A stretch of 64,000 nucleotides of DNA from Archangium violaceum. GTDB lineage: Bacteria; Myxococcota; Myxococcia; Myxococcales; Myxococcaceae. Below the pieces are notes generated by a model, which saw only the letters and a list, made by a program, of their open reading frames with translations, ran no database searches and was not told where the DNA came from. The stretch spans positions 7,918,001-7,982,000 of the forward strand of contig NZ_CP069396.1 of NCBI RefSeq assembly GCF_016887565.1, written 5' to 3'. Positions 1-64,000 of the stretch are shown in pieces; within the stretch, counting starts at the first letter, position 1; the number at the start of each line of letters is the position of its first letter. Both the position numbers and the translations under genes were made by a program.

Positions 1-50
1 TGGAGCGCCCTCCTGCACTGACGCATCCGTTCGGCGCACCGGCCCGCTTC

Positions 51-1043
51 GTGGTAGTGGGGCGCTCGACCATGGACTCCCACCACGGCGCCGTCACGCT
101 TCAGATCAACCTCGCGCCCACCGACCTTCCCCACGCGCGCCACATCCTGCCGCACCAGTTGCGGCAGCTCGCGGCCTCCGTGGACGAGGTGCTGCTCGTG
201 CTGGACCTGCACCGCAGCAAGGGCCATCGCTTCGCGGCGGCGTGGGAGGAGCGCCGCCCGGGGATGGAAGCCCTGCTCGCGGAGCTGTGCGCACGCTACC
301 CGCGGGCGAAGGTGCGCGAGGTGGACTACTCGCCCACCACCGCCTCCGCCATGGCCGAGCGATTCTTCGGCGGAAAGCCCGTTCCCCTGAAGGACTCGCG
401 CGGCGGGCCGTACTACTCGTACGTGTACGGGCTGCACGCGGCGACGCACGATCTCGTCTTCCACCTCGACGCGGACATCCTCCTGGGAGGCGGCTCGCCC
501 ACCTGGGTGTCCGAGGCCGTACGGCTGCTGGACTCGCGGCCGGAGCTCCTCTACTGCGCGCCCCACCCCGGCCCTCCCGCGGCCGACGGGCGCCTGCGCA
601 TCCACCTGCGCGGTGGCATCGAGCCCGATTCCTCCGTGCCCTCCGGATTCCTGATGCGGCGCTTCAGCACCCGCGTCTTCCTGATGGACCGGCGCAGGCT
701 CCTCGAGCGGCTCGTGCCCCTCAAGCGCAAGCTGGCGCCCCCCATCCATCTGCTGCGGGCTCTGCGCGCGGGCAATCCCCCCTACCGCGAGCCGGAGAAC
801 ATCCTCACCCGGGCCATGGAGCGTGAAGGTCTGCGGCGGCTCGACTTCCTGGGCCAGTCGCCGGGGCTGTGGAGCCTGCACCCGAAGTGGCGCTCCAAGG
901 AGTTCTACGACGCGCTCCCCGAGGTCATCCGCCGGGTGGAGGCGGGCGACATGCCCGAGGCCCAACGCGGCGACGACGACCTCAACGACAGCCTCGTGGA
1001 CTGGACGAGCGCCCGGGCCGCCCTGCGCCAGCGCAAGTCCTGA
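51..1043 (+). CDS. Glycosyltransferase-like protein with DxD motif
   Basis: A 330-residue soluble protein with a GT-A style nucleotide-sugar site: a DAD motif sits in the stretch FHLDADILL near residue 140, preceded by a beta-alpha-beta start in which an acidic chain (DEVLLVLDL) follows a Leu-rich helix. It probably transfers a sugar to a surface or secondary-metabolite acceptor; the acceptor cannot be read from sequence. The first start codon is GTG at 51, but the frame is open without a stop back to base 3, so the true start may lie left of the window. An ATG at 72 is another choice. No good ribosome site precedes either. It ends 3 bp before the convergent hydrolase gene. Family assignment is moderate. 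Confidence 0.6.
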   Translation: MVVGRSTMDSHHGAVTLQINLAPTDLPHARHILPHQLRQLAASVDEVLLVLDLHRSKGHRFAAAWEERRPGMEALLAELCARYPRAKVREVDYSPTTASAMAERFFGGKPVPLKDSRGGPYYSYVYGLHAATHDLVFHLDADILLGGGSPTWVSEAVRLLDSRPELLYCAPHPGPPAADGRLRIHLRGGIEPDSSVPSGFLMRRFSTRVFLMDRRRLLERLVPLKRKLAPPIHLLRALRAGNPPYREPENILTRAMEREGLRRLDFLGQSPGLWSLHPKWRSKEFYDALPEVIRRVEAGDMPEAQRGDDDLNDSLVDWTSARAALRQRKS

Positions 1044-1046
1044 CGT

Positions 1047-2108
1047 TCAGGGCCTCGCACCCCGCTCCCTGTCGAGCAGCCACGAGGCGATGGCCTTCCC
1101 GCACGTCTCGTGGCGGTCGAGGAAGGCGAAGTGGCCGCTGTCCACCTCGACATAGGTGGCGAGGTGGCCGGCGCGTCGCGCGAGCTCGCGCATCAGGCGC
1201 GCGGGCATCATGGAGTCGTGCTGGCCCTGGACGAGCAGCACGGGGACACGAGGCGTCGGTGCCTTCGTCGTGGCCCCGGAGATGAGCACGAGTCCCCGGA
1301 GCTCCAGCCCGGGATGCGCGGCCCGCCCGGCCAGCACGCTCGCGCCCACCCCTCCATTGGAGAGGCCCCCGAGGTACACCCGCCGGACTCCGCGCCGCGC
1401 GAGCCATGCGTAGGTGCGCTCGAGGGTCTCCTCTCCCTGGCGCGACCACCAGTCCCCCATCGGCCCCACCGAGGGACAGACGGTGAGCGCGGAGATGGCT
1501 CGGGCCGCGCGCGCCATCTCCCAGCAGTACACGGCGAAGTTCCCCGTGTAGCCGTGGAGCATCACCACGGCGACCTCGGGCGAGGCCCCGCCCTCGGGAG
1601 GGATGACGAGGGTGTCGAAGGACTCGGGCGACTGGAGCCCCAGCCACGTCGCGATGGCGGGCGTGGCCACCGGCCCCTCGGCCTCGCGCAACCGGGCGAA
1701 GGCCGACTCGAGCGCGGGGATGAAGTCGCGCGTGTCCGAGCGGGGAAGCCGTCCGGAGAGGAGGAGCACATGCGCCGCCAGGAGCGTTCCATCCCGCTCC
1801 TCGACGAGGCGGTTGGTGAGCCGCGTTCCCTCGTCCGGCAGGCGCAGGGTGCGCAGGCCGTTGCCCTCCGCCAGCACGAGCCGCGCGCCCGCGACGAGCA
1901 CCAGGAGGCCGAGCCCCACCCGGGTCAGGCCGCGCCACTTCCGCCAGCGCTTCGTGAGGAGCCCCGCCGAGGTGACAACGGCGCCCACCACATACCCCCA
2001 GCCCGATGGGGACGCGCCGATGAAGAGGGCCGCCACGACGAGGAAGGCGGAGACCGGGCCGGCGAGGAGGCCGAGGAAGAACGCGAGCCGTGAGGCCGAG
2101 GTGTCCAT
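1047..2108 (-). CDS. Membrane-anchored alpha/beta hydrolase
   Basis: A 353-residue protein that starts with two to three hydrophobic segments (residues about 6-30, 38-50 and 66-80) and continues into an alpha/beta-hydrolase domain. The nucleophile elbow is G-L-S-N-G (GGLSNGGVG), the oxyanion region is VVMLHGYTGN, the acid is in QGQHDSMM and the catalytic His in DSGHFAFLD, all in the expected order. It is therefore a likely esterase/lipase or peptidase facing the periplasm. A longer frame reaches 2207, but the ATG at 2108 immediately precedes the first membrane helix and is preferred. It is divergent from the M35 protease gene. Substrate unknown. Confidence 0.75.
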   Translation of the reverse strand: MDTSASRLAFFLGLLAGPVSAFLVVAALFIGASPSGWGYVVGAVVTSAGLLTKRWRKWRGLTRVGLGLLVLVAGARLVLAEGNGLRTLRLPDEGTRLTNRLVEERDGTLLAAHVLLLSGRLPRSDTRDFIPALESAFARLREAEGPVATPAIATWLGLQSPESFDTLVIPPEGGASPEVAVVMLHGYTGNFAVYCWEMARAARAISALTVCPSVGPMGDWWSRQGEETLERTYAWLARRGVRRVYLGGLSNGGVGASVLAGRAAHPGLELRGLVLISGATTKAPTPRVPVLLVQGQHDSMMPARLMRELARRAGHLATYVEVDSGHFAFLDRHETCGKAIASWLLDRERGARP

Positions 2109-2498
2109 GTCGCCACTGTGGAGCACCCACCGGGCCCGGAGCGCCGCGCCTGGGTGAGTGGCCCCAAAGAGGTGCTGGACGGTCGGAGGCCATGCTCGAG
2201 GGCTCACGCCCGTGCCTTGCGCCGCACTTCAAAGAAGAACAGGCCCTGTCCGAGTTCAGGACACCCTGACGAGTCCATCGAACCCCGCGTGATGACTGGA
2301 GAACCATCACCCACATGTCACGACTCTTTACGCATCCACGCCTCGGAGGTGGAGCATGGATGCTCCACTTTGGCCGCATCGCCGCTGTAACCCTTCATTT
2401 CCACGAAATCGAGAAACTGGCCCACGCCTTGCTAGGGGAGACTCCTTGCCCCGGAAGCACGCAGCAGCAAGCTCCCCCCTGCAAAGGAAGTCGGTCGC
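2109..2498. promoter_or_regulatory. Divergent intergenic region with inverted repeat
   Basis: This 390-bp gap separates the leftward hydrolase gene and the rightward M35 protease gene. It contains no credible coding frame. Its one clear element is a perfect inverted repeat at 2349-2368, with 9-bp arms GTGGAGCAT/ATGCTCCAC around GG, about 130 bp before the protease start. It could be a regulator operator or an RNA hairpin. A ribosome site (AAGGAAG) lies at about 2484-2490 in front of the protease ATG. Confidence 0.45.
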
Positions 2499-3614
2499 AT
2501 GAGCAAGAACGTTCGAGGCGGATTCAAGTGGATGGCCGGATGGCTCGTGGGTGCGTCCCTCATCGGCGCCTGCGGCGCTCCCGCGGACGATTCCACGATG
2601 AACGGGGATGCGCTGGCACGGGAATCCCAGGAGCTGGCCTCCAAGGCCGTGTCGGTGCGGTTGAGCACGGACAAGGCCATCATCGGCGCCAACGAGAAGG
2701 CCTCGGTGACGATCACCCTCACCAACGACTCGCGTCACGCGGTGAAGCTGCTCAAGTGGTACACGCCCGCCGAGGGCCTGGAGGAGGAGCTGCTCCAGGT
2801 GAGGTTCGCCGGAACGCCCGTGGCCTTCCAGGGCCCGCACTACAAGCGGCCGGCGGCCCAGGAGAAGGACTACATCACCCTGGAGGCCGGTGAGAGCACG
2901 ACGAGCACGGTGGATGTCGGGGAGGTGTATGACCTGTCGAGGACGGGTCAGTACATCATCCGCTTCACCGTGGCGCCCAAGCAGCTCCACGGCAACGCCG
3001 CCCTCCAGGGCGGGACGATCGAGTCCAACGAGGTGAGCCTCTGGGTCGAGGGCCGCACCCTCGCCCAGGCCAGGCCGGGTGACGTGGTGACCGTGGGCAG
3101 CATCTCGTTCAGTGGCCGCTGCTCCACCACGCAGCAGTCCACCCTCCTTGACGCCATCAACGCCGCCAGCGCCATGGCGAACGACTCGAACGCCTACCTC
3201 ACCGGCAATACGCCCTCGGGCACGCCGCGCTACACCACCTGGTTCGGCGCCTTCTCCAGCAGCGGCTGGAGCACCGCGCAGAGCCACTTCGTGAAGATCA
3301 AGGACGCCTTCGACACCAAGCCGATCACCGTCGATTGCGGCTGCAAGAAGAGCTACTACGCCTACGTCTACCCGAACCAGCCCTACACCATCTACGTGTG
3401 CAACGCCTTCTGGTCCGCGCCCATGACCGGCACGGACTCCAAGGGCGGCACGCTCATCCACGAGATGAGCCACTTCACGGTGGTGGCTGGCACGGATGAC
3501 CACGTGTACGGCCAGGCCGGCGCCAAGAACCTGGCGCTCACCAACCCGACCAACGCCCTCGACAACGCGGACAACCACGAGTACTTCGCCGAGAACACCC
3601 CGTTCCTGCAGTGA
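2499..3614 (+). CDS. M35 family (aspzincin) metalloendopeptidase, lipoprotein
   Basis: A 371-residue secreted zinc protease. The zinc site is complete for the deuterolysin/peptidyl-Lys metallopeptidase family: HEMSHF gives His321, Glu322 and His325, and GTDDHVYG gives the third ligand Asp334. The N-terminus is a signal peptide ending in the lipobox-like IGAC at about residue 25, so it may be lipid-anchored before release. Residues about 50-190 form a beta-rich propeptide-like domain, and the catalytic domain occupies the last 180 residues with conserved Tyr-rich and Cys segments (DCGCKK, YVCNAF). Known relatives in Aeromonas and basidiomycetes cleave before Lys; that specificity is an inference here. 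It probably acts in predation or protein scavenging. AAGGAAG precedes the ATG. Confidence 0.88.
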   Translation: MSKNVRGGFKWMAGWLVGASLIGACGAPADDSTMNGDALARESQELASKAVSVRLSTDKAIIGANEKASVTITLTNDSRHAVKLLKWYTPAEGLEEELLQVRFAGTPVAFQGPHYKRPAAQEKDYITLEAGESTTSTVDVGEVYDLSRTGQYIIRFTVAPKQLHGNAALQGGTIESNEVSLWVEGRTLAQARPGDVVTVGSISFSGRCSTTQQSTLLDAINAASAMANDSNAYLTGNTPSGTPRYTTWFGAFSSSGWSTAQSHFVKIKDAFDTKPITVDCGCKKSYYAYVYPNQPYTIYVCNAFWSAPMTGTDSKGGTLIHEMSHFTVVAGTDDHVYGQAGAKNLALTNPTNALDNADNHEYFAENTPFLQ

Positions 3615-3683
3615 GCGGGTTCTGGCGGTGAGCGCGCGGGAGCCCTCCAGACAGGGGGGCCCCGTGCATGCTATGGGCGGCGC

Positions 3684-4151
3684 ATGCCGAACAAGACGCT
3701 CATCGACGGACTGGACGGACTCAAGGCACTTCGCGGACAGAAGCTCGGCGCCTCCGAGTGGAAGGAGCTCGCGTACGAGGACATCGCGCGCTTCGCCGAG
3801 GCCACGGGGGACTTCCAGTGGATCCACCTGGACCGCGAGCGGTGCAAGCGCGAGTCGCCTTTTGGAGTGCCCATCGCCCATGGGTACTTCAGCGTCTCGC
3901 GCATCGCGGGGCTGTTCTTCGAGGTCGTGGACATCCGCGGCTTCGCGCTCGTCCTGAATTACGGCCTCAACAAGGTCCGATTCCCCGCCCCGCTCAAGCT
4001 GGGCGCCCGCTACCGGCTGAGCCTCGAGCTGGCCGAGCTCAAGGACATTCCCAAGGGTGTCGAGGCCCTGCTGCTCGCGAGCATCGAGATCGAAGGCGAG
4101 TCCAAGCCGGCGTGCGCCGCGGAGGTGCTCTACCGCTACATGCTCGGGTGA
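3684..4151 (+). CDS. MaoC-like (R)-specific enoyl-CoA hydratase
   Basis: A 155-residue single-hotdog protein. It carries the hydratase-2 signature: the catalytic Asp/His pair in ATGDFQWIHLD (residues about 41-49) followed by SPFGVPIAHGYFSVS, where the HGY segment forms the active-site edge. Length and layout match single-domain MaoC hydratases that add water to trans-2-enoyl-CoA to give the (R)-3-hydroxyacyl-CoA, used in fatty-acid or polyketide supply. It stands alone, 69 bp after the protease gene and convergent with the deacetylase gene. The ATG at 3684 has no clear Shine-Dalgarno sequence; a TATGGG stretch 12 bp upstream leaves open a leaderless transcript. Confidence 0.85.
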   Translation: MPNKTLIDGLDGLKALRGQKLGASEWKELAYEDIARFAEATGDFQWIHLDRERCKRESPFGVPIAHGYFSVSRIAGLFFEVVDIRGFALVLNYGLNKVRFPAPLKLGARYRLSLELAELKDIPKGVEALLLASIEIEGESKPACAAEVLYRYMLG

Positions 4152-4458
4152 GCGCCTCGCGCCTCCACGGAGACCTTGCAGGCGGAGGCGCGGACCACCG
4201 GGCTCCGAGGAGAGAATCCCCTGGGAAGAGGGCGTCGCGGCCGCGGTGTTGAAGAGTGCGAAGTGGCCGTGATCCGAAGATTGCCGCACGTGGTCGTCAC
4301 GCAAGTGCACAGCGCTCGACGTGGACCCACGGGCCGTCAGGCCCAAGGGCCGTCGATTCGAATCATCGTTGAAGGTGCGTGCACCCTCGCAAGCACGGCA
4401 CTTCCCCGGAGGGGGGCGGAAACGCCCCCCTTCGTCGTTGCGGGCCCCCGCGACTCCC
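4152..4458. other. Intergenic region between convergent genes
   Basis: This 307-bp gap lies between the MaoC gene and the oppositely oriented deacetylase gene. No coding frame is convincing. It contains a short hairpin GGGCC-GTCA-GGCCC at about 4332-4345, a palindromic GATTCGAATC near 4355 that superficially resembles a tRNA T-arm, and the strong hairpin listed separately at 4411-4430. I could not fold a tRNA here. Confidence 0.5.
4411..4430 (+). terminator. GC-rich hairpin terminator
   Basis: Eight perfect base pairs (GGGGGGCG with CGCCCCCC) close a GAAA tetraloop. Only two T residues follow on the plus strand. Position between two convergent genes suggests a shared, possibly bidirectional transcription end. 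Confidence 0.65.
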
Positions 4459-5577
4459 CTACTCCTCGCGGCAATCCACCCAGCTCACGCCCGAGCCACG
4501 CGTCTCGCGCCAGATGCGCGGGAGGGCCTCGAGCGCCTTCGGGTGGATGTCGTGGAACAGGATGTTCCCGTGCCGCCACAGCAGCATCAGCGACAGCACA
4601 CGCCCGGCCGCCTTCGAGCCCGTGGTGCGCGCGTGCCAGTCCTGGGAGTCGATGTTCCACAGAATGCTCTTCATTCCGACGTGTTCCAGGGCCTGGAGGA
4701 AGGACGCGTTGCGCTGGCCGTACGGCGGGCGGAACAGCGTCAGCTTCGCCTGACCCTCCGGCAGGCTCTCCGCGAGCCGGGCGTGGAAGGACTCCATTCC
4801 CGGCACCGCGCCGGCCCAGGTGACATGGGAGCGGTGCTCCTGTCCGTGCGAGCCGACGCACATCCCCGCGTAGAGCGCCCGGAACTGCTCCACCGAGGTC
4901 GCCTTCCGCCGGGACTCGTACTGGGTGCCCAGCAGGAAGAAGGCCGCGTGGATGCCCTCGGCCCTGAGCCGCGTGGTGAGCGTGTCCGTACCGCCGCCCC
5001 TGGGCGTGGGGCCGTCATCGAAGGTGAGCAGGAAGTGCCGATCCGGCAGCTCGAGGCCGAAGCGCTCGGAGGACGCCAGCGGGAAGATCTCGCTCGTCAC
5101 CCTCGGGAACAGCCCCGCCAGCCGGACCTGCTCGTACAGGTAGCCCTGGTGGAAGGGCTTCTGCTCCGCGTACCAGGGCGCCAGCTCCGCCGGCAGCTTC
5201 CCGAGGCCCGTCCGCGCGGTGGTGACCAGCGCCTCCCAGCTCGGGGGCACCTGGCCCTCGCAGAAGAGCTCCCCGGCGATACACGTCTCCCGGGCCTTCG
5301 CGAAGTTCTCCACCAACACCTTCCGCATCCACGCCTTCCACCGCGCCACCGACGCGGCGTCCCCCGAGGCTCCTTCCCGTGTGTCGGAGTCCGCCAGCGC
5401 CTCGACGAACACGGCGAGCTCCGCGCGGGAGGCCACATCGAAGGCGCTGGGAGATTCCAGCGGCCAGGGCCAGTGGGCGCGCTCGGTCACTGACACCTTC
5501 AGGCCCGCCGCGTGGGCGGAAGACGCGAGCAGCGGGACGCAGAGGAGCGCGGTCAGGAGGCGGAACGAACGGAACAT
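4459..5577 (-). CDS. Polysaccharide deacetylase (NodB-type, CE4)
   Basis: A 372-residue secreted protein with a signal peptide (MFRSFRLLTALLC... ending near SAHA). Residues about 175-350 form a NodB homology domain with motif 1 TFDDGP, motif 2 SHGQEHRSH (the His-x3-His metal pair) and motif 3 RPPYGQRN; a later LFHDIH supplies the conserved Asp/His motif. The expected role is metal-dependent removal of acetyl groups from a cell-wall or extracellular polysaccharide in the periplasm. The first 170 residues are an extra N-terminal domain with no recognised family. The ATG at 5577 is preferred to the much longer frame because the signal peptide begins there, with AGGACTCC-like purines upstream. 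The vWA/TPR gene lies 38 bp upstream and is probably cotranscribed. Confidence 0.88.
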   Translation of the reverse strand: MFRSFRLLTALLCVPLLASSAHAAGLKVSVTERAHWPWPLESPSAFDVASRAELAVFVEALADSDTREGASGDAASVARWKAWMRKVLVENFAKARETCIAGELFCEGQVPPSWEALVTTARTGLGKLPAELAPWYAEQKPFHQGYLYEQVRLAGLFPRVTSEIFPLASSERFGLELPDRHFLLTFDDGPTPRGGGTDTLTTRLRAEGIHAAFFLLGTQYESRRKATSVEQFRALYAGMCVGSHGQEHRSHVTWAGAVPGMESFHARLAESLPEGQAKLTLFRPPYGQRNASFLQALEHVGMKSILWNIDSQDWHARTTGSKAAGRVLSLMLLWRHGNILFHDIHPKALEALPRIWRETRGSGVSWVDCREE

Positions 5578-5615
5578 GGGAAGGGAGTCCTCTCGGAGAC
5601 GTGCGGGCGGGAGCG

Positions 5616-7367
5616 CTACCTCGCGACCTCGACGTCGCCCTGCTTGCGCTGCATGCGCAGGATCGCGTCGTCGTAGACCTTCATGGGCCGGTTCTGGTTC
5701 GCCCACCAGAAGTTCTGCTCGGCCTGCTTCCAGTCCCCCTGGGCCTCGAAGATGCGCGCGATGTTGTAGTACGAGCTGGCCATCACCCCATTCTTCCCCG
5801 AGCCCCGCGCCAGCGCGATCGCCTTGCGGTTGGCCCAGATGGCGTTCGGGAAGTCGCCCACCTTCTGGTACGCCAGCCCCAGGTTGCTGAAGGCCTGCGC
5901 GTGCGACGGATCCTTGTCCACCGCCTGCTGGTAGAGCGCGATCGACTCCTTCAGCTTGCCCTGGTGGTAGAGCTGCTCGCCCTTCTTGTTCAGCGACTGC
6001 GCGCTGTCCGTCTCGGCCACCGTGCGGCGCGAGCGGGAGATGCGCTCGAGCAGCGCCGGAGGCTCGCCGGTGTACACCTGCACCTCGGCGAGCCCCGTCA
6101 GGTCCGAGCCGCCGTACACGCTGACGATCTCCAGCTCCAGCGAGCCGGCGGAGACCGCGGGGGAGAGGTCGAACTCCTGCCGGCCCTTGCCCTTCTCCAG
6201 GGTGACGACCTTGCTGTAGCTCCCGAGCGTGAGCCGCACCTCCTTGGGGCACCCGTAGCCGGCCGGCGGCGGAGTCAGCGCCACGCGGCTCACGGACTCC
6301 TGCTTCTCGAAGCGCATGTGGAGCCACTCACCGATGCCCTGGCCGGGCACGCCCTCGGCCCACACCGTGTCCGGCGAGCCGTCCACCACGTGGAGCGGCG
6401 CATAACGGCTCTCCTCGCCCGCGAAGAAGTCCATGCGGGAGCTGGCGGTCACCCAGCTCGGCGCCTGGTACTGCGTCGCGTCCAGGCCGGTGTCCTTGCC
6501 CACCTTCACCCGCACCTCCACGGCGCGGCGGGTGGCATCGTCCTGCGGCCGGGGGCTGCGGTAGCTGACGACGTAGTTCACCGCGACACCGCCCGCGAGC
6601 GAACGGACGATCTCCTGGAAGTCGCCCGAGTCCTTGTCGAAGAAGGTGCCGCCCAGCCGCTCCGGCATCCAGTGGTAGGGCTCCAGGTCCGGCCCCACCA
6701 CGTGCAGCTGCACGCCCTTGGACTGGAGCGACTCCACGACGCCCTGCGCGGTGCGGGAGGTGATCGAATCGCTGGAGTGGAAGGAGGCGTCGGTGACGAG
6801 CAGGAAGACCTTCTTGGCGCCCGGCCGGTGCGGCAGCTTCGAGGCCTCCACGAGCGCATCGAGCTGGTTCTCCGGCTCGTCGTCCCCGCCATCCGCCGTC
6901 AGCTTCGAGAGCTGCCGTTTGAACGCCTCCACGTCGGAGGTGTACGGAAACACGCGCTCGACGCGATCCGAGTACGAGACGAGCGCGAGCCGGAAGTCGA
7001 AGCCGCTGTCGCCGAGGATGTCCGCGAACTGGCGCGAGCGCTCCACCAGGCCGGCGATCTCCTCGCTCATGCTGCCCGTCTGGTCGAACACGAAGACGAC
7101 GTCCACCGGAGAGGCGGTGGCGGTGCCCTCCTGGCGCTGCTCCTCGAAGGAGACGAGCTCCCCGGGGCTCATGTCCTCGCGCACGGAGAAGGCCTCGCGG
7201 GTGAGCCCGCCAATGCGCTTGCCCGTGCCGCGATCGCGCACGTTGACGGTGAGCTTGATGAAGGGGAACTGGCTGCTCTGCGGAGTGATGATGACCTCGG
7301 GCGCCGCGGCTCCGGCGGTGGAAGCGGCGAGGCACAGCGAGGCGGCGAAGGACTTGAACCAGCGCAT
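5616..7367 (-). CDS. Secreted von Willebrand A domain and TPR protein
   Basis: A 583-residue protein with an N-terminal signal peptide (MRWFKSFAASLCLAAS, cleavage near AGA). A vWA domain follows at about residues 80-280, with a MIDAS of the form D-Q-T-G-S in VFVFDQTGSMS and the partner Asp in LLVTDASFHSS. Residues about 320-430 look like a discoidin/F5-8-type beta domain (VVDGSPDTVWAEG ... GEWLHMRFE). Three TPR-like units occupy about 470-575 (QLYHQGKLKESIALYQQAV, FSNLGLAYQKVGDFPNAIW, YYNIARIFEAQGDWKQAEQ). It probably scaffolds protein interactions outside the inner membrane. It sits directly upstream of the deacetylase gene on the same strand. The domain order is unusual. Confidence 0.78.
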   Translation of the reverse strand: MRWFKSFAASLCLAASTAGAAAPEVIITPQSSQFPFIKLTVNVRDRGTGKRIGGLTREAFSVREDMSPGELVSFEEQRQEGTATASPVDVVFVFDQTGSMSEEIAGLVERSRQFADILGDSGFDFRLALVSYSDRVERVFPYTSDVEAFKRQLSKLTADGGDDEPENQLDALVEASKLPHRPGAKKVFLLVTDASFHSSDSITSRTAQGVVESLQSKGVQLHVVGPDLEPYHWMPERLGGTFFDKDSGDFQEIVRSLAGGVAVNYVVSYRSPRPQDDATRRAVEVRVKVGKDTGLDATQYQAPSWVTASSRMDFFAGEESRYAPLHVVDGSPDTVWAEGVPGQGIGEWLHMRFEKQESVSRVALTPPPAGYGCPKEVRLTLGSYSKVVTLEKGKGRQEFDLSPAVSAGSLELEIVSVYGGSDLTGLAEVQVYTGEPPALLERISRSRRTVAETDSAQSLNKKGEQLYHQGKLKESIALYQQAVDKDPSHAQAFSNLGLAYQKVGDFPNAIWANRKAIALARGSGKNGVMASSYYNIARIFEAQGDWKQAEQNFWWANQNRPMKVYDDAILRMQRKQGDVEVAR

Positions 7368-7548
7368 GAGGGCACCTGCGGATGAGGGATACCCTCCCCC
7401 AAAGCACGCGGCGTGCCGATGGCCGGGCAGGCGGACGAGCCCAGGAAAGGCTCCTCCTGGCCACGGTCTCGGCCCCTCGGAGGCCAGGCGACGTGGCCGG
7501 GCAGCCACATCGCGCGGACCGGCGACCACGGGGCGCGGTCCCCCTGGG

Positions 7549-8733
7549 CTACGCCGCGCGCTGAGTCAAGATGCCCGAGCGGCCGATGCGCTCGACGGCC
7601 TCGGCCAGCCGCGCCTCGCTCTGCACGAGGGCGAGGCGCACATGACCCTCGCCCATGGAGCCGAAGCCACTGCCGGGCACCACGGTGACGGCGGCCTGCT
7701 CCAACAGCGCCATGGCGAAGGAGAGACTGGACTCGAAGCCCCGGGGCACGGGAGCCCAGCAGAACATGGTGGCCTTCGGCTTGGGGATGGCCCAGCCCAG
7801 ACGGTTGAGCCCATCCACCAGCACGTCCCGGCGGCGCTGGTAGGTGGAGGCCATGTCGTCCACGCACTGCCGGGGCCCGGTCAGCGCGGCGACGGCGGCG
7901 ACCTGGATGGGCCGGAAGAGCCCGTAGTCGAGGTGGGCCTTCACCTCCGCCAGCAGCCCGAGGAGCCGCGCGTTGCCCACGGCGTAGGCGATGCGGGCTC
8001 CCGCGAGGTTGTACGTCTTGGACAGGGAGTTGAACTCCAGGCCCACCTCCCTGGCGCCCGGCGTCTCCAGGAAGCTGGGGGGCCGGTAGCCGTCGAAGGA
8101 CAGCTCGCTGTAGGCGGCGTCATGCAGGATGACGGTGCCGTACTTGCGAGCGAAGGCGACCGCCTGCTCGAAGAAGCCGGGCCGGACGACGGCGGCCAGC
8201 GGGTTGCTCGGGTAGTTGAGGATGAGCAGCTTCGCCCGCCGCTTCACGTCCTCGGGAAGGGCCTCCAGGTCCGGGAGGTAGCCGTGCTCGGCCTTCAGGG
8301 GCACGGGGTAGAGCTCCGCTCCGGCCAGGACGGGCCCCGCGGTGTAGATGGGGTAGCCGGGGTCGGGCACCAGCACCAGGTCCCCCGGATCGGTGACCGC
8401 CTGGGTGATGTGCGCCAGGCCCTCCTGCGAGCCGGTGAGCCCCAGCACCTCGGTGTCCGGATCGAGCGCCACGCCGAAGCGGCGCTGGTACCAGCCGGCC
8501 ACGGCCTCACGGAAGGCGGGCAGGTCGCGCATCGGGTACCCGTAGTTGCCCGGGTCGCGGATGGCCTGGGCCATGGCCTCGGTGATGTGCGGAGCGGGAG
8601 GGAGATCCGGGCTGCCGATGGACAGGTTGATGACGTCGGCGCCAGTGGCGAGCTTGCGTTTGCGCGCCTCGTCCATGGTGGTGAAGACGGCGGCGGCGAG
8701 TTTCTCGAGACGCTGGGGCTTGCGCATGGACAT
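7549..8733 (-). CDS. PLP-dependent aminotransferase, class I/II
   Basis: A 394-residue fold-type I aminotransferase of the size and layout of LL-diaminopimelate/alanine-type transferases. Visible features are the substrate motif INLSIGSPD, the cofactor ring-stacking GSQEGLAHI, NYPSNPL (the Asn that contacts the pyridoxal), the Tyr in HDAAYSELSF and the Schiff-base lysine in SLSKTYNLAG. Substrate cannot be fixed from the sequence; broad alanine/DAP-type specificity is the best guess. ATG at 8733 has AGAGGGGG eight bases upstream and is preferred to 8754 or 8727. It stands between the vWA gene and the GH16 gene, all leftward. Confidence 0.88.
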   Translation of the reverse strand: MSMRKPQRLEKLAAAVFTTMDEARKRKLATGADVINLSIGSPDLPPAPHITEAMAQAIRDPGNYGYPMRDLPAFREAVAGWYQRRFGVALDPDTEVLGLTGSQEGLAHITQAVTDPGDLVLVPDPGYPIYTAGPVLAGAELYPVPLKAEHGYLPDLEALPEDVKRRAKLLILNYPSNPLAAVVRPGFFEQAVAFARKYGTVILHDAAYSELSFDGYRPPSFLETPGAREVGLEFNSLSKTYNLAGARIAYAVGNARLLGLLAEVKAHLDYGLFRPIQVAAVAALTGPRQCVDDMASTYQRRRDVLVDGLNRLGWAIPKPKATMFCWAPVPRGFESSLSFAMALLEQAAVTVVPGSGFGSMGEGHVRLALVQSEARLAEAVERIGRSGILTQRAA

Positions 8734-8804
8734 GAGCGGCGCCCCCTCTATCACGCCCGGATGGCGGCGGGGGCTCCCGGGTGAACCGGCCCGACCCCGC
8801 CCCA

Positions 8805-8839
8805 GGCAGTCGGAACGTGAGGCAGCCTGGCCGACTGCC
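8805..8839 (-). terminator. Hairpin downstream of the GH16 gene
   Basis: Nine-base arms GGCAGTCGG (8805-8813) and CCGACTGCC (8831-8839) flank a 17-base loop, starting 31 bp past the GH16 stop in the direction of transcription. There is no T-run, so it may be a processing or weak termination hairpin. Confidence 0.5.
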
Positions 8840-8869
8840 CCACGTGCTCAGGTGACCAACGGGGCCGCG

Positions 8870-10474
8870 TTACTTGAACTGCCAGACCCGGACGTAGTTG
8901 ATCTCGTACGAGTTGCCCTCGCCGGTCGGCGTGGAGCTGTCAGGGGAACCGCTCGCGCTGCCGAACCACAGGTCCAGGAGCACGTACATCGGCCTGTTGT
9001 AGTAGCCGGCGGTATCCCAGTACTTCGGCCCGAGCTGCTGACCGTCGAAGTAGAAGGTGATTCCAGACGGCTCCCACTTCACGGCATACGTATGGAAGCC
9101 GGCGGACAGGTCGATGCCGTTCTGGTAGGGCGAGAAGTTCCTCAGCGTCGTCGAGTACGGCTTCTCGTGGTACGTGTAATCCGCGTTGGCCTTGTGCAGC
9201 GTGAGGCCGAAGTTGGTCGGGTGCAGGTTGCCATCGCCCCAGCCACTGTCGGGACCACCGCCCGGGTAGGCTTCCATGATGTCGATCTCGGGGCGATCGT
9301 CCCCCGGGTGGGCGTAGAGCCAGAACGCGGGCCAGACTCCCCTGCCGATCGGCAACTTCGCCTGCATCTCGAAGTAGCCGTACGTCTGGGAGAACTTGCC
9401 GTCGGTGTCGATGGTGCGGTCGACGAACCCGGCGGCCGGCCAGATCTTCAGCGAACCGTTGCTGACCTTGTAGTTGATGACCGGATCGGAGCTCTTGTAC
9501 CAGATGTGGTCGTTCCACTTGCTGGTGCTGAAGCCGCTGTCGAACTCGTCGGAGAAGGTCAGCTGGTACGCGTTCGCGTCCTGCCCGAGTGGTCCACCGG
9601 AGTTCTGCGAGGAGCCCGTGACGGTGAGCGTTCCGACGATGTAGCGGAGCTCGCCATCGGCGGTGACGCCACTGCCCGGCGTCAACGGGACGCGGTCGTT
9701 CGGCGAGGCCATGGGATAGAGGCCCACGCGGATCGTGTACGTCCCCGCGGCGAGGCTCGAGGGAAGGGTCTTGCTGACATTGTAGGCAATGGCGCCGCTC
9801 CACACGGAGGTGGCGACGGGCGGCAGGTGGTCGGCGTTGAGCGTGGAGTGCTGCACGCCGTTCTGATCGACGAAGTGGACGAAGACGTAATAGTCCGCGG
9901 CCATCGGCACGGCGTTGAACCGCATCGCCAGCGTCACGTTCTGCCCCGGCTGCGCGGACAGGCTCGGATTTCCGAGCTGAAGCACCTGGGTGGTGGACGG
10001 CTGCTGGCCGACGGTGAGCGTTCCGACGGCGTAGCGGAGTTGATCGTCGACGGTGACGCCAGTCCCCATCGTCAACGGCACGCGGTTCCACGGCGAGTGG
10101 TTCTGGTAGAGCCCGACCCGGATTGTATAGGTGCCCAGCGGGAGCGACGCCGGAATCGACACGGTGCGGTTGTAGGCGACGGAGCCGCTCCACTTGGAGG
10201 TACCGACGGGCGGCAGGTGGTCGGCGTTGAGCTCGGAGCGGTGCACGCCGTTCTGGTCGATGAAGTGGACGAAGACGGCGTAGTCCTCAGCCAGCGGTAC
10301 GGCGTTGAACCGCATCGCCAGCGTCACGCTCTGCCCCGGCTGCGCGGACAGGCTCGGCGTTCCGAGCCGAAGCACCGTCGACTGGGCGGCTCTCGCCTCC
10401 GGGCTCAGCGCCAGGAGCAGGAACGCGAGCAGCACCGTGGATATGGCCTCAAGACGTAACCTGTGTGGTCTCAT
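8870..10474 (-). CDS. Secreted glycoside hydrolase family 16 with two N-terminal repeats
   Basis: A 534-residue extracellular glycanase. The signal peptide runs to about residue 29 (ending EARA). Two homologous beta domains follow at about 31-150 and 158-280, each with SLSAQPGQ, AMRFNAVP, VFVHF-DQNGV, LNADHLPPV and GTYTIRVGLY. The GH16 domain fills about 290-534 and has the catalytic EIDIME motif: nucleophile Glu396 and acid/base Glu401. Substrates of the family are beta-1,3- or beta-1,3-1,4-glucans, agar and related galactans; laminarinase-like activity on fungal wall glucan is plausible for a predator but inferred. ATG at 10474 has GGGAGA eight bases upstream. The upstream region is AT-rich and shared with a divergent lipoprotein gene. 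Confidence 0.9.
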   Translation of the reverse strand: MRPHRLRLEAISTVLLAFLLLALSPEARAAQSTVLRLGTPSLSAQPGQSVTLAMRFNAVPLAEDYAVFVHFIDQNGVHRSELNADHLPPVGTSKWSGSVAYNRTVSIPASLPLGTYTIRVGLYQNHSPWNRVPLTMGTGVTVDDQLRYAVGTLTVGQQPSTTQVLQLGNPSLSAQPGQNVTLAMRFNAVPMAADYYVFVHFVDQNGVQHSTLNADHLPPVATSVWSGAIAYNVSKTLPSSLAAGTYTIRVGLYPMASPNDRVPLTPGSGVTADGELRYIVGTLTVTGSSQNSGGPLGQDANAYQLTFSDEFDSGFSTSKWNDHIWYKSSDPVINYKVSNGSLKIWPAAGFVDRTIDTDGKFSQTYGYFEMQAKLPIGRGVWPAFWLYAHPGDDRPEIDIMEAYPGGGPDSGWGDGNLHPTNFGLTLHKANADYTYHEKPYSTTLRNFSPYQNGIDLSAGFHTYAVKWEPSGITFYFDGQQLGPKYWDTAGYYNRPMYVLLDLWFGSASGSPDSSTPTGEGNSYEINYVRVWQFK

Positions 10475-10604
10475 GCGATCTCCCTCGTGTGGATGCAAAT
10501 CAGTTCGATGTTATTACTGAATTACCAATTTAACCGTCAGTAAAGCTCTTTCAGCTAAACTGCGATTGCTGAGGCAACTCGCATGCGGAGAAGAGGGAAG
10601 ACTC
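10475..10604. promoter_or_regulatory. AT-rich divergent promoter region with inverted repeat
   Basis: This spacer between the leftward GH16 gene and the rightward lipoprotein gene is markedly richer in A and T than the rest of the window, especially 10495-10560. It contains an inverted repeat TTACTG (10514-10519) and CAGTAA (10538-10543). Promoters for both genes are expected here, and the repeat is a candidate operator. Confidence 0.5.
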
Positions 10605-11081
10605 ATGCACGGCTGGAATGCACCCGCCACACGAGGAATCCTGCTGTCCCTGGCCCTCTTGGGCGCAGTCCTGCATGCGTGTGTAGGCGGCCATATCCCG
10701 CCTTCCACGTTCCAGTTCACCAACATCGTGCCCCTTGTCGGGACAGAAAGAAGTGGATGGAAGGTCGCCCAGGTGATCGTCCTGATGGGCAGGATCTCCC
10801 GCCTCTTTCCTGAAGCCGCGACCTGTGAAGTCGAGGTGGGCGTTCCGGAAAGAAACGTGCACGGGCTCGTAACGGACGAGTTCGCACAAGTGGCGGCCGC
10901 CAAGGCGGCGGACGAGACCGCACGCATCGTCCTGCGGGAGCAGCAGCCAACCGCCCTGGCCTGTAATCAGTTCAGAAAACACATGCAGAGCATCTTGGGA
11001 GACCGGAACTTTGGCTCCATCCCTGGTGCCAGGGTCACCGGATTCCTGGAGGTGGGCGTCCCCAGGACGACGTTTCCGTGA
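10605..11081 (+). CDS. Hypothetical lipoprotein
   Basis: A 158-residue protein of no recognised family. ATG at 10605 is chosen because AAGAGGGAAG lies just upstream and because it opens a lipoprotein signal: a hydrophobic helix ILLSLALLGAV ends in the lipobox-like LHAC at about residue 26. The mature part has two further Cys (in AATCEVEVG and ALACNQFRK), which could form a disulfide, and a repeated EVGVP segment near residues 73 and 150. It is followed 48 bp later by another unknown gene in the same direction; the two are likely cotranscribed. No function is claimed. Confidence 0.6.
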   Translation: MHGWNAPATRGILLSLALLGAVLHACVGGHIPPSTFQFTNIVPLVGTERSGWKVAQVIVLMGRISRLFPEAATCEVEVGVPERNVHGLVTDEFAQVAAAKAADETARIVLREQQPTALACNQFRKHMQSILGDRNFGSIPGARVTGFLEVGVPRTTFP

Positions 11082-11129
11082 GAACGGAGGACTCCTCGTG
11101 CCTTCGAGACAGTATGAAACCGCCCCCAT

Positions 11130-11714
11130 ATGAAACCGGAATTGGAGGCCGGCGCGCTCGTCCGGCTCGTCCACAGTTACTACCCGGCGGGTATCGAGAA
11201 GGAAGATCCCCGCTACACGGACTCGGAAGAAGCCCAACGTCTCAGGACGCTGCTCCAGGCCCATGCGGCGGGGACACCGGCCTGGAAGAGCTTCGTTCAG
11301 CGACTGCGGGGAGAATTCCCGGCCTGCTCCATCTGGGACACGACCGTGCCCCGGCATGATCCCTGTTACAGCTGCCGCGTGTCCCAACCGGGATTCGTGT
11401 CAGGCGACCCTATCTGTGAAGACGTCGTCTGCCTGCTGAGTCAGCTCGCACCGGTGTACGCCCTCTACGCGTCCCATACGGAGAAGACGACCCCTCCCGA
11501 GCGCAGGGGCTGGTTCGGCTTTCCGCCGTTTCCCCCCGAGTACCAGGCGCACGAAGCGAAGCTCGCCGGACTCATCGAGTCCACTTTCGGCTTCACCCGC
11601 CTGTCCAACGACATTCTCTTCACCCCCGTGCCGGATCTCGTGCCACGAACGGCCAACTTCGGGTTGGGTGAAGCGCAGCTCATCGACTGCCTCTTCACCA
11701 CGCACCGTTGGTAG
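11130..11714 (+). CDS. Hypothetical protein with Cys pairs
   Basis: A 194-residue soluble protein that I do not recognise. It has no signal peptide or membrane segment. The centre contains a cluster of Cys (EFPACSIW, DPCYSCRVS, DPICEDVVC) that could bind a metal, followed by an aromatic/proline patch WFGFPPFPPEY. The C-terminal third is ordinary alpha/beta in composition. It follows the lipoprotein gene after 48 bp, so the pair may be functionally linked (for example cargo and membrane partner), which is only a guess from context. ATG at 11130 follows a weak ribosome site. Confidence 0.5.
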   Translation: MKPELEAGALVRLVHSYYPAGIEKEDPRYTDSEEAQRLRTLLQAHAAGTPAWKSFVQRLRGEFPACSIWDTTVPRHDPCYSCRVSQPGFVSGDPICEDVVCLLSQLAPVYALYASHTEKTTPPERRGWFGFPPFPPEYQAHEAKLAGLIESTFGFTRLSNDILFTPVPDLVPRTANFGLGEAQLIDCLFTTHRW

Positions 11715-11769
11715 GCACGATGTCCGTCTTCATCCGAGGGATGCGCACGGCCCGGAACATCCTCCGGGC

Positions 11770-14019
11770 TCACGTGTCGGGGTCGTCCTTCTCCCGCGTG
11801 GGCAGGAGCAGGGTGAAGGTGGTGCCAACGCCCGGCTCGCTGCGCACCCGCAGGTCTCCGTCCATCTTCTGGATGAGGGAGAGGCTGATGGACAGCCCGA
11901 GCCCGGAGCCAGAGCCCACCGCCTTGGTGGTGAAGAACGGATCGAAGATGCGCGGCAGCACCTCGGGAGGAATCCCGTGGCCGGTGTCCGAGATGTCGAT
12001 CCGCACCCACTCCTCTTCCCTCGAGGTGCGAACTCCGAGGACATGCCGCCGCGACGCCTCGGGCCGCATCGCCTGGGCGGCGTTGACGACCAGGTTGAGG
12101 AAGACCTGGCTGAGCCGTCCCTCGCTGGCGAGCACCGGAGGCAGCCCCTCCTCGTACTCCTTGCGCACCTCCGCCGCGTGCTTCAGCGCGTTGTGCGCCA
12201 TGCGCAGCACGAAGTCGAGGCAGGCGTGCACGTCCACGGGCGCCAGGTCCTCGCCCGCCGTATGCGAGAAGAAGCGCATGTCTCGCACGATGTCCCGGAT
12301 GCGCCGGCCTCCGTCCAGACTCTCGGCGATGACGTCCTTCGCCTCGGAGAGCATCTCCACCAGCCGCGGCGGAAGCGCTCCCGGTGCCGACAGATCCTTC
12401 TCCAGCTCGTCCCGCCACTCCTGCAGGAAGGAGAGGTTGGAGAGCACATAGGAGGTCGGGTTGTTGATCTCGTGGGCGATGCCCGCCGCCAGCGCGCCCA
12501 TCGAGGCGAGCCGATCGTTCTGGAGCGTCTGCTGCTCGAGCCGCCGCTTCTCGGTGAGATCATGCCCGACGACGAGCAGGAGCCGGTCCGCGCCAGCCAC
12601 CTGCAGCGAGGCGGAGATGTCGAAGGCCACGCGCCCCGCGGCGGCCGAGCGCAGTCCCTGCTCCGACAGACGGACCGTGCCGCGGACACGCAGATCCGAC
12701 AGCGCCCGGCGCAGGGCCTCGCGCTCGTTCTCCGGGGCGAGCAGCTCGAAGAAGGTGCCGACCAGCTGCTCCCGCGACAGCCCCAGCAGCCGCTCCGCCA
12801 CCGGGTTGACCTCCTTCACCCGTCCCTTGTCGTCCAACAGGAAGACCGCGTCACCCGAGTACTCCATGAGCTGGCGGGTGCGGGCCTGTGCCTCCTGCAC
12901 CTGCGCCTCCAGGTGGGCGGCGTGCTGCTCGACGAGCCTCTTGGCTTCCTGGAGCACGTTCTCCTGGCGCCGGCGCTCGCTCAAGTCGATGTAGATGCCG
13001 AGCACCCCCCTCACCGTCCCATCCGGGTTCTTCAGCGGCACCTTGCTCGTCATCACCCACGACTCCCGCCCGTCCGGGGTCCGGATGGTCTCCTCGTAGC
13101 CGAGATGGGGGACGCCCGACTCCATCACCTCCCGGTCACCCCGGCGGAAGAGGTCGGCGAGCTCTCGCGTCAGGTAGGGCATCTCCAGGTCCGTCCTCCC
13201 GATGACCTCTTCCGGTGAGGACACGCCCATGTCGCGGGCGAACTGGTGATTGCACCCCAGGAAGACGCTGTCGCGGTCCTTCCAGAACACCGAGTGGGGA
13301 ATGTGGGCGAGGACGCTGGAGATGAGCGTCTGCTGATCCTGCATCTGGCGCTCCATGCGCTGGCGCTCGCGCATCTCCATCTGCAGGTACGAGTTGAGCG
13401 AGCGCATCCGCTCCTGGGACTGCTCCAGCTCGGCATTGCGCTCCTGAGCCACCCGGAGCTGGGTGCGCAGGTGGATCTGCAGCTCGACCTGGCGCTTGAG
13501 CCCGAGCAGGCCACGGCGCTGGGCCTCGCTCAAGGTCCGCGGGCGCCGGTCGATGACGCAGAGGGTACCGAGCGCATGGCCCTCCTCCGTCAGGATGGCA
13601 GCACCGGCATAGAAGCGGATGAAGGGCTCGCCCTGGACGAGCGGGCTGAAGGCGAAGCGCTCATCGGCCCTCGCGTCCTCGACGAGGAAGACGCCCTCGC
13701 GCTCGATGGCATGGGTGCAGAAGGAGATGCCGCGCTCCGTCTCGCTCACCCCCGACAGCCCGACGTTCGCCTTGAACCACTGGCGAGACCTGTCCACCAG
13801 ACTCACGAGCGCGATGGGGGTACCACACAGCTCCGCGGCGAGCCGCACGATGTCATCGAAGTCGGGCTCGGGGGGTGTATCGAGGAGGCTGGAGCGCTCG
13901 AGCGCCAGCAGCCGTTGCGCTTCATCTCTCTTCGGGGCAGGCGGTGGCATGGAGGTTTCGTGAGGGACTGTTGCAGCATAGAAGGAAGCTCCCCCACAAA
14001 TGGTTCGGCCATGAACCAT
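11770..14019 (-). CDS. GAF-PAS-PAS hybrid-free sensor histidine kinase
   Basis: A 749-residue cytoplasmic sensor kinase. In order: a GAF domain at about 50-190 (DDIVRLAAELCGTPIALVSLVD ... GTLCVID), a coiled-coil-like linker rich in Glu/Arg/Gln, PAS domain 1 at about 255-375 (ISSVLAHIPHSVFWKDRD ... IYIDLSERRR), PAS domain 2 at about 405-515, a HisKA domain with the phosphoacceptor in AAGIAHEINNPTSY, and an HATPase domain with DTGHGIPPEVL and the G2 box GSGSGLGLSI. No membrane segment or receiver is present, and no response regulator gene is adjacent, so it is an orphan. ATG at 14019 is preferred because GAGGAAG stands five bases upstream; 14037 and 13950 are alternatives. Confidence 0.85.
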   Translation of the reverse strand: MVHGRTICGGASFYAATVPHETSMPPPAPKRDEAQRLLALERSSLLDTPPEPDFDDIVRLAAELCGTPIALVSLVDRSRQWFKANVGLSGVSETERGISFCTHAIEREGVFLVEDARADERFAFSPLVQGEPFIRFYAGAAILTEEGHALGTLCVIDRRPRTLSEAQRRGLLGLKRQVELQIHLRTQLRVAQERNAELEQSQERMRSLNSYLQMEMRERQRMERQMQDQQTLISSVLAHIPHSVFWKDRDSVFLGCNHQFARDMGVSSPEEVIGRTDLEMPYLTRELADLFRRGDREVMESGVPHLGYEETIRTPDGRESWVMTSKVPLKNPDGTVRGVLGIYIDLSERRRQENVLQEAKRLVEQHAAHLEAQVQEAQARTRQLMEYSGDAVFLLDDKGRVKEVNPVAERLLGLSREQLVGTFFELLAPENEREALRRALSDLRVRGTVRLSEQGLRSAAAGRVAFDISASLQVAGADRLLLVVGHDLTEKRRLEQQTLQNDRLASMGALAAGIAHEINNPTSYVLSNLSFLQEWRDELEKDLSAPGALPPRLVEMLSEAKDVIAESLDGGRRIRDIVRDMRFFSHTAGEDLAPVDVHACLDFVLRMAHNALKHAAEVRKEYEEGLPPVLASEGRLSQVFLNLVVNAAQAMRPEASRRHVLGVRTSREEEWVRIDISDTGHGIPPEVLPRIFDPFFTTKAVGSGSGLGLSISLSLIQKMDGDLRVRSEPGVGTTFTLLLPTREKDDPDT

Positions 14020-14176
14020 GCCTGCTTCCTCGCGCATGTAGGCATCAGCGCCACAGGCGTGCAGTCATCTTGGACAACAGCCAACCTTATTATACTTCCA
14101 GCATACCGGCCGCCCTGGCGCTCGTCAGGCCGCCCTCTTACCGCGACGGCGAACGCCTTGAGCCCCCTGAAAAGGG

Positions 14177-14212
14177 AAAGGCCCTGCTTCCTCACCGGGA
14201 AGCAGGGCCTTT
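14177..14212 (-). terminator. Intrinsic terminator of the sulfur operon
   Basis: Arms of 15 bases (14177-14191 AAAGGCCCTGCTTCC, 14198-14212 complement) enclose a 6-base loop. It lies 37 bp past the cysI stop. T-rich tracts flank both sides, so it can stop transcription in both directions. Confidence 0.88.
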
Positions 14213-14248
14213 TTCGGCTGGAAGCACCGCGTCGTGACTCGCGTTCGC

Positions 14249-15946
14249 CTATGCGGCCGGAGCACCCAGCGGTGGGGCGACATGGCCCGCGCGAACGGTG
14301 AAGTCGCCGAATCCCTCCCCGGCCTTCCTGTCGCGCGCATACGCGGCGAACAGCGGCTCCAGGGCCTCCAGGATGCCCGCCTCGTCGACGTTCTCGCGGT
14401 ACAGGCGGTTGAGGCGCTGGCCCCGCACGTCGCCACCGAGGAAGAGGTTGTAGCGGCCGGGCCCCTTGCCCACGAGGGCGATCTCCGCGAGGTACGGCCG
14501 GGCGCATCCATTGGGGCAGCCGGTGATGCGCAGGAGGAGGTTCTCCTTCTCCAGCCCATGGGCCGCGAGGCGCTCCTCCAGCAGGCCCACCACGCGCGGC
14601 AGGTAGCGCTCGGCCTCGGCCATCGCCAGGGCACACGTCGGCAGGGCCACGCAGGCGAGCGCGTTCTTGCGCAGGGGGCTGGCGCGCTGGGTGCGCGTGA
14701 TGCCATGCGTCTCCAGCAGGGCCTCGATGGCCGGACGGTCCGCGGGAGCCACCCCCGCGATGATCAGGTTCTGGTTGGGCGTGAGCCGGAAGTCGCCCTT
14801 GTGCACCCGGGCGATCTCCCTCAGCCCCGTCAGCAGCCGCAGCTCCTCCCGGTCCGCCACTCGGCCACTCTCGACGAACAGCGTCAGGTTCCAGCGCCCG
14901 TCATGACCCTGGAGCCAGCCGAAGCGATCGCCGTTGTGCTCGAACACGACCGGGCGCGCGGGCTGCAGGGAATAACCCAGACGCTTCTCCAGCTCGGAGA
15001 CGAACCAGGCGATGCCGCGATCCTCGATGGTGTACTTCAGGCGCGCGTGCTTGCGGCTGGTGCGGTCGCCATAGTCGCGCTGCACCTTCACCACGTTCTC
15101 CGCGACCTCGAGCAGCTGCTCGGGGCGGATGAAGCCAATCACGTCCGCGAGCCGGGGGAAGGTCGCGTTGTCACCGTGCGTGGCGCCCATGCCTCCGCCG
15201 ACCGCGACGTTGAAGCCCACCAGCTCCCCGCCCTCCAGGATGGCGATGAAGCCCAGGTCCTGGGAGAACACATCCACGTCATTGAGGGGCGGCACCACGA
15301 TGGCCGCCTTGAACTTCCGGGGCAGGTAGGTGGGGCCGTAGATGGGCTCCTCCTCCTCGACGCCCGCGACCTTCTCCTCGTCCAGCCAGATCTCGTAGTA
15401 GGCGCGAGTCTTCGGACGCAGGTGCTCGGAGAGGCGGATGGACCACTGTTGCACCACCTCGTGGGCGCGCGAGTCCACGGGGTTGGGGTTGCACATCACG
15501 TTGCGGTTGACGTCACCGCAGGCGGCGATGGTGTCCAGCAGCGTGGCGTTGATGCCCGCGATGGTGCGCTTCAGATCGGTCTTGAGCACGCCATGGAGCT
15601 GGAAGGCTTGGCGCGTGGTCAGCCGCAACGTCCCGTTCGCATGGGTGCGGGCCAGCTCGTCCAGGGCGAGCCACTGCTTCGGCGTGCACACGCCGCCCGG
15701 CAGGCGGGTGCGGATCATGAAGCTGTAGGCCGGCTCGAGCTTCTGCAGCCGGCGCTCCTCGCGGATGTCGCGGTCATCCTGCTGATAGCTGCCGTGGAAC
15801 TTGATCAGCTGGGTGTCGGCCGGGGCGATGGCGCCCGTGACCGGGTCGGCCAGGCTCTCGACCAGGGTGCCACGCAGGAGACGGCTCCGCGCCTTGATGT
15901 GCTCCACCTCGCTCAGCGCGGGGGGCGACGGGTTCTTGCTGCTCAT
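14249..15946 (-). CDS. cysI: Sulfite reductase hemoprotein (beta) subunit
   Basis: A 565-residue assimilatory sulfite reductase that reduces sulfite to sulfide with six electrons. It shows the two-fold ferredoxin-like and sulfite-reductase repeat layout: [13 protein letters not shown] near residue 115, the siroheme-contact region NVMCNPNP near 150, then the 4Fe-4S cluster Cys in [14 protein letters not shown] (about 435) and [10 protein letters not shown] (about 480). Length matches CysI. It is the last gene of the leftward operon and starts 12 bp after the cysJ stop; GAGGAA precedes the ATG at 15946, which is preferred to 15958. Siroheme would come from the two upstream operon enzymes. Confidence 0.95.
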
Positions 15947-15958
15947 GGTGTTCCTCAC

Positions 15959-17782
15959 TCAGTAGACGTCGCGCAGGTAACGCTGCTGCTCGCGCAGGGA
16001 CTCGAGGTACGCCTTCGCGTCCTCGCGGCTCTTGCCGCCATGGGTCGCGATGACATCGATCAGGGCCTCGTGGACGTCCGGGGCCATGCGCTTGGCATCG
16101 CCGCAGACGTAGAGGTGGGCACCGCCCTCCAGCCACGAGTGGAGCTCCTGGCCCTTCTCGCGCAGGCGCTGCTGCACGTAGACCTTCTGGCCCTGGTCTC
16201 GCGAGAAGGCGAGATCCAACCGGTGCAGCTGCCCCTTCTTCAGGGCCTCCTGCCATTCCGTCTGGTAGAGGAACTGGGAGCGGAAGTGCTGCTCGCCGAA
16301 GAAGAGCCAGTTTCGGCCGCTCGCCCCCGCCTCCGCGCGCTCCTGCACGAAGGCGCGGAACGGAGCCACGCCCGTACCGGGGCCGATCATGATGACGTCC
16401 CGGCTCGGGTCCTTGGGGAGGCGGAACCGCTCGTTGGCCTCGATGAAGACGTTCACCGTGTCCTGCTCGGCGGCGCGCGTCGCCAGGTATTGCGAGGCGG
16501 CGCCCACGTGGCGCGTCCCGAAGGCCTCGTAGTCCACCACGGCCAGCGTGAGGTGGACCTCCTCCCCTACCCGCTTCTGGCTGGAGGCGATCGAATAGAG
16601 CCGGGGCGTCAGGCGGCGCAGCGCGCCCACCAGCTCCTCCGCCGTCCACTTCGCGGGCCAGGCGCGCAGCAGGTCGATGACCTGATGGCTGGCCAGCAGC
16701 TCGCGCAGGGCCTCGCCGCCCTCCGGCGTGAGCAGGCGCTGCAGCTCCCCGCTGCCGGAGCGAGCCGCGTGGCTCGACAGGAACGGGCGGCTCAGGCGGG
16801 TGATCTCCAGCTCCTCCGTCAGCCACCGCACGAGCGGCAGGACGCGCCCCTCGCGCGTCACCTCGGTGGCGCCCTCCAGCCGCAGCTCGGAGAGCACCGC
16901 CGCGACGAGCTCCGGCGGATTCCGGGGCAGCACCCCGAGCGCATCGCCCGGCTCGTACTTCAGGCCCGAGCCCTCCAACGACAGCTCCAGGTGGCGGACG
17001 TCCTTGAGGGCTCCACGCCCGGTGATGCGCTGGTTGGCCAGCACCAGGGAGGGATAGGGATTCTCCCGGCTGAAGGTGGGCGTCACCGGCACGCTGCGCA
17101 GCGGGGTGACGGTGGCCAGCGAGGTCCGCGGCCCGAGCTCCGTCCGCGCACGCTCCAGGGCCTCGCCCAACCAGGGCTCGGCCACCGGCTCGAAGTCCAC
17201 GTCGCAGTCACCGCGCGCCAACAGCCGCGAGGCCCCGAGCTCGGCGAAGCGCTCGTCGAGGACGCGGCCGATCTCGCAATACTTGGGGTAGCTCGAATCG
17301 CCCAGCGCCAGCACCGCGAACCGGAGCTGCTCGAGCCTGGGGGCGCGCTTGCCCACGACGAAGTCGAAGAAGCCGCGCGCGTCGTCGGGGGGATCGCCAT
17401 CCCCCTGGGTGCTGATCACCACGTACAGGAGCCGCTCGTTCTTCAGCTCGCGCTGAGGGTACTCGCTGGCGCGGAAGGTGCGCACCGCGAGCCCCGCGGC
17501 CTCGGCCCGCTGCTTGAGCCGCTCGGCGAGCAGCCGGCTGTTGCCCGTCTGGGTGCCGTAGATGATGGTGAGCGAGCCCTGGGGCGAGGCCTCCACGGCC
17601 GGCGCGGGCTGGGTGGCGGTGACGGGCACCTGCCGGGCGGCGAGCCCGGCGAAGTACCCGCTCAACCACGTGAGCGAGGAGGAATCGAGGCCCTCGATGA
17701 GGCGCTGCACCAGCGCGCCCTTCTCCTCGCCCAGCGACGTGGCCAGGGAGGGGATGGAGGGGGCATTCACGGGAGGAGTCAC
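15959..17782 (-). CDS. cysJ: Sulfite reductase flavoprotein (alpha) subunit
   Basis: A 607-residue NADPH-dependent diflavin reductase that feeds electrons to CysI. Residues about 65-210 are a flavodoxin domain with the FMN phosphate loop YGTQTGNSR and the segment STQGDGDPPDDA. The ferredoxin-NADP reductase part follows with the FAD motif RLYSIASS, GAASQYLA, the NADPH loop GPGTGVAPFR and the C-terminal aromatic DVY. Start is GTG at 17782, whose last bases overlap the cysN stop as GTGA, with AGGAGA eight bases upstream; translation is probably coupled. Confidence 0.95.
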   Translation of the reverse strand: MTPPVNAPSIPSLATSLGEEKGALVQRLIEGLDSSSLTWLSGYFAGLAARQVPVTATQPAPAVEASPQGSLTIIYGTQTGNSRLLAERLKQRAEAAGLAVRTFRASEYPQRELKNERLLYVVISTQGDGDPPDDARGFFDFVVGKRAPRLEQLRFAVLALGDSSYPKYCEIGRVLDERFAELGASRLLARGDCDVDFEPVAEPWLGEALERARTELGPRTSLATVTPLRSVPVTPTFSRENPYPSLVLANQRITGRGALKDVRHLELSLEGSGLKYEPGDALGVLPRNPPELVAAVLSELRLEGATEVTREGRVLPLVRWLTEELEITRLSRPFLSSHAARSGSGELQRLLTPEGGEALRELLASHQVIDLLRAWPAKWTAEELVGALRRLTPRLYSIASSQKRVGEEVHLTLAVVDYEAFGTRHVGAASQYLATRAAEQDTVNVFIEANERFRLPKDPSRDVIMIGPGTGVAPFRAFVQERAEAGASGRNWLFFGEQHFRSQFLYQTEWQEALKKGQLHRLDLAFSRDQGQKVYVQQRLREKGQELHSWLEGGAHLYVCGDAKRMAPDVHEALIDVIATHGGKSREDAKAYLESLREQQRYLRDVY

Positions 17783-19446
17783 GGCGTCGTCTCCTGAGCG
17801 GCCAGGACCTGCTTCACCTGGTGCTCCAGCTCCTGGGAGGGCTCCAACTCGAGCCAGGGGATGCCGGCGTCGCGGAGCTGCTCACGCAGTCCCAGCCGCG
17901 CCTGCGGAACCGGGGTGTAGAGGATGGCGAGCAGCCCGGCCTCGGCCAGCGAGAGGGCGGCCTCCGCGTCGCCACGGACGGTGGCCACGTGCCGGCCCAG
18001 GTCGAACAGCGCCCGCTCGAGCCGCAGCGCCCCCTCCTGGACCTCCGGGGTGCCGGCCAGCACGAGGACCGCACCGGATTGCCCGAGGCGCTTGCGCCGC
18101 TCCTCGGCGGAGATGAGGGAGCGGGACTCCCGGCTCCCGGCGCCTTCCGACTCCGCGGGCCCGAGGATCATCCCCGCGGCGACCGTGTCGTTGGAGAGCG
18201 GGTCGACGAGGATGAAGGCTCCGGTCTTCCGGTTGTCCTGGTAGGGGTCGCACACCAGCGGGCGCTTGCAGACGAGGCGGACCTTGCCGATCTCGTTGAG
18301 CGACAGGGACTGGGCGGGGACCTCGGACAGGTCCTCCAGCTCCTTGCGCCAGAGCACCTGCTCGACGTGGGCCGGGACGTACTTCGAGGTGTGCTTCACC
18401 AGGTACCGGCGCGAGCCGTCCAGGGGCTTCTCGCCGAACCACACCAGCATGGCGTCCAGGTGCTGGAGCACCAGCGGGGACTGCCCGGCGTGCGCGATGA
18501 GGTCTCCCCGGCTGACGTCCACCTCGTCGGTCAGACGCAGGGTGACGGAGGACGGCGCGCTGGCCTCCTGGAGGCCCCCGTTGAAGGTGTCGATGGACGC
18601 GATGTGCGTGCGCCGCTTGGAGGGATGGATCACCACCTCGTCGCCCACGCGCACCGTGCCGGAGGCGATCTGCCCGGCGAACCCGCGGTAGTACAGGTCC
18701 GGCCGCAGCACGTACTGCACGGGGAAGCGGAAGGCCGCGCCGTCCAGCCGCCGCTGGTGCGGCAGGGACTCCAGCCACCCCAGGAGCGTCTCGCCGTCAT
18801 GCCACGGCGTACGGGCGCTCGGCAGGGTGATGTTGTCCCCGGCGCGCGCGCTGATGGGGAAGAAGCGGACCTGCTCGAAGCCGAGCGTGCGGGCGAACTC
18901 ACCGAACTCCGTCGCGAGCCGATCGAAGACGGCGCGATCGAAGTCCATCAGGTCCATCTTGTTGATGGCCACCGCGAGGTACGGAATGCGCAGCAGCGAG
19001 GCGATGTACGCATGGCGCCGCGTCTGCGGGAGGATTCCCAGGCGCGCGTCCACCAGGATGACCCCCGCGTCGGCCGTGGAGGCGCCGGTGGCCATGTTGC
19101 GCGTGTACTGCAGGTGTCCCGGCGTGTCGGCGACGATCACCTTGCGCCGGCGCGTGGAGAAGTAGCGGTAGGCCACGTCGATGGTGATGCCCTGCTCGCG
19201 CTCGGCCCGGAGCCCATCGGTGAAGAGCGAGAAGTCGATCTCCTCGCCCGCGCTGGCGCGCTTCACCGCGGCCACCTGGTCCTCGAAGAGGCCGTTGCAC
19301 TCGTAGAGGAGGCGGCCGATCAGCGTGGACTTCCCATCGTCCACCGAGCCCACCACCGCCAGGCGCAGCAACTCCTTCTCGGAGTGATCGGCGAGGAACC
19401 GTTGAACGTCTTGATTGCTGTCCTTCAACTGCTCCGCGGCGGTCAT
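17779..19446 (-). CDS. cysN: Sulfate adenylyltransferase GTPase subunit with degenerate CysC tail
   Basis: A 555-residue GTPase that drives ATP sulfurylase (CysD) to form APS from sulfate. The EF-Tu-like G domain has the P-loop GSVDDGKST near residue 33, the switch segment GITIDVAYRYF, DTPGH near 108 and NKMD near 163, followed by two beta-barrel domains. From about residue 443 (coordinate 18120 leftward) a 113-residue tail aligns by eye with bifunctional CysNC proteins: AEERRKRLGQSGAVLVLAG, LERALFDLGRHVATVRGD, EAGLLAILYTPV and LEHQVKQVLAA. In that tail the APS-kinase P-loop (normally GLSGAGKT) reads AGTPEVQEGA, and about half the domain is missing, so kinase activity is not expected. The ATG shares one base with the cysD stop (TAATG). 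Confidence 0.93.
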   Translation of the reverse strand: MTAAEQLKDSNQDVQRFLADHSEKELLRLAVVGSVDDGKSTLIGRLLYECNGLFEDQVAAVKRASAGEEIDFSLFTDGLRAEREQGITIDVAYRYFSTRRRKVIVADTPGHLQYTRNMATGASTADAGVILVDARLGILPQTRRHAYIASLLRIPYLAVAINKMDLMDFDRAVFDRLATEFGEFARTLGFEQVRFFPISARAGDNITLPSARTPWHDGETLLGWLESLPHQRRLDGAAFRFPVQYVLRPDLYYRGFAGQIASGTVRVGDEVVIHPSKRRTHIASIDTFNGGLQEASAPSSVTLRLTDEVDVSRGDLIAHAGQSPLVLQHLDAMLVWFGEKPLDGSRRYLVKHTSKYVPAHVEQVLWRKELEDLSEVPAQSLSLNEIGKVRLVCKRPLVCDPYQDNRKTGAFILVDPLSNDTVAAGMILGPAESEGAGSRESRSLISAEERRKRLGQSGAVLVLAGTPEVQEGALRLERALFDLGRHVATVRGDAEAALSLAEAGLLAILYTPVPQARLGLREQLRDAGIPWLELEPSQELEHQVKQVLAAQETTP

Positions 19447-20363
19447 TAGAAGTACCCCTCGCGCTTCTTCAGCTCCATCGAGCCTTCTTCGTCGTGATCA
19501 ATGAGACGGCCCTGGCGCTCGGACACGCGGGCCTCCAGCATCTCCGCGATGACGTCCTCGACCGTGGTGGCCGAGGACTCCACCGCGCCACTGAGCGGGT
19601 AGCAGCCCAGCGTGCGGAAGCGCACCCGCTTCTGCACGGGACGCTCGCCCGGACGCAGCCGCATCCGCTCGTCATCGACCATGATCCACATGCCATTGCG
19701 GTTCACCACCGGGCGCTCGGCGGCGAAGTACAGCGGGACGACGGGGATGCGCTCCTTGAGGACGTAGTGCCACACGTCGAGCTCGGTCCAGTTGGAGAGA
19801 GGGAAGACGCGCATGCTCTCGCCCGAGTCGATGCGGCCGTTGTAGAGGTTCCACAGCTCGGGGCGCTGGCGCCGCGGCTCCCACTGCCCGTGACGGTCGC
19901 GGAAGGAGTAGACGCGCTCCTTGGCGCGGGACTTCTCCTCGTCGCGCCGGGCTCCGCCGAAGGCCGCGTCGAAGCCGTTCTCCGCGAGGGCCTCGAGCAG
20001 CGACTGCGTCTTCATCGCGTGGGTGTACTTCTGGCTGCCGTGGTCGAAGGGGTTGATGCCCTCGGCGAGCGCCTTCTTGTTCTGGTGCACGAGCAGCTTC
20101 AGCCCGTGCTTCGCCGTGAACTGGTCGCGGAACGCGTACATCTCCCGGAACTTCCAGGTGGTGTCCACGTGCAGGAGCGGGAACGGCAGCGGGGCCGGAT
20201 GGAAGGCCTTCCGGGCCAGGTGCAGCAGCACCTGCGAGTCCTTGCCAATGCTGTAGAGCATCACCGGGTTGGCGAACTCGGCGGCCGTCTCGCGGATGAT
20301 GTGGATGCTCTCCGCCTCCAGCACCGCGAGGTGCGAGAGACGAGCGGAAAGGGTTTCACTCAT
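19446..20363 (-). CDS. cysD: Sulfate adenylyltransferase subunit 2
   Basis: A 305-residue N-type ATP pyrophosphatase that makes adenylylsulfate with CysN. The PP-loop reads [17 protein letters not shown] near residue 38. Other family landmarks are [23 protein letters not shown] and [14 protein letters not shown], and the C-terminal RMRLRPGE and [13 protein letters not shown]. Length is that of CysD. It begins within the end of the cobA-like gene (8-bp overlap) and its stop overlaps the cysN start. Confidence 0.96.
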
Positions 20364-21150
20364 GACCAGCCTCTGCCTTCAGGAATTGCGCGTACTCGGA
20401 CATCACGGGTGCCGACCGGGACAACGAGGGGAGCTGGGAACGGAGCGAGACGACCTCGCCCACCACCAACAGGGCCGGAGAGCCGACGGCGGCCTCGCGG
20501 GCGCGAGCGGCGATGCTCGCCAGGGGAGCCTCGATGACCCGCTGGTGCTCCCAGGTGCCCGCCTCGACGATGGCGGCCGGGGTATTCGCGGAGCGACCGG
20601 CCGCGATGAGCGCCAGCGTCGCCTCCTCCAACCGGCCGCCCGCCATGAACAGCACGAGCGTCTCCGCCCCGGCCAGGTGCGCCCAGTCCGGCGCCTTCCC
20701 GGCCCGATGCCCGGTGGCGAACGTCACCGAGCCCGACACGCCCCGGTGGGTGACCGGAATGGCCGCCGCCGCCGGAGCCGCCACGCCGCTGGAGACGCCC
20801 GGCACCACCTCGTAGGGGATGCCCGCCGCCTCCAACGCGAGTGCCTCCTCGGCGCCACGGCCGAAGACGAACGGATCCCCGCCCTTGAGCCGCACCACCA
20901 TCCGCCCGAGCCGGGCCTGGGAGATGAGCAGCGCGTTGATCTCCTCCTGCGCCACCGACTCTCCCCCACCCTCCTTGCCCACGAACAGGAGCCGGGCCCG
21001 AGGCCGCGCGTGCTTCAGCACCTCCGGATGGATGAGACGGTCGTAGACCACCGCCTCCGCGTCTCCGAGCAACCGGGCCGCCCGGAGGGTGAGCAGACCG
21101 GGATCTCCGGGCCCCGCTCCCACCAGATACACCTTGCCGTGCTTGCTCAT
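20356..21150 (-). CDS. cobA: Uroporphyrinogen-III C-methyltransferase
   Basis: A 264-residue SUMT that methylates uroporphyrinogen III twice with S-adenosylmethionine to give precorrin-2, the first step towards siroheme. The SAM-binding glycine loop [12 protein letters not shown] lies at the N-terminus, followed by [23 protein letters not shown], the [11 protein letters not shown] segment and the [10 protein letters not shown] motif. A longer upstream frame exists, but ATG at 21150 overlaps the stop of the preceding gene as ATGA and matches the family start. Its position in the operon points to siroheme for CysI. The symbol is by family; in other nomenclature it is the CysG C-terminal part. 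Confidence 0.92.
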
Positions 21151-21788
21151 GTCGTCTCTCCAAAACTCTCGAGCGCGGCGCGCACGCGGGCCCAGGCGGC
21201 CTTGCGCTGACCGCGCGCCAGCAGCTCTCCGGCCTCGCCCTCCACCAGTTGCTTCAGCAGCCGCATCCGCTCGGCACCGCACGGCAGGCGCTTGCGCAGC
21301 CACCCACTGAGCCGGGCGATCTGCACGTGGCCGGGCCCCACCTGCGCCAGGAACCGGCGCCGCAGCTGCCGGGCCAGCGAGGGGGACTGCCCGGAGGTGG
21401 AGACCGCCACGACGATGGGACCGCGCCTGCCCACCGAGGGCAGCGTGAAGTCACACAGCTCGGGGATGTCCGCCGCGTTCACCCAGACTCCGAGGGCCCG
21501 CGCCTCCTCGGCCACGGCCTCGCTCACCTGCCTGTCATCCGTGGCCACGAACACGAGCTGCTGCCCGTGGACATCACCCAACGTGTAGGCACGCTCCAGC
21601 AGCTCCAGGCGGCCCTCGTCCGCGAGCCGGCGGAGGGCCGGGCTCACACGAGGCGCCACCACCCGCAGCCGCGCTCCCGCGTCGACGAGCTGCTGGCCCC
21701 GCTCGTCCGCGATGTTCCCCGCCCCGACCAGGAGGACCCGCTTGCCTTGCAGGCGGAGGCAGACGGGGAAGTCCACGTGCGTGCTCAT
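21147..21788 (-). CDS. Precorrin-2 dehydrogenase / sirohydrochlorin ferrochelatase
   Basis: A 213-residue Met8/CysG-N type protein that oxidises precorrin-2 with NAD and probably inserts iron to make siroheme. A Rossmann motif VLLVGAGNIADERG lies at residues about 18-31, followed by LVFVATDDRQVSE, VNAADIPELCDFTLPS (whose Asp is the catalytic residue in Met8 relatives) and STSGQSPSLARQLRR. It overlaps the downstream SUMT gene by four bases and follows cysH by 21 bp. Confidence 0.92.
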   Translation of the reverse strand: MSTHVDFPVCLRLQGKRVLLVGAGNIADERGQQLVDAGARLRVVAPRVSPALRRLADEGRLELLERAYTLGDVHGQQLVFVATDDRQVSEAVAEEARALGVWVNAADIPELCDFTLPSVGRRGPIVVAVSTSGQSPSLARQLRRRFLAQVGPGHVQIARLSGWLRKRLPCGAERMRLLKQLVEGEAGELLARGQRKAAWARVRAALESFGETT

Positions 21789-21809
21789 GACGAAACCTCG
21801 AGTCCCGGG

Positions 21810-22547
21810 CTAGCGGCGGACATGCAACCCGCACTCGCGATTCTCGGGGGACTCCCACCACCAGCGGCCGGCGCGCTCGTCCTCGTAGGGGCGCACCGCG
21901 CGTGTGCAGGGGGCGCACCCGATGGAGGGGTAGCCCCGGTCGTGCAGCGCGTTGTAGGGGACGCCGTGCGTCTTCACGTACTCCCACACCTCACGGGAGG
22001 TCCAGCGTGTCAGGGGGCTGACCTTGACGAGCCCGTGCGTGGCATCCAGCTCCACGCTCTCCACCGAGGTGCGGGTCACCGACTGCTCGCGGCGCAACCC
22101 CGTCACCCAGGCCTCCCGCCCGGCGAGCGCGCGCCGCAGCGGCTCCACCTTGCGGATGCCGCAGCACTCCTTGCGCTCCTCGATGCTCTGCTTGAAGGAG
22201 AAGTACCCCTTGGCGGACTCGAGCGCCTCGACGCGCTCGCGCGCCGGGAAGAACGTCTCGATCTCCACGCCGTAGCGGCGGCGCACCACGTCCATCACCT
22301 CGTACGTCTCCGGTGGGAGCCGGCCGGTATCCAGCGTGAACAGGCGCACGCTCGGCGCGTGCGTGCGGGCCAGATCGATGAGGACCATGTCCTCCACGCC
22401 GAAGCTGGAGGCGATGGCCGCGCGCGCGCCGAATCGCCGCTCGACCCAGGCGAGCACCACTTCGGCGGGAGCGTCACGCAGCTCCTCCGCCGCGGTACGC
22501 AGCTCTTCCGGCGAGACACCGTGGGATGACTGGAGGGACGAGGACAT
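21810..22547 (-). CDS. cysH: Adenylylsulfate (APS-type) reductase
   Basis: A 245-residue thiol-dependent reductase that turns activated sulfate into sulfite and AMP-type products. The PP-loop-like segment IASSFGVEDMVL and LFTLDTGRLPPETY are typical. Two Cys pairs, ERKECCGIRK near residue 125 and SIGCAPCTRAV near 213, are the 4Fe-4S ligands that mark enzymes using APS rather than PAPS; the catalytic Cys is in NRECGLH at the C-terminus. This choice fits the dead kinase tail on CysN. It is the first gene of the operon. ATG at 22547 begins the conserved part; upstream purines are poor, and a frame to 22613 exists. Confidence 0.94.
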   Translation of the reverse strand: MSSSLQSSHGVSPEELRTAAEELRDAPAEVVLAWVERRFGARAAIASSFGVEDMVLIDLARTHAPSVRLFTLDTGRLPPETYEVMDVVRRRYGVEIETFFPARERVEALESAKGYFSFKQSIEERKECCGIRKVEPLRRALAGREAWVTGLRREQSVTRTSVESVELDATHGLVKVSPLTRWTSREVWEYVKTHGVPYNALHDRGYPSIGCAPCTRAVRPYEDERAGRWWWESPENRECGLHVRR

Positions 22548-22953
22548 GGGGGGCCCGGGGGGGAAGAAGGCAAAGCGGAGCCGGTCGCCTCTGGCGAGGA
22601 CATGCCGGGACAAAGGGATATAAAGACAAGCGGCCCGACTCCTCTTCCGAGGGCGGGCCGCGAGTCAGGGACGAATCAAGTAGTCACTTGCTCCTCGACA
22701 ACTCGGCACCCGCTGACTGGCTGCCGGAACACATCCGACAGCATCGACACATGACACGTGCGGTGACTGTCGAAGGGTGGAGCGTCATCGTGGTTCCTTA
22801 GTAACGCTGGTCGGCGTCATCCGTCAAGATGGACATCGCGCCAATATGGCGGATGCCTTCCGGGGAGTGCCCTCGGGGGTGACCCTCGCGGTTCTTTGAC
22901 ACTGGAGAACGGGCTGACTAGAAGCCCTGACTCCCACCCACTCCGGAGGTCAT
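22548..22953. promoter_or_regulatory. Divergent region with structured leader of the sulfur operon
   Basis: No gene is evident in these 406 bp between cysH (leftward) and the VOC gene (rightward). A two-part hairpin lies at 22630-22661: outer arms GCGGCCCG/CGGGCCGC and an inner CCTC-TTCC-GAGG. Further from cysH, CGACAG (22736-22741) and CTGTCG (22767-22772) form a second inverted repeat. Both could fold in a 5' leader of the leftward transcript or bind a regulator. The VOC gene has GGAGG at 22945-22949. Confidence 0.5.
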
Positions 22954-23355
22954 GTGATTCAGCGTGTCACCCACGTCACCGTGTACGTGAAGAACGAAGA
23001 CGAGGCGCTCGCCTTCTTCACGAGCAAGCTGGGCTTCAAGAAGCAGTCGGACAGCGAGATGGGCCCGGGAGGGCCTCGCTGGATCACCGTGTCGCCGGCC
23101 GGCCAGCCTGACTTCGAGATCACCCTCTTCAATCCCTCCACCTGGTTCAAGGGCGAGGAGGCGAAGACGGCCACGGAGCAGATCGGCCGACAGGCCATGA
23201 TCATCCTCGCCAGCGACGACATCGAGGCCGACCACCGTGCCCTCACCGCCGCGGGTGTCGCCGTCGAGGGACCGGTTCGCGATCTGCCCTGGGGCCGGGA
23301 CCTCGTCTTCAAGGACCTCTACGGCAACAGTTACAACCTGGTGCAGTCGAAATAG
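22954..23355 (+). CDS. VOC (glyoxalase/bleomycin-resistance) family protein
   Basis: A 133-residue two-module VOC protein (beta-alpha-beta-beta-beta pairs), with THVTVYVKNEDEALAFFTSKLGFKK opening the first module and DIEADHRALTAAGVAVEG and FKDLYGNSYNLVQ closing the second. Potential metal ligands are His7-like, Glu in DFEITLF and Asn/Tyr near the C-terminus; the exact set is unclear. Such proteins are lyases, dioxygenases or resistance proteins, and this one cannot be placed further. Start is GTG at 22954 with GGAGG five bases upstream, because the neighbouring ATG at 22952 runs straight into a stop. Confidence 0.82.
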   Translation: MIQRVTHVTVYVKNEDEALAFFTSKLGFKKQSDSEMGPGGPRWITVSPAGQPDFEITLFNPSTWFKGEEAKTATEQIGRQAMIILASDDIEADHRALTAAGVAVEGPVRDLPWGRDLVFKDLYGNSYNLVQSK

Positions 23356-23370
23356 GGCATAAAGGGCTCC

Positions 23371-24177
23371 GTGCCCACCCTGACGTCCCTCACCATCTAT
23401 CCCCTGAAGTCGTGCGCGGGTCTGCCGCTGACCCGCGCCACGGTGGAGCCGCTCGGAATCCAGCATGACCGCCGGTGGATGGCGGTCCGCTCGGATGGCT
23501 CCTGCATGACCGGACGGGAGTTGCCCGCGCTCGTGCGCCTGCGTGCCGTCCCCGGGCCGACGGGTCTCCAGCTGTCGGCGCCGGGCATGCCGGAGCTCCT
23601 GGTGCCTCTGCCGCCGGCTGACGCGCCCCGCCTCGACGTCACCGTCTGGAAGGACACCTGCTCCGCCGCCCGCGTGGCCGCCGAGGCGGACCGCTGGCTG
23701 TCCGAGTACCTGGGGCAGCCCGCGGTGCTCGTGCACGTGGATGCGCGGATGAACCGCCCGGTGGATCCGACGTACGCCACCCCGGATGACCGCGTCGGCT
23801 TCGCGGATGCCTATCCCCTGCTGCTCATCTCCCAGGCCTCGCTGGACGACCTGAACCAGCGCCTGGCGAGCCCCGTCCCGATGGCCCGCTTCCGTCCCAA
23901 CCTCGTGGTGGCGGGCTGCGGTGCCTTCGCGGAGGACGGCTGGAAGCGGCTGCGCATCGGCACCGTGGAGCTGGACGTGGTGAAGCCCTGCGACCGCTGC
24001 GTCTTCACCACCGTGGATCCGGAGACAGCCCGGGCCGATCCCCAGCAGGAGCCGCTGCGCACGCTCGCCACCTACCGGCGCATGGGCCCGAAGAACAAGG
24101 TGATGTTCGGCCAGAACGTCATCGTGCGGCGTCCGGGAACCATCAGCGTGGGAGACGTGGTGGAGGTCCTGGAGTAG
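23371..24177 (+). CDS. MOSC domain protein (YcbX/mARC type)
   Basis: A 268-residue protein with an N-terminal beta-barrel domain (LTIYPLKSCAGLPL, HDRRWMAVR) and a MOSC domain from about residue 130 (ARFRPNLVVAGC, VKPCDRCVFTTVDPETA, FGQNVIV). The Cys in KPCDRC is the family's molybdenum-cofactor ligand position. Relatives reduce N-hydroxylated compounds using molybdopterin. The modABC locus in the same window could supply molybdate. Start GTG at 23371 lies 16 bp after the VOC stop, so the two are probably an operon. Redox partner is not encoded nearby. Confidence 0.88.
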   Translation: MPTLTSLTIYPLKSCAGLPLTRATVEPLGIQHDRRWMAVRSDGSCMTGRELPALVRLRAVPGPTGLQLSAPGMPELLVPLPPADAPRLDVTVWKDTCSAARVAAEADRWLSEYLGQPAVLVHVDARMNRPVDPTYATPDDRVGFADAYPLLLISQASLDDLNQRLASPVPMARFRPNLVVAGCGAFAEDGWKRLRIGTVELDVVKPCDRCVFTTVDPETARADPQQEPLRTLATYRRMGPKNKVMFGQNVIVRRPGTISVGDVVEVLE

Positions 24178-24198
24178 GCCGGAACGGAGGGGAGTCCC

Positions 24199-27100
24199 TC
24201 ACGCGGAGACTCCTTCCCGCCCGCCCTCCCGGAGTTGCTCGAGCAGCAACCGGGCCTCGTGGAGCTCCTTCACGTCGAGGTCCGGCGCGAATCGGCCACA
24301 AAGACGCGCCAATCTCCGCGGTGCCGCCTCCGGGTGTGCCATGTCCGGCTGTCGTGCCAGGGCCAGGGTGGCCCGCAGCTCGAAGAGACTGGCACGCTGC
24401 CGCCGGGCCACGGCCAGGGCCCGGAGCAGACAGCACCTCGCCTCCGCCTCCCTCCCGTCCGCTCGGAGCAGTTCCCCGTGGATCCGGTGGAGTTCGGCCT
24501 CGAAGAAGCGCGCCCCCGTCTCCTCCGAGATCCTCAACCCCGCCTCCACCGCGGACAGTCCTTCCTCCACCCGCCCCAACTCCAGGTATACATCCGCGAG
24601 CAGTCCGAGGAAGTAGTGCATGAAGGCCTTGGAGCCCAACTCCTTCAGCTGATCGATGCCGCTCCGCATGGCCTCGAGCCCCTCCCGCGTCCGCCCCAGG
24701 CGCGTCAACGCCCAGCCTCGGAGTGCCCTGCCTCCCGCCACCAGGGGTTGGAGCCAGATACCGGAGGCGAGCCCGAGTCCCTCCTCGCTCAATCGCAGGG
24801 TGCCCCGGGCATCTCCGTGGAGTTGATGGATTCCGGCCGCATGGATCAGTGCACAGACCCGATTGACGGGATGGCCCCGGCCACGGGCCAGCGCGAGCAG
24901 CTCGTTCATGCACTGTTGGGACTCGAGTGGCTGGATGCGCAACACGTAGACGAAGGACTGGATCACCAGATCGTCCACCCGCTCGGTGGACCAGAGCTTC
25001 TCGTCGAGGACACCGTTCAGCGCACTCCTCGAGCTCATGAGCCACGTCACCTGCTCGCGATAGTCCAGGGCCCTGTCGAGCTCTCCTTTCTGGAAGCACA
25101 GGGTCGAGAACATCCGGTAGCCCTGGGCGATCAACTCCGGGCTCTTCCGCCGTTGGCCCAGCAAGAGCAGCTGCTCGGCCAGCTCCTGCATCCTGTCGAA
25201 CCGCCCCGTCATGGAGAAGTAGGCGCCCAGTCCCATCCAGAGCAGCTCGAGCTGCGGAACCACATCCCCCATCTGGCGGAACAATTCCAGCACGCGAGCA
25301 TAGGTCCGCTCCACTTCGGGAGAACCGTAGCCCTTGATGTCCATCAGCAGGATGCCGAGGCTGTTCAACAGCCGCAGCTCGTCCCCCTGGTACGCGCGGC
25401 GATCCGGAAGGTGGCGCAGCAGCGCCAGCGCCTGCTGCGTATGGGAGAGCGCTTCCAGACTCGCCGAGCGCACGATGGCCATCTGAGCGGCCCGCTCCCA
25501 ATGAGGGAGGGCCACCGCGTACTCACCCGCCTCCGTGTAGTGGTGGGCGAGCACCTCGGGCCGCGCGCTCACCACGTCCTGGAACCGCTCCACCAGGGCC
25601 TGGGCCACGCGCCGGTGGTGCTGCCTGCGCGAGCTGCGCGGCAGTGACTGGTAGGCCGCCTCCTGGATGAGCGCGTGGCGGAACTGGTACGCGTCTCCGC
25701 CGGGCTCCTCCCAGGAGCGTTGCAGCAGCCCCGCCGAGACGAGCCCCGCGAGGTCCTCCTGGAGCAGGGCCTCGTCCCGGGCGAGGAGCTGGGAGATCAG
25801 CGCGTGACTGAAGCCGCGTCCCACCACGGCGCACAGCTGTGCCAGGGCCTTCTGCCGGGGCGGGAGCGCATCCAGGCGGGACAACAGCAGCTCGCGCAGG
25901 GTCACGGGGATGGGGGGCAAGTGCCCGCCGGGCTCCCGCTCGAGCACCAGGCGCGTCATCTCCTCCACGAAGAGGGGGATGCCGTCCGTCTTCGCCACCA
26001 ACTGGGAGACCGTCTCCTCCGGAAGGCTCCTGCCACGAGCGAGTCCCCGCACCAGGGCCACCGTGGACTCCGACGACAGCCGGTCGAGCACGATCGGATG
26101 GAACCCCAGGTGTGGCGGCCAGGACGGCTGGAATTCAGGACGGGCACTGAGGACGACGAGGAGCCTCGCCTTCGAGATGTGCTCGCTCAGCAGGCCGAGC
26201 AGCTCCAGCGTGGAGGGGTCGGCCCAGTGGAGATCCTCGACGACGAGCAGCACCGGCCGCTCTTCCGCCATCCGCAGGAACAGGAGCCGCAGCGCATCGA
26301 GCACCATCCGCTTGCACTCCTTCTGGTTCTCCAGAGCGGCCAGGCAAGAGTCATCTCCGGTACAGGGAGCGGCGAGGAGCACGGAGATCTCCCGCCACAG
26401 CTTCGGAGGAACGCCGAGCGCCATCAACCGCGCATCCACCTCGCTCGGCTTCTGCCGCTGGAGCGCGTCCGATCCGAACTGGAAGAAGCACCGCAGCAGC
26501 TCGATGAGCGGGGAGAAGGCGCTGTTGCGGAACTGCCACCAGCACTGGCAGCGCAGGCGGTAACTCGACTCTGGAGACACCCGCTCCCATAACTCCTGGA
26601 TGAGGCGGGACTTGCCAATACCGGCCTCCCCGCTCAGCAGCAGGCATGCGCCAACCCCATCGCGAGCCCGCGTCCAGAAGCCCCGCAGCCGCTCCAGCTC
26701 GCAATCTCGCCCCACCAGCGGCGAGAGGCCCCCCGCCACGAGCGCCCGCTCGAACCGGGACGCCACCCCTCGCTCGCGCAGCACGCGATACGTCTCCACG
26801 GGCGGAAGTCCGATCGGCTCGGACTCGAAGGCCCCCCGCACGAGCCTCCAGGTGGTGCCGCTGAGCAACACCGTGCTGGCACCCGCCTGCCGCGACAGGG
26901 AGGCCGCCACCCTCGGGGCCTCGCCCTGGAGGGCGGGCAGTCGCCCCTGTCCGTCCAGGGAGAGCGCGTCGAACACCACCTCATCCGTGTGGATGCCCAC
27001 CCGCACGGCCAGCCCAGGGTGATCCAGGTGCCGGGATTCCTCCTGGAAGGCCCGGGTCAACTGGAGCCCCGCGCGGACCGCGCGCTCCGAGTCGTCCTCC

Positions 27101-28329
27101 CGGGCCGTGGGGTAGCCGAAGCAGGCCAGCATCTCCTCACCGATGGAGAGGGCGATGGCGCCTTCATACCGCTGGATGATGTCCGCGCAGCGGCGGTGGA
27201 AGGCCGCATGCCGCTCGCTGGCGTCCTCGGGATCGAGCCACCCCTCGTTGCTGGAGGAAGTCACGAGCGTGCAGGACACCAGCGTCACCTGCCGCCGCTG
27301 GGGAGGCACGAACTTCGGCGTCTCGCGCCAGGGCCCGAGCGAGTCCTCCAACCGGCGCAGCCACGTCCGCAGCTCGGACGCGCTGCCCAGGCGCCGCGCG
27401 GGCTCCTTGACCAGCAGGGCGGCCACGAGCCGCTCCACCTCCTCGGGGAGCTCCGGGACGCGCTCGCGCACGGCAGGCACCGGCTCGGGAGACAGCACCC
27501 GTTCCCGCAGCTCCTGGAGCGAGGTGAACGGATAGGGAAACTCCCCCGTGAGCATCTCGTACATCAGCACGCCCGCCGCCCAGAGGTCGGTCCGCGCGTC
27601 CTGCTCTCCTCCCCGCCACTGCTCTGGCGCCATATAGGCGGGCGTGCCGGCCGTGGGCAGGTGGGGAACGATCGGGGAGCTGCTGGACATGAGGTGCGCC
27701 AGCCCGAAGTCGAGCAGCTTCACCCTGCCGTCGCGGGTGAGGAGGACATTGCTCGGCTTGAGGTCGCGGTGGACGATGTGGTGCGCGTGGGCATGGGCCA
27801 GACCCGCGGCCACGGCGTCCAGGATCTCCAGCGTCCGCCGAAGGCCCGGCCTGCCCCGCCGCAACACCGAGGTCAGCGACTCCCCCTCCAAGCACTCCAT
27901 CACCAGGAAAGGAACGTTGGGCTCCCACGGCGCGCCTCTCCACTCGGAGACATCGAAGAGCCGGACGATGTTCTCGTGATCGAGCTGGGCAATGGCCCGG
28001 GCCTCCTCCCACAACCGGGAGCCCGACAGCTGCCCGGCCCGCGCGCTCCGGGGCAGCAGGAACTTGAGGGCCACCTCGCGTCGAAGCTCGACGTCCCGGG
28101 CCCGGAAGACGCGTCCCATCGCGCCTCCGCCCAGCTCCTCGAGAATCTCGAACCGGCGCCCCTCGCCTCCTCCCATCCGCGCTCCGGGCAGGGGCACCCG
28201 GAGCAGCGCATCCGCATGGGCCACCTCGCGCAGGAAGGAGTCCTCGAAGTCCCCCTCCTCCTCGGAGACGGAAGCCTCTGACGGGGGCACGTCCCCCTGC
28301 TCGCTCTCCCGGATGTATTCCTCCTTCAT
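24199..28329 (-). CDS. Ser/Thr kinase, cyclase-like, AAA ATPase and TPR giant regulator
   Basis: A 1376-residue cytoplasmic protein. Residues about 58-335 form a eukaryote-like kinase with the glycine loop GGGAMGRV, the VAIK-type Lys in VALKFL, HRDLKPSN (Asp189), DFGLAH and MAPEQW, so it looks active. Residues about 350-515 align with class III cyclase domains of the type fused to AAA regulators, but the metal Asp positions are lost (SCTLVTSSS instead of FADLVGST; IGEEMLACFG instead of GDGVLA). A STAND-like AAA domain has Walker A GEAGIGKS (Lys573) and Walker B VVEDLHWAD (Asp699). The C-terminal 500 residues are TPR-like. There is no DNA-binding domain. ATG at 28329 follows a GGGGG stretch; TTG at 28332 is the alternative. 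Confidence 0.88.
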   Translation of the reverse strand: MKEEYIRESEQGDVPPSEASVSEEEGDFEDSFLREVAHADALLRVPLPGARMGGGEGRRFEILEELGGGAMGRVFRARDVELRREVALKFLLPRSARAGQLSGSRLWEEARAIAQLDHENIVRLFDVSEWRGAPWEPNVPFLVMECLEGESLTSVLRRGRPGLRRTLEILDAVAAGLAHAHAHHIVHRDLKPSNVLLTRDGRVKLLDFGLAHLMSSSSPIVPHLPTAGTPAYMAPEQWRGGEQDARTDLWAAGVLMYEMLTGEFPYPFTSLQELRERVLSPEPVPAVRERVPELPEEVERLVAALLVKEPARRLGSASELRTWLRRLEDSLGPWRETPKFVPPQRRQVTLVSCTLVTSSSNEGWLDPEDASERHAAFHRRCADIIQRYEGAIALSIGEEMLACFGYPTAREDDSERAVRAGLQLTRAFQEESRHLDHPGLAVRVGIHTDEVVFDALSLDGQGRLPALQGEAPRVAASLSRQAGASTVLLSGTTWRLVRGAFESEPIGLPPVETYRVLRERGVASRFERALVAGGLSPLVGRDCELERLRGFWTRARDGVGACLLLSGEAGIGKSRLIQELWERVSPESSYRLRCQCWWQFRNSAFSPLIELLRCFFQFGSDALQRQKPSEVDARLMALGVPPKLWREISVLLAAPCTGDDSCLAALENQKECKRMVLDALRLLFLRMAEERPVLLVVEDLHWADPSTLELLGLLSEHISKARLLVVLSARPEFQPSWPPHLGFHPIVLDRLSSESTVALVRGLARGRSLPEETVSQLVAKTDGIPLFVEEMTRLVLEREPGGHLPPIPVTLRELLLSRLDALPPRQKALAQLCAVVGRGFSHALISQLLARDEALLQEDLAGLVSAGLLQRSWEEPGGDAYQFRHALIQEAAYQSLPRSSRRQHHRRVAQALVERFQDVVSARPEVLAHHYTEAGEYAVALPHWERAAQMAIVRSASLEALSHTQQALALLRHLPDRRAYQGDELRLLNSLGILLMDIKGYGSPEVERTYARVLELFRQMGDVVPQLELLWMGLGAYFSMTGRFDRMQELAEQLLLLGQRRKSPELIAQGYRMFSTLCFQKGELDRALDYREQVTWLMSSRSALNGVLDEKLWSTERVDDLVIQSFVYVLRIQPLESQQCMNELLALARGRGHPVNRVCALIHAAGIHQLHGDARGTLRLSEEGLGLASGIWLQPLVAGGRALRGWALTRLGRTREGLEAMRSGIDQLKELGSKAFMHYFLGLLADVYLELGRVEEGLSAVEAGLRISEETGARFFEAELHRIHGELLRADGREAEARCCLLRALAVARRQRASLFELRATLALARQPDMAHPEAAPRRLARLCGRFAPDLDVKELHEARLLLEQLREGGREGVSA

Positions 28330-28512
28330 CAATCGCCCCCATGCCGTGCGTGCACCCTCCTCATGGGTAACGGCGAGTCATCAAGAGGACTGAAAGAATT
28401 ACCCCCCTTCCGGAAGCGGTCCCGGTCTCCCGGGCTCCTCCTTCCTCTCGATTCGAGGCCATACCGAGCGCCGGGAGGGCTGGCACGCCGCATGCTGTAC
28501 GGACTGTCCACC

Positions 28513-29448
28513 ATGAGCGTCGCGCTTCGTGCTCGAAGCACCTTGCAGCTGGTGAAGCAGGCCTTCTCGGAGTGGAACGAGGACAAGGCGCCGATGTTCG
28601 CCGCCTCGCTCTCCTACTACACGATGTTCTCGATCGCGCCGGTGCTCGTCATCGCCGTCAGCGTGGCCGGAATGGTCTTCGGCGAGGAGGCAGCGCGGGG
28701 CCAGGTCCAGGCGCAGCTCCAGGATCTGGTCGGCCAGAGCGGAGCCGAGGTCATCGGGCAGATGATGATCAGCGCTCGGAAGCCGAGCGCCGGAATCCTC
28801 GCGACGGCGCTGGGGGTGATCGCGCTGATCTTCGGTGCGACGGGTGTCTTCGTGCAGCTCCAGGAGGCGCTCAACCACATCTGGCACGTCCAGCCTCCGC
28901 CCCGGAACGGAGTGCTGAACTTCCTGCGCAGCCGCTTCCTGTCGTTCGCGATGGTGCTGGTGATTGGCTTCCTGCTGCTCGTCTCGCTGGTGGTGAGCGC
29001 CGCGCTGGCGGGAATCGGCGCCTGGTTCGACCACGTGTTTCCCGGCTGGACGCTGCTGTGGCAGGGGCTCAACCTCGTCATCTCCTTCGCCGTCATCACC
29101 GTGCTGTTCGCGATGATGTACAAGCTGCTGCCCGACACACACGTGGCCTGGCGGGATGTCTGGCTCGGCGCGGCCGTGACGTCCCTGCTCTTCAGCCTGG
29201 GGAAGCTCGGCATCGGCCTGTACCTGGGACGGAGCACCGTGGCCTCGAGCTACGGCGCGGCGGGCTCGCTGGCCGTCGTGCTCATCTGGGTCTACTACTC
29301 CGCGCAGATCCTCTTCCTGGGGGCGGAGTTCACCCAGGTCTACGCCCGGAGCCACGGCAGCCGCACGGGAGAGCCCTGGCCGGTCCGGGAGAGCGCGCTC
29401 CCGGTCACTCCGCGCGAGACCCCGCGGACCCCGCGCCCGACGTCCTGA
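28513..29448 (+). CDS. YihY/BrkB family inner-membrane protein
   Basis: A 311-residue polytopic membrane protein with about six hydrophobic segments. Family landmarks are the N-terminal amphipathic NEDKAPMFAASLSYYTMFSIAPVL, the central FGATGVFVQLQEALNHIW and the C-terminal SSYGAAGSLAVVLIWVYYSAQ ending in GAEFTQVYA. The molecular role of the family is not settled; the old RNase BN label is not supported. The frame is open back to 28363, but the conserved region begins just after ATG 28513; 28492 is another start. It is divergent from the kinase giant. Pro/Thr-rich tail. Confidence 0.85.
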   Translation: MSVALRARSTLQLVKQAFSEWNEDKAPMFAASLSYYTMFSIAPVLVIAVSVAGMVFGEEAARGQVQAQLQDLVGQSGAEVIGQMMISARKPSAGILATALGVIALIFGATGVFVQLQEALNHIWHVQPPPRNGVLNFLRSRFLSFAMVLVIGFLLLVSLVVSAALAGIGAWFDHVFPGWTLLWQGLNLVISFAVITVLFAMMYKLLPDTHVAWRDVWLGAAVTSLLFSLGKLGIGLYLGRSTVASSYGAAGSLAVVLIWVYYSAQILFLGAEFTQVYARSHGSRTGEPWPVRESALPVTPRETPRTPRPTS

Positions 29449-29630
29449 CTCCTCCCGGGTGTCAGGAGCCAGCGGCGGGCCCGTCATGGTAGGGTGAAGG
29501 GGCCGCTCGCGGGACTGTGATGCGACTTCCGAACCGAGCCTTTGGAGCTTGACTAGCCAGTCGTGTCCTCTCTCCCCGAGCGGCTCCTCTTTTCCCGCCC
29601 GAGCCCTGGATGGGGTCGAAGGAGTTCGCC

Positions 29631-31127
29631 GTGAAGGACCCGGCGTTGGCGCGCGCCGAGCAGGTCGCCCGCGAGGATCTGGTGATGTTCGTGAACGCGT
29701 GCTTCTCCTGCACGGGGCAGCGCGAGTTCTACAACGACGCGCGAGGCCAGTCGGTCGCCATCGACTTCCTGCACGAGTACATCCTGGGCAACTACCGCCG
29801 CCTCTACGCGCGGACGCTCGCCGCGGGCATCAACCACTTCAACCAGGCGCAGATCCTCCTCAACCTGCTGGCCACCGGGAAGCAGACGCCTCCCGAGGAT
29901 CGGCGGGAGGAGGGAGCACTCATCGCCTCGGCGCTCCGGGCCCTGCCGCCGCAGCGGGCCTTCCGGGTGCTGGAGCTGCTGCGCGAGCGGCGCATCAACA
30001 ACCGCCGGGCACGCGCCATCGCCCGCGAGTACCTGGAGGGGCGTCCGGACCTGAGCTTCGACGCGGTGAAGTACCGCGCCAAGCTGCGGGCCACGGTGGC
30101 GCACGGGCACATGAAGCTCCCGGGTGAGCTGAATCCCTTCCTCTTCCACGGCTGGCGCAAGCGCGTGTACACGACGCCGCTGCTGGAGAAGTTCCGCCAG
30201 GCCCACTACGACCAGGGCGCCCTCTTCGAGCTGCCCTTCACCATCGCCGAGGGGCTGGCCATGAAGCACGGCATCCCCCGGGGGGTGTTCCTCGAGCGCA
30301 TCGAGCCGCGCCTCACCATGGCCGAGCGGCTGCGCCTGCAGGGAGCCGCGGCGCGCGAGGACGGAGCCATCGCCATCGACCTCGGACGGGCGCCGCTCAC
30401 GAAGCTGGCGCTCTACGTGCTCTCCCTGAAGCCGGAGACGCGGCGGGAGCGGCGCGCCGAGCTGCATGCCGCGCTGGAGCAGTCCGCCGCGAGGACGCTG
30501 CGCCGGGCCCCGGTGCCGCTGGGCCGGGTGGCCGCCGTGCTGGACAACAGCTATTCCGCCTCCGGCTCCACCGAGAAGCGCCGCCGTCCGTTGGGCGTGG
30601 CGCTCGCCGCGCATTACCTGCTGTCCGCCTCGGCCCGCGAGTACCGCGCCTTCTGGACGAACCCCCTCGAGGATCCTTTGCTCCTGGAGGCTCGAGGACA
30701 GACCGACCTGGCCACCCCGCTGCTCGACGCCCTGGACTGGAGGCCGGACCAGGTGGTCGTCGTGTCGGACGGCTACGACAACGATCCGCCGAACGCCGTG
30801 GCCGAGGTGACCCGCGTCTTCCGCACGAGGCTGGACCCCTCGCGCCGCACGTCCATCGTCCACGCGAACCCCGTGTTCGCCTCGGAGCTCTACGCACCGC
30901 GAGGCATTGGCGCCCTCGTGCCGACGGTGGGCGTGCGGGACGCGGAGGATCTCCCCACGGTGCTGGGCTTCGCGCGCTTCGCGGAGGGCGCGGCCCCGCT
31001 GTCGGAGCTGGAGGACTACCTCGCGGCGCGCGTCCGGCGGCTGCTCGAGCGCGGGCAGCGGGGACAGGAGCCGGTGGAGTCCCAGATGACGGCTGGGGAG
31101 CCCCTCCCCGCCGAGGAGGAGGCGTGA
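29631..31127 (+). CDS. TROVE-like helical repeat plus vWA domain protein
   Basis: A 498-residue soluble protein. The first 280 residues are helical and repeat-like (FLHEYILGNYRRLYARTL, FNQAQILLNLLATGK, RINNRRARAIAREYL); the remainder is a vWA-type fold with a MIDAS: D-N-S-Y-S at Asp305-Ser309, Thr358 in GQTDLATP and Asp380 in VVSDGYDND. Helical repeats then vWA is the layout of Ro60/TROVE RNA-binding proteins, but similarity is by architecture only. Start is GTG at 29631 because AAGGAG stands eight bases upstream; the ATG at 29610 has no such site. The stop overlaps the next gene's ATG (TGATG), so the two products are probably made together. Confidence 0.68.
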   Translation: MKDPALARAEQVAREDLVMFVNACFSCTGQREFYNDARGQSVAIDFLHEYILGNYRRLYARTLAAGINHFNQAQILLNLLATGKQTPPEDRREEGALIASALRALPPQRAFRVLELLRERRINNRRARAIAREYLEGRPDLSFDAVKYRAKLRATVAHGHMKLPGELNPFLFHGWRKRVYTTPLLEKFRQAHYDQGALFELPFTIAEGLAMKHGIPRGVFLERIEPRLTMAERLRLQGAAAREDGAIAIDLGRAPLTKLALYVLSLKPETRRERRAELHAALEQSAARTLRRAPVPLGRVAAVLDNSYSASGSTEKRRRPLGVALAAHYLLSASAREYRAFWTNPLEDPLLLEARGQTDLATPLLDALDWRPDQVVVVSDGYDNDPPNAVAEVTRVFRTRLDPSRRTSIVHANPVFASELYAPRGIGALVPTVGVRDAEDLPTVLGFARFAEGAAPLSELEDYLAARVRRLLERGQRGQEPVESQMTAGEPLPAEEEA

Positions 31128-32287
31128 TGACCCGGGAAAAGACGAGGCGCCTCCTGCCCACGGGCCTGCGGCTGGCGCCCTCACAGGTGTGGGGCAACAT
31201 CCGCCTGGTGCCGGTGCTGCGGGACGAGGTGCGGGGAGATCTGCGCTTCGCCCGGCGGACGTACGACGATGCCCTCGCCGTCGTCTCGCTGAAGGGCGGG
31301 CTGATGGAGCCCGGGCTCAAGTACGTCTCCTACGTGCCGCACGGGCTGGTGATGTCGTGGGACAACAAGCAGGCGGAGGTGGTCGCCGGAACGCGGCTCC
31401 AAAAGCCCGATGGCAAGGTGCTGAAGGCCGGCCCGTTCACCGTGCGCGTGATGCACCGCATGGCGCGCCGGGAGGACAAGAACCGGCTGCGGCTGCTGCC
31501 GCTGCACCTGGCGATGGAGGGCTTCCTCGCCATGCACTTCGGCGGACCGGAGGTGGCGTGGACCGAGTACTCGCAGGAGGCCCTCTCCCACGGGTTGGAT
31601 CCCCGGAGCGAGTGGTCGGTGCCCGGCTGGGCGAGCGCGGCCTTCGACGAGGCCCTGCGCGTCTTCGAGATCCACGAGCAGCAGGTGGGGGTGCTCATCT
31701 TCAAGGCCGACATGCTGCTGTCCGCCTGCATCGTCTCGCACCCCGAGGACTACCGGGCGTTGCACCGGGCGCTGCTGGAAGACTTCTACGGCGAGCTGCT
31801 GCTGCAGTATGGCTTCCTCGCCAACGCGGCCGACCTGTGGCTGTCCATCGACGACCAGCGGGTCGCCTCGATGGCCGACCTGCGGGATGCCGTCGGGCGC
31901 ATGCGGCGCGACTGGGCGGACTTCCAGGGCTTCATGGCCGGAGGCCTCTTCGGCGCGGAGGTGACGACGAGCACCGTCTACGAGGCGGGGCCGTTCCACC
32001 TCGAGCGCTTCGTCACCAGCCTGGTGCCCTCCGAGGAGAACCACATCGGCGAAGTCATCGTGCGAGCAGACGGCACGCTCGAGTACCTCAAGACGTACCG
32101 CCTCTCGGCGGCGCAGACGCGGCGGGCCTATCTGCTCAAGCAGCTCGCGGGCGCCGGCTGGAACCTGGAGCGCGCGGCGGCCGGCCTGAAGACCACCCGG
32201 GAGGACCTGGTGGTCCGCCTGCACAACGCCGGCTTCGGCTACCTGCTCAAGGAGTCCGTGCTACGCGAGGCCCTGCGGCACGCGTAG
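31127..32287 (+). CDS. ARPP-2-like domain protein with C-terminal helix-turn-helix-like tail
   Basis: A 386-residue protein. The opening LRLAPSQVWGNIRLVPVLRDEV and the segment VSYVPHGLVMSW resemble the ARPP-2 type proteins described as associates of ADP-ribosylglycohydrolase and rhodanese-phosphatase modules; this is from memory of the family and needs a profile search. The last 50 residues (RRAYLLKQLAGAGWNLERAAAGLKTTREDLVVRLHNAGF) read like a Fis-type helix-turn-helix. The ATG overlaps the preceding vWA gene stop, with GAGGAGG six bases upstream, so a complex or coupled function is likely. The 3' end overlaps the convergent gene by 27 bp. Confidence 0.6.
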   Translation: MTREKTRRLLPTGLRLAPSQVWGNIRLVPVLRDEVRGDLRFARRTYDDALAVVSLKGGLMEPGLKYVSYVPHGLVMSWDNKQAEVVAGTRLQKPDGKVLKAGPFTVRVMHRMARREDKNRLRLLPLHLAMEGFLAMHFGGPEVAWTEYSQEALSHGLDPRSEWSVPGWASAAFDEALRVFEIHEQQVGVLIFKADMLLSACIVSHPEDYRALHRALLEDFYGELLLQYGFLANAADLWLSIDDQRVASMADLRDAVGRMRRDWADFQGFMAGGLFGAEVTTSTVYEAGPFHLERFVTSLVPSEENHIGEVIVRADGTLEYLKTYRLSAAQTRRAYLLKQLAGAGWNLERAAAGLKTTREDLVVRLHNAGFGYLLKESVLREALRHA

Positions 32288-33811
32288 CCCGGACGCGGTG
32301 GACGCGCCCTCCCCCGCCACCCGGGGCGACTCGGGCGCCGCGTCCTTCGACAGCAGGATGAGCCGCGTGGCCTCCTGGGCCCTCACCTTCATGGGCCGCG
32401 TCACCTCCATGAGCATCGAGCCACGAGCGACCGTCCACAGGCCCTCGTGCTCGACCTCCAGCACGCCCGACAGCACGAACACGTGGGTGCCCGCCTCGAG
32501 GGAGAGCGTCGCCTGGGCCTTCAGATCGCGGTGCTCGCCGCGCTGCACCCAGGCCAGCCGCCCCTTGCGTCCGAGGTGCCCGTAGCGATCGAGCCCGCGC
32601 ACCAGGTCGTCGAAGCGGCGCTCGGCGAACCGCAGCCACACGCCCTGCCGGAGGTTGACGTTGGACTCCATCAGCGGCAGCAGCGCCGAGCGGGGGATGC
32701 GCACCAGCATGGACGCGGTGGCGGTGCGGATGGAGGCGGAGCGGCGCTCCCCCGCGAGCATGGCGATCTCCCCGAACAGCGAGCCGCTGCCGAGCTCGTC
32801 CACGACCTTCTCCCGCTCACCGCCCTCGGCCAGCACATAGACCGCGCCGCTGGCGAGCAGGTACATCTCGTCGCTGGCATCGCCCCTGTGGAAGACGTAC
32901 TTGCCCCCCGCGATGGTGATGATCTCCGAGCGCCGGGCCAGCTCCCGCAGGGTGACCTCGTCGAAGTGCGAGAAGAGGGCCGCCCGGCGCAACTGCCGCA
33001 GCACCTCGGGGCGCAGCATGCGGGCACCGATGGACGTCTTCTGCACCAGGGCCGCCGTCGCCTGGATGGGCTGGCGCAGCTTCCGCTGGCCCATGGAGCG
33101 GATCATGTTCACCAGGTTGGGCACGGTGATGGGCACCACCGTCACCAGCCCGTGTCCCTCGACGTAGCCCGGGTTGGCCTCGACGAAGTAGCGCGCCGGG
33201 GGCTTGTCACAGTGCAGCCAGTACTCGCGCTCCATCTCCGTCTCGCGCGTGCGCCAGCCCACCTCGCGCACCAGGGGATTGGCCGGCGCCACCCGCTCCA
33301 GGCCGAACTCCGTGGCCAGCTCGTCCATGAAGCCCAGCAGCTCCGGCGGCGTCTCCTGCTCGCGCCGGGGCCAGACCTCGCCGAAGTACTTGGCGAACAG
33401 CGAGTAGCTGGACGGGTGCACCAGCGAGCCCAGGTAGAACGCCCGCCGGCCCGGGTGCTTCAGCAGGTAGCTCAGCGCCATCTTCAGCCCGAAGCGCGCG
33501 TTGGCGTTGCCCCCCCGGTACGCACGCAGCGAGCCCGCCTCCGCGCGGAACACCGCCGTGGGCACTCCGCCGAAATGCTTCTCGAAGATGTGCAGGGCGA
33601 AGTAGCCGACCGTCTCCCCGGCCTCGTTCTTGTGGAGCTGGATCCACGTGTGATCGGCCTTCGAGTCGATCACGTACTTCCTGAAGGACTCCCGCTCCAC
33701 GCCGTCGAAGATCTGCCGATGCACCTCGTAGAGCGCGTCGGTGAGACTCGCGCGCTCCTCGGGGGACATGGACTTGGGAATGACGACATCGCTGTGCGTG
33801 ATGGCGGGCAT
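32261..33811 (-). CDS. GNAT-like N-terminus fused to cyclic-nucleotide-binding domain
   Basis: A 516-residue protein. Residues about 15-180 look like an acyltransferase of GNAT type (LYEVHRQIFDG, VGYFALHIFEKHFGG, RAFYLGSLVHPSSYSLFAKYFG), though no classic acetyl-CoA loop is obvious. Residues about 280-390 are a cNMP-binding domain: FSHFDEVTLRELARR, YVFHRGDASDEMYLL, and the phosphate-binding cassette GSLFGEIAMLAGERRSASI with the conserved Glu and Arg. A beta-rich C-terminus follows. cAMP or cGMP could regulate acyl transfer, by analogy with mycobacterial cAMP-dependent protein acetyltransferases, although the domain order is reversed. ATG at 33811 follows GGGAGA. Confidence 0.72.
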   Translation of the reverse strand: MPAITHSDVVIPKSMSPEERASLTDALYEVHRQIFDGVERESFRKYVIDSKADHTWIQLHKNEAGETVGYFALHIFEKHFGGVPTAVFRAEAGSLRAYRGGNANARFGLKMALSYLLKHPGRRAFYLGSLVHPSSYSLFAKYFGEVWPRREQETPPELLGFMDELATEFGLERVAPANPLVREVGWRTRETEMEREYWLHCDKPPARYFVEANPGYVEGHGLVTVVPITVPNLVNMIRSMGQRKLRQPIQATAALVQKTSIGARMLRPEVLRQLRRAALFSHFDEVTLRELARRSEIITIAGGKYVFHRGDASDEMYLLASGAVYVLAEGGEREKVVDELGSGSLFGEIAMLAGERRSASIRTATASMLVRIPRSALLPLMESNVNLRQGVWLRFAERRFDDLVRGLDRYGHLGRKGRLAWVQRGEHRDLKAQATLSLEAGTHVFVLSGVLEVEHEGLWTVARGSMLMEVTRPMKVRAQEATRLILLSKDAAPESPRVAGEGASTASGLRVPQGLA

Positions 33812-33827
33812 GTCTCCCGCTTTTACC

Positions 33828-35012
33828 TCACTTCACGCCCGCCGCGCGGCGGAGCAGCACCCCCTTGAGGCGGTTCAGCCGCTTGCTCGCCGTCACGGTC
33901 ATCGAGGCCAGGTCCGTGGGATACCGGGTGAGCGACTCGTACCCGTCCCGCGTCACCAGCACGGTGTCCGAGTGGCGGATGCCTCCCACGCCGGGCAGGT
34001 AGATACCGGGCTCGATGCTGATGAGCATGTTCTCCCGCAGGACGTCCGTGCTGCCGTCGGCCACCCAGGGGGCTTCGTGGTTGCCCAGTCCGAAGCCATG
34101 ACCCGTGCGGTGCAGCAGCCGGTCGCCGTAGCCCTCCTGGTGGAGGAAGTCCCTCGCCGTGGCGTCGAGCTCCGCGCAAGCCACGCCGGGCCGCACCAGG
34201 GCGAAGGCCCGCCGCCGCGCCTCCATCATGGCCGCGAACGCCGCCCGCTCCTCCTGCCGGGGGGGTGAGAGGAAGTAGGTGCGCTCGCACTCGGCGGCGT
34301 AGCCATTGACGCGCAGGAAGGCCAGGGCGATGTGCGGGCCATCCTCCAGCCGGTCCGCGATGGACGGCACCCCGTGGGGCTGAGCGCTCAGGGGCGCCGG
34401 CCAGCTCCCCACCAGCACGCTGCTGGTCAACACGTCGTAGCCGGACTCCCGCATGATGTGCAGCTGCACCGAGCGCCCCTGCGAGAAGAGCTCCAGCACG
34501 GACACGCCGTGGTACGAGGCCGCCAGGAGCCTGCCCACCGCCGCGTCCGAGTAACGCGCCGCATCACGGAGCATCCGCACCTCGGCGGCGGACTTCACCA
34601 CGCGAAGCTCCTCGATGAGGGGCAGCACCCGCGGCGAGAGGTGCGCGAGCCGGCCGGCGATCTCCTGTGACAGGGACGGCTCGAGGCCCACCCGGGTGTG
34701 GCCCGCGAGCAGTTCCAGCAACCGGTCCGCCCAGCCCTGCCCGGCGGGCGCGGGATAGTCCCAGTAGTGCAGCACCTCCTCCACGTTGGGCGCGGCGCGC
34801 AGGTGCTGCCGCTCGAGCGCGGGCACCAGCAGCACGGGCGGACCCCCGGGTCGTACGAGGATGAAGAATGGGCGCTCCAGGGGCCGGTAGGAGACGCCGG
34901 TCAGGTAATAGATGCTGTCCTCGCTGGTGACGAGGAACGCATCGAGCCCGGCCTCGGCCACCTTCTGGCGCAAGCGCTCCATCCGCTCCAGGTATTCGCC
35001 GCGTGGAATCAT
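33828..35012 (-). CDS. M24 (pita-bread) family protein, creatinase-type active site
   Basis: A 394-residue two-domain pita-bread protein of the Xaa-Pro peptidase/creatinase superfamily. The N-terminal half is the creatinase-N domain (YYLTGVSYRPLERPFFI) and the C-terminal half the catalytic domain (LLHRTGHGFGLGNHEAPWV, LISIEPGIYLPG). The dinuclear metal ligands are mostly absent: the usual Asp pair region reads AFLRVNGYAAECERTYF, and the last Glu is Ser in GIRHSDTVLV. The residues used by metal-free creatinase are kept: His213 in AQPHGV, Glu243 in ECERTYF and Glu334 in SIEPGI. It may therefore be a metal-independent amidinohydrolase or an atypical peptidase. ATG at 35012 has GAGGAGAGG upstream. 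Confidence 0.82.
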   Translation of the reverse strand: MIPRGEYLERMERLRQKVAEAGLDAFLVTSEDSIYYLTGVSYRPLERPFFILVRPGGPPVLLVPALERQHLRAAPNVEEVLHYWDYPAPAGQGWADRLLELLAGHTRVGLEPSLSQEIAGRLAHLSPRVLPLIEELRVVKSAAEVRMLRDAARYSDAAVGRLLAASYHGVSVLELFSQGRSVQLHIMRESGYDVLTSSVLVGSWPAPLSAQPHGVPSIADRLEDGPHIALAFLRVNGYAAECERTYFLSPPRQEERAAFAAMMEARRRAFALVRPGVACAELDATARDFLHQEGYGDRLLHRTGHGFGLGNHEAPWVADGSTDVLRENMLISIEPGIYLPGVGGIRHSDTVLVTRDGYESLTRYPTDLASMTVTASKRLNRLKGVLLRRAAGVK

Positions 35013-35156
35013 GTACGCCCTCTCCTCACAGGAAGGGACGAGTCTCGCCCGAACCCGTGACAGATTTCGACTTCTTCCCGCCATTCAATTCCAGACATGA
35101 GACCTTGTGAGACGATGAATTCGATCTCCCCTTCGTGCCTCACAGGAGGTAGCAAG

Positions 35157-35897
35157 TTGGCTCGTCAGTTCCCTCGCATCCTGCTCCTCGCGGGACTGGT
35201 GCTCTCCGCGTCGGCCCTGGGCCGCGCCCCTCCGGCCCCTCCGGCCCTGGCGGACTGCACGCCCATCGCCCTCTCCAATGGCGTGGCGGTGACGAACATC
35301 TCCGCCAGCACCGGCGGCCAGGTGTGCTACTCGCTGGAAGTAACCCTGGGCGCCACCGACCTCGAGTTCGACGTGAGCGGCGGCACGGGTGACGCGGACC
35401 TGTACGTGAAGTTCAGCTCCGCCCCCAGCGCCAGCAGCTACGACTGCCGTCCGTTCCAGAGTGGCAACGCGGAGCGCTGCACCTTCGCCAGCCCGGGTGT
35501 CGGCACCTATTACGTGATGCTCACCGCCTTCTCGACCTTCTCGGGCGTGCAGCTCGTGGGCAAGTTCGCCACCAGCGCCGGCAGCATGTTGACCAACGGT
35601 GTCGAGTCGGCCCCCTATTCGGGCTCCTCGGGCGCGATGAGGTGCTTCACGCTGAACGTGCCGAGCGGGAAGACCTCGCTGGTCTTCAACCAGACGGGCA
35701 AGACGGGCACCACGGGCGACGCGGACCTGTACGTGAAGTTCGCCGCCGCTCCCAACACCAGCAACTACACCTGTCGTCCGTACCAGTCCGGCAGCACCGA
35801 GACGTGTACGATCAGCAACCCGGCGGCGGGGACCTGGTACGCGTGCTCGTACGGCTACAGCACGTACACCGCCGTGACGATGAAGGGCACCTACTAG
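35157..35897 (+). CDS. Secreted protein made of two PPC domains
   Basis: A 246-residue exported protein consisting of two tandem pre-peptidase C-terminal (PPC) beta-sandwich domains, about residues 35-140 and 145-246. Each has the GDADLYVKF hallmark, a Cys pair around YDCRPF/NYTCRPY, and GTYYVML/GTWYACSYG endings. PPC domains normally cap secreted peptidases; here no catalytic domain is attached. The start is TTG at 35157, preceded by a perfect AGGAGGT six bases upstream, and gives a clean signal peptide (LARQFPRILLLAGLVLSASA). The longer ATG frame from 35097 would bury that signal. Gene ends before a convergent hairpin. Confidence 0.82.
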   Translation: MARQFPRILLLAGLVLSASALGRAPPAPPALADCTPIALSNGVAVTNISASTGGQVCYSLEVTLGATDLEFDVSGGTGDADLYVKFSSAPSASSYDCRPFQSGNAERCTFASPGVGTYYVMLTAFSTFSGVQLVGKFATSAGSMLTNGVESAPYSGSSGAMRCFTLNVPSGKTSLVFNQTGKTGTTGDADLYVKFAAAPNTSNYTCRPYQSGSTETCTISNPAAGTWYACSYGYSTYTAVTMKGTY

Positions 35898-35915
35898 CCC
35901 CGCCCCGAAACAGGA

Positions 35916-35944
35916 ACGCCCGGGTGCCACGAGGCCCCGGGCGT
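35916..35944. terminator. Shared hairpin terminator
   Basis: Nine-base arms ACGCCCGGG (35916-35924) and CCCGGGCGT (35936-35944) enclose an 11-base loop, between the convergent PPC gene and the phasin-like gene. The plus strand continues with CTTC. Confidence 0.72.
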
Positions 35945-35972
35945 CTTCACTCCAGCAGCAGCGTCCCCGCGA

Positions 35973-36641
35973 CTACGCCTTCGGCGACTCCTGCTGCGGC
36001 TGCTGCTCGGCCTTCTTCGGAGAGACCAGCGAGTCCAGCTTGCGCGTCAGCCGGTCCAGCTCGCGGTTGATGGCCTGCACCTGCGACTGGCTGGCCACGT
36101 TGCCCACCACCTGCACCATCCGGCTCTGCAGCCCACCCAGGCGCTGACGGACCTCGCCGCCCACCCAGGTCGCCTTCTTCTCGAGCTCCTGCACCTTCGG
36201 GTTCTCCCGCAGGCGCTGCTCGCCCTCGTTCAGCTTCTGCAGCACCTCGCGGCCGGACTCGCGGCCCTTGGCCACCAGCGTCTGCAGCGCCTTCTGCGCC
36301 TCCGCCTCGAGCTGACCAATCTGCTTCTGCGCCAGCTCCAGCCGCTCCTTCACGAAGGACGCCACTTGGCCCGCCGTCTCCGTCACCACCGTCTCGGCCC
36401 TCGCCGCCTCCGCCTTCACGGCCTCCGCCACCTTCTCCACCACCGGCGTCTCGGCCTTCGCCGTCTCCGCCTTCACCGCCTCGGCCACCACCGCCTCACC
36501 CGTCACGGTCTCGGCCTTCACGGCCTCGGCCACCACCGTCTCGGCCTTCACTTCCACCACCTCGGTCTTCACGGGCTCGGCCGTCTGGGCCTCCGTGTCC
36601 TTGGTGGCTACCTCGGTCTTCGCGGTCTTGTGCTTCGCCAT
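35973..36641 (-). CDS. Phasin-like coiled-coil protein with VKAET repeats
   Basis: A 222-residue, hydrophobic-segment-free protein rich in Ala, Glu, Lys and Val. Residues about 20-85 are a repetitive, probably helical stretch with recurring VKAET and VVAEAVKAET units; the remainder (SFVKERLELAQKQIGQLEAEAQKALQTL) is a long amphipathic helix region like phasins and apolipoprotein-type coats. It could bind polyhydroxyalkanoate or lipid granules, or act as a structural coiled coil. Start ATG 36641 has GAGGAAG upstream. Function is inferred from composition only. Confidence 0.6.
   Translation of the reverse strand: MAKHKTAKTEVATKDTEAQTAEPVKTEVVEVKAETVVAEAVKAETVTGEAVVAEAVKAETAKAETPVVEKVAEAVKAEAARAETVVTETAGQVASFVKERLELAQKQIGQLEAEAQKALQTLVAKGRESGREVLQKLNEGEQRLRENPKVQELEKKATWVGGEVRQRLGGLQSRMVQVVGNVASQSQVQAINRELDRLTRKLDSLVSPKKAEQQPQQESPKA
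36400..36600 (-). repeat. In-frame repeats encoding VKAET units
   Basis: The DNA repeats a unit of the kind ACGGTCTCGGCCTTCACGGC on the plus strand several times within the phasin-like gene, encoding near-identical Val-Lys-Ala-Glu-Thr blocks. Copy number may vary between strains. Confidence 0.6.
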
Positions 36642-36830
36642 GTGCTCTTCCTCCCCAAAAAGCGATGTACGAAGAGATAACGCATCGCGTCAACCACGTC
36701 AACACCCCCTGACGCGCTGCGGCAATACCCTGGTCCCGAGAGGGGGCGACCAGGCGAACGGCCCTTGATTCCCCAATCATGTGGCGAAAGAACCCAGGCG
36801 GGCAAGTCCCTAGAGGTGGAATTCAAGGAC

Positions 36831-37577
36831 TCAACGCATAGGCTGGGAGTCCCGTACGCGGGAGAGGCGGAGCCGTCCCGTCGGGCACAGGTCGAGCACG
36901 GCGCACCGCTCGCACGCGGGCTCCCGGAAGAAGCAGCACCGCTGGCCGTGCAGCATCAACGCCTCGTGGTTGTCGTAGACGCGCTGCGCGTCCCAGTCCG
37001 GCGGAAGCTGGGCCTCCAGCACCTGGTGGGCTGGCCCCACGGGAAGGCTCTCGGGGACGAGCCCCAGCCGCACCGCCACCCGGTGGTGGTGGCTGTCCAC
37101 CGGCAGCGCCGGCATCCTCAGCTGGCTGAACAGCAGCGTCGCGGCGCTCGTCTTCGGCCCCACCCCGGGCAGGTGCTCGAGCCAGTCGCGCGCCTGGCGC
37201 ACCGGCAGCGCCCCGAGGAAGTCCAGTGACAGGTCTCCGCTTCGCAGCTCGGAGATGCGCCGGAGCACCTGCTGGATGCGGGGGGCCTTCTGCTCCGGCC
37301 AGGTGACCGCGGAGATGGCCTCCTGGACCTCCACGCACGGGGCATCACGCACCGCCTCCCAGGTGGGAAGGCGAGCGCGGAGCTGGCGGAAGGCCGCGCC
37401 GCTGGAGGCATTGCGCGTGCGGTGGCTCAGCAACGCCGACACCAGCTCGCTGAGCGGATCCTGCCCGCGGAAGAAGGGAATGGGACAGCCGTACACGGCG
37501 CACAGGCGCTCGTGCACCCGGAGGGCCTTGGCGTTCAGCTCGGACGAGACGTCGGGAAACAACGGGAGAGATGGCAT
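36831..37577 (-). CDS. Endonuclease III-like DNA glycosylase
   Basis: A 248-residue HhH-GPD base-excision repair protein. The helix-hairpin-helix and catalytic pair are intact: LPGVGPKTSAATLL provides the Lys, and LPVDSHHHRVAVRLG provides the Asp, as in Nth. The C-terminus has the iron-sulfur cluster Cys: CCFF-(x)-ACERCAVLDLC (C-x6-C-x2-C-x5-C style). It should remove oxidised pyrimidines and cut the strand by beta elimination. Length is slightly longer than E. coli Nth. It stands alone on the minus strand, its start divergent from the histidine kinase gene by 147 bp. Confidence 0.85.
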   Translation of the reverse strand: MPSLPLFPDVSSELNAKALRVHERLCAVYGCPIPFFRGQDPLSELVSALLSHRTRNASSGAAFRQLRARLPTWEAVRDAPCVEVQEAISAVTWPEQKAPRIQQVLRRISELRSGDLSLDFLGALPVRQARDWLEHLPGVGPKTSAATLLFSQLRMPALPVDSHHHRVAVRLGLVPESLPVGPAHQVLEAQLPPDWDAQRVYDNHEALMLHGQRCCFFREPACERCAVLDLCPTGRLRLSRVRDSQPMR

Positions 37578-37674
37578 GGGATGGAATGACCTCGGAAGTC
37601 ACCTCACATCCTTCGCATCGCCCCCTTCCGGCGCGGCGGCCGGGCCAGCGGGCGCCCGGGGCTCCGCGCGAGGA

Positions 37675-37703
37675 CTGACCCGCCGCGCATGCGCACGTAT
37701 AAT
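37675..37703 (+). promoter_or_regulatory. Housekeeping promoter of the kinase gene
   Basis: CTGACC (37675-37680) and TATAAT (37698-37703) are 17 bp apart. A start near 37710 would leave only about 15 bases before the ATG at 37725 and no ribosome site, so the message is probably nearly leaderless. Confidence 0.7.
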
Positions 37704-37724
37704 GCGCGCGGCCCACCGGCCCCC

Positions 37725-39563
37725 ATGCTTCGCAGGCTCCTTCCCACCCTCCTCGCACTCGGATGCGGACTCCTCGCCCTCACCTGGGGGCTGGTGAGCC
37801 TCCAGCGCATCTTCACCCAGGAGCGCGAGGACGCCCACGAGCAGCTCCGCTCCAGCCGCGCCACGTTCGAGGACTACGCCACCCAGACCCTCCAACGCAC
37901 CCTCGCCCAGCAGCTGGAAGGCAACCTCGTCGCCCTCCACGCCGCCATGGGAGACCCGCTCGCGCCGAGCGAGGGCTTCTACCTCCAGTTCCGCGGCACC
38001 CAGTTCCTGCCCCGCCTCCCCCTCTCGGCCCCCGGCTCGCGCGCCCTCCTGCGGCGCAACTACCAGCAGCTCGTCCGCGCGCTCGCGGAGGGCACTCCGG
38101 GAGGCCCCTGGCAGGAGCGGCTGAGCCGGCTGCGCGCGGTGGAGAAGGCGCTCGGCGACAAGAGGAACCCCAGACGCGCCAACGCGCTCGCGGACGAGCT
38201 GCTGCGCTACCACGCGGCCAACCCGCTCACGCCAGACCAGGAGCTGCCCTTCGTCCTCCTCCTCCTGGAGCGGCTCCAGCGGGGCGAGGCCACCCCGCCC
38301 CTGGTCCGCGCGCTGCTGCGCGAGGGGCTCCCCGAGGATCTCGGCGGCATCGAGCGCTCCGCGGGGCTCCAGCGCGACCTGCTGCGCGAACGCTGGCGCT
38401 TCACCCAGCCCGACTTCGACTTCCTGCTCGCCCACGTGGTGCGGGTCAGCGCCGCGCTCGGCGAGCCCTCCGACGACTTCCAGGCTCGCGCCCGGGAGGC
38501 CGGCGCCGGCATATTGGTGATGCCGCCCGAGGGCCTCACCGGCCCCACGCTCATCGGCGAGCGCTGGTACGTGGAGCCCAGGGGCGAGCTGGTGCGCGGC
38601 ATCGCCGTGGACCTCGACGCGCTCCTGAGAGACCTCACCCGGGACATGCAGGAGCGCACCCGCTTCGACAAGAATGGCTTCGTGCGGCTGAAGGCCCCCG
38701 ACGCGGTGCAACCGCTCGAGTCGCTCCGGCTGGAGGTGGTCGTCCCCCAGTGGACCGCCGCCGAGACGGCCATCGAGCAGCGCTACGGGCTCAAGACGCT
38801 GCTGGTGGCCACCTGCGGCGCGCTGGCGCTGGCCATCGTGGTGATGGCGGTGGTGGCCCAGCACGGCCGCTACCGCTACGTCGAGCTCAAGAGCGACTTC
38901 GTGGCCACCGTCTCCCACGAGCTGCGCACCCCGCTGGCCTCCATCCGGCTGCTGGCGGAGACGATGGAGCGCAAGCTCTCCCAGCTGCCCGAGATGCGCG
39001 ACTACCCCGCCCGCATCATCCAGGCCGCCGACGGGCTGCACTTCCTCGTGGAGAACATCCTGTCCTTCAACCGCATCGACAAGGGCCGCTGGAAGCCAAG
39101 GCCCGCCCGCGTGCGGCTGGAGGAGCTGCTCGGCACGCTCCGCTCGGACCTCGAGGGAAACACCGCCGTCCCCGTCCGGCTCACCTCGGACGTGGGCGAC
39201 GTGGAGCTCGAGGTCGACCCGTCCCTGCTGCGCCTGCTGCTGTCCAACCTGGCCCGCAACGCGTGCGCCTACAACCGGCGCAATCCCGTGGAGCTCTCCC
39301 TGCGCGCCTACCCCCACGAGGGCCATGGCTGCGTGGTGCTCTTCGGTGACAACGGCATTGGCATCCCCGAGAGCGAGTGGGAGAACGTCTTCCGCGACTT
39401 CTACCGGCTGAGCTCGCAGGGCCCCGAGGTCCATGGCAGTGGCCTCGGGCTCGCGCTGTGCCGGAAGATCATGGCCCTCCACGGGGGCAGCATCTCCATC
39501 GAGAGCTCCAGCCCCCTGGGCACCACCTTCTCCCTCTACTTCCCCGAACCCCGCCCATCATGA
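37725..39563 (+). CDS. Membrane sensor histidine kinase
   Basis: A 612-residue transmembrane kinase. The first membrane helix is LLPTLLALGCGLLALTWGLV (residues about 5-25) and the second about 350-375 (LLVATCGALALAIVVMAVVA), leaving a periplasmic sensor of about 320 residues, helical and unrelated to known ligand domains by eye. The cytosolic HisKA has SHELRTPLASIRLL with the phosphoacceptor His, and the ATPase domain has NLARNACAYN, GDNGIGIPESEW and GSGLGLALCRKI. It ends with ATGA overlap with the response regulator. ATG at 37725 is chosen by the membrane helix. Confidence 0.9.
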   Translation: MLRRLLPTLLALGCGLLALTWGLVSLQRIFTQEREDAHEQLRSSRATFEDYATQTLQRTLAQQLEGNLVALHAAMGDPLAPSEGFYLQFRGTQFLPRLPLSAPGSRALLRRNYQQLVRALAEGTPGGPWQERLSRLRAVEKALGDKRNPRRANALADELLRYHAANPLTPDQELPFVLLLLERLQRGEATPPLVRALLREGLPEDLGGIERSAGLQRDLLRERWRFTQPDFDFLLAHVVRVSAALGEPSDDFQARAREAGAGILVMPPEGLTGPTLIGERWYVEPRGELVRGIAVDLDALLRDLTRDMQERTRFDKNGFVRLKAPDAVQPLESLRLEVVVPQWTAAETAIEQRYGLKTLLVATCGALALAIVVMAVVAQHGRYRYVELKSDFVATVSHELRTPLASIRLLAETMERKLSQLPEMRDYPARIIQAADGLHFLVENILSFNRIDKGRWKPRPARVRLEELLGTLRSDLEGNTAVPVRLTSDVGDVELEVDPSLLRLLLSNLARNACAYNRRNPVELSLRAYPHEGHGCVVLFGDNGIGIPESEWENVFRDFYRLSSQGPEVHGSGLGLALCRKIMALHGGSISIESSSPLGTTFSLYFPEPRPS

Positions 39564-40282
39564 CCACGCCGAGCAGCGCCCCCAACCGCCCCTCCATCCT
39601 CGTCGTCGAGGACGACGCGAACCTGCGGATCGGCCTGCGGGACAACCTGCAGGACGAGGGCTACGAGGTGGCCGTGGCCACCCACGCCCGCGAGGCAGAG
39701 CCCCTGCTGGCCCAGCGCGCCTTCGACCTGCTCATCCTCGACGTCATGCTGCCGGGCGAGGACGGCTATTCCTTCTGCCGCAGGCTGCGCTCCAGCGGCG
39801 TGCAGACCATGGTGCTGATGCTCACCGCGCGCTCGCTCGAGGACGACATCGTCCGCGGCTTCGAGGCGGGGGCCCAGGACTACCTCACCAAGCCCTACCG
39901 GCTGCGCGAGCTGCTCGCCCGGGTGGGGGCCCTGGTGCGCCGGGCCGGCGGCGCTCCCCCCCAGGTCATGAGCTTCTCCGGTTTCAACCTGGACCTCGGC
40001 CGGCGCACCCTGTCCCGGGGCGACGGGAGCGTCATCGACCTGACCCGCACCGAGTTCGACCTGCTCGTCTTCCTGCTCAAGCACCGGGACCGGGCCCTCA
40101 CCCGGGGGGAGATCCTCGACGCCGTCTGGGGCCGGGACGTCATCGTGGACCCGCGCACCGTGGACAACTTCGTCTCCAACCTGAAGAAGAAGCTCGGCTG
40201 GACGAGCGCCTCCTCCTTCACCATCCACACCATTCGCGGGGTGGGGTACCGCATGGAGCTCGAGTCCATGACGAAACCATGA
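39560..40282 (+). CDS. OmpR/PhoB-type response regulator
   Basis: A 240-residue transcription factor partnered with the preceding kinase by a 4-bp overlap. The receiver is canonical: VVEDD acid pair, phosphoacceptor Asp in LLILDVMLPG, T in LTAR and Lys in LTKPYR. The C-terminal winged helix has LTRTEFDLLVFLL, LTRGEILDAVWG, and RTVDNFVSNLKKKL with the recognition helix followed by the HTIRGVGYRM wing. It should bind direct repeats upstream of its targets; none could be assigned here. Confidence 0.94.
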   Translation: MTTPSSAPNRPSILVVEDDANLRIGLRDNLQDEGYEVAVATHAREAEPLLAQRAFDLLILDVMLPGEDGYSFCRRLRSSGVQTMVLMLTARSLEDDIVRGFEAGAQDYLTKPYRLRELLARVGALVRRAGGAPPQVMSFSGFNLDLGRRTLSRGDGSVIDLTRTEFDLLVFLLKHRDRALTRGEILDAVWGRDVIVDPRTVDNFVSNLKKKLGWTSASSFTIHTIRGVGYRMELESMTKP

Positions 40283-40358
40283 CGAAGAGATGGCCGGCCC
40301 AAGGCCACCGGCCCTCCCGGACTCCGTAGTTTGAACGGTGTCAACAGGAGGGAATCCA

Positions 40359-41108
40359 GTGTTCCAGTCGGTCATCAATCAGCCAGGGTTGAGGGCAGGT
40401 CGTCTCGGGGCAGGCATGTGGGTGTCCTTGATGCTCCACGCGGGCGTGTTCGGCGGCGTGCTGGGCCTGTCGGGCAAGGCGGTGGAGCAGATCCCGAAGG
40501 AGCCCGTGCTCACCTTCAACGTCCCCCGGCCGCCCAAGGGCAACCCCAACCCGCCCAAGGCCGTGCAGCAGCCCGTTGCCGCCAAGCCCAAGAAGCCCAA
40601 GACCGAGCTGGTGCAGCCCAAGAAGATTCCTCCTCCGCCTCCGGAGACGCAGCCGGTGGCCGAGCCGCCCCCCACCCCGGATGAGCCGGAGACCGCCGCC
40701 AATGACCTCCCCTACGTCCCGGGCAGCCATCCCGACGGTGTGGACAAGGATGGAGTCCCCGGCGCGGCGGCCATCGCCGACATGATGCTGACCAACATCC
40801 CCGCCGGGACCGGCGAGGAAGTCATCCCCTTCGGTGCCGGCATGACCCCCCCGGAGCTCATCTCCGCTGGCAAGCCCATCGAGTACACGCGAGAGGCCGT
40901 CGAGGCCCGCGTCAGCGGCCTGGTCATCGCCCGCTGCACCATCACCCGCGAGGGAGAGATCGAGGACTGCCGCGTCATCAAGGGACTGCCCTACATGGAC
41001 GACGAGGTGCTCTCGTCCCTGACGACCCGCCGCTACCGCCCGGTGAGCTTCCAGGGCAGGAACGTCAGCGTGTCCTACATCTTCAACGTGAGGATCCGGA
41101 TGCCCTGA
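40359..41108 (+). CDS. TonB-like energy-transducer protein
   Basis: A 249-residue protein with a TonB layout: a short N-terminal inner-membrane helix (WVSLMLHAGVFGGVLGLSG), a Pro/Lys-rich periplasmic spacer (PPKGNPNPPKAVQ, PKKPKTELVQ, PPPPPETQPV) at about 45-110, and a C-terminal TonB-C domain (VSGLVIARCTITREGEIEDCRVIKG ... RRYRPVSFQGRNVSVSY). A Cys pair inside the C-terminal domain is unusual. It should couple proton-motive force to an outer-membrane receptor. Start GTG at 40359 has AGGAGGG upstream and is preferred to GTG 40338. It is followed by a shortened paralogue. Confidence 0.85.
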   Translation: MFQSVINQPGLRAGRLGAGMWVSLMLHAGVFGGVLGLSGKAVEQIPKEPVLTFNVPRPPKGNPNPPKAVQQPVAAKPKKPKTELVQPKKIPPPPPETQPVAEPPPTPDEPETAANDLPYVPGSHPDGVDKDGVPGAAAIADMMLTNIPAGTGEEVIPFGAGMTPPELISAGKPIEYTREAVEARVSGLVIARCTITREGEIEDCRVIKGLPYMDDEVLSSLTTRRYRPVSFQGRNVSVSYIFNVRIRMP

Positions 41109-41138
41109 CGGGCATCCCTGGCACCCAGGAGGTCGAAC

Positions 41139-41627
41139 GTGAGTCGCTACCGCACAGGCCCCTGGGTGTCCTCGATGTTGCACGCGTTCTTGCTGGCCTG
41201 CGTGCCGGCCTCCTCGGACAAACACCCCTCCCCTCCTGAACGCCCTGTCGAGAGTCCTCCCCTCGTGGATGATCCCGATGCGGATTTCGCTGGTGACGGG
41301 GTGCTGGGGAACAGCATCACCGGAGAGAATGGTGAGGAGGTGACTCGCTGTGACTTCTCCAGCATGACCCCGCCGGAGATGCTCTCCGGTGCGGCGGTTC
41401 GCTACACACCCGAGGCCCTGGTGGCCCGCGTCAGCGGCCTGGTCATCGCCCGCTGCACCATCACCCGCGAAGGCGCGGTCGAGCACTGCCGCATCCTCAA
41501 GGGACTGCCCTACATGGACGAGGCTGTCATCGAAGCCCTGGAGAGCCGCCGCTACCGCCCGGTGCTCTTCCAGGGCAACCCCGTCAGCGTGCCCTACACC
41601 TTCAACGTGAAGCTCCGGATGCCCTGA
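41139..41627 (+). CDS. Short TonB-C paralogue with lipoprotein-like N-terminus
   Basis: A 162-residue protein whose last 80 residues are near-identical to the preceding TonB-like protein (VSGLVIARCTITREGA, CRILKGLPYMDEAV, RRYRPVLFQG). It has lost the Pro-rich spacer, and the N-terminus keeps WVSSMLHA but continues into LLACVPASS, a possible lipobox that would tether it to the membrane by lipid. Without a membrane-spanning helix it cannot act as a standard transducer and may instead modulate the receptor or compete. Start GTG at 41139 has CAGGAGG upstream. Cotranscribed with the larger copy, 30 bp away. Confidence 0.72.
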   Translation: MSRYRTGPWVSSMLHAFLLACVPASSDKHPSPPERPVESPPLVDDPDADFAGDGVLGNSITGENGEEVTRCDFSSMTPPEMLSGAAVRYTPEALVARVSGLVIARCTITREGAVEHCRILKGLPYMDEAVIEALESRRYRPVLFQGNPVSVPYTFNVKLRMP

Positions 41628-41745
41628 CGGGCACCGCGAGCAGTCATCCGGCGCAATCGTCTCGGGGGACGAGCACGGCGCGCACCATCCAGCCGCATGC
41701 CGCGCGAAGTGGCCAGGACCGTGACCGGCGGGTCTCCTTCCGCCC

Positions 41746-42102
41746 ATGCACGGATTTCCTCCGGAAGTCATGGGCTCAACCTGTCACTGCCCGGCCCTGA
41801 TGCGTCGTTCAGAACCCCTCATCACGCCCCCGAGTGAGATCGCCTCTTCCCCGCCCTCCGAAGCCTACGAGGTTCGGATTCCTCCCCATGTCCGCGCCAT
41901 CCTGGACAAGGCCCCTCGGCGAAGCCGTACGGCCATCGAGCGCAAGCTCCAGGACGCGGCACGACTGGCCTCGCTGCGGCAATGGGTGGACCACGCCGAG
42001 GGGCAGCACCCCATCCGGCTCCAGCTCGCCGGATACGAGGGCTCCTACTCGATCGACCCGGGCACCCGGCAGTTGACGCTGTGGGATCTCACCCGGCGCT
42101 GA
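41746..42102 (+). CDS. Small RelE/ParE-like protein
   Basis: A 118-residue frame (possibly starting at 41800, giving 100 residues). The C-terminal half resembles RelE-superfamily toxins: YEVRIPPHVRAILDKAPRRSR, then a helix, then IRLQLAGYEGSYSIDPGTRQLTLWDLTRR, which matches the usual beta-hairpin ending. The catalytic basic residues are not clearly in place, and no antitoxin gene is adjacent. No good ribosome site was found for any start. The 3' end overlaps the convergent gene by 14 bp. Confidence 0.5.
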   Translation: MHGFPPEVMGSTCHCPALMRRSEPLITPPSEIASSPPSEAYEVRIPPHVRAILDKAPRRSRTAIERKLQDAARLASLRQWVDHAEGQHPIRLQLAGYEGSYSIDPGTRQLTLWDLTRR

Positions 42103-42520
42103 CCCCCGAGGGGGCCGGGGACACACTCACCGTGACGTGCACGGTGCGCGGGTTGCCCGTGTTGTCCGTGGCGCGGACATAGAGCTCATGGTTGCCCTCC
42201 GTCACGGCCTCGGGCCTCCAGGTGCCCTTGTATGTCATTGAGCTCGAGTCCAACGACAGCGGCATCCATGTCCCCGAAGTGGAGCCGACCTGGAACTCCA
42301 CCTGGCGCACCCCCGAGCCCAGGCGTCCGTCATCCGCCCGGACCTCGATGACCATCGCTTCACCACCCGTCGCGGCCCGCGCCGTCTGGACGATGGTGAC
42401 ATCCGGCGCCGACGTATACAGGCCAAGCACCGCGGCCGAGAGATGCGCGCCCACCAGCGACACCGGGAGCGACGTGAGCAACAAAGACGACCACCTGGCC
42501 GACCCATACCTCCGAGACAT
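42089..42520 (-). CDS. Secreted Ig-like (Fn3-type) protein
   Basis: A 143-residue exported protein. ATG at 42520 is preferred to the longer frame because GAGGAGAG stands just upstream and the N-terminus is then a signal peptide/anchor (WSSLLLTSLPVSLVGAHLSAAVLG). The remainder is a single beta-sandwich: AMVIEVRADDGRLGSGVRQVEFQ, YKGTWRPEAVTEGNHELYVRATDNTGN, as in bacterial Ig/Fn3-like domains that are attached to secreted hydrolases. No catalytic module is attached. Confidence 0.65.
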   Translation of the reverse strand: MSRRYGSARWSSLLLTSLPVSLVGAHLSAAVLGLYTSAPDVTIVQTARAATGGEAMVIEVRADDGRLGSGVRQVEFQVGSTSGTWMPLSLDSSSMTYKGTWRPEAVTEGNHELYVRATDNTGNPRTVHVTVSVSPAPSGVSAG

Positions 42521-42804
42521 GTCTCTCCTCTCGCCCGGGGATGAGGGGGGCTCTCCCGGGCCGGAATGCCTTCGAGGCCGGGCAAAGCCAGATTCGTGCC
42601 GGAGCCCGAACCCGCCCTCATCCGGGAGGCTCCGAAGCAACGGTTTCTTCATTTCTTCCGAGAAAACAGCAGGTTGGAAAGGACCCATGGAATGAGCCCG
42701 GCCCCGGAGGCTCGCGTCCACCCGGAAGTTCCTTCCACGCCCGCGAGGAAGGATCGGGAAAAACCTCCAGGCTTCCACCGGGTGGGAGATTGTAGAAGGA
42801 CCGG

Positions 42805-43647
42805 ATGAACACGATCGTGAAGGGTTCACTCGTGGTGGGTGTCCTGCTCATCCTGGGAGCGGGCCTCGCCGCCGGTCTGCGCGGTGGAGGAGGCTCCGCC
42901 GCACCGGAGACAACGCCCTCCTCCGAGGCGGGGAAGAAGCGGGTCCTGACCATTGCCGCGGCGTCGGATCTCAAGTTCGCACTGGACGAGTGGGTGACGC
43001 TGTTCCGCGCGAAGAACCCCGACGCGGAGGTGCGGGTGACCTACGGCTCATCCGGCAACTTCTCCGCGCAGATCGCCAATGGCGCGCCCTTCGATCTCTT
43101 CCTCTCCGCGGACGTGTCCTATCCGCGCACACTGGCCGCACGGGGACTGGTGCACGAGAGTGGCGTCTTCCTCTACGCCGTGGGCCGGATCGTGGTGTGG
43201 GTGCCGAAGGACTCGCCGCTGCCCGTGGAGAAGCTCGGGATGAAGGCGCTGCTGGAGCCCGCCGCGAAGCGCATCGCCATTGCCAATCCCCAGCACGCGC
43301 CTTATGGCCGCGCGGCCGAGGCCGCCCTGAAGAGCCAGGGAGTCTACGACGCCGTCAAGGACAAGCTGGTGCTCGGGGAGAACATCGCGCAGACCGCGCA
43401 GTTCGTGCAGAGCGGCTCCGCCGACGCGGGCATCATCGCCCTGGCGCTCGCGCTGGCCCCGGCGATGAAGGAGCAGGGCCGCGCCTGGGAGGTACCGCTC
43501 GACGCGTACCCGCGCATGGAGCAGGGCGGCGCCATCCTCGCGCGGGCCCGGGACGTGGAGCTCGCGAAGCGGTTTCGCGACGGCCTGCTCGGCCCGGACG
43601 GCGAGGCGCTCCTGAAGCGCCACGGCTTCTTCCTCCCTGGGCAATGA
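42805..43647 (+). CDS. modA: Molybdate ABC transporter substrate-binding protein
   Basis: A 280-residue periplasmic binding protein for molybdate. A single N-terminal hydrophobic helix (LVVGVLLILGAGLAAGL) anchors or exports it. Family motifs: TIAAASDLKFALDE, the oxyanion loop TYGSSGNFSAQIANGAPFDLFLSAD, and ERIAIANPQHAPYGRAAE-like AKRIAIANPQHAPYG. A Tyr/Ser pair coordinates the oxyanion in the family. It starts at ATG 42805 with AAGGA upstream and is followed by the M28 peptidase gene rather than directly by modB. Confidence 0.92.
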   Translation: MNTIVKGSLVVGVLLILGAGLAAGLRGGGGSAAPETTPSSEAGKKRVLTIAAASDLKFALDEWVTLFRAKNPDAEVRVTYGSSGNFSAQIANGAPFDLFLSADVSYPRTLAARGLVHESGVFLYAVGRIVVWVPKDSPLPVEKLGMKALLEPAAKRIAIANPQHAPYGRAAEAALKSQGVYDAVKDKLVLGENIAQTAQFVQSGSADAGIIALALALAPAMKEQGRAWEVPLDAYPRMEQGGAILARARDVELAKRFRDGLLGPDGEALLKRHGFFLPGQ

Positions 43648-43674
43648 GTGAAGCGCGCGTGAGCCGAAGCCACG

Positions 43675-43680
43675 TATAGT
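43675..43680 (+). promoter_or_regulatory. Possible -10 box of the M28 gene
   Basis: TATAGT lies 10 bp before the GTG start at 43690. No convincing -35 hexamer is at 17 bp. The spacing implies a leaderless transcript if used. Confidence 0.4.
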
Positions 43681-43689
43681 GCGCGCCCC

Positions 43690-46038
43690 GTGTCCCCCGA
43701 CGACCCCGCGCAGTCACCCCGTACCTCCCCGCTGGCCCGGTGGGGCGCGCTGGCCTTGCTGGTGGCTGCCCTGCTGCTGGGCTTCCTTCCCTTCCAACCC
43801 CCCTCGCCCCTGCCCGCGGACGCACCGGGCACCGAGTTCTCCGCCTGGCGCGCCCGGAAGCGGTTGGAGGTCATCGCCGCCGCCCCCCGCCCGATGGGCA
43901 GTCCGCGCCATGCCGAGGTGCGCGAGTACCTCGTGAGCGAGCTGCGGGCCATGGGGCTGGAGACGGAGGTCCAGGTCGCCCAGGTGTTCGTCCCCGAGTA
44001 CGGCCACGCCTTCGGCGCGGCGACGGTGCACAACGTCGTGGCGCGGCTGCCCGGGCGCACGGGCGCGCACGCGGTGCTGGTGGTGGGCCACTACGACTCG
44101 GTCCCCACCGGCTCGGGGGCGAGCGACAACGGCGCGGCGGTGTCCAGCATGCTGGAGACGGCGCGCGCCCTGCGCCAGGGCCCTCCACTGGAGAACGACG
44201 TCCTCTTCCTGTTCTCGGATGGCGAGGAGCACCGCCTGAACGGTGCCGCGGCCTTCCAACGGTTCCACCCCCGGGCACGCCAGGTGTCGGCGGTCCTCAA
44301 CTTCGACGCCCGCGGCACCAGCGGCTCCGTCCTGATGTTCCAGACCGGGGCCGACAACGGGTGGCTGATCCGCCAGCTCGCGGCCGCGCCCCACCCCGTC
44401 GCCAACTCGCTCTCGGCCGAGGTCTACAAGCAGATGCCCAACAGCACGGACCTCACCGTCTTCATGGACGCGGGGCTGCCGGGCCTCAACTTCGCCAACA
44501 TCGAGGGCGGGCTGCACTACCACACGCGGCTCGAGGACCTGGAGCACCTCGACATGTCGACCCTCCAGCACCAGGGCGAGCTGCTGCTGTCGATGGCGCG
44601 CCGGCTCGGGGACGCCGACCTCGCGCACGTGCGCGAGCGGGACGCCATCTACTTCAACCTCGGAACGGTGCTGGTGCACTACCCGGTGACGTGGGCCATG
44701 CCCTTGTTGGTGCTGGCGCTCGTGCTGGGGGCGGGTGCCTGGGGGTGGGCGATCCGCCGCGGCCAGCTCCGCGCCCGGGGGCTCGGCTGGAGCGTGTTGG
44801 GACTGCTCTCGGCCCTGGTGCTCTCCTGCGTGACGGTGTGGCTCGCGTGGAGCGCCGTGGAGTGGCTGGTGCCCGGCGTGCGGGCCCTGCCGGAAGGGCA
44901 GACCTACCGCGACGGCCCCTTCATGCTCGGCTTCGCCCTGCTCGCCCTGGGGTGCCACTCGGGCGTGCTCGCCCTGCTGCGCCGCAAGACGACCCCCGCC
45001 GAGCTGGCCGCCGCCGGGACTCTGCTGTGGCTCATCCCCACGGTGCTCACCACGTGGATGGTGCCCGGGGCCAGCTACCTGTTCTTCTGGCCCCTGCTCG
45101 GGCTGACGGTCGCGCTGGCCGTGGCCGCGGGCCCGTCGAGGGACGGGGGCCTCGCTCCGGGAGGGGTGCTGGCACTGGGCCTGTCGGCCGCGCCGGGGCT
45201 CGTGCTGGTGGCCCCCTTCGTCTTCTCGGTCATGGTCGCCCTCACCCTGGCGCTGGCCTTCGTGGCCATGGTGCTCGCGGCCCTGCTGCTCGCCGCGCTG
45301 GCGCCCGTGCTGCGGGTGGTGCTGGGACGGATGCAACCGTTGACCACCGCGGCCTCGTTCGCCCTCGGCCTGCTGCTGGTGGGGACCGGGGCGGTGCTGG
45401 GAGCCCGCTTCGACGCGACGCAACCCCGGCCGAACAGCGCCATCTACCTGCTCGACGCGGACACCCACTCCGCTCAGTGGGTGTCGAGCGATGCACTCCA
45501 GGATGACTGGCTGGCCCGCTTCCTCGGTGCGAACCCCGAGGCCCGCCGCCTGGAGGCCTACGCGAATTGGAGCCGGAACGTCTGGACGGCGCCCGCGGCA
45601 CAGGTCCTGGACCTGCCCCCGCCCACCGTGGAAGTGGTGAAGGACGAGACGCACGGCGGCGTGCGCGAGCTCACGCTCCGGGTGGCCTCGCCCCGCGGCG
45701 CGCCGATGGTGGAGCTGCGGCTCGAGCCCCAGACGAAGCTCCGGGACGTGAGGCTCGCGGGCACGGGGCTGAACGCGGAGCAGCTCGAGGAGGCCCGGAT
45801 GGCACTGGGAGGCCCGAGGATCCAATACTGGGCGGCCCCACCCGAGGGCTTCATGCTCACCCTCGTGGTGGAGAGCGGGCAGCCCCTCCGGCTGCGCGTG
45901 AGCGATCACACCTTCTCCCTGCCCGACCTGGAGAACCTGGACGAGTCCCGCCCGGCCGGCACCACGCCGGTGTCCTACGGAGAGGCGCTCGCCGAGGGGA
46001 CGCGGGTCACCCGGACGCTGCAATTCCGGGAGGAGTGA
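43690..46038 (+). CDS. M28 family membrane metallopeptidase
   Basis: A 782-residue multi-pass protein. An N-terminal helix (ALALLVAALLLGFLPF) is followed by an M28 aminopeptidase domain at about 45-310: VGHYDSVPTGSGASDNGAAV supplies the His/Asp zinc ligands, LFSDGEEHRLNG the Glu pair and VLNFDARGTSG the Asp. Then come about eight hydrophobic segments (residues about 340-600) and a soluble C-terminus. This is the layout of Fxna/ER-metallopeptidase-like M28 proteins. GTG start at 43690 is within 10 bp of a TATAGT box and has no ribosome site, suggesting a leaderless message. It sits within the mod operon, and the link to molybdate is unclear. Confidence 0.85.
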   Translation: MSPDDPAQSPRTSPLARWGALALLVAALLLGFLPFQPPSPLPADAPGTEFSAWRARKRLEVIAAAPRPMGSPRHAEVREYLVSELRAMGLETEVQVAQVFVPEYGHAFGAATVHNVVARLPGRTGAHAVLVVGHYDSVPTGSGASDNGAAVSSMLETARALRQGPPLENDVLFLFSDGEEHRLNGAAAFQRFHPRARQVSAVLNFDARGTSGSVLMFQTGADNGWLIRQLAAAPHPVANSLSAEVYKQMPNSTDLTVFMDAGLPGLNFANIEGGLHYHTRLEDLEHLDMSTLQHQGELLLSMARRLGDADLAHVRERDAIYFNLGTVLVHYPVTWAMPLLVLALVLGAGAWGWAIRRGQLRARGLGWSVLGLLSALVLSCVTVWLAWSAVEWLVPGVRALPEGQTYRDGPFMLGFALLALGCHSGVLALLRRKTTPAELAAAGTLLWLIPTVLTTWMVPGASYLFFWPLLGLTVALAVAAGPSRDGGLAPGGVLALGLSAAPGLVLVAPFVFSVMVALTLALAFVAMVLAALLLAALAPVLRVVLGRMQPLTTAASFALGLLLVGTGAVLGARFDATQPRPNSAIYLLDADTHSAQWVSSDALQDDWLARFLGANPEARRLEAYANWSRNVWTAPAAQVLDLPPPTVEVVKDETHGGVRELTLRVASPRGAPMVELRLEPQTKLRDVRLAGTGLNAEQLEEARMALGGPRIQYWAAPPEGFMLTLVVESGQPLRLRVSDHTFSLPDLENLDESRPAGTTPVSYGEALAEGTRVTRTLQFREE

Positions 46039-46041
46039 GAC

Positions 46042-46719
46042 GTGGACTGGGCCGCCATCGCGTTGAGCCTGCGCCTGGCCGCATGGACGACGGGCATCCT
46101 CCTGGTGCTGGGTCTGCCCATCGCCTGGTGGCTGGCCAGCTCGCGCTGGCGCTGGAAGTTCCTGGTGGAGGCCGTGGTGGCGCTGCCGCTCGTGCTCCCT
46201 CCCACGGTGCTGGGCTTCTACCTGCTGCTGGCGCTCGGCCCGCGCAGCCCCCTGGGACGCGGCTTCGAGTCGCTCACCGGGCACACCCTCCCCTTCAGCT
46301 TCGAGGGCCTGCTGCTGGCCTCGGTGCTCTACAGCCTGCCCTTCGCGGTGCAGCCCTTCACCGCCGCCCTGGCCGGCGTGGATCGCCGCCTCATCGAGGC
46401 CTCCTGGTGCCTGGGCGTCTCGCGCTTCCAGACGTTCGTCCGTGTCGTGCTGCCCCTGTCCGCCACGGGCATCCTCTCCGGCATGGTCCTCACGTTCGCG
46501 CACACGCTGGGGGAGTTCGGCGTGGTGCTGATGGTGGGCGGCAACCTGGAGGGCCGCACACGCACGGCCTCCATCTCCATCTACGACGCGGTGCAGGCGC
46601 TGGACTACACGTCCGCGGGCAACACGGCGCTGCTGCTGCTCGTCTTCTCGTTCGTCGTGCTGGCGCTCACCTACGGGCTCCAGCGCAGGGTCTGGGCACC
46701 ATGGCCGACACGCTCGTAG
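46042..46719 (+). CDS. modB: Molybdate ABC transporter permease
   Basis: A 225-residue inner-membrane permease with five predicted helices, of ModB/CysTW type. The EAA loop that docks on the ATPase is EASWCLGVSRFQTFVRVVLPLSATGI (Glu and Ala-Gly spacing conserved). The N-terminal PIAWWLASSRWR and PPTVLGFYLLLALG also fit the family. GTG start at 46042 has GGGAGGAG upstream and only 3 bp from the preceding stop. It overlaps modC by 19 bp, so modB and modC are translationally coupled. Confidence 0.93.
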   Translation: MDWAAIALSLRLAAWTTGILLVLGLPIAWWLASSRWRWKFLVEAVVALPLVLPPTVLGFYLLLALGPRSPLGRGFESLTGHTLPFSFEGLLLASVLYSLPFAVQPFTAALAGVDRRLIEASWCLGVSRFQTFVRVVLPLSATGILSGMVLTFAHTLGEFGVVLMVGGNLEGRTRTASISIYDAVQALDYTSAGNTALLLLVFSFVVLALTYGLQRRVWAPWPTRS

Positions 46720-47789
46720 TCGACCTGGAGAAGCGCTTCCCCGGAGGCCCCACCGTCCGGGCGGCCCTGGAGCTGAGGGCCACGCCGGGCCGGGTCGCGG
46801 TGCTCTTCGGGCCCTCGGGCGCGGGGAAGACGACGGTGTTGCGGTGCCTGGCGGGGCTCGAGCGGGCCGAGCGCGGGCGCATCCTCTTCCACGGCGAGCC
46901 CTGGTGGGACGCCGCGGCCCGCGTGGACCTGCCGCCCCAGCGGAGGCGCGTGGGCTACCTCTTCCAGGACTACGCCCTCTTCCCCCACCTCACCGCGGAG
47001 CAGAACGTCCAGTACGGGCTCGCCCACCTGCCTGCGGCCGAGCGCCGCGAGCGCTCGCGCTCCCTCTTCTCGCTGCTGCGCCTGGAGGGGCTGGAGGGAC
47101 GCGGGCCGCGCGAGCTCTCCGGTGGGCAGCAGCAGCGGGTGGCGCTGGCGCGGGCGCTCGCCATCCGTCCCCGGCTGCTGCTGCTGGACGAGCCCCTGTC
47201 CGCGCTGGATGCCCCGTCGCGCGAGCAGCTCCGGGGCGAGCTGCGGCGGATGCTCCGGGAGCTGGGTGTGCCCACCGTGGTGGTGACGCACGACAGACTG
47301 GAGGCGCTGGCGCTGGGGGACGATCTCGTGGCCATGGAGGGGGGCCGGGTGTGCCAGGTGGGGCCGGTGGCCGACGTGTTCAACCACCCGGTGGAGCTCG
47401 CGGTGGCGAGGATGACGGGCATCGAGACGGTGCTGCCGGGCAAGGTGCTGCGGCGCGAGGAGGGACTGGCCACGGTGGCGGTGGGCCCGCATCACCTCAC
47501 CGCGCTGGAGCCCTCGCTCGGGGGAGACACGGTCTTCGTCTGCATCCGCGCCGAGGACGTCACGCTGGGCCCGCCCGAGTCCTCGCCCACCAGCGCGCGC
47601 AACCGGCTGCCCTGCACCGTGGTGTCGCTCTCTCTCGAGGGCGCCCTGGTCCGCGTGGCGCTCGACGCGGGCTTCCCGCTCGTGGCCCGGGTGACGCGCT
47701 TTTCCTGCGAGGAGCTGGGGCTCGCCGAGGGCAAGCCCGTCACCGCGACCTTCAAGGCCCCCTCGGTGCGGCTCGTGCCGCACCCGTGA
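46701..47789 (+). CDS. modC: Molybdate ABC transporter ATP-binding protein
   Basis: A 362-residue ABC ATPase that powers molybdate import. Walker A GPSGAGKTTVLR near residue 38, Q-loop YLFQDYALFPHL, signature LSGGQQQRVALARAL, Walker B LLLLDEPLSALD, and H-loop VVVTHDRLEAL. A C-terminal regulatory TOBE/Mop-like domain (RNRLPCTVVSLSLEGALVRVAL) would bind oxyanion. It starts at ATG 46701 inside modB and ends the operon. Confidence 0.95.
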   Translation: MADTLVVDLEKRFPGGPTVRAALELRATPGRVAVLFGPSGAGKTTVLRCLAGLERAERGRILFHGEPWWDAAARVDLPPQRRRVGYLFQDYALFPHLTAEQNVQYGLAHLPAAERRERSRSLFSLLRLEGLEGRGPRELSGGQQQRVALARALAIRPRLLLLDEPLSALDAPSREQLRGELRRMLRELGVPTVVVTHDRLEALALGDDLVAMEGGRVCQVGPVADVFNHPVELAVARMTGIETVLPGKVLRREEGLATVAVGPHHLTALEPSLGGDTVFVCIRAEDVTLGPPESSPTSARNRLPCTVVSLSLEGALVRVALDAGFPLVARVTRFSCEELGLAEGKPVTATFKAPSVRLVPHP

Positions 47790-47804
47790 GGGGGCTCGGC
47801 GCGA

Positions 47805-48320
47805 CTAGACGGTCGTCTGGCGCGAGGCGGCCAGCGACACGGCGGCGGACCGTACGTCCTCCACATCGAAGAACTGATCGAGCACGTACGCCCCGTCGAT
47901 CCGCGCCAGGCGCTCGCGCATCTTCGGCGTGGTGAAGGCGCTCAGGAGGATGACGGGAATCTCGGGATGACGCGCGCTCAGCCACGCGAGCGCCTCCAGA
48001 CCGGCGTCACCCAGCATCCGCACGTTGCAGATGATGAGCTCCGGCATCTTCCCCTTGCCGGAGAAGAGCCCCTGGGAGAGCAGCTGGACGGCGTCCCGCG
48101 CGTCCTCGACCGCCCCGACTTCGAAGCGCTCCTGCGAGAGCATGTCGCACAGAAGCTGGCGACGCTCCCTGAGGTTCTCGATCACCAGTACCTGACCCTG
48201 GAACATGACCGGACGCTTCCGGGACTCCTTCCAAGACGCCACCGGCGAAGAGACCACCGGAATCGACTGCGAAAACCGCCTGCTCCGCGCGTACACCGCA
48301 TTCTCTCCCATGACGGCCAC
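47805..48320 (-). CDS. Receiver-like protein lacking phosphorylation residues
   Basis: A protein of about 171 residues with a CheY-like fold (VLVIENLRERRQLLCDML ... ELIICNVRMLGDAGLEALAWL ... PVILLSAFTTPK ... AYVLDQFFDVEDV). The conserved acid pair reads EN, the phosphoacceptor Asp is Asn (IICNVRM), and the conserved Lys is replaced (VLDQFF), so it cannot be phosphorylated in the normal way. It is transcribed away from the lanthipeptide operon across a 388-bp spacer. The start is uncertain: GTG 48320 has AAGGGA upstream, ATG 48311 and ATG 48416 are alternatives. Confidence 0.68.
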   Translation of the reverse strand: MAVMGENAVYARSRRFSQSIPVVSSPVASWKESRKRPVMFQGQVLVIENLRERRQLLCDMLSQERFEVGAVEDARDAVQLLSQGLFSGKGKMPELIICNVRMLGDAGLEALAWLSARHPEIPVILLSAFTTPKMRERLARIDGAYVLDQFFDVEDVRSAAVSLAASRQTTV

Positions 48321-48708
48321 TCTGTCCCTTCCCGACTGGCCGCTTTTCAGCAGGACTTGTGCCATTCCCGCTGGCGCCGCGCCCATACCACGATTGTCGG
48401 CGGAATGACTAAGCATGCCCGCTGGGTCTGACCAGTGGGTGAGTCAGGGAAAACCGCCACATGTGGCGTTCCGCTACACTTCCCCCTCGCTCCCGCCGGA
48501 TACGGGATCTTCCGCCCGACAGAAGCGTCGGATTTCGCACTGTCGCGAAAAATGAGAATCCACCCAGGACCCTCACGCGGATGAAGCCTTCCAGGAGGGC
48601 CACCGAGTAAGCGGAGCCAAGAATCCGGCTCCCCGTCGTTGCGCCGCCTCCCGTCACAACGCCCTCGCGCCCCCTCTCCCCGAATGGGACCTGCCACGGG
48701 AGAGATGG
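48321..48708. promoter_or_regulatory. Regulatory region upstream of the lanthipeptide operon
   Basis: No gene is evident. Two strong inverted repeats are present: the perfect 14-bp palindrome CGCCACATGTGGCG at 48455-48468, and TTTCGC-(6)-GCGAAA at 48533-48550. Either could be the operator of a repressor or activator of the divergent pair. A ribosome site GGGAGAG precedes the first adaptor ATG. Confidence 0.55.
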
Positions 48709-49674
48709 ATGCAGCACAGGGTGCGGATGATGGCCGTGGGGTGGGGACTGGTTTTTCTGGGGAGCGTGGGGGGTACGGCGCCTGCTCTCGCGAACCCCGA
48801 TTCGAGTGGGAACGGCCCGACGCCCGCCCTGGTGGTGGACGGCGGAGCCGCTTCCCGCTCGGATAACGAGGAGCCCTTCCTGGGCGTCGTCATTCCCAAT
48901 GACACCGTGGAGGTGAGCTCCCGCTTCGACTCGCGGCTGGAGCAGGTGGAGGTCGAGGTGGGCCAGTCCGTGCGCGAGGGGCAGGTGCTCGCGCGGCTGG
49001 ACACGCGCTCGCTCCAGCAGGAGCTGGCCGCGGCCCGGGCCACCGTCCAGGGCTCGCGCGCCGAGGAGCACGCCGCCGCCCTCGCCCTGTCCGAGGCCCG
49101 CGCCAGGAAGCGCCGCTATTTCACCCCGCGCTCGCTGCAACTGGGCGTCTATTCGAAGGAAGAGTTGGACAAGGTCCGCTACGAGGAGAGCACCGCCGAC
49201 GCCCGCTTGCAGGCCGCCCGGGCCCAGACGCTCCAGCGCCAGGCCCAGCTGACCGAGCTGAAGCAGAACCTCGACGACGCCACGCTCGTGGCGCCCTTCG
49301 ATGGCGTGGTGGCCGCCCGGCTCGTCGGTCCCGGCACGCGACTGGCGGCGGGACAGCCCGTGCTCCGGCTGCTGGGCAGCGGCGAGTGGAAGGTGCGCTT
49401 CGCCGTCCCCGAGGACGAGGCGCGTGGGCTCCAGCCGGGCGCGTCCGTGGAGCTGAAGGTGCTCCAGCGCGGCCTCACGCTGATGGGAGCCGTGGAGAGC
49501 ATCGCGCCCGAGGTGGACGCCGCGGCCCGCCTGGTCTTCGCCACCGCCACCTTCACCCAGCCACCGCCGCCCGAGGTCTCCGCGGGCCAGGTCGTCCACG
49601 TCCGCTCGGGCCCCACGCAGCGGCTGGGCGGGAGGGGCACGGGCGGCTCGGCGCCAACGGGAGCAACGCATTGA
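48709..49674 (+). CDS. Membrane-fusion adaptor of the lanthipeptide exporter (1)
   Basis: A 321-residue periplasmic adaptor of HlyD/RND type. Signal peptide MMAVGWGLVFLGSVGGTAPALA; a biotinyl-lipoyl-like hairpin in two halves (VIPNDTVEVSSRFDSRLEQVEVEVGQSVREGQVLARLD and LVAPFDGVVAARLVGPGTRLAAGQPVLRLL) around a coiled coil (residues about 95-180), then a beta-barrel ending. It has no C-terminal domain typical of full RND adaptors. It is the first gene of the operon; the next start is 2 bp after its stop. It would link the C39 ABC exporter to the outer membrane. No outer-membrane channel is encoded nearby. Confidence 0.82.
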   Translation: MQHRVRMMAVGWGLVFLGSVGGTAPALANPDSSGNGPTPALVVDGGAASRSDNEEPFLGVVIPNDTVEVSSRFDSRLEQVEVEVGQSVREGQVLARLDTRSLQQELAAARATVQGSRAEEHAAALALSEARARKRRYFTPRSLQLGVYSKEELDKVRYEESTADARLQAARAQTLQRQAQLTELKQNLDDATLVAPFDGVVAARLVGPGTRLAAGQPVLRLLGSGEWKVRFAVPEDEARGLQPGASVELKVLQRGLTLMGAVESIAPEVDAAARLVFATATFTQPPPPEVSAGQVVHVRSGPTQRLGGRGTGGSAPTGATH

Positions 49675-49676
49675 CC

Positions 49677-50613
49677 ATGGAAGCAACCCAACGCACCCGC
49701 ATCTTCCGCGAGGAAGCCCTGCGTCACCACGAGGGCTCCCAGGACGAGGGGGACGTCCTCCGAATCTCTCCGAAGTGGACCCAGTGGACCTACTGGGTGC
49801 TGATCGCCCTGATCGTCGCCGCGGCCCTGTATTCGCTGCTCGGCACCATCCCCGAGTACGCCTCTGGCCCCGCCATGGTGAAGGTCGAGGGCCGGAGCGA
49901 GCTGACGGTCGAGGCACCGGGAATCGTCGCCTCGGTGGACGTGCGGCCCGGGCAGCGGGTGGAGGCGGGGCAGCCGCTGGTGAGCTTCCTGTCGCGGGAG
50001 GAGACATCCACGCTGGAGCGCATCGAGCGCGAGTTCGAGCTGCAGCTCGTCCGGGTGCTTCAGAACCCCGCGGACGAGTCGGCGCGCCAGGCGCTCACCT
50101 CACTGCGAGCCGAGAGGGAGCTGGCCCAGGCACGGCAGCAGGCCCGCACGCTGCGGGCCCCGCAGGCCGGGGTCGTGAGCACGCTGAAGGTGCGCAAGGG
50201 CCAGTACGTCAACCCGGGCGAGAGCGTGGTGTCCGTCACGGGTGACGAGGTGCACGTGACGCTGGTGGCGCTGCTGCCCGGCGGCTACCGGCCGAGGCTC
50301 GAGCCGGGCAAGCCGCTGCGCGTGGAGCTCAACGGCTTCAGCCACGAGTACCAGACGTTCACCATCGAGTCCGTGGGAGATCAGGTGGTCGGGCCCAACG
50401 AGGTGCGCCGCTACCTGGGGGCGGACAGTGGGGATGCCGTCCAGCTGTCGGGCCCCATGGTGGTGGTGAAGGCGAAGGTTCCCGCGACCACGTTCACCAT
50501 CAAGGGAAAGACGTTCAACTACTTCGACGGGATGCTGGCCCAGGCCGACGCCCGAGTGCGCACCGAGCGCATCCTCGTCACGCTGATTCCGGGTCTGAAG
50601 GGAGCATTGGGAC

Positions 50614-50624
<11 letters not shown>
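49677..50624 (+). CDS. Membrane-fusion adaptor of the lanthipeptide exporter (2)
   Basis: A 315-residue HlyD-type adaptor, anchored by one membrane helix (WTYWVLIALIVAAALYSLL, residues about 37-56) with a cytosolic N-terminus rather than a signal peptide. The lipoyl-like half-motifs are VEAPGIVASVDVRPGQRVEAGQPLVSFL and LRAPQAGVVSTLKVRKGQYVNPGESVVSV around a short helical hairpin. This resembles the adaptor of NHLM-type bacteriocin export systems. It overlaps the exporter gene by 11 bp. Together with adaptor 1 it suggests a double-adaptor export complex. Confidence 0.82.
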
Positions 50625-52842
<2,218 letters not shown>

Positions 52843-52886
52843 AACGTCCTCCGCGTGACATCGGATGACAGCTGACTCCTTCTGGT

Positions 52887-52915
52887 TGCCCGCGCCACAC
52901 AACCCGGCGCGGGCA
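52887..52915 (+). terminator. Hairpin upstream of the first precursor gene
   Basis: Perfect 10-bp arms TGCCCGCGCC (52887-52896) and GGCGCGGGCA (52906-52915) around a 9-base loop, with no T-run. It ends about 9 bases before the AGGAGA ribosome site, so it may act as an RNA processing or stability element rather than a terminator. Confidence 0.65.
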
Positions 52916-52932
52916 TCCCCACAGGAGAAGTC

Positions 52933-53193
52933 ATGAAGAAGGAACTGATCATCCGTGCATGGAAGGACCCGGCGTTCCGCGCGAGCCTCTCCGCCGAGGA
53001 GCGCGCTTCTCTTCCCGAGAGTCCCTCCGGGAAGTCGATGACCGAGCTCGATGAGTCCGAGCTGGATGGGATCTCCGGCGGTGGAAGACCGAGTCCCAAG
53101 TACTCGGTCGACACGTTCCGTTGTCCCGCCCCCACGTTCTTCTGCCCCCCGCCCAAGACCATCAACTCCTGCGGAATCGTCGCCTGCATCTAG
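52933..53193 (+). CDS. lanA1: Class II lanthipeptide precursor A1
   Basis: An 86-residue precursor. The leader starts MKKELIIRAWKDPAF and ends in ISGG at residues 47-50, the pattern of mersacidin/lichenicidin-type (TIGR03898-like) leaders with a double-glycine site for the C39 protease. The 36-residue core holds four Cys (64, 71, 80, 85) and six Ser/Thr (Ser54, Ser58, Thr61, Thr68, Thr76, Ser79), giving candidate rings Thr61-Cys64, Thr68-Cys71 and one or two rings in TINSCGIVACI. Two TFxC units and several Pro (CPAPT, CPPPK) are notable. AGGAGAAG precedes the ATG. Sequence is unlike lantibiotics I recall. Confidence 0.9.
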   Translation: MKKELIIRAWKDPAFRASLSAEERASLPESPSGKSMTELDESELDGISGGGRPSPKYSVDTFRCPAPTFFCPPPKTINSCGIVACI

Positions 53194-53219
53194 GCGCCCG
53201 AGCGCGGTGAGCCATCACC

Positions 53220-53262
53220 GGAACGCGGCGCCCCGATACACACCAGCCGGGCGCCGCGTTCC
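53220..53262 (+). terminator. Strong hairpin between the precursor genes
   Basis: Perfect 14-bp arms (GGAACGCGGCGCCC at 53220-53233, complement at 53249-53262) with a 15-base loop, 27 bp after the A1 stop. It lacks a long T-run, so it may be a partial terminator or stabiliser that sets the A1:A2:LanM ratio. Confidence 0.75.
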
Positions 53263-53346
53263 GCTTGTCACAGACCTCCCCCACACGCTCCACCCGGATG
53301 CCGGCGCTCGAAGACCGGCTCCCCCCCAACTCCGGAGTCACAAGAC

Positions 53347-53586
53347 ATGAAGAAGGAATTGATCATCCGCGCCTGGAAGGACCCGGCGTTCCGAGCCAGC
53401 CTCTCCGCCGAGGAGCGCGCCACCCTTCCCGAGAGCCCTTCCGGCAAGGCGATGACCGAGCTCGACGAGGGCGAGCTGCTCGCCATCATCGGTGGACGTT
53501 CCGCGGAGATGCAGCCCGCCACGGGGTGTGACGGTCCCGAGCGGCAGACGTGCGGAATCATCAACTGCTCCCTCCTCGACAGCTGA
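53347..53586 (+). CDS. lanA2: Class II lanthipeptide precursor A2
   Basis: A 79-residue precursor. Residues 1-45 are almost identical to A1 (leader differs at about six positions), ending IIGG at 47-50. The 29-residue core (after Gly50) has three Cys (61, 69, 74) and five Ser/Thr (Ser52, Thr59, Thr68, Ser75, Ser79). It is unrelated to the A1 core except for the shared C-G-I-(V/I)-x-C ending (TCGIINC here, SCGIVAC in A1). Candidate rings are Thr59-Cys61 and one around TCGIINC. GGAGTC lies upstream of the ATG. Confidence 0.9.
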   Translation: MKKELIIRAWKDPAFRASLSAEERATLPESPSGKAMTELDEGELLAIIGGRSAEMQPATGCDGPERQTCGIINCSLLDS

Positions 53587-53622
53587 CCGCGCGGCCCCCG
53601 GACATCGGCACAGGTGATACCC

Positions 53623-56600
53623 ATGCAAGTCATTGCTCCTGTCTTTCCCTGGAAGAAGGCGACATTCCTTCACGAGCGGGCCACCGCGAAGGGAGGTGCC
53701 CCCTCCGAGGGAAACGACTCGGCTCGCGAGGAGGCCGAGCGCCGCGCGGATGCCTGGCGCCAGCTCATGTCGGGAGACGACGCGACCCTCGACGAGCGGC
53801 TCAGCAGCGTGGGGCTCGACCGTCAGGCGTTCCTCCAGCTCCTCGCCCACTCGGGGGGCCAGGACGACGAGCCCGAGGACAGTGGCTCATGGGTCTTCCT
53901 CATCCAGGAGGTGATCGAGCAACGGCACGCCGGAGAGGCCCTGCCCACCTCGCTCCAGGCGCCCTCCAGCCCGGGACAGCCCGGGCTGTCGTTCTCGGGA
54001 CTGCTCCACCCGTTCCTGCGGATCGCCACCGCGAGGCTGCGGACGAGCCTGGCCGCGCTCCAGGCCCGCCACGGTCTGGAGCGCCCCATCCTGGCGCCCG
54101 AGGCCGAGGCCGCGCTGCTCGAGGGACTCGCGCGGCGGCTCCAGTTCCTGGCCACCCGGACCCTCATCCTCGAGCTCAACGTGGCCCGGATGCTCGAGCA
54201 ACTGCCCGGCGACTCGCCCCAGGAGCGCTTCCATTACTTCTCGACGCGGCACCTGGGGGAGCCGCGGGTCCTGGTGGCGCTGCTGGAGGAATACCCGGTC
54301 CTGGCCCGGCTCCTGGCCACCAGCACCGAGCGGTGGCTCGACGTGAGCCTGGAGCTCCTCCAGCGCCTCGTCGCGGACCATGAGTTGCTCGGCCAGACCT
54401 TCCTGGGGGGCCAGGACATCGGACTGCCCACCGGACTCCAGTCCGGCATCTCCGACCTGCACCGCGAGGGCCGGAGCGTGCTCCTGCTCCAGTTCAGCTC
54501 CGGTCTGAAGCTCGTCTACAAGCCGAAGTCGCTCGCGGTGGACATCCGCTTCCAGCAGCTCCTCCAGTGGATGAACGCGAAGGGCGTGCGCCATGCGCAC
54601 CGGGTGCTCACCGTGCTGGACCGTGGCTCCTACGGCTGGGTCGAGTACGTGGAGACCGCGAGCTGTGACTCGCGCGAGGCCCTCCAGCGCTTCTACTGGC
54701 GGCAGGGCAGCTCGCTGGCCCTGCTCCACACGCTGGCCGCCGTGGACTTCCACCTGGAGAACCTCATCGCCGCTGGCGAGCACCCCGTGCTCGTGGACCT
54801 GGAGGCGCTCTTCCACCAGCGGTCCTCCCAGGAGACAGGGGACTCGGCCCACCAACGTGCCTGGGCCGCGCTCGACCGTTCCATCATCTCCGTCGGCATG
54901 CTGCCCATGCTCATCTTCGGCCGGGGGGGACGCGCGGGCGTCGACATGAGCGGGTTGGGGGGCGAGGCGGGCCAGCTGTCACCCCAGGCGGTGCCCATGG
55001 TGGAGGACGCGCTCCACGACACCATGCGCGTGGTCCGCCGCCAGGGCCGCACGTCCGGCTCGAGCAACCGGCCCCAGCTCCAGGGCCAGCCGGCGGACGC
55101 CGCCGAGTACACCGAGGACATCGTCCAGGGCTTCGAGGAGACGTACCGGCTCCTCATGCGTCACCGCGAGGAGCTCGGGCCCCGGCTCCAGGACTTCGCC
55201 GACGTGGAGGTCCGCCACATCGTGCGCGCCACCCAGCGCTACGCGCTCCTCCTGCAGGAGAGCGTCCACCCCGACTTCCTGCGCGATGGCCTCGAGCGGG
55301 ACAAGGTGCTGGACAACCTCTGGGCCGAGGCCACCCTGTGGCCCTCGCTGCGGCGGCTCGTCCCCTACGAGCACGCGGACCTGCGCCTGGGCGACATCCC
55401 CATGTTCACCACGCGGCCCGGCCAGCGCCACCTGTGGAGCAGCACCGGCGAGTGCATCCGCGACTACTTCGCGCATGACAGTCTGGGCGAGGTGCGGGAG
55501 CGGCTCACGCGGTTGGATGAGAGGGATTGTGCCTGGCAGGTGTCGCTCATCCGCAAGTCGATGGTCTCCCTCGACAAGGGCCGGGGTGCCGCGCCCGTCA
55601 TCACCCGGACCGGACAGCGACCTCCCCCCGCGCCCGCCTCGCGCGAGGAGTGCCTCGCCGCCGCCATCTCCATCGCGGAGGACCTCGCGGCCAAGGCCAT
55701 CCGGGGACGCACGGACGTGTCCTGGATTGGCATGAACCTGGAGGACCTGGGGCGGTGGCGTTGGAGCCTCGCGCCTCTCGGCACGGACGTGTACGAGGGC
55801 GTCGGCGGGCTCGCCCTGTTCCTCGCGTACCTCGCCCGGGAGACCGGACGCGCGGACTTCGAGCAGCTCGCCCACGCGGCCCTGGAGCCCGTACGGGACT
55901 CCTGGCGCAACCCCGACCCGAGCGACGCGGGCGTGGGCGCCTTCGTCGGCCGGACCTCCGCCGCGTACGTGCTCGGACACCTGGCCGCCCTCTGGAACCA
56001 GCCGGAACTGCTGGACGAGGTGCGCGAGGGACTCCCGGCGCTGGAGGCGCTCATCGACACCGACACGCGGATCGATCTGCTCAGCGGCTCCGCCGGGTGC
56101 GCGCTCGTCCTGCTCGGACTGCACGCCCGGACCGGGGACTCGCGCTTCCTGGAGGCCGCCAGGCGATGCGGGGAGCGGCTCGCCGTCATGGCCCAGCCCA
56201 TGCCGGAGGGAGGCCTGGGCTGGAAGGGCGCGGCGGGAGAGCGGCCCCTGTCGGGCTTCTCCCACGGTGCGGCGGGCATCGCGTACGCGCTCCTGGAGCT
56301 GGCCGCCGCCACCGGCGACACGCGCTACCGCGAGCTCGCGCAGAAGGGGCTCGCCTACGAGCGCGCCCTCTTCGTCCCCGAGCGCGCCAACTGGCGCGAT
56401 CTGCGCGAGCCCGAGAAAGGCGCGGAGGGCATCGCCACCGGCTTCATGGTGTCGTGGTGCCATGGTGCCCCGGGCATCGCGCTCGGGAGGCTGTGCTCGC
56501 TGCGGCACCAGGATGACGTCCAGACACGCGCGGAGCTCGCCACGGCGCTCGACACGACCCTGCGCGAGGGCTTCGGCGGCAACCACTGCCTGTGTCACGG

Positions 56601-56850
56601 AGACATGGGCAACCTGGAGCCGCTGTACCTGGCGGGCGAGCGGCTCGGCGAGCCGCGATGGATCCGCGCCGCCCTGGAGCGCGCGGCCCACGTCATCCAC
56701 ACCGGACGCGAGCGCGGCTGGCTCTGCGGGCTGCCCCGGGGCACGGAGACCCCGGGGCTGCTGATGGGACTGGCCGGCATCGGCTATGGCCTGCTGCGGC
56801 TGGCGGCCCCGGAGCGCGTGCCGTCGGTGCTCTCCCTGGCGATGCCCTGA
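53623..56850 (+). CDS. lanM: Class II lanthipeptide synthetase LanM
   Basis: A 1075-residue bifunctional enzyme that phosphorylates and dehydrates Ser/Thr in the precursors and then forms thioether rings. The N-terminal 650 residues are the kinase-like dehydratase (DUF4135): LLQFSSGLKLVYKPKS, VDFHLENLIAAG, VLVDLEALFHQ. The C-terminal 380 residues are the LanC-like cyclase with zinc ligands Cys946 (SWCHGAPG), Cys991 and His992 (CLCHGDMGN). ATG at 53623 is chosen because AGGTGA precedes it; GTG 53614 is another start. Last gene of the operon, ending 1 bp before a convergent gene. Length is normal for LanM. Confidence 0.95.
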   Translation: MQVIAPVFPWKKATFLHERATAKGGAPSEGNDSAREEAERRADAWRQLMSGDDATLDERLSSVGLDRQAFLQLLAHSGGQDDEPEDSGSWVFLIQEVIEQRHAGEALPTSLQAPSSPGQPGLSFSGLLHPFLRIATARLRTSLAALQARHGLERPILAPEAEAALLEGLARRLQFLATRTLILELNVARMLEQLPGDSPQERFHYFSTRHLGEPRVLVALLEEYPVLARLLATSTERWLDVSLELLQRLVADHELLGQTFLGGQDIGLPTGLQSGISDLHREGRSVLLLQFSSGLKLVYKPKSLAVDIRFQQLLQWMNAKGVRHAHRVLTVLDRGSYGWVEYVETASCDSREALQRFYWRQGSSLALLHTLAAVDFHLENLIAAGEHPVLVDLEALFHQRSSQETGDSAHQRAWAALDRSIISVGMLPMLIFGRGGRAGVDMSGLGGEAGQLSPQAVPMVEDALHDTMRVVRRQGRTSGSSNRPQLQGQPADAAEYTEDIVQGFEETYRLLMRHREELGPRLQDFADVEVRHIVRATQRYALLLQESVHPDFLRDGLERDKVLDNLWAEATLWPSLRRLVPYEHADLRLGDIPMFTTRPGQRHLWSSTGECIRDYFAHDSLGEVRERLTRLDERDCAWQVSLIRKSMVSLDKGRGAAPVITRTGQRPPPAPASREECLAAAISIAEDLAAKAIRGRTDVSWIGMNLEDLGRWRWSLAPLGTDVYEGVGGLALFLAYLARETGRADFEQLAHAALEPVRDSWRNPDPSDAGVGAFVGRTSAAYVLGHLAALWNQPELLDEVREGLPALEALIDTDTRIDLLSGSAGCALVLLGLHARTGDSRFLEAARRCGERLAVMAQPMPEGGLGWKGAAGERPLSGFSHGAAGIAYALLELAAATGDTRYRELAQKGLAYERALFVPERANWRDLREPEKGAEGIATGFMVSWCHGAPGIALGRLCSLRHQDDVQTRAELATALDTTLREGFGGNHCLCHGDMGNLEPLYLAGERLGEPRWIRAALERAAHVIHTGRERGWLCGLPRGTETPGLLMGLAGIGYGLLRLAAPERVPSVLSLAMP

Positions 56851-56851
56851 G

Positions 56852-57673
56852 TCAGCGCCTGGAGCCCGCGAGGATGCGGAGGAACGACAGGTTCCGGCGC
56901 AGCAGCCGCACCGGAGCCGTCAACCACCGCCGGCACCGGTCGAGCCACCCGCGCCCGGCCAGCTCCCGCCAGCGCTGCGCCGGACGCCCCTCGTCCCAGG
57001 GCGACTCCAGCGCCGCCCCGGTGCCCACCAACACCGCCGGCTGCAACCGCGCGCCGGCGTACTGGCAGAACAGCTCCTGCTTCGGCGTCGCCATGGACAC
57101 CAGCACCAGGTGCGGCCGCGTGAGGGCGATGCGATCGATCAGCCGGTCCACCCACGGACCGCGCCCATCCTCGGGCACGCCCGGCGCGGCCACGCCCACC
57201 GCGAGCAGCCCGTACCGGTCCCTCAGCCCGCACGCGGTCCACTCGGCGACCCCTGGCCGCTCCGCCACCACGAGCACCCGCCAGGCCCGCTCACGCGCCA
57301 GCTTCGCCAGCGGCGACAACCACTCCGCCCCCACCAGCGACTCCGGCACCCGCGGGCCGATCACCCGGGCCGCCCGCGCCAACGCCGGGCTCCCCGCCAA
57401 CGAGAGATCCGCCGTGGCGAGCGCCTGACGCAGACCCTCGTTGGCCTCCGCCAGCACCACCTGCTCCACATCGGGCGTGAGGATGCGCCCACCCTGGCCA
57501 CGCGCCACCAGGGCCTCGATGGACTGCAGCACCTCACCCGGGCGCCCCAGATCCAACGGCACGTGACCGATCCGTACACGAGAGAAGACCCGCCCCTGCT
57601 CCCACTCCGCTCTCCTCGGCGCCAGCGACGCCAGACCGCTCCGCGGCGTCTCCAGCCCGACAACCCCGTTCAT
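56852..57673 (-). CDS. WecG/TagA/CpsF family glycosyltransferase
   Basis: A 273-residue GT26 protein that transfers a sugar (often ManNAc or ManNAcA) to a lipid-linked intermediate in cell-wall or exopolysaccharide synthesis. Landmarks: ILTPDVEQVVLAEANEGLRQAL near residue 60 (the family's T/N-P-x-V region), DLSLAGSPALARAARVIG, and DRLIDRIALTRPHLVLVSMATPKQELF with the GTGAALE acceptor loop. ATG at 57673 has GGAGGAGGG directly upstream. It converges on the lanM gene end; no other polysaccharide genes are adjacent. Confidence 0.86.
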   Translation of the reverse strand: MNGVVGLETPRSGLASLAPRRAEWEQGRVFSRVRIGHVPLDLGRPGEVLQSIEALVARGQGGRILTPDVEQVVLAEANEGLRQALATADLSLAGSPALARAARVIGPRVPESLVGAEWLSPLAKLARERAWRVLVVAERPGVAEWTACGLRDRYGLLAVGVAAPGVPEDGRGPWVDRLIDRIALTRPHLVLVSMATPKQELFCQYAGARLQPAVLVGTGAALESPWDEGRPAQRWRELAGRGWLDRCRRWLTAPVRLLRRNLSFLRILAGSRR

Positions 57674-57800
57674 CGCCCTCCTCCTCCCGGCTCCCGCGGT
57701 GCGCGGGACAGTGGTGTCTGACACCACGATCTGCCAGGGGGGTCTGACGTACTCGGGACCCGGGGGCTGACGGCGGGTAGACCCGCCCCCGGGAGCGCTC

Positions 57801-58490
57801 CTACAGGTCCGGCGGCGGCCTTACACCCAGGTGGCACGCGCGCAGCGCCAGCTGGGTCCGGTTCTCCGCACCCAGTTTCCGGTACAGCTGTGTCACGTGC
57901 GACTTCACCGTACGCTCGGCGATCTGCAGGTGCGCGGCGATCTTCAGGTTGTCCGCGCCGCCGGCCACGTAGGCCAGCACCTCACGCTCGCGCTGGGTGA
58001 GGGTGAGCAGCACGCTGGCCGTGGCCGCGGCCACCGGCGGGTGCTCGAAGTCGTTGCGCAACAGCTGCACCGGGAACAGCTTCTCCCCGCGCACCAGGGC
58101 ACCGACCGCCGTGCACACCGCGTTCGTCGTGAGGCTCTGCCGGAAGAGGTAGCCCGAGGCCCCCTCATCGAAACACTGGGAGATGAAGTCCTGGGCGTTC
58201 GCCGAGGACAGCACCAGCATCCTCACCTCCAGGCGCCGCTTGCGCGCCTCGCGCAGGACGTTGAGCCCCTCCATCGCGGAGCAACCCATGTCGGCGGCCC
58301 CCTCGGGCTCCACGTCCAGGATGGCCACCTGCGGCGGGTCCGTCCCCATTCCATCCAGGAGTGTCCGGACGTCGCGGGTCACCCACAGGACGTTCAGCCC
58401 TTCGACCCGCAGTCCATCGGCGAGGCCTTGCCAGGCCGCCCACGGTCCTTCCAACAATCCAACGCGCACATCCGCTTGATTCGATGCCAT
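57801..58490 (-). CDS. LuxR-type response regulator with atypical receiver
   Basis: A 229-residue regulator. The receiver keeps the phosphoacceptor Asp (VAILDVEPEG) but its acid pocket is EG instead of DD (VRVGLLEGPWA), and the conserved Lys is missing (GYLFRQSLT). The LuxR helix-turn-helix is complete: LTQREREVLAYVAGGADNLKIAAHLQIAERTVKSHVTQLYRKLG. It probably works without, or with little, phosphorylation. No kinase gene is adjacent. It is divergent from hspA by 490 bp. Confidence 0.82.
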   Translation of the reverse strand: MASNQADVRVGLLEGPWAAWQGLADGLRVEGLNVLWVTRDVRTLLDGMGTDPPQVAILDVEPEGAADMGCSAMEGLNVLREARKRRLEVRMLVLSSANAQDFISQCFDEGASGYLFRQSLTTNAVCTAVGALVRGEKLFPVQLLRNDFEHPPVAAATASVLLTLTQREREVLAYVAGGADNLKIAAHLQIAERTVKSHVTQLYRKLGAENRTQLALRACHLGVRPPPDL

Positions 58491-58982
58491 GCGAGGGCCC
58501 CCCAGCCGTCATGGCGAACTGCCTTTTGATACGAACAGCCCTGACCTCGAACCCACCTTGCGGCACCAGATGTGGGTCGGACTCGTCGATCCGCAAGGGT
58601 GTTCATCCCACAGGTCAGCAGCTTCCCCAACCAGTTGACGCTTCTGCTCTGCTCTAGACGACCTCCGACGCCTACTGGAAAGATTTACCCAACCTGGCCA
58701 CCAGTCCACCCAACGTGAGACCGGGGCTACCCACGAATGCTCATTGGAATATCGCAGGTCCAGTCCCAGCTCACGCCAATTTGCCGCTGACTGTGCACGG
58801 GCATACCCAAAGCGCGGAGCGGCTGTTGGGTGGTGAGCGCTCCCGTGCTCCTCGGGCAATTGGCCTCGGGGGCAATGCGCGTTCGCGCCGGGCACCTTGT
58901 GCGAGCCCCGCTCCGCTCTACCGTGAATGTGGGGGCCGCGCTCCAGGGAGGGTGCGACCCGAGCACGAAGGAGGAATGAGTC
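58491..58982. promoter_or_regulatory. Long spacer upstream of hspA
   Basis: No gene is seen in these 492 bp between the LuxR-type regulator and hspA. The only certain signal is the AAGGAGGA ribosome site at 58969-58976. I searched for a sigma-54 box (GG-N10-GC) and a CIRCE repeat without success. The length suggests dispersed regulator sites for the stress promoter. Confidence 0.4.
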
Positions 58983-59498
58983 ATGGCGGATCTTCCGGTG
59001 CGTCGAGGAAGCGGCTCATCGTCGGTAGGTCGGTGGACGCGAGGGTTCGATCCATTCGAGCAGATGAGGGAATTGATGGGGTTCGATCCGTTCGAGCGGA
59101 TGGGCCGCATCGTGGGAGGCGGTGGCGAGCAGACGTGGAACTTCGTCCCGGCCTTCGAGGTGAAGGAGACGAAGGACGCCTACATCTTCAAGGCGGACCT
59201 GCCAGGGGTGAAGGAGAGCGATCTGGACATCACCCTCACGGGTGATCGGCTCACCATCGGCGGGAAGCGGGAGACGGAGCAGCAGGAGGAGTCGGACCGC
59301 TTCTACGCCTACGAGCGGAGCTACGGCTCGTTCAGCCGCTCGTTCACGCTGCCCGAGGGCGTGGACGGGGAGCACGTCACCGCCGAGCTGAAGGACGGCG
59401 TGCTCAACCTGCGGCTGCCCAAGCTGCCCGAGGTGCAGCCCAAGCGCATCCAGGTGGGCGCCACCGACAGCGGCAAGCAGGGCAAGGTGAAGGCCTGA
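58983..59498 (+). CDS. hspA: Small heat-shock protein, SP21-like
   Basis: A 171-residue Hsp20. The alpha-crystallin domain covers about 55-150: FEVKETKDAYIFKADLPGVKESDLDITLTGDRLTIGGKR, FYAYERSYGSFSRSFTLPEGVD and the conserved ADLKNGVL-type AELKDGVLNLRLPK. The N-terminus MADLPVRRG...WDPF-like DPFEQMRELMGFDPFE and the ending VQPKRIQV match what I recall of Stigmatella aurantiaca SP21 (HspA), a stress and fruiting-body/spore chaperone. It forms oligomers that hold unfolded proteins. AAGGAGGA precedes the ATG. Terminator follows. Confidence 0.93.
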   Translation: MADLPVRRGSGSSSVGRWTRGFDPFEQMRELMGFDPFERMGRIVGGGGEQTWNFVPAFEVKETKDAYIFKADLPGVKESDLDITLTGDRLTIGGKRETEQQEESDRFYAYERSYGSFSRSFTLPEGVDGEHVTAELKDGVLNLRLPKLPEVQPKRIQVGATDSGKQGKVKA

Positions 59499-59524
59499 GT
59501 CACGAGCGGTAGGTGACCGGGTGA

Positions 59525-59550
59525 AGGGGGCTGGAGCAATCCGGCCCCCT
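59525..59550. terminator. Shared terminator after hspA
   Basis: Arms AGGGGGC (59525-59531) and GCCCCCT (59544-59550), with an inner GGA/TCC pairing and a GCAA loop, lie between convergent hspA and the DUF2267-like gene. Confidence 0.78.
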
Positions 59551-59576
59551 CTGCCATTCGGGACTGCGGCCCGGGG

Positions 59577-60089
59577 TCAGATGGTGCGCTGCCACAGCTC
59601 GCGCAGGTCGGCGGGCAGCTGGCCGATGACGTCCTCGATCTCCCCTTCGGAGACCTGCTCGCGGACCGCGCTGAAGACGGCGCGAATCTGCCTCTCGGCC
59701 TCGATGGCCTCCACGCCCAGATCCTCCGAGACCATCTGGATGAAGCCATCCTTGCCGAACTTGCTCGCCGGCTTGCCCAGGTGCCGCTCGCACCGCACCA
59801 GGAGATCCTGAAGCTTGCCGGGCAACTGGGCCTCCAGGTGCGCCGCCTCCTCGCCGAAGAGCCGCTGTTCCAGCACGCACAGCACCGAGACCGCGGCGCG
59901 TTCGGCCTCCTCCTCGTTCATCGAGCCGATGACGGCGAGGTTGCCCAGGAAGGCCTTGTACGTCTGGTTCCGCCGCGTCTCCCGCCGCTGCTGGCGCCGG
60001 GCCTCCAGGTCGATCCCCTGCTGCTCCTGCTGCTCGATGCCCTTCGTTTCCTGGCCCTTGTCCGTGCCCGTCCGATCCATGTCCGCCAT
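59577..60089 (-). CDS. DUF2267-like protein
   Basis: A 170-residue, all-helical cytosolic protein. The N-terminal 40 residues are Gln/Arg-rich and probably disordered; residues about 40-165 have the DUF2267 pattern with repeated helices (AERAAVSVLCVLEQRLFGEEAAHLEAQLPGKLQDLL and EAERQIRAVFSAVREQVSEGEIEDVIGQLPADLRELW), i.e. two copies of a degenerate 'covers one module' repeat. Function of the family is unknown; it occurs in stress contexts. ATG at 60089 has GGAGG upstream. Its neighbour hspA is convergent. Confidence 0.8.
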   Translation of the reverse strand: MADMDRTGTDKGQETKGIEQQEQQGIDLEARRQQRRETRRNQTYKAFLGNLAVIGSMNEEEAERAAVSVLCVLEQRLFGEEAAHLEAQLPGKLQDLLVRCERHLGKPASKFGKDGFIQMVSEDLGVEAIEAERQIRAVFSAVREQVSEGEIEDVIGQLPADLRELWQRTI

Positions 60090-60278
60090 GTCCGCCTCCG
60101 TCGGATGAAGAAGGTTCCACCCTGTCCCCTTGACCTTGACCATGCTTCGCGGGGCGTGAAGAGGGAGCGGCGCGCGAGGGGGCTCGCCCTGGTGCCTGCC
60201 CTGCCGAGAGGGTGGCCTCCCCGAGCCGCGTGATGGAAGGCGTTCCCCCGAGCGCATTCCGGGTAATCTCCCGGGTGA

Positions 60279-61043
60279 ATGGATTCCGCCGCCTCTCCGA
60301 ATCTCGACGTCGCCACACCCGAGCGGGTGGCCCTCTCGCTGCCCGTGGCGGGCATCGGCTACCGATGCCTCGCCTATCTGATCGACGTCTTCCTGCTCTT
60401 CCTCTTCTGGGTCATCACCTACTTCACCTTCACGCTGCTGGTGAGCGACGTGCTCGGCTTCCTGGAGGGGCTGTCTGGCTTCACGCGGACGCTGATGGTG
60501 GTGGGGGTATTCGCCACGCAGTGGCTGTACTGGACGGCGTGCGAGGTGCTGATGGGCGGGCAGACGCCGGGCAAGCGCCTCATCGGCATCCGGGTGGTGC
60601 GGGTGGACGGCTCGCCCGTGGGCGTGCTGGAGAGCGCGGTGCGCAACCTGGTGCGCGTGGTGGACTTCCTGCCGGGGCTCTACGCCACCGGCTGCCTGAG
60701 CATGCTGCTGACGCGCCAGCACCGGAGGCTCGGGGACATCCTCGCCGGCACCCTGCTGGTGCGCGAGGAGCGCATCGACCTGGACAAGTACACCACCCCG
60801 GCGGCCGAGGCCCCGGCCGTGTCCGCCACCACCAGCCGCGTGCGGCTCGCGCCGGAGGACGTGGAGCTCATCCTCGCCTTCCTGACGCGAGCGCCCCAGC
60901 TTGAACCGGCGGCCCGGACGCGGCTGGGGACGAAGCTGGTGGACCGCTACGGGGGCCTTGGAGAGACGGAGCGAGCCACCGTGCTGGCCTCGCCCCAGGC
61001 CACCGAGTCCTTCCTGAGGACGCGCGTCCAGGCGGAGCGCTGA
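60279..61043 (+). CDS. RDD family membrane protein
   Basis: A 254-residue inner-membrane protein. The RDD domain begins IGYRCLAYLIDVFLLFLF, with the Arg and Asp in the first helix, then membrane segments at about 65-85 and a third with GGQTPGKRLIGIRVVRVDG. The soluble C-terminal 85 residues are charged. RDD proteins are transport- or envelope-linked without a defined role. The stop is one base before the SpoIIM-like gene, so the two are an operon. Confidence 0.86.
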   Translation: MDSAASPNLDVATPERVALSLPVAGIGYRCLAYLIDVFLLFLFWVITYFTFTLLVSDVLGFLEGLSGFTRTLMVVGVFATQWLYWTACEVLMGGQTPGKRLIGIRVVRVDGSPVGVLESAVRNLVRVVDFLPGLYATGCLSMLLTRQHRRLGDILAGTLLVREERIDLDKYTTPAAEAPAVSATTSRVRLAPEDVELILAFLTRAPQLEPAARTRLGTKLVDRYGGLGETERATVLASPQATESFLRTRVQAER

Positions 61044-61044
61044 C

Positions 61045-62016
61045 GTGGCCACGCCCCTGCCCGCCTTCGTGGCGCGCCGCCGCCCCGACTGGGACTCGCT
61101 GAAGGACCTGCTCGCCCGGCAGCGCTCGGGCACCCTGCGCCTGGAGGAGCTGCGCACGCTCGATGTCCTCTATCGCCGGGCGGCGGCGGACCTGGCGCAC
61201 GCGCAGACGTTCTACGCGGGCACGGACGTGCACCGCTTCCTCAACCAGCTCTGCGGCCAGGCCTACGGCGCCATCTACCAGCCCCCGCGCGAGCGGCTGG
61301 CCTCCACCCTCGCCTTCTTCCGTCGGGACTTCCCGCGCACCCTGCGCGCCAATGGGGCCTTCGTGGCCGCGAGCGCGGGACTCTTCGTGCTGGGCATCCT
61401 CCTGGGGGCGCTGGTGGTGCTGCTGGAGCCGCGTGGCGCGGAGCTGCTGGTGCCCGAGAACCTGCGCGACTTCATCGCCCGGAAGGAGATGTGGACGGAC
61501 GGCATCCTCTCCGTGGCACCGCCCAACGCGGTGGCCTCGGGCATCGCCACCAACAACCTCACGGTGATCATCGTCACCTTCGCCTCCGGCATCCTGCTGG
61601 GGCTGGGCACGGTGTTCACGCTGATCAACAACGGGGTGCACCTCGGCTCGGTGGGCGCGCTGTGCGTGCACGAGGGCATGGGCCCCAAGCTGTTCGACTT
61701 CATCGCCGCGCATGGGCCCGTGGAGCTGTCCATCATCGTCATCGCGGGTGGCGCGGGGCTCATGGTGGGCCAGGCGCTCATCGACCCCGGAGAGCTGCCC
61801 CGAGGACAGGCCCTGGTGCTGCGCGGGCGCGAGGCGGTGAAGCTGGTGCTCGGCTGCGCGCCCTTCCTCGCGCTCATCGCCGTGGTGGAGGGCTTCGTGT
61901 CCCCCGGCGACTTCTTCTCCTCGTGGATGAAGGCCGTGCTGGGGCTCGCGCTGGGGGCGCTCTTCTGGACGTACCTGCTGCGCGCCGGCCGGAACGAGCC
62001 GGGCGGGACCTCGTGA
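61045..62016 (+). CDS. SpoIIM-like (stage II sporulation M) membrane protein
   Basis: A 323-residue protein of the SpoIIM/DUF95 family with a soluble N-terminal helical part (DLLARQRSGTLRLEELRTLDVLYRRAAADLAHAQ) and five or so membrane helices from residue about 105 (FVAASAGLFVLGILLGALVVLL, VIIVTFASGILLGLGTVFTLINNG, LSIIVIAGGAGLMVGQALI). It is not evidence of endospores; such genes occur beside RDD genes in many Gram-negatives, where they form a membrane complex often with MoxR-type partners. GTG start at 61045 follows the RDD stop immediately. Confidence 0.85.
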   Translation: MATPLPAFVARRRPDWDSLKDLLARQRSGTLRLEELRTLDVLYRRAAADLAHAQTFYAGTDVHRFLNQLCGQAYGAIYQPPRERLASTLAFFRRDFPRTLRANGAFVAASAGLFVLGILLGALVVLLEPRGAELLVPENLRDFIARKEMWTDGILSVAPPNAVASGIATNNLTVIIVTFASGILLGLGTVFTLINNGVHLGSVGALCVHEGMGPKLFDFIAAHGPVELSIIVIAGGAGLMVGQALIDPGELPRGQALVLRGREAVKLVLGCAPFLALIAVVEGFVSPGDFFSSWMKAVLGLALGALFWTYLLRAGRNEPGGTS

Positions 62017-62017
62017 A

Positions 62018-62054
62018 GAAGCCCGGCTCTCCCCAGGAGAGGAGGCCGGGCTTC
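62018..62054. terminator. Bipartite hairpin terminator
   Basis: Outer arms GAAGCCCGGC (62018-62027) and GCCGGGCTTC (62045-62054), with an inner TCTCC/GGAGA pairing, lie between the convergent SpoIIM-like and Cys-rich lipoprotein genes. Confidence 0.8.
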
Positions 62055-62071
62055 GTCATGCGCGGGGAGGA

Positions 62072-62959
62072 TTACAGCGGATCCACCGGGCAGAACCGCT
62101 GCCCGGTCGGGCAGGGCTCCCGGCAATCCAGGGAGCAGGTCTCGCCGGGCTCGCAGATGCCATCGCCACACGGCGGCTCGCAATCCAGGGAGCAGTCATT
62201 GAGCTCGCAGATGCCATCGCCACACGTCGGAATGTAGGGGCAATCCGCGGAGCACGACGCATACGACTCCTTGCCGCTGCTGCTGTCACAGATGCCGTCA
62301 CCACAGGCGATCTTCCGGAGCCGGACGCTCTGGGCACAGCCGCCGCCGCGGTCGTCCATGTCCATCACGAAGGACGCCGTGGTGCTGGAGGTCACCGTGT
62401 ACGTGCCGGGGTAGTCGCACTGGCTGTTATAGCTGGTGTCCTCCCACTTCACGTCCAGGGCGACGTCATCGCGGCCCGTGAGGCTCCACACCTGCCGGCA
62501 ACCGCCGTCATTGCCGTCGGTGTCGATACCCATGGGGTAGCTCCACGACAGGTAGGACGTATTGGGGATCTCGCGGATGCCCGGGTTGTCGCACTGCCCG
62601 GAACCCGTGTTCTGCGCGTAGAAGTTGATCGACACGCGGAGGCCGGAGACCTCCCCCGTGCCGTCGACGATGGAGAACTTCTGCCAGCACCCGCCGGAGC
62701 GGCTGTCCGTGTCCAGCGTGATGCGGCGAGTCCAGGAGCCCAGCGGCGTGGACTCCGAGATGTTGACCCCGCCGTTGCACTGGCCGGAGGTGCCGCTGTA
62801 CGCGGTGAGCTCCTGCCAGAGGTACACGCCGCCGAGCGCGCTCTCGCTGGTCGCGAGCGACGACATCTCCTCGGACGGGTCCATCGTTCCGCCGCAGCCG
62901 GTGGACAGCACGGTGGCGGCCAGCATCGCGGCGGCCCCGTTGAAGCTGATCTTGAACAT
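62072..62959 (-). CDS. Cysteine-rich lipoprotein with CGDG repeats
   Basis: A 295-residue exported protein. Signal peptide MFKISFNGAAAMLAATVLSTG ends in the lipobox STGC, so it should be a lipoprotein. Residues about 45-220 form a beta-rich region with two similar halves (LDTDSRSGGCWQKF and IDTDGNDGGCRQVW) and matching Cys; the tail has three CGDG(I/x)C repeats (CGDGICDSSSG, CGDGICELND, CGDGICEPGE) with nine to ten Cys, typical of secreted myxobacterial proteins. Function unknown; disulfides are probable. ATG at 62959 has GAGGGG upstream. Confidence 0.72.
   Translation of the reverse strand: MFKISFNGAAAMLAATVLSTGCGGTMDPSEEMSSLATSESALGGVYLWQELTAYSGTSGQCNGGVNISESTPLGSWTRRITLDTDSRSGGCWQKFSIVDGTGEVSGLRVSINFYAQNTGSGQCDNPGIREIPNTSYLSWSYPMGIDTDGNDGGCRQVWSLTGRDDVALDVKWEDTSYNSQCDYPGTYTVTSSTTASFVMDMDDRGGGCAQSVRLRKIACGDGICDSSSGKESYASCSADCPYIPTCGDGICELNDCSLDCEPPCGDGICEPGETCSLDCREPCPTGQRFCPVDPL
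62110..62310 (-). repeat. Tandem CGDGIC Cys-rich repeats
   Basis: Three in-frame copies of a unit encoding Cys-Gly-Asp-Gly-Ile-Cys followed by Asp/Glu and further Cys. The DNA of copies 2 and 3 is nearly identical over about 25 bases (GCAGATGCCATCGCCACA-type). Confidence 0.6.
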
Positions 62960-63090
62960 GCGTTTTCCCCTCTTCGACACGTTGGGTGACAGAGCGGAGC
63001 CAGGTGCCTTGGAGCACCTGACCTCCCCCTTCACTGGGAAAACGGATGCCGCCCGGATTTGTCGCATCGAGGGCGGAACGATTTTCGCGC

Positions 63091-64000
63091 TCACCCCTGG
63101 ATGCGGAACGCGGCCACGGGCCGCTCGCGCTCGTCCACCTCCAGCCGGAAGACATCGGGCCGGGCGTAGTGGCCGCACGGGTCGAAGTCGAGCCGCGCCC
63201 GGGTGAGCATCCCCAGGTCGAGGTCCGCGGTCAGCAGGCCCTCCTCGTCCCAGAGAGGCCCGGCGAGCACCTCGCCGAACGGGGAGACGATGACGCTGCC
63301 ACCGCGGGACATGATGCGGGGAGCATCGGCGGGCAGGGCCTCCTCGCGCAGGACCTCCTCCGGGTACATGTCGCGGGTGACGAACTGGTTGCACCCGAGC
63401 ACGAAGCAGCGGCCCTCGCTGGCGATGTGGCGCACCGTGGCCTGCCAGGTGTCCCGGTTGTCGGCGGTGGGGGCGAGGTAGATGTCGACGCCCTTGGCGT
63501 ACATGGCCGTCCGGGCGAGCGGCATGTAGTTCTCCCAGCAGATGAGCCCTCCGAGCCGGCCGAAGGGGGTTTCGACCGTGGAGAGCGTGCTCCCATCACC
63601 CTCGCCCCAGATGAGCCGCTCGGAGCCGGTGGGCTTGAGCTTGCGGTGCTTGGCGAGCAGCGCGCCGTCCGGCCCGAAATAGAGCAGCGTGCAGTAGAGC
63701 GTCCCGCGCGTCAGGCGATCGCGCTCGATGACGCCGATGGCGAGGAAGACACCGTGCTGGCGGGCGATGCTCCCGAGGTGCTCGATCGCCGGGCCGGGGA
63801 TCTCCACCGACTGCTCGTTGTAGCGCTGCCAGAGACGGCGGCCGGCCTCGGTCCTGCTGCCGACGATGAAGCCGAAGCCCAGGCCCCGGGGATAGGCCGG
63901 GATGAAGGCCTCCGGGAAGAGGACGATGCGAGCGCCCGCCTGGGCGGCACGGGCGGTCCACGAGGCGACGCGTTCGAGCGTCCCCTCGCGATCGAAGAGG
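63091..64000 (-). CDS. Nitrilase/carbon-nitrogen hydrolase (5' end cut by window)
   Basis: A carbon-nitrogen hydrolase of which 303 residues are visible; the frame continues past the right edge, so the N-terminus is missing. The catalytic triad is present: Glu in IVLFPEAF, Lys in AKHRKLKPTGSER, and Cys in GGLICWENYMPL. It resembles aliphatic/arylacetonitrilases, which convert nitriles to acids and ammonia, rather than amidases, from the length and CWENY motif. Its start at an internal Met (63807) is not the true start. The Cys-rich lipoprotein gene lies downstream on the same strand, 131 bp away. Confidence 0.85.
   Translation of the reverse strand, partial: LFDREGTLERVASWTARAAQAGARIVLFPEAFIPAYPRGLGFGFIVGSRTEAGRRLWQRYNEQSVEIPGPAIEHLGSIARQHGVFLAIGVIERDRLTRGTLYCTLLYFGPDGALLAKHRKLKPTGSERLIWGEGDGSTLSTVETPFGRLGGLICWENYMPLARTAMYAKGVDIYLAPTADNRDTWQATVRHIASEGRCFVLGCNQFVTRDMYPEEVLREEALPADAPRIMSRGGSVIVSPFGEVLAGPLWDEEGLLTADLDLGMLTRARLDFDPCGHYARPDVFRLEVDERERPVAAFRIQG

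What the first reader, a model, noticed from the sequence alone, without database searches (positions are those of the whole stretch)
48709..56850. Complete class II lanthipeptide locus with two precursors, one LanM and a double-adaptor exporter
Seen: in one orientation lie two HlyD-type adaptors, a C39-ABC exporter with complete protease and ATPase motifs, two short ORFs with mersacidin/lichenicidin-type leaders and GG sites, and a LanM with dehydratase motifs and Cys/Cys/His zinc ligands. Known: these are sufficient for a class II lanthipeptide. Inference: the products are two distinct peptides made by one synthetase in a Gram-negative predator. I recognise no published lantibiotic with these cores.
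Basis: partly seen in the sequence, partly recalled or inferred. Interest (0 to 1): 0.88.

Follow-up and report, generated by a model that had tools for sequence, protein, structure and literature searches.

The report
Scattered lanthipeptide precursors sharing one enzyme
This stretch of a predatory myxobacterium's chromosome encodes one enzyme and one exporter for ring-containing peptides and two of their precursors, but at least six more precursor genes with the same recognition tag, most with the same promoter-like signature, lie scattered across the genome, so one machine probably makes a whole family of different peptides.

Summary
In detail: 48709-56850 encodes two HlyD-type adaptors, a C39-ABC exporter, two precursors of the mersacidin/lichenicidin family (TIGR03898, 72 and 69 bits, cut-off 23.5) and a complete LanM (TIGR03897, 1020 bits). 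"Two peptides, one synthetase" undercounts. The genome holds nine such precursors. Six lie far from every LanM. Relatives show the same: one Archangium has 12 precursors and a single LanM. Orphan leaders fit the profile of this LanM's neighbours, not of other LanMs' precursors (36/36, leave-one-genome-out), and most evolve under purifying selection while cores diverge. Adjacent and orphan precursors share an upstream bipartite element, CGTCACA-N14-ACTCC (51/61 above the 99th percentile, against 1/11 for other LanMs' precursors). The exporter operon carries it in all 12 genomes that have it, although it was not used for training; in six genomes that operon is unlinked from the LanM. I infer a dispersed, co-regulated, one-enzyme-many-substrates lanthipeptide system. 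It is prochlorosin-like in logic, but its enzyme has the ordinary CHG zinc motif and its leaders are mersacidin-type, not Nif11. Reports of such systems that I could read concern CCG LanMs of marine cyanobacteria. No chemistry was shown here.

The parts
48652..48681 (+). bipartite promoter-like element CGTCACA-N14-CTCTCCCC upstream of the exporter operon
   Evidence: searches (18.9 bits; 16.6; random 150-mers p99 11.1), conserved in front of the exporter in all 12 genomes that have it; not in the training set
48709..49674 (+). HlyD1: periplasmic adaptor (RND-MFP type) with signal-peptide-like N-terminus
   Evidence: TIGR01730 5e-37, PF13437/PF16576
49677..50624 (+). HlyD2: membrane-anchored adaptor of the ABC exporter
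   Evidence: PF13437 1.1e-14, PF16576 3.9e-13; TM helix at residues 40-58
50614..52842 (+). C39 peptidase-ABC exporter
   Evidence: TIGR03796 617 bits (below its equivalog cut-off, so not NHLM), PF03412 2.9e-33, 4ry2 over residues 28-730; all motifs
52854..52883 (+). element upstream of A1 (CGTGACA variant)
52887..52915 (+). 10-bp perfect inverted repeat TGCCCGCGCC/GGCGCGGGCA between element and ribosome-binding site of A1
52933..53193 (+). precursor A1, 86 aa, leader ending ISGG, core GRPSPKYSVDTFRCPAPTFFCPPPKTINSCGIVACI
   Evidence: TIGR03898 71.8 bits
53266..53295 (+). element upstream of A2
53347..53586 (+). precursor A2, 79 aa, leader ending IIGG, core RSAEMQPATGCDGPERQTCGIINCSLLDS
   Evidence: TIGR03898 68.8 bits; core motif TGC..(T/Q)CGI..C conserved in relatives
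53626..56850 (+). LanM, class II lanthionine synthetase, zinc motif WCHG / LCHG
   Evidence: TIGR03897 1020 bits, LicM2 6st5, tree

Best explanation
The locus is the hub of a dispersed, co-regulated class II lanthipeptide system. One LanM recognises a conserved mersacidin/lichenicidin-type leader and installs (methyl)lanthionine rings in many different cores. Two precursors lie beside it; six more lie alone, far from any LanM. The C39-ABC exporter with two adaptors cuts the leaders after the double glycine and exports the products. A shared bipartite promoter-like element switches on adjacent and distant precursors and the exporter operon together. Shown by sequence: families, motifs, dispersal, leader class, selection on leaders, shared element. 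Inferred: that this LanM acts on the orphans in trans, that this exporter exports them, that the element is a promoter of one sigma factor or regulator, and that the products act outside the cell.
For: Nine precursors but four LanM-like genes in G000; six precursors lie 79 kb to 1.3 Mb from any LanM. A relative (G003, the Archangium lansinium contig) has 12 precursors and exactly one LanM over the cut-off, the orthologue of this one; eight of the 12 are 0.55-6.7 Mb away. None of the 13 genes next to the six orphans that I scanned matched a RiPP enzyme family. Leave-one-genome-out leader profiles: 36/36 orphans fit neighbours of this LanM clade, 16/17 precursors of other LanMs do not. Leader dN/dS is 0.05-0.5 in most orphan orthologue pairs and leader identity is at or above core identity in nearly all pairs. 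Orphans occur in 10/11 genomes with this LanM clade and 1/23 others (Fisher 9e-7; genomes are related). Shared element: motif log-likelihood 476 versus 111-117 shuffled; leave-one-genome-out 51/61 versus 1/11. It stands 57-61 nt before the exporter start in most of the 12 genomes. Exporter orthologues at 77-79% exist in all six g7/g8 genomes that have this LanM clade, unlinked from the LanM.
Against: No peptide, transcript or enzyme assay. One genome (G006) lacks this LanM clade yet keeps one intact orphan and the exporter. G005 has the LanM but no orphan. Some orphans have no Cys in the core or truncated cores (G004) and may be decaying. One G000/G004 pair has a leader dN/dS above 1 on very few changes. 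The element also precedes other genes, so it does not define lanthipeptides alone. The LanM has CHG, not the CCG motif linked to promiscuity. Genomes are related, so counts are not independent.
Confidence: 0.75

Rival explanations
1. Ordinary class II cluster making two unrelated lanthipeptides; the distant precursors are relics of past duplications or are served by other LanMs.
For: Four LanM-like genes exist in this genome. Some orphans are truncated: L010 and several in G004. G006 keeps an orphan without this LanM clade.
Against: Most orphan leaders are under purifying selection across species and most orphans keep a ribosome-binding site and the shared element. G003 has only one LanM. Orphan leaders match this LanM's class and not the LanM2 class.
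Confidence: 0.15
2. Two-component lantibiotic: A1 and A2 are alpha and beta partners acting in synergy.
For: Two precursors with near-identical leaders beside one LanM, as in lichenicidin-type systems (known biology).
Against: A1 has no detected orthologue beside the LanM in G005 (ABC gene end to LanM searched) or in g7/g8, and its core is shortened in G004, whereas A2-type cores persist at most of these loci. Neither core shows the CTLTxEC lipid II-binding motif (recalled motif, by eye). A2-type precursors also occur as orphans.
Confidence: 0.07
3. The upstream element is an RNA-level or generic promoter feature unrelated to precursor function, and the system is dispersed without being co-regulated.
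For: The pattern also precedes genes for a LodA/GoxA-like oxidase, a GH19/LysM enzyme, a patatin-like protein and others and occurs at lower density in genera without the system.
Against: Held-out presence in front of the exporter in all 12 genomes and absence in 10/11 precursors of other LanMs in the same genomes.
Confidence: 0.2

Closest known systems
Prochlorosins / synechococsins (ProcM, SyncM; PMC10783134, PMC10027976, PMC11251773)
   Same: One class II LanM, many precursors with conserved leader and variable core, many unlinked and alone among unrelated genes.
   Different: ProcM/SyncM carry CCG zinc motifs and Nif11-type leaders in marine cyanobacteria. Here CHG motif, mersacidin/lichenicidin-type leader, 1-14 precursors per genome, a shared upstream element, myxobacteria.
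LanII-2B of Archangium violaceum (PMC9576775)
   Same: Same genus, class II, double-glycine leader; LanM modifies the precursor in E. coli; core with 3 Cys and 4 Ser/Thr, like the A2 orthologue of G005.
   Different: One locus only was studied; its core sequence could not be read here and the composition also fits the LanM2 precursor, so identity is open.
Mersacidin/lichenicidin family lantibiotics (TIGR03898), LicM2 structure 6st5
   Same: Leader family, LanM architecture, C39 processing.
   Different: Cores unlike; products dispersed and from a Gram-negative.
Melittapeptins (Melittangium; title in the reference list of PMC13380574)
   Same: Myxobacterial lanthipeptides; from memory class II with a mersacidin-like precursor.
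   Different: Paper not held; sequence not compared.

Membership tests
class II lanthipeptide synthetase system | bifunctional LanM with DUF4135 dehydratase and LanC-like cyclase with zinc ligands | tested here: met
class II lanthipeptide synthetase system | precursor with conserved leader, GG site, Ser/Thr and Cys in core | tested here: met
class II lanthipeptide synthetase system | (methyl)lanthionine rings in the product | not testable with these tools
   needs MS
ProcM/prochlorosin family | CCG zinc motif (Cys-Cys-Cys) | tested here: not met
   WCHG and LCHG in the window LanM and its clade; CCG only in the cyanobacterial relatives
ProcM/prochlorosin family | Nif11-type leader | tested here: not met
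   no Nif11 family among the hits at E up to 0.1; TIGR03898 at 72 and 69 bits
ProcM/prochlorosin family | many unlinked precursors with one LanM | tested here: met
   works like it, is not a member
mersacidin/lichenicidin leader family TIGR03898 | score over curated cut-off 23.5 | tested here: met
two-component lantibiotic | alpha peptide with lipid II-binding CTLTxEC motif plus beta peptide | tested here: not met
   motif (recalled) not seen in A1 or A2 by eye; A1 not conserved as partner
NHLM/NHLP export system | TIGR03796 and TIGR03794 over cut-off with paired ABC2 | tested here: not met
   617 bits against cut-off 853; HlyD2 37.6 against 156; no second ABC gene in the locus

The most novel reading that the evidence does not exclude
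A one-enzyme-many-substrates lanthipeptide regulon outside cyanobacteria, run by an ordinary CHG-type LanM, with dispersed precursors and an unlinked exporter under one promoter that also drives other genes (a GH19/LysM cell-wall enzyme, a patatin-like protein, a LodA/GoxA-like oxidase, a graspetide-like peptide): a combinatorial peptide arsenal tied to predation or competition.
Probability: 0.45. Interest if true: 0.82.

Novelty: new variant of a known kind. Interest (0 to 1): 0.66.

Why it matters
Natural lanthipeptide multi-substrate systems are described in the papers I could read as a speciality of CCG LanMs in marine cyanobacteria, and their function is unknown. A second, phylogenetically distant case with a CHG enzyme would show that the CCG site is not required for such systems, would give culturable, predatory hosts in which function can be tested, and would mean that cluster-based mining misses most of the precursors (six of eight with this leader class in this genome).

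Tried and rejected
ProcM membership was rejected (CHG zinc motif, no Nif11 leader). NHLM export was rejected (scores under cut-offs). ECF41 promoter identity was considered: the TGTCACA -35 matches, but the -10 and spacing (TGTCACA-N16-CGTC, PMC3426412) do not, so only an ECF-like layout is suggested. An RNA element in which CTCC pairs with the ribosome-binding site looked attractive, but the folding z-scores are modest (mean -1.05 for orphans, -1.45 for adjacent precursors, -0.57 for controls); only a hairpin between element and ribosome-binding site is weakly supported (13/61 at p<=0.05 against 0/11). Core dN/dS above 1 in some pairs was not taken as positive selection: too few sites and poor alignment. 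The pattern's reversed control turned out uninformative across genera, so no size is claimed for the regulon. The paper on melittapeptins was not held under either id tried. The LanM tree's join with cyanobacterial CCG LanMs was not used (long branches, midpoint root, one wrong-frame row).

Full report
Observation. The window carries, in one orientation, HlyD1 (48709-49674), HlyD2 (49677-50624), a C39-ABC exporter (50614-52842), precursors A1 (52933-53193) and A2 (53347-53586) and a LanM (53626-56850). NCBIfam gives TIGR03898 (mersacidin/lichenicidin family) at 71.8 and 68.8 bits for the precursors (cut-off 23.5) and TIGR03897 at 1020 bits for the LanM (cut-off 304). Pfam gives DUF4135, LANC_like, Peptidase_C39, ABC and HlyD domains. 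The LanM aligns with LicM2 (6st5, 1.4e-145) over residues 122-1078 and the exporter with PCAT-type exporters over residues 28-730. Catalytic motifs are intact.

Dispersed precursors. A search of the own genome (13.2 Mb, one contig) with TIGR03898 found nine precursors over the cut-off at eight places, while TIGR03897 found four LanM-like genes over the cut-off. One precursor (4353523) sits beside LanM2. Six (232105, 3977311, 4274178, 6671031, 7323557, 8952334) lie 79 kb to 1.3 Mb from any LanM. Thirteen genes next to them were scanned with Pfam: those with a match are ordinary (di-haem cytochrome c peroxidase, short-chain dehydrogenase, Kelch, GH18, GST and others), six had no match, and none matched a RiPP enzyme family. 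A tenth copy, L010, lacks most of the leader.

Relatives. Among 96 genomes of the family, 36 have such precursors and 11, of three genera, have a close relative of this LanM (65-92% identity), one clade in the tree (SH-aLRT 97). G004 has 14 precursors; ten are on contigs without a LanM of this clade and without a LanM next to them. Orphans occur in 10 of 11 genomes with this LanM clade and in one of 23 other precursor-bearing genomes (two drafts set aside), Fisher p 9e-7; relatedness makes this p too small. The exception, G006, keeps one orphan and the exporter but no LanM of this clade.

Leader class. Leaders of this LanM's neighbours and of nearly all orphans have 42 residues from AW to GG and a PSGxxxxEL-like segment; most precursors of other LanMs have 40 and NPAGxxEL-like. 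With the tested genome left out of training, 36 of 36 orphans score better with the first profile, and 16 of 17 precursors of other LanMs with the second; the exception adjoins a LanM that is a close outgroup of this clade (58% identity). Five precursors of the Corallococcus-like genus g5, whose LanM is also an outgroup (54-55%), were scored apart and also lean to the first profile, by 9-12 bits.

Selection. Orphan orthologues keep the leader (identity 0.70-0.94; dN/dS mostly 0.05-0.5, one pair 1.2 on very few changes) while cores diverge (identity 0.36-0.79) with higher dN in every orphan orthologue pair tested. Orphan loci are syntenic between G000 and G004 (L028/L110, L032/L106, L034/L107), so they are inherited. 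LanM dN/dS is about 0.31-0.35 and that of the exporter 0.13.

Shared upstream element. Unsupervised motif search in front of 61 A-type precursors found CGTCACA-N14-ACTCC(A/T)TC (log-likelihood 476 against 111-117 on shuffled sets). Scored with the own genome left out, 51 of 61 exceed the 99th percentile of random 150-mers, against 1 of 11 precursors of other LanMs (Fisher 3e-6). The exporter operon was not in the training set, yet carries the element upstream of HlyD1 in all 12 genomes that have the operon, most often 57-61 nt before the start (G042 by direct reading). The LanM gene has none of its own. In six genomes of two other genera the exporter triplet (HlyD1-HlyD2-ABC, ABC 77-79% identical) lies far from the LanM or on another contig; in two of them it lies next to an A2-type precursor. 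This links exporter, adjacent and orphan precursors independently of position. An inverted repeat with varying sequence lies between element and ribosome-binding site more often than expected (13/61 at p<=0.05); in front of A1 it is a perfect 10-bp stem. I treat this as suggestive.

Other genes behind the element. An exact pattern search in G000 gave 35 sites. Of 20 sites checked that are not precursors, most are intergenic and about 50-80 nt before an ORF start with a ribosome-binding-site-like sequence: a GH19 enzyme with LysM and PG-binding domains, a protein with a PG-binding domain, a patatin-like protein, a LodA/GoxA-like CTQ oxidase, a response regulator, and a 67-aa peptide with TTxxxxEE repeats reminiscent of graspetides (the graspetide reading is by eye). 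The size of this regulon is not established; the reversed-pattern control behaves similarly in other genera.

Comparison. Single-LanM, many-precursor systems with scattered genes are described for ProcM and SyncM, whose LanMs carry the CCG motif, with Nif11-family precursors (PMC10783134, PMC10027976, PMC11251773); PMC10027976 states that prochlorosin-like clusters were the only example so far of a highly promiscuous LanM for diverse cores, and describes limited promiscuity for CHG LanMs. Here the motif is CHG and the leader is TIGR03898. So the system works like the prochlorosins but is not a member. The nearest characterised product I could read about is LanII-2B of Archangium violaceum, made in E. 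coli with two rings and one free Cys (PMC9576775); its core composition (3 Cys, 4 Ser/Thr) equals that of the A2 orthologue in G005 and also that of the LanM2 precursor, so I leave the match open. The melittapeptin paper was not readable. My literature search covers open-access papers only.

Mechanism, graded. Shown: families, motifs, dispersal, leader class, selection, shared element. Inferred: leader-guided modification in trans by this LanM (0.75 with the whole model), double-glycine cleavage and export by the C39 exporter with two adaptors and an outer-membrane channel encoded elsewhere, co-expression through the element, extracellular role.

Noticed in passing
L036:4354-9686 (G000:C1 about 3498353-3503685): A LanM-like dehydratase with a partial LanC domain next to YcaO and TfuA genes, an arrangement that recalls the dehydrazole-type hypermodified RiPPs of PMC10676384.
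   Followed up: partly
L182:645-848 (G000:C1 about 3820844-3821047): 67-aa peptide with three TTxxxxEE repeats, reminiscent of graspetide precursors, behind the same upstream element as the lanthipeptide precursors.
   Followed up: partly
L179 (element at G000:C1:3537409-3537438, minus strand): 40-aa Gly-rich ORF MKIKTTVRGGLLAVGPGGYGGRGCSGGGGYPIIRPPYLLA directly behind the element.
   Followed up: no
L010 (G000:C1 near 11826240): Precursor-like ORF whose leader is cut after RAWKDPEYRR; same upstream 20 nt as the 232090 precursor: a recent copy with a deletion.
   Followed up: no
window, LanM residues 991-996 (about 56584-56601): Extra Cys two residues before the ligand Cys (HCLCHG instead of HSLCHG) in nine of the eleven LanMs of this clade and in its nearest outgroups.
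   Followed up: no
L212, L122 (G006): Genome without this LanM clade that still keeps the exporter triplet, its element and one intact orphan precursor.
   Followed up: partly
L035:7339-10254 (G000:C1 about 877338-880253): Third LanM with no TIGR03898 precursor nearby.
   Followed up: no

Follow-up and report, generated by a model that had tools for sequence, protein, structure and literature searches.

A tandem pair of class II lanthipeptide precursors in Archangium violaceum as probable members of a dispersed, trans-acting combinatorial system

Two neighbouring open reading frames of Archangium violaceum, LanA1 and LanA2, encode peptides with a common leader and unlike cores, and lie beside a single gene for a class II lanthipeptide synthetase (LanM). 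Do they form the two halves of a two-component lantibiotic, or do they belong to a combinatorial set? The locus lies in a stretch of 64,000 nucleotides (contig NZ_CP069396.1, positions 7,918,001 to 7,982,000 of the forward strand; the window), and a sequence-only reading of it had left both options standing. Comparison of the genomes of the family indicates that the locus is probably part of a dispersed, trans-acting combinatorial system, not a two-component pair, and we consider it likely that LanA1 and LanA2, the two precursors at this locus, belong to a family of class II precursors spread over the chromosome and served by one LanM and one exporter.

The genes and promoter-like elements of the locus are as follows.

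48832-49674, forward strand: HlyD-type adaptor 1 (Pfam HlyD_D23 and HlyD_3; start codon from a codon-usage model)
49677-50624, forward strand: HlyD-type adaptor 2 (Pfam HlyD_3), conserved in relatives
50614-52842, forward strand: LanT-like exporter, 742 amino acids (Pfam Peptidase_C39, ABC_membrane and ABC_tran)
52855-52884, forward strand: promoter-like element of LanA1, GTGACA-N14-ACTCCTTCTG
52933-53193, forward strand: LanA1 precursor, leader 1-50, core GRPSPKYSVDTFRCPAPTFFCPPPKTINSCGIVACI (TIGR03898, 71.8 bits)
53267-53296, forward strand: promoter-like element of LanA2, GTCACA-N14-GCTCCACCCG
53347-53586, forward strand: LanA2 precursor, leader 1-50, core RSAEMQPATGCDGPERQTCGIINCSLLDS (TIGR03898, 68.8 bits)
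53623-56850, forward strand: LanM class II lanthipeptide synthetase, 1075 amino acids (TIGR03897, 1020 bits; DUF4135 and LANC_like)

This order, with two HlyD adaptors, an exporter carrying a C39 peptidase, LanA1, LanA2 and LanM, is that of a class II lanthipeptide locus, and LanM combines the dehydratase and LanC-like domains of a class II enzyme. Its best PDB match is LicM2 (6st5), with which its zinc-site motifs, the WCHG and LCHG of a cyclase, are aligned; a GTG at 53614 is a possible alternative start. The exporter is matched over its full length by the bacteriocin transporter 4ry2, and its C39 peptidase presumably cuts after Gly-Gly. The position of HlyD-type adaptor 1 directly before adaptor 2 and the exporter is kept in relatives, and LanA1 has orthologs at L112:16894-17145 and L115:7527-7787. 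A WecG/TagA-type glycosyltransferase gene lies 3' of LanM on the opposite strand. No RNA element in the window reached the Rfam gathering scores.

The description of two reading frames with a common leader and unlike cores was borne out at this place and on this strand. The leaders are identical at 44 of 50 residues and differ at residues 26, 35, 42, 45, 46 and 48; the `about six' differences previously counted in residues 1-45 are four in that range and six in residues 1-50. The cores are 28% identical, and unlike-type cores within genomes have a mean identity of 27%, compared with 26% for shuffled cores. The conserved C-G-I-x-x-C ending is common to both cores beyond chance: none of 20,000 paired shuffles of the LanA1 and LanA2 cores held CGI..C in both, and a pattern of this form in any letters was common to both shuffled cores in 0.8% of 20,000 paired shuffles. 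Both precursors score far above the cut-off of 23.5 bits of TIGR03898, the mersacidin/lichenicidin family, and both join a Gly-Gly leader to a core with Ser/Thr and Cys, as do 57 of the 61 precursors considered below overall. Because the leaders differ by 15 synonymous changes in 35 sites and by nine non-synonymous changes in 115, the leader pair dates, on these substitution counts, from an old duplication and is under constraint. The 15 synonymous differences in 35 sites exceed those of the G000-G005 ortholog pairs (6-7 of 35-36), which led us to reject recent gene conversion between the leaders. It is plausible, as had been suggested, that the leader is read by LanM and by the protease.

The pair is not alone in its genome. 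The A. violaceum genome (one contig, 13.2 Mb) holds nine TIGR03898 leader matches, namely the two of the window, a third at 4.35 Mb next to a different LanM, and six remote ones at 0.23, 3.98, 4.27, 6.67, 7.32 and 8.95 Mb, where remote denotes a precursor with no LanM in the fetched stretch around it, as far as the contigs reach. Searches by tblastn of 19-20 kb around each of the six found no LanM, LanT exporter or HlyD gene, and Pfam searches of 19 of the 24 nearest neighbours and one further gene found no RiPP enzyme. The scanned neighbours belong to unrelated Pfam families or to none, the one clear match among them being two alpha-1,3-glucanase-like proteins, and a common companion gene was not found among them. 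The remote precursor at 3.98 Mb carries a LanA2-type core, TGCTDGRLTCGIINC. The same genome holds a second LanM cluster (L045:9464-9670 and 9771-13052) with a different leader class and the core ITGEPTSAYCTPCPPKYCY, which is conserved in G005. Decayed leader remains in G000 and G001 (L229 and L230) point to the birth and death of precursor copies.

The family census covered 96 genomes, in which at most the best 65 leader candidates and the best eight LanM candidates per genome, and at most the best 150 matches of the leader HMM scan, were scored, so that members may have been missed. TIGR03898-type leaders occur in at least 36 of the 96 genomes. Relatives of the window LanM at 65-100% identity were found in 11 genomes among the matches listed, five of the genus of the window and six of two other genera. 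Among the matches listed, remote precursors occur in ten of these 11 genomes, compared with one of the remaining 25 genomes that carry precursors (Fisher p = 4.6e-7, or 1.1e-5 when the contig fragments of G068 and G070 count as remote). The sole exception of the 11 is G004, a draft of 430 contigs with a window-type LanM but no remote match, and the only one of the 25 is G003; a seemingly remote precursor in G110 adjoins a LanM remnant. In a tree of 35 LanMs, the 11 window-type enzymes form one clade with support of 100/99. The five LanMs of the sister clade are about 54% identical to the window LanM and, among the matches listed, have precursors only beside them. WCHG and LCHG are present in ten of the 11 clade rows in an alignment of 37 LanM rows, two of which are wrong ORFs, the eleventh clade row being one of these. 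Scores of the leader HMM are bimodal, with members mostly at 85 bits or more and leaders of other LanMs at 63 bits or less; a small number of members in G000, G001 and G084, incomplete or decayed, score below 60 bits. Exactly one LanM exceeds the cut-off in each of G001, G004 and G082, and G001 has at least 12 leader matches, eight of them remote. One LanM with many precursors, several of them unlinked, is an organization like that of the prochlorosins.

An exporter ortholog of at least 77% identity is present in all 12 genomes searched. Linkage to LanM is confined to the five genomes of the window's genus; in G018 and G082-G086 the exporter lies on another contig than LanM or approximately 3.6 Mb away from it. 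A LanA2-type precursor lies beside the exporter in G082 and G083, and no precursor was found in 16 kb around the exporter in G018, G084, G085 and G086. Exporter homologs without modification enzymes have been described in Cystobacter fuscus (PMC3951391, in the excerpted text), and these may be unlinked exporters of the dispersed-precursor kind. In G003, a site with the gene order of the window's flanks on both sides (L174, G003:C1:11179000-11196000) keeps the exporter and lacks LanA1, LanA2 and LanM, and the glycosyltransferase gene directly follows the exporter.

The cores were analysed in 61 precursors drawn from 12 genomes. Of these, 24 lie near LanM; the other 37, two of which adjoin an exporter, do not. 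Three G004/G086 precursors are included, and precursors that belong to other LanM systems, alternative starts and matches with E > 1e-7 are left out. Within genomes, the leaders are 62% identical and the cores 28%, compared with 25% for shuffled cores (202 pairs). Leader duplication followed by core diversification gains support from this set, and the suggested small combinatorial set proves larger than guessed. Pooled over nine of 11 ortholog pairs (L048-L124 and G005 LanA1 being left out), dN/dS comes to 0.22 in the leaders and 0.50 in the cores: the leaders are held, and the cores change faster yet are still constrained. The recurring core types are TGC..TCGI (the LanA2 type), the LanA1 type ending in SCGIVAC, DxCPS, CCF and CICSxW, and 20 cores are unclassified. 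Cys and Ser/Thr are kept in 57 of the 61 cores; the other four lack Cys, and therefore not all members can be lanthipeptides. Two LanM-adjacent precursors, L134:9566-9838 (G018) and L139:8697-8963 (G085), keep the leader and have a conserved Cys-free core, GPDQDL..F.P..TPYIRV, in which no thioether rings are therefore possible; L136 is a damaged relative of these two, and Cys-free cores were also noted in L125 and L126. Some family members are relics, namely the leader fragment L229 and the pair L230.

Most precursors share an upstream element, GTCACA followed after mostly 13-15 bases by ACTCCWTCYG, about 44-62 bases before the ATG. A score of at least 13 is reached by 40 of the 61 precursors (18 of 24 near LanM and 22 of 37 remote), the other 21 lying below this cut-off, and by three of 142 other genes at the A. 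violaceum loci and ten of 1220 shuffles; these counts overstate the independent evidence, as the consensus was derived from the same upstream regions and the rows include orthologs. The score is not reached by any of 11 precursors that belong to other LanM systems, nor by the HlyD, LanT and LanM genes of the window. In the A. violaceum genome the strict element occurs 15 times, three of them before precursors, versus four times for the reversed pattern. The promoter-like pattern also stands upstream of conserved non-precursor genes (L210, L224, L226, L228, L218 and L223), one of which encodes a small protein that contains Cys, looks secreted and has no Pfam family. Because some sites precede such genes, the regulator, which may be an alternative sigma factor, probably acts on other genes as well. 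ECF41 was considered as this factor and rejected: its promoter is TGTCACA-n16-CGTC in the excerpted text of PMC3426412, of which the -35 half TGTCACA is equal to that found here, but the second half, ACTCCWTC versus CGTC, does not fit.

The element also bears on how members arise. Same-type precursors at unlike places (L047 with L105, L114 and L116; L049 with L137) show a bounded likeness in blastn comparison of their flanks, from approximately 63-81 bases before the ATG to at most 15 bases from the stop codon; tblastx synteny was uninformative in this high-GC DNA. The bounded likeness fits the copying of a promoter-plus-ORF unit, and selection on element and ORF after older rearrangements would give an equal pattern.

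It is very unlikely that LanA1 and LanA2 constitute a synergistic two-component lantibiotic modified by one LanM, with the remote genes as unrelated leftovers. The tandem arrangement next to a single LanM and the joining of similar leaders to dissimilar cores speak for such a pair, and roseocin-type two-component lantibiotics likewise combine a conserved leader with different cores (PMC10027976, in the excerpted text), but the LanA1 and LanA2 types lack the one-to-one co-occurrence of such systems. The TGC..TCGI core is present in all 11 genomes with a window-type LanM, whereas the LanA1-type core is intact in three (A. violaceum itself, G001 and G002) and was not found in G004; G018 has a shorter likeness of SCGIVAC. 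The G005 ortholog of LanA1 (L132:8660-8887) has an in-frame TAG just ahead of the SCGIVAC end, so that the case named earlier as refuting diversification, one core kept with a pseudogene of the other, is seen in one genome but not always. Moreover, CTxTxEC, the motif of alpha peptides and of mersacidin-like lipid II binders, is present in none of the 61 cores, the LanA2-type gene of G082 and G083 lies by the exporter some 3.6 Mb from LanM, and ortholog pairs that include remote genes are constrained, the remote genes carrying the same element. The two-component option of the sequence-only reading thus finds no support.

A second possibility, which we hold to be unlikely, is that only the local pair is live, the remote genes being remnants of defunct clusters or encoding substrates of other enzymes. 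Relics do exist (the L229 fragment, the L230 pair, the Cys-free L125 and L126 and the interrupted LanA1 of G005), and G003 keeps one remote precursor (L116) without a window-type LanM. This reading sits poorly with the low leader dN/dS of pairs that include remote precursors, with the element kept in 22 of the 37 remote genes, with the Cys and Ser/Thr kept in nearly all cores and with the lack of another RiPP enzyme among the scanned neighbours. It is possible but doubtful that the element is a general alternative-sigma promoter, uninformative on a common pathway, as the conserved non-precursor genes downstream of the strict pattern and the ECF41-like first half (PMC3426412, in the excerpted text) would suggest; the same score is far rarer among other genes than among precursors, and absent from precursors of other LanM systems.

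The reading that we prefer, a dispersed family served by one LanM and one exporter, builds on features visible in the genomes themselves: leader, LanM, exporter, dispersal, upstream element and association with a single LanM clade. Local and remote genes, with their common promoter-like element and leader of about 50 residues, would be co-expressed. One LanM, encoded beside one to four precursors, would recognize the leader and modify the peptides in trans, dehydrating Ser/Thr and forming thioether rings in cores of very different sequence. Common processing would fall to the C39 exporter and its pair of HlyD adaptors, which would cleave after Gly-Gly and secrete the products; these may act on competitors or prey. 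New members would arise as copies of the short promoter-plus-ORF unit, the core then diversifying, while others decay. More tentatively, and with slightly less than even confidence, we propose a co-regulated genome-wide library whose members have spread as units of promoter element plus precursor ORF, about 340 bases long, in keeping with the bounded likeness of same-type precursors, each strain having its own mix served by one synthetase and exporter even megabases apart. Genome mining that looks within clusters finds the two precursors of this locus and overlooks the rest. A layout like that of the prochlorosins, but with a canonical LanM and another leader family, would mean that promiscuous lanthipeptide synthesis in trans is not confined to picocyanobacteria, and would provide a new substrate-tolerant enzyme for peptide engineering; the common element makes the timing of, and reason for, switching of the whole set testable.

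ProcM, the synthetase of the prochlorosins, has a three-Cys zinc site, which is not present in the window LanM, with its canonical WCHG and LCHG. Prochlorosins and synechococsins (ProcM, SyncM) resemble the dispersed set in layout, with one LanM, many scattered precursors, a conserved leader, varied cores and unrelated neighbours (PMC10783134, in the excerpted text). They differ in that the leader here is of the TIGR03898 mersacidin/lichenicidin type, with no Nif11 model at E up to 1, and in that the hosts are myxobacteria, not cyanobacteria, and a common upstream element is present. With mersacidin and lichenicidin the system shares a leader family over the curated cut-off, a LanM and a C39 exporter, but not CTxTxEC, and its precursors are dispersed. 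No report of dispersed lanthipeptide precursors in myxobacteria was found in the open-access literature, subscription papers being mostly outside this coverage; new here are the layout in this group, its association with a single canonical LanM clade, an exporter unlinked from LanM, and the shared upstream element.

A published product of such a locus may already be LanII-2B of Archangium violaceum, a class II product whose core is freed by a C39 protease and which has three Cys, four Ser/Thr, one DL-Lan, one DL-MeLan, one free Cys and weak activity (PMC9576775, in the excerpted text, where dispersal is not mentioned). Its composition fits the TGC..TCGI core of G004, KAALEPSTGCTDGVPTCGIVPFCDLEVA (three Cys, four Ser/Thr), and equally the L045 core of the second LanM cluster (three Cys, four Ser/Thr). 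In the sister LanM clade, a precursor of G078 (L089:4842-5060) ends in NSCGYICTLTTECGC and holds CTxTxEC, a motif missing from the dispersed set; the NSCG at its start is similar to the NSCGI of LanA1.
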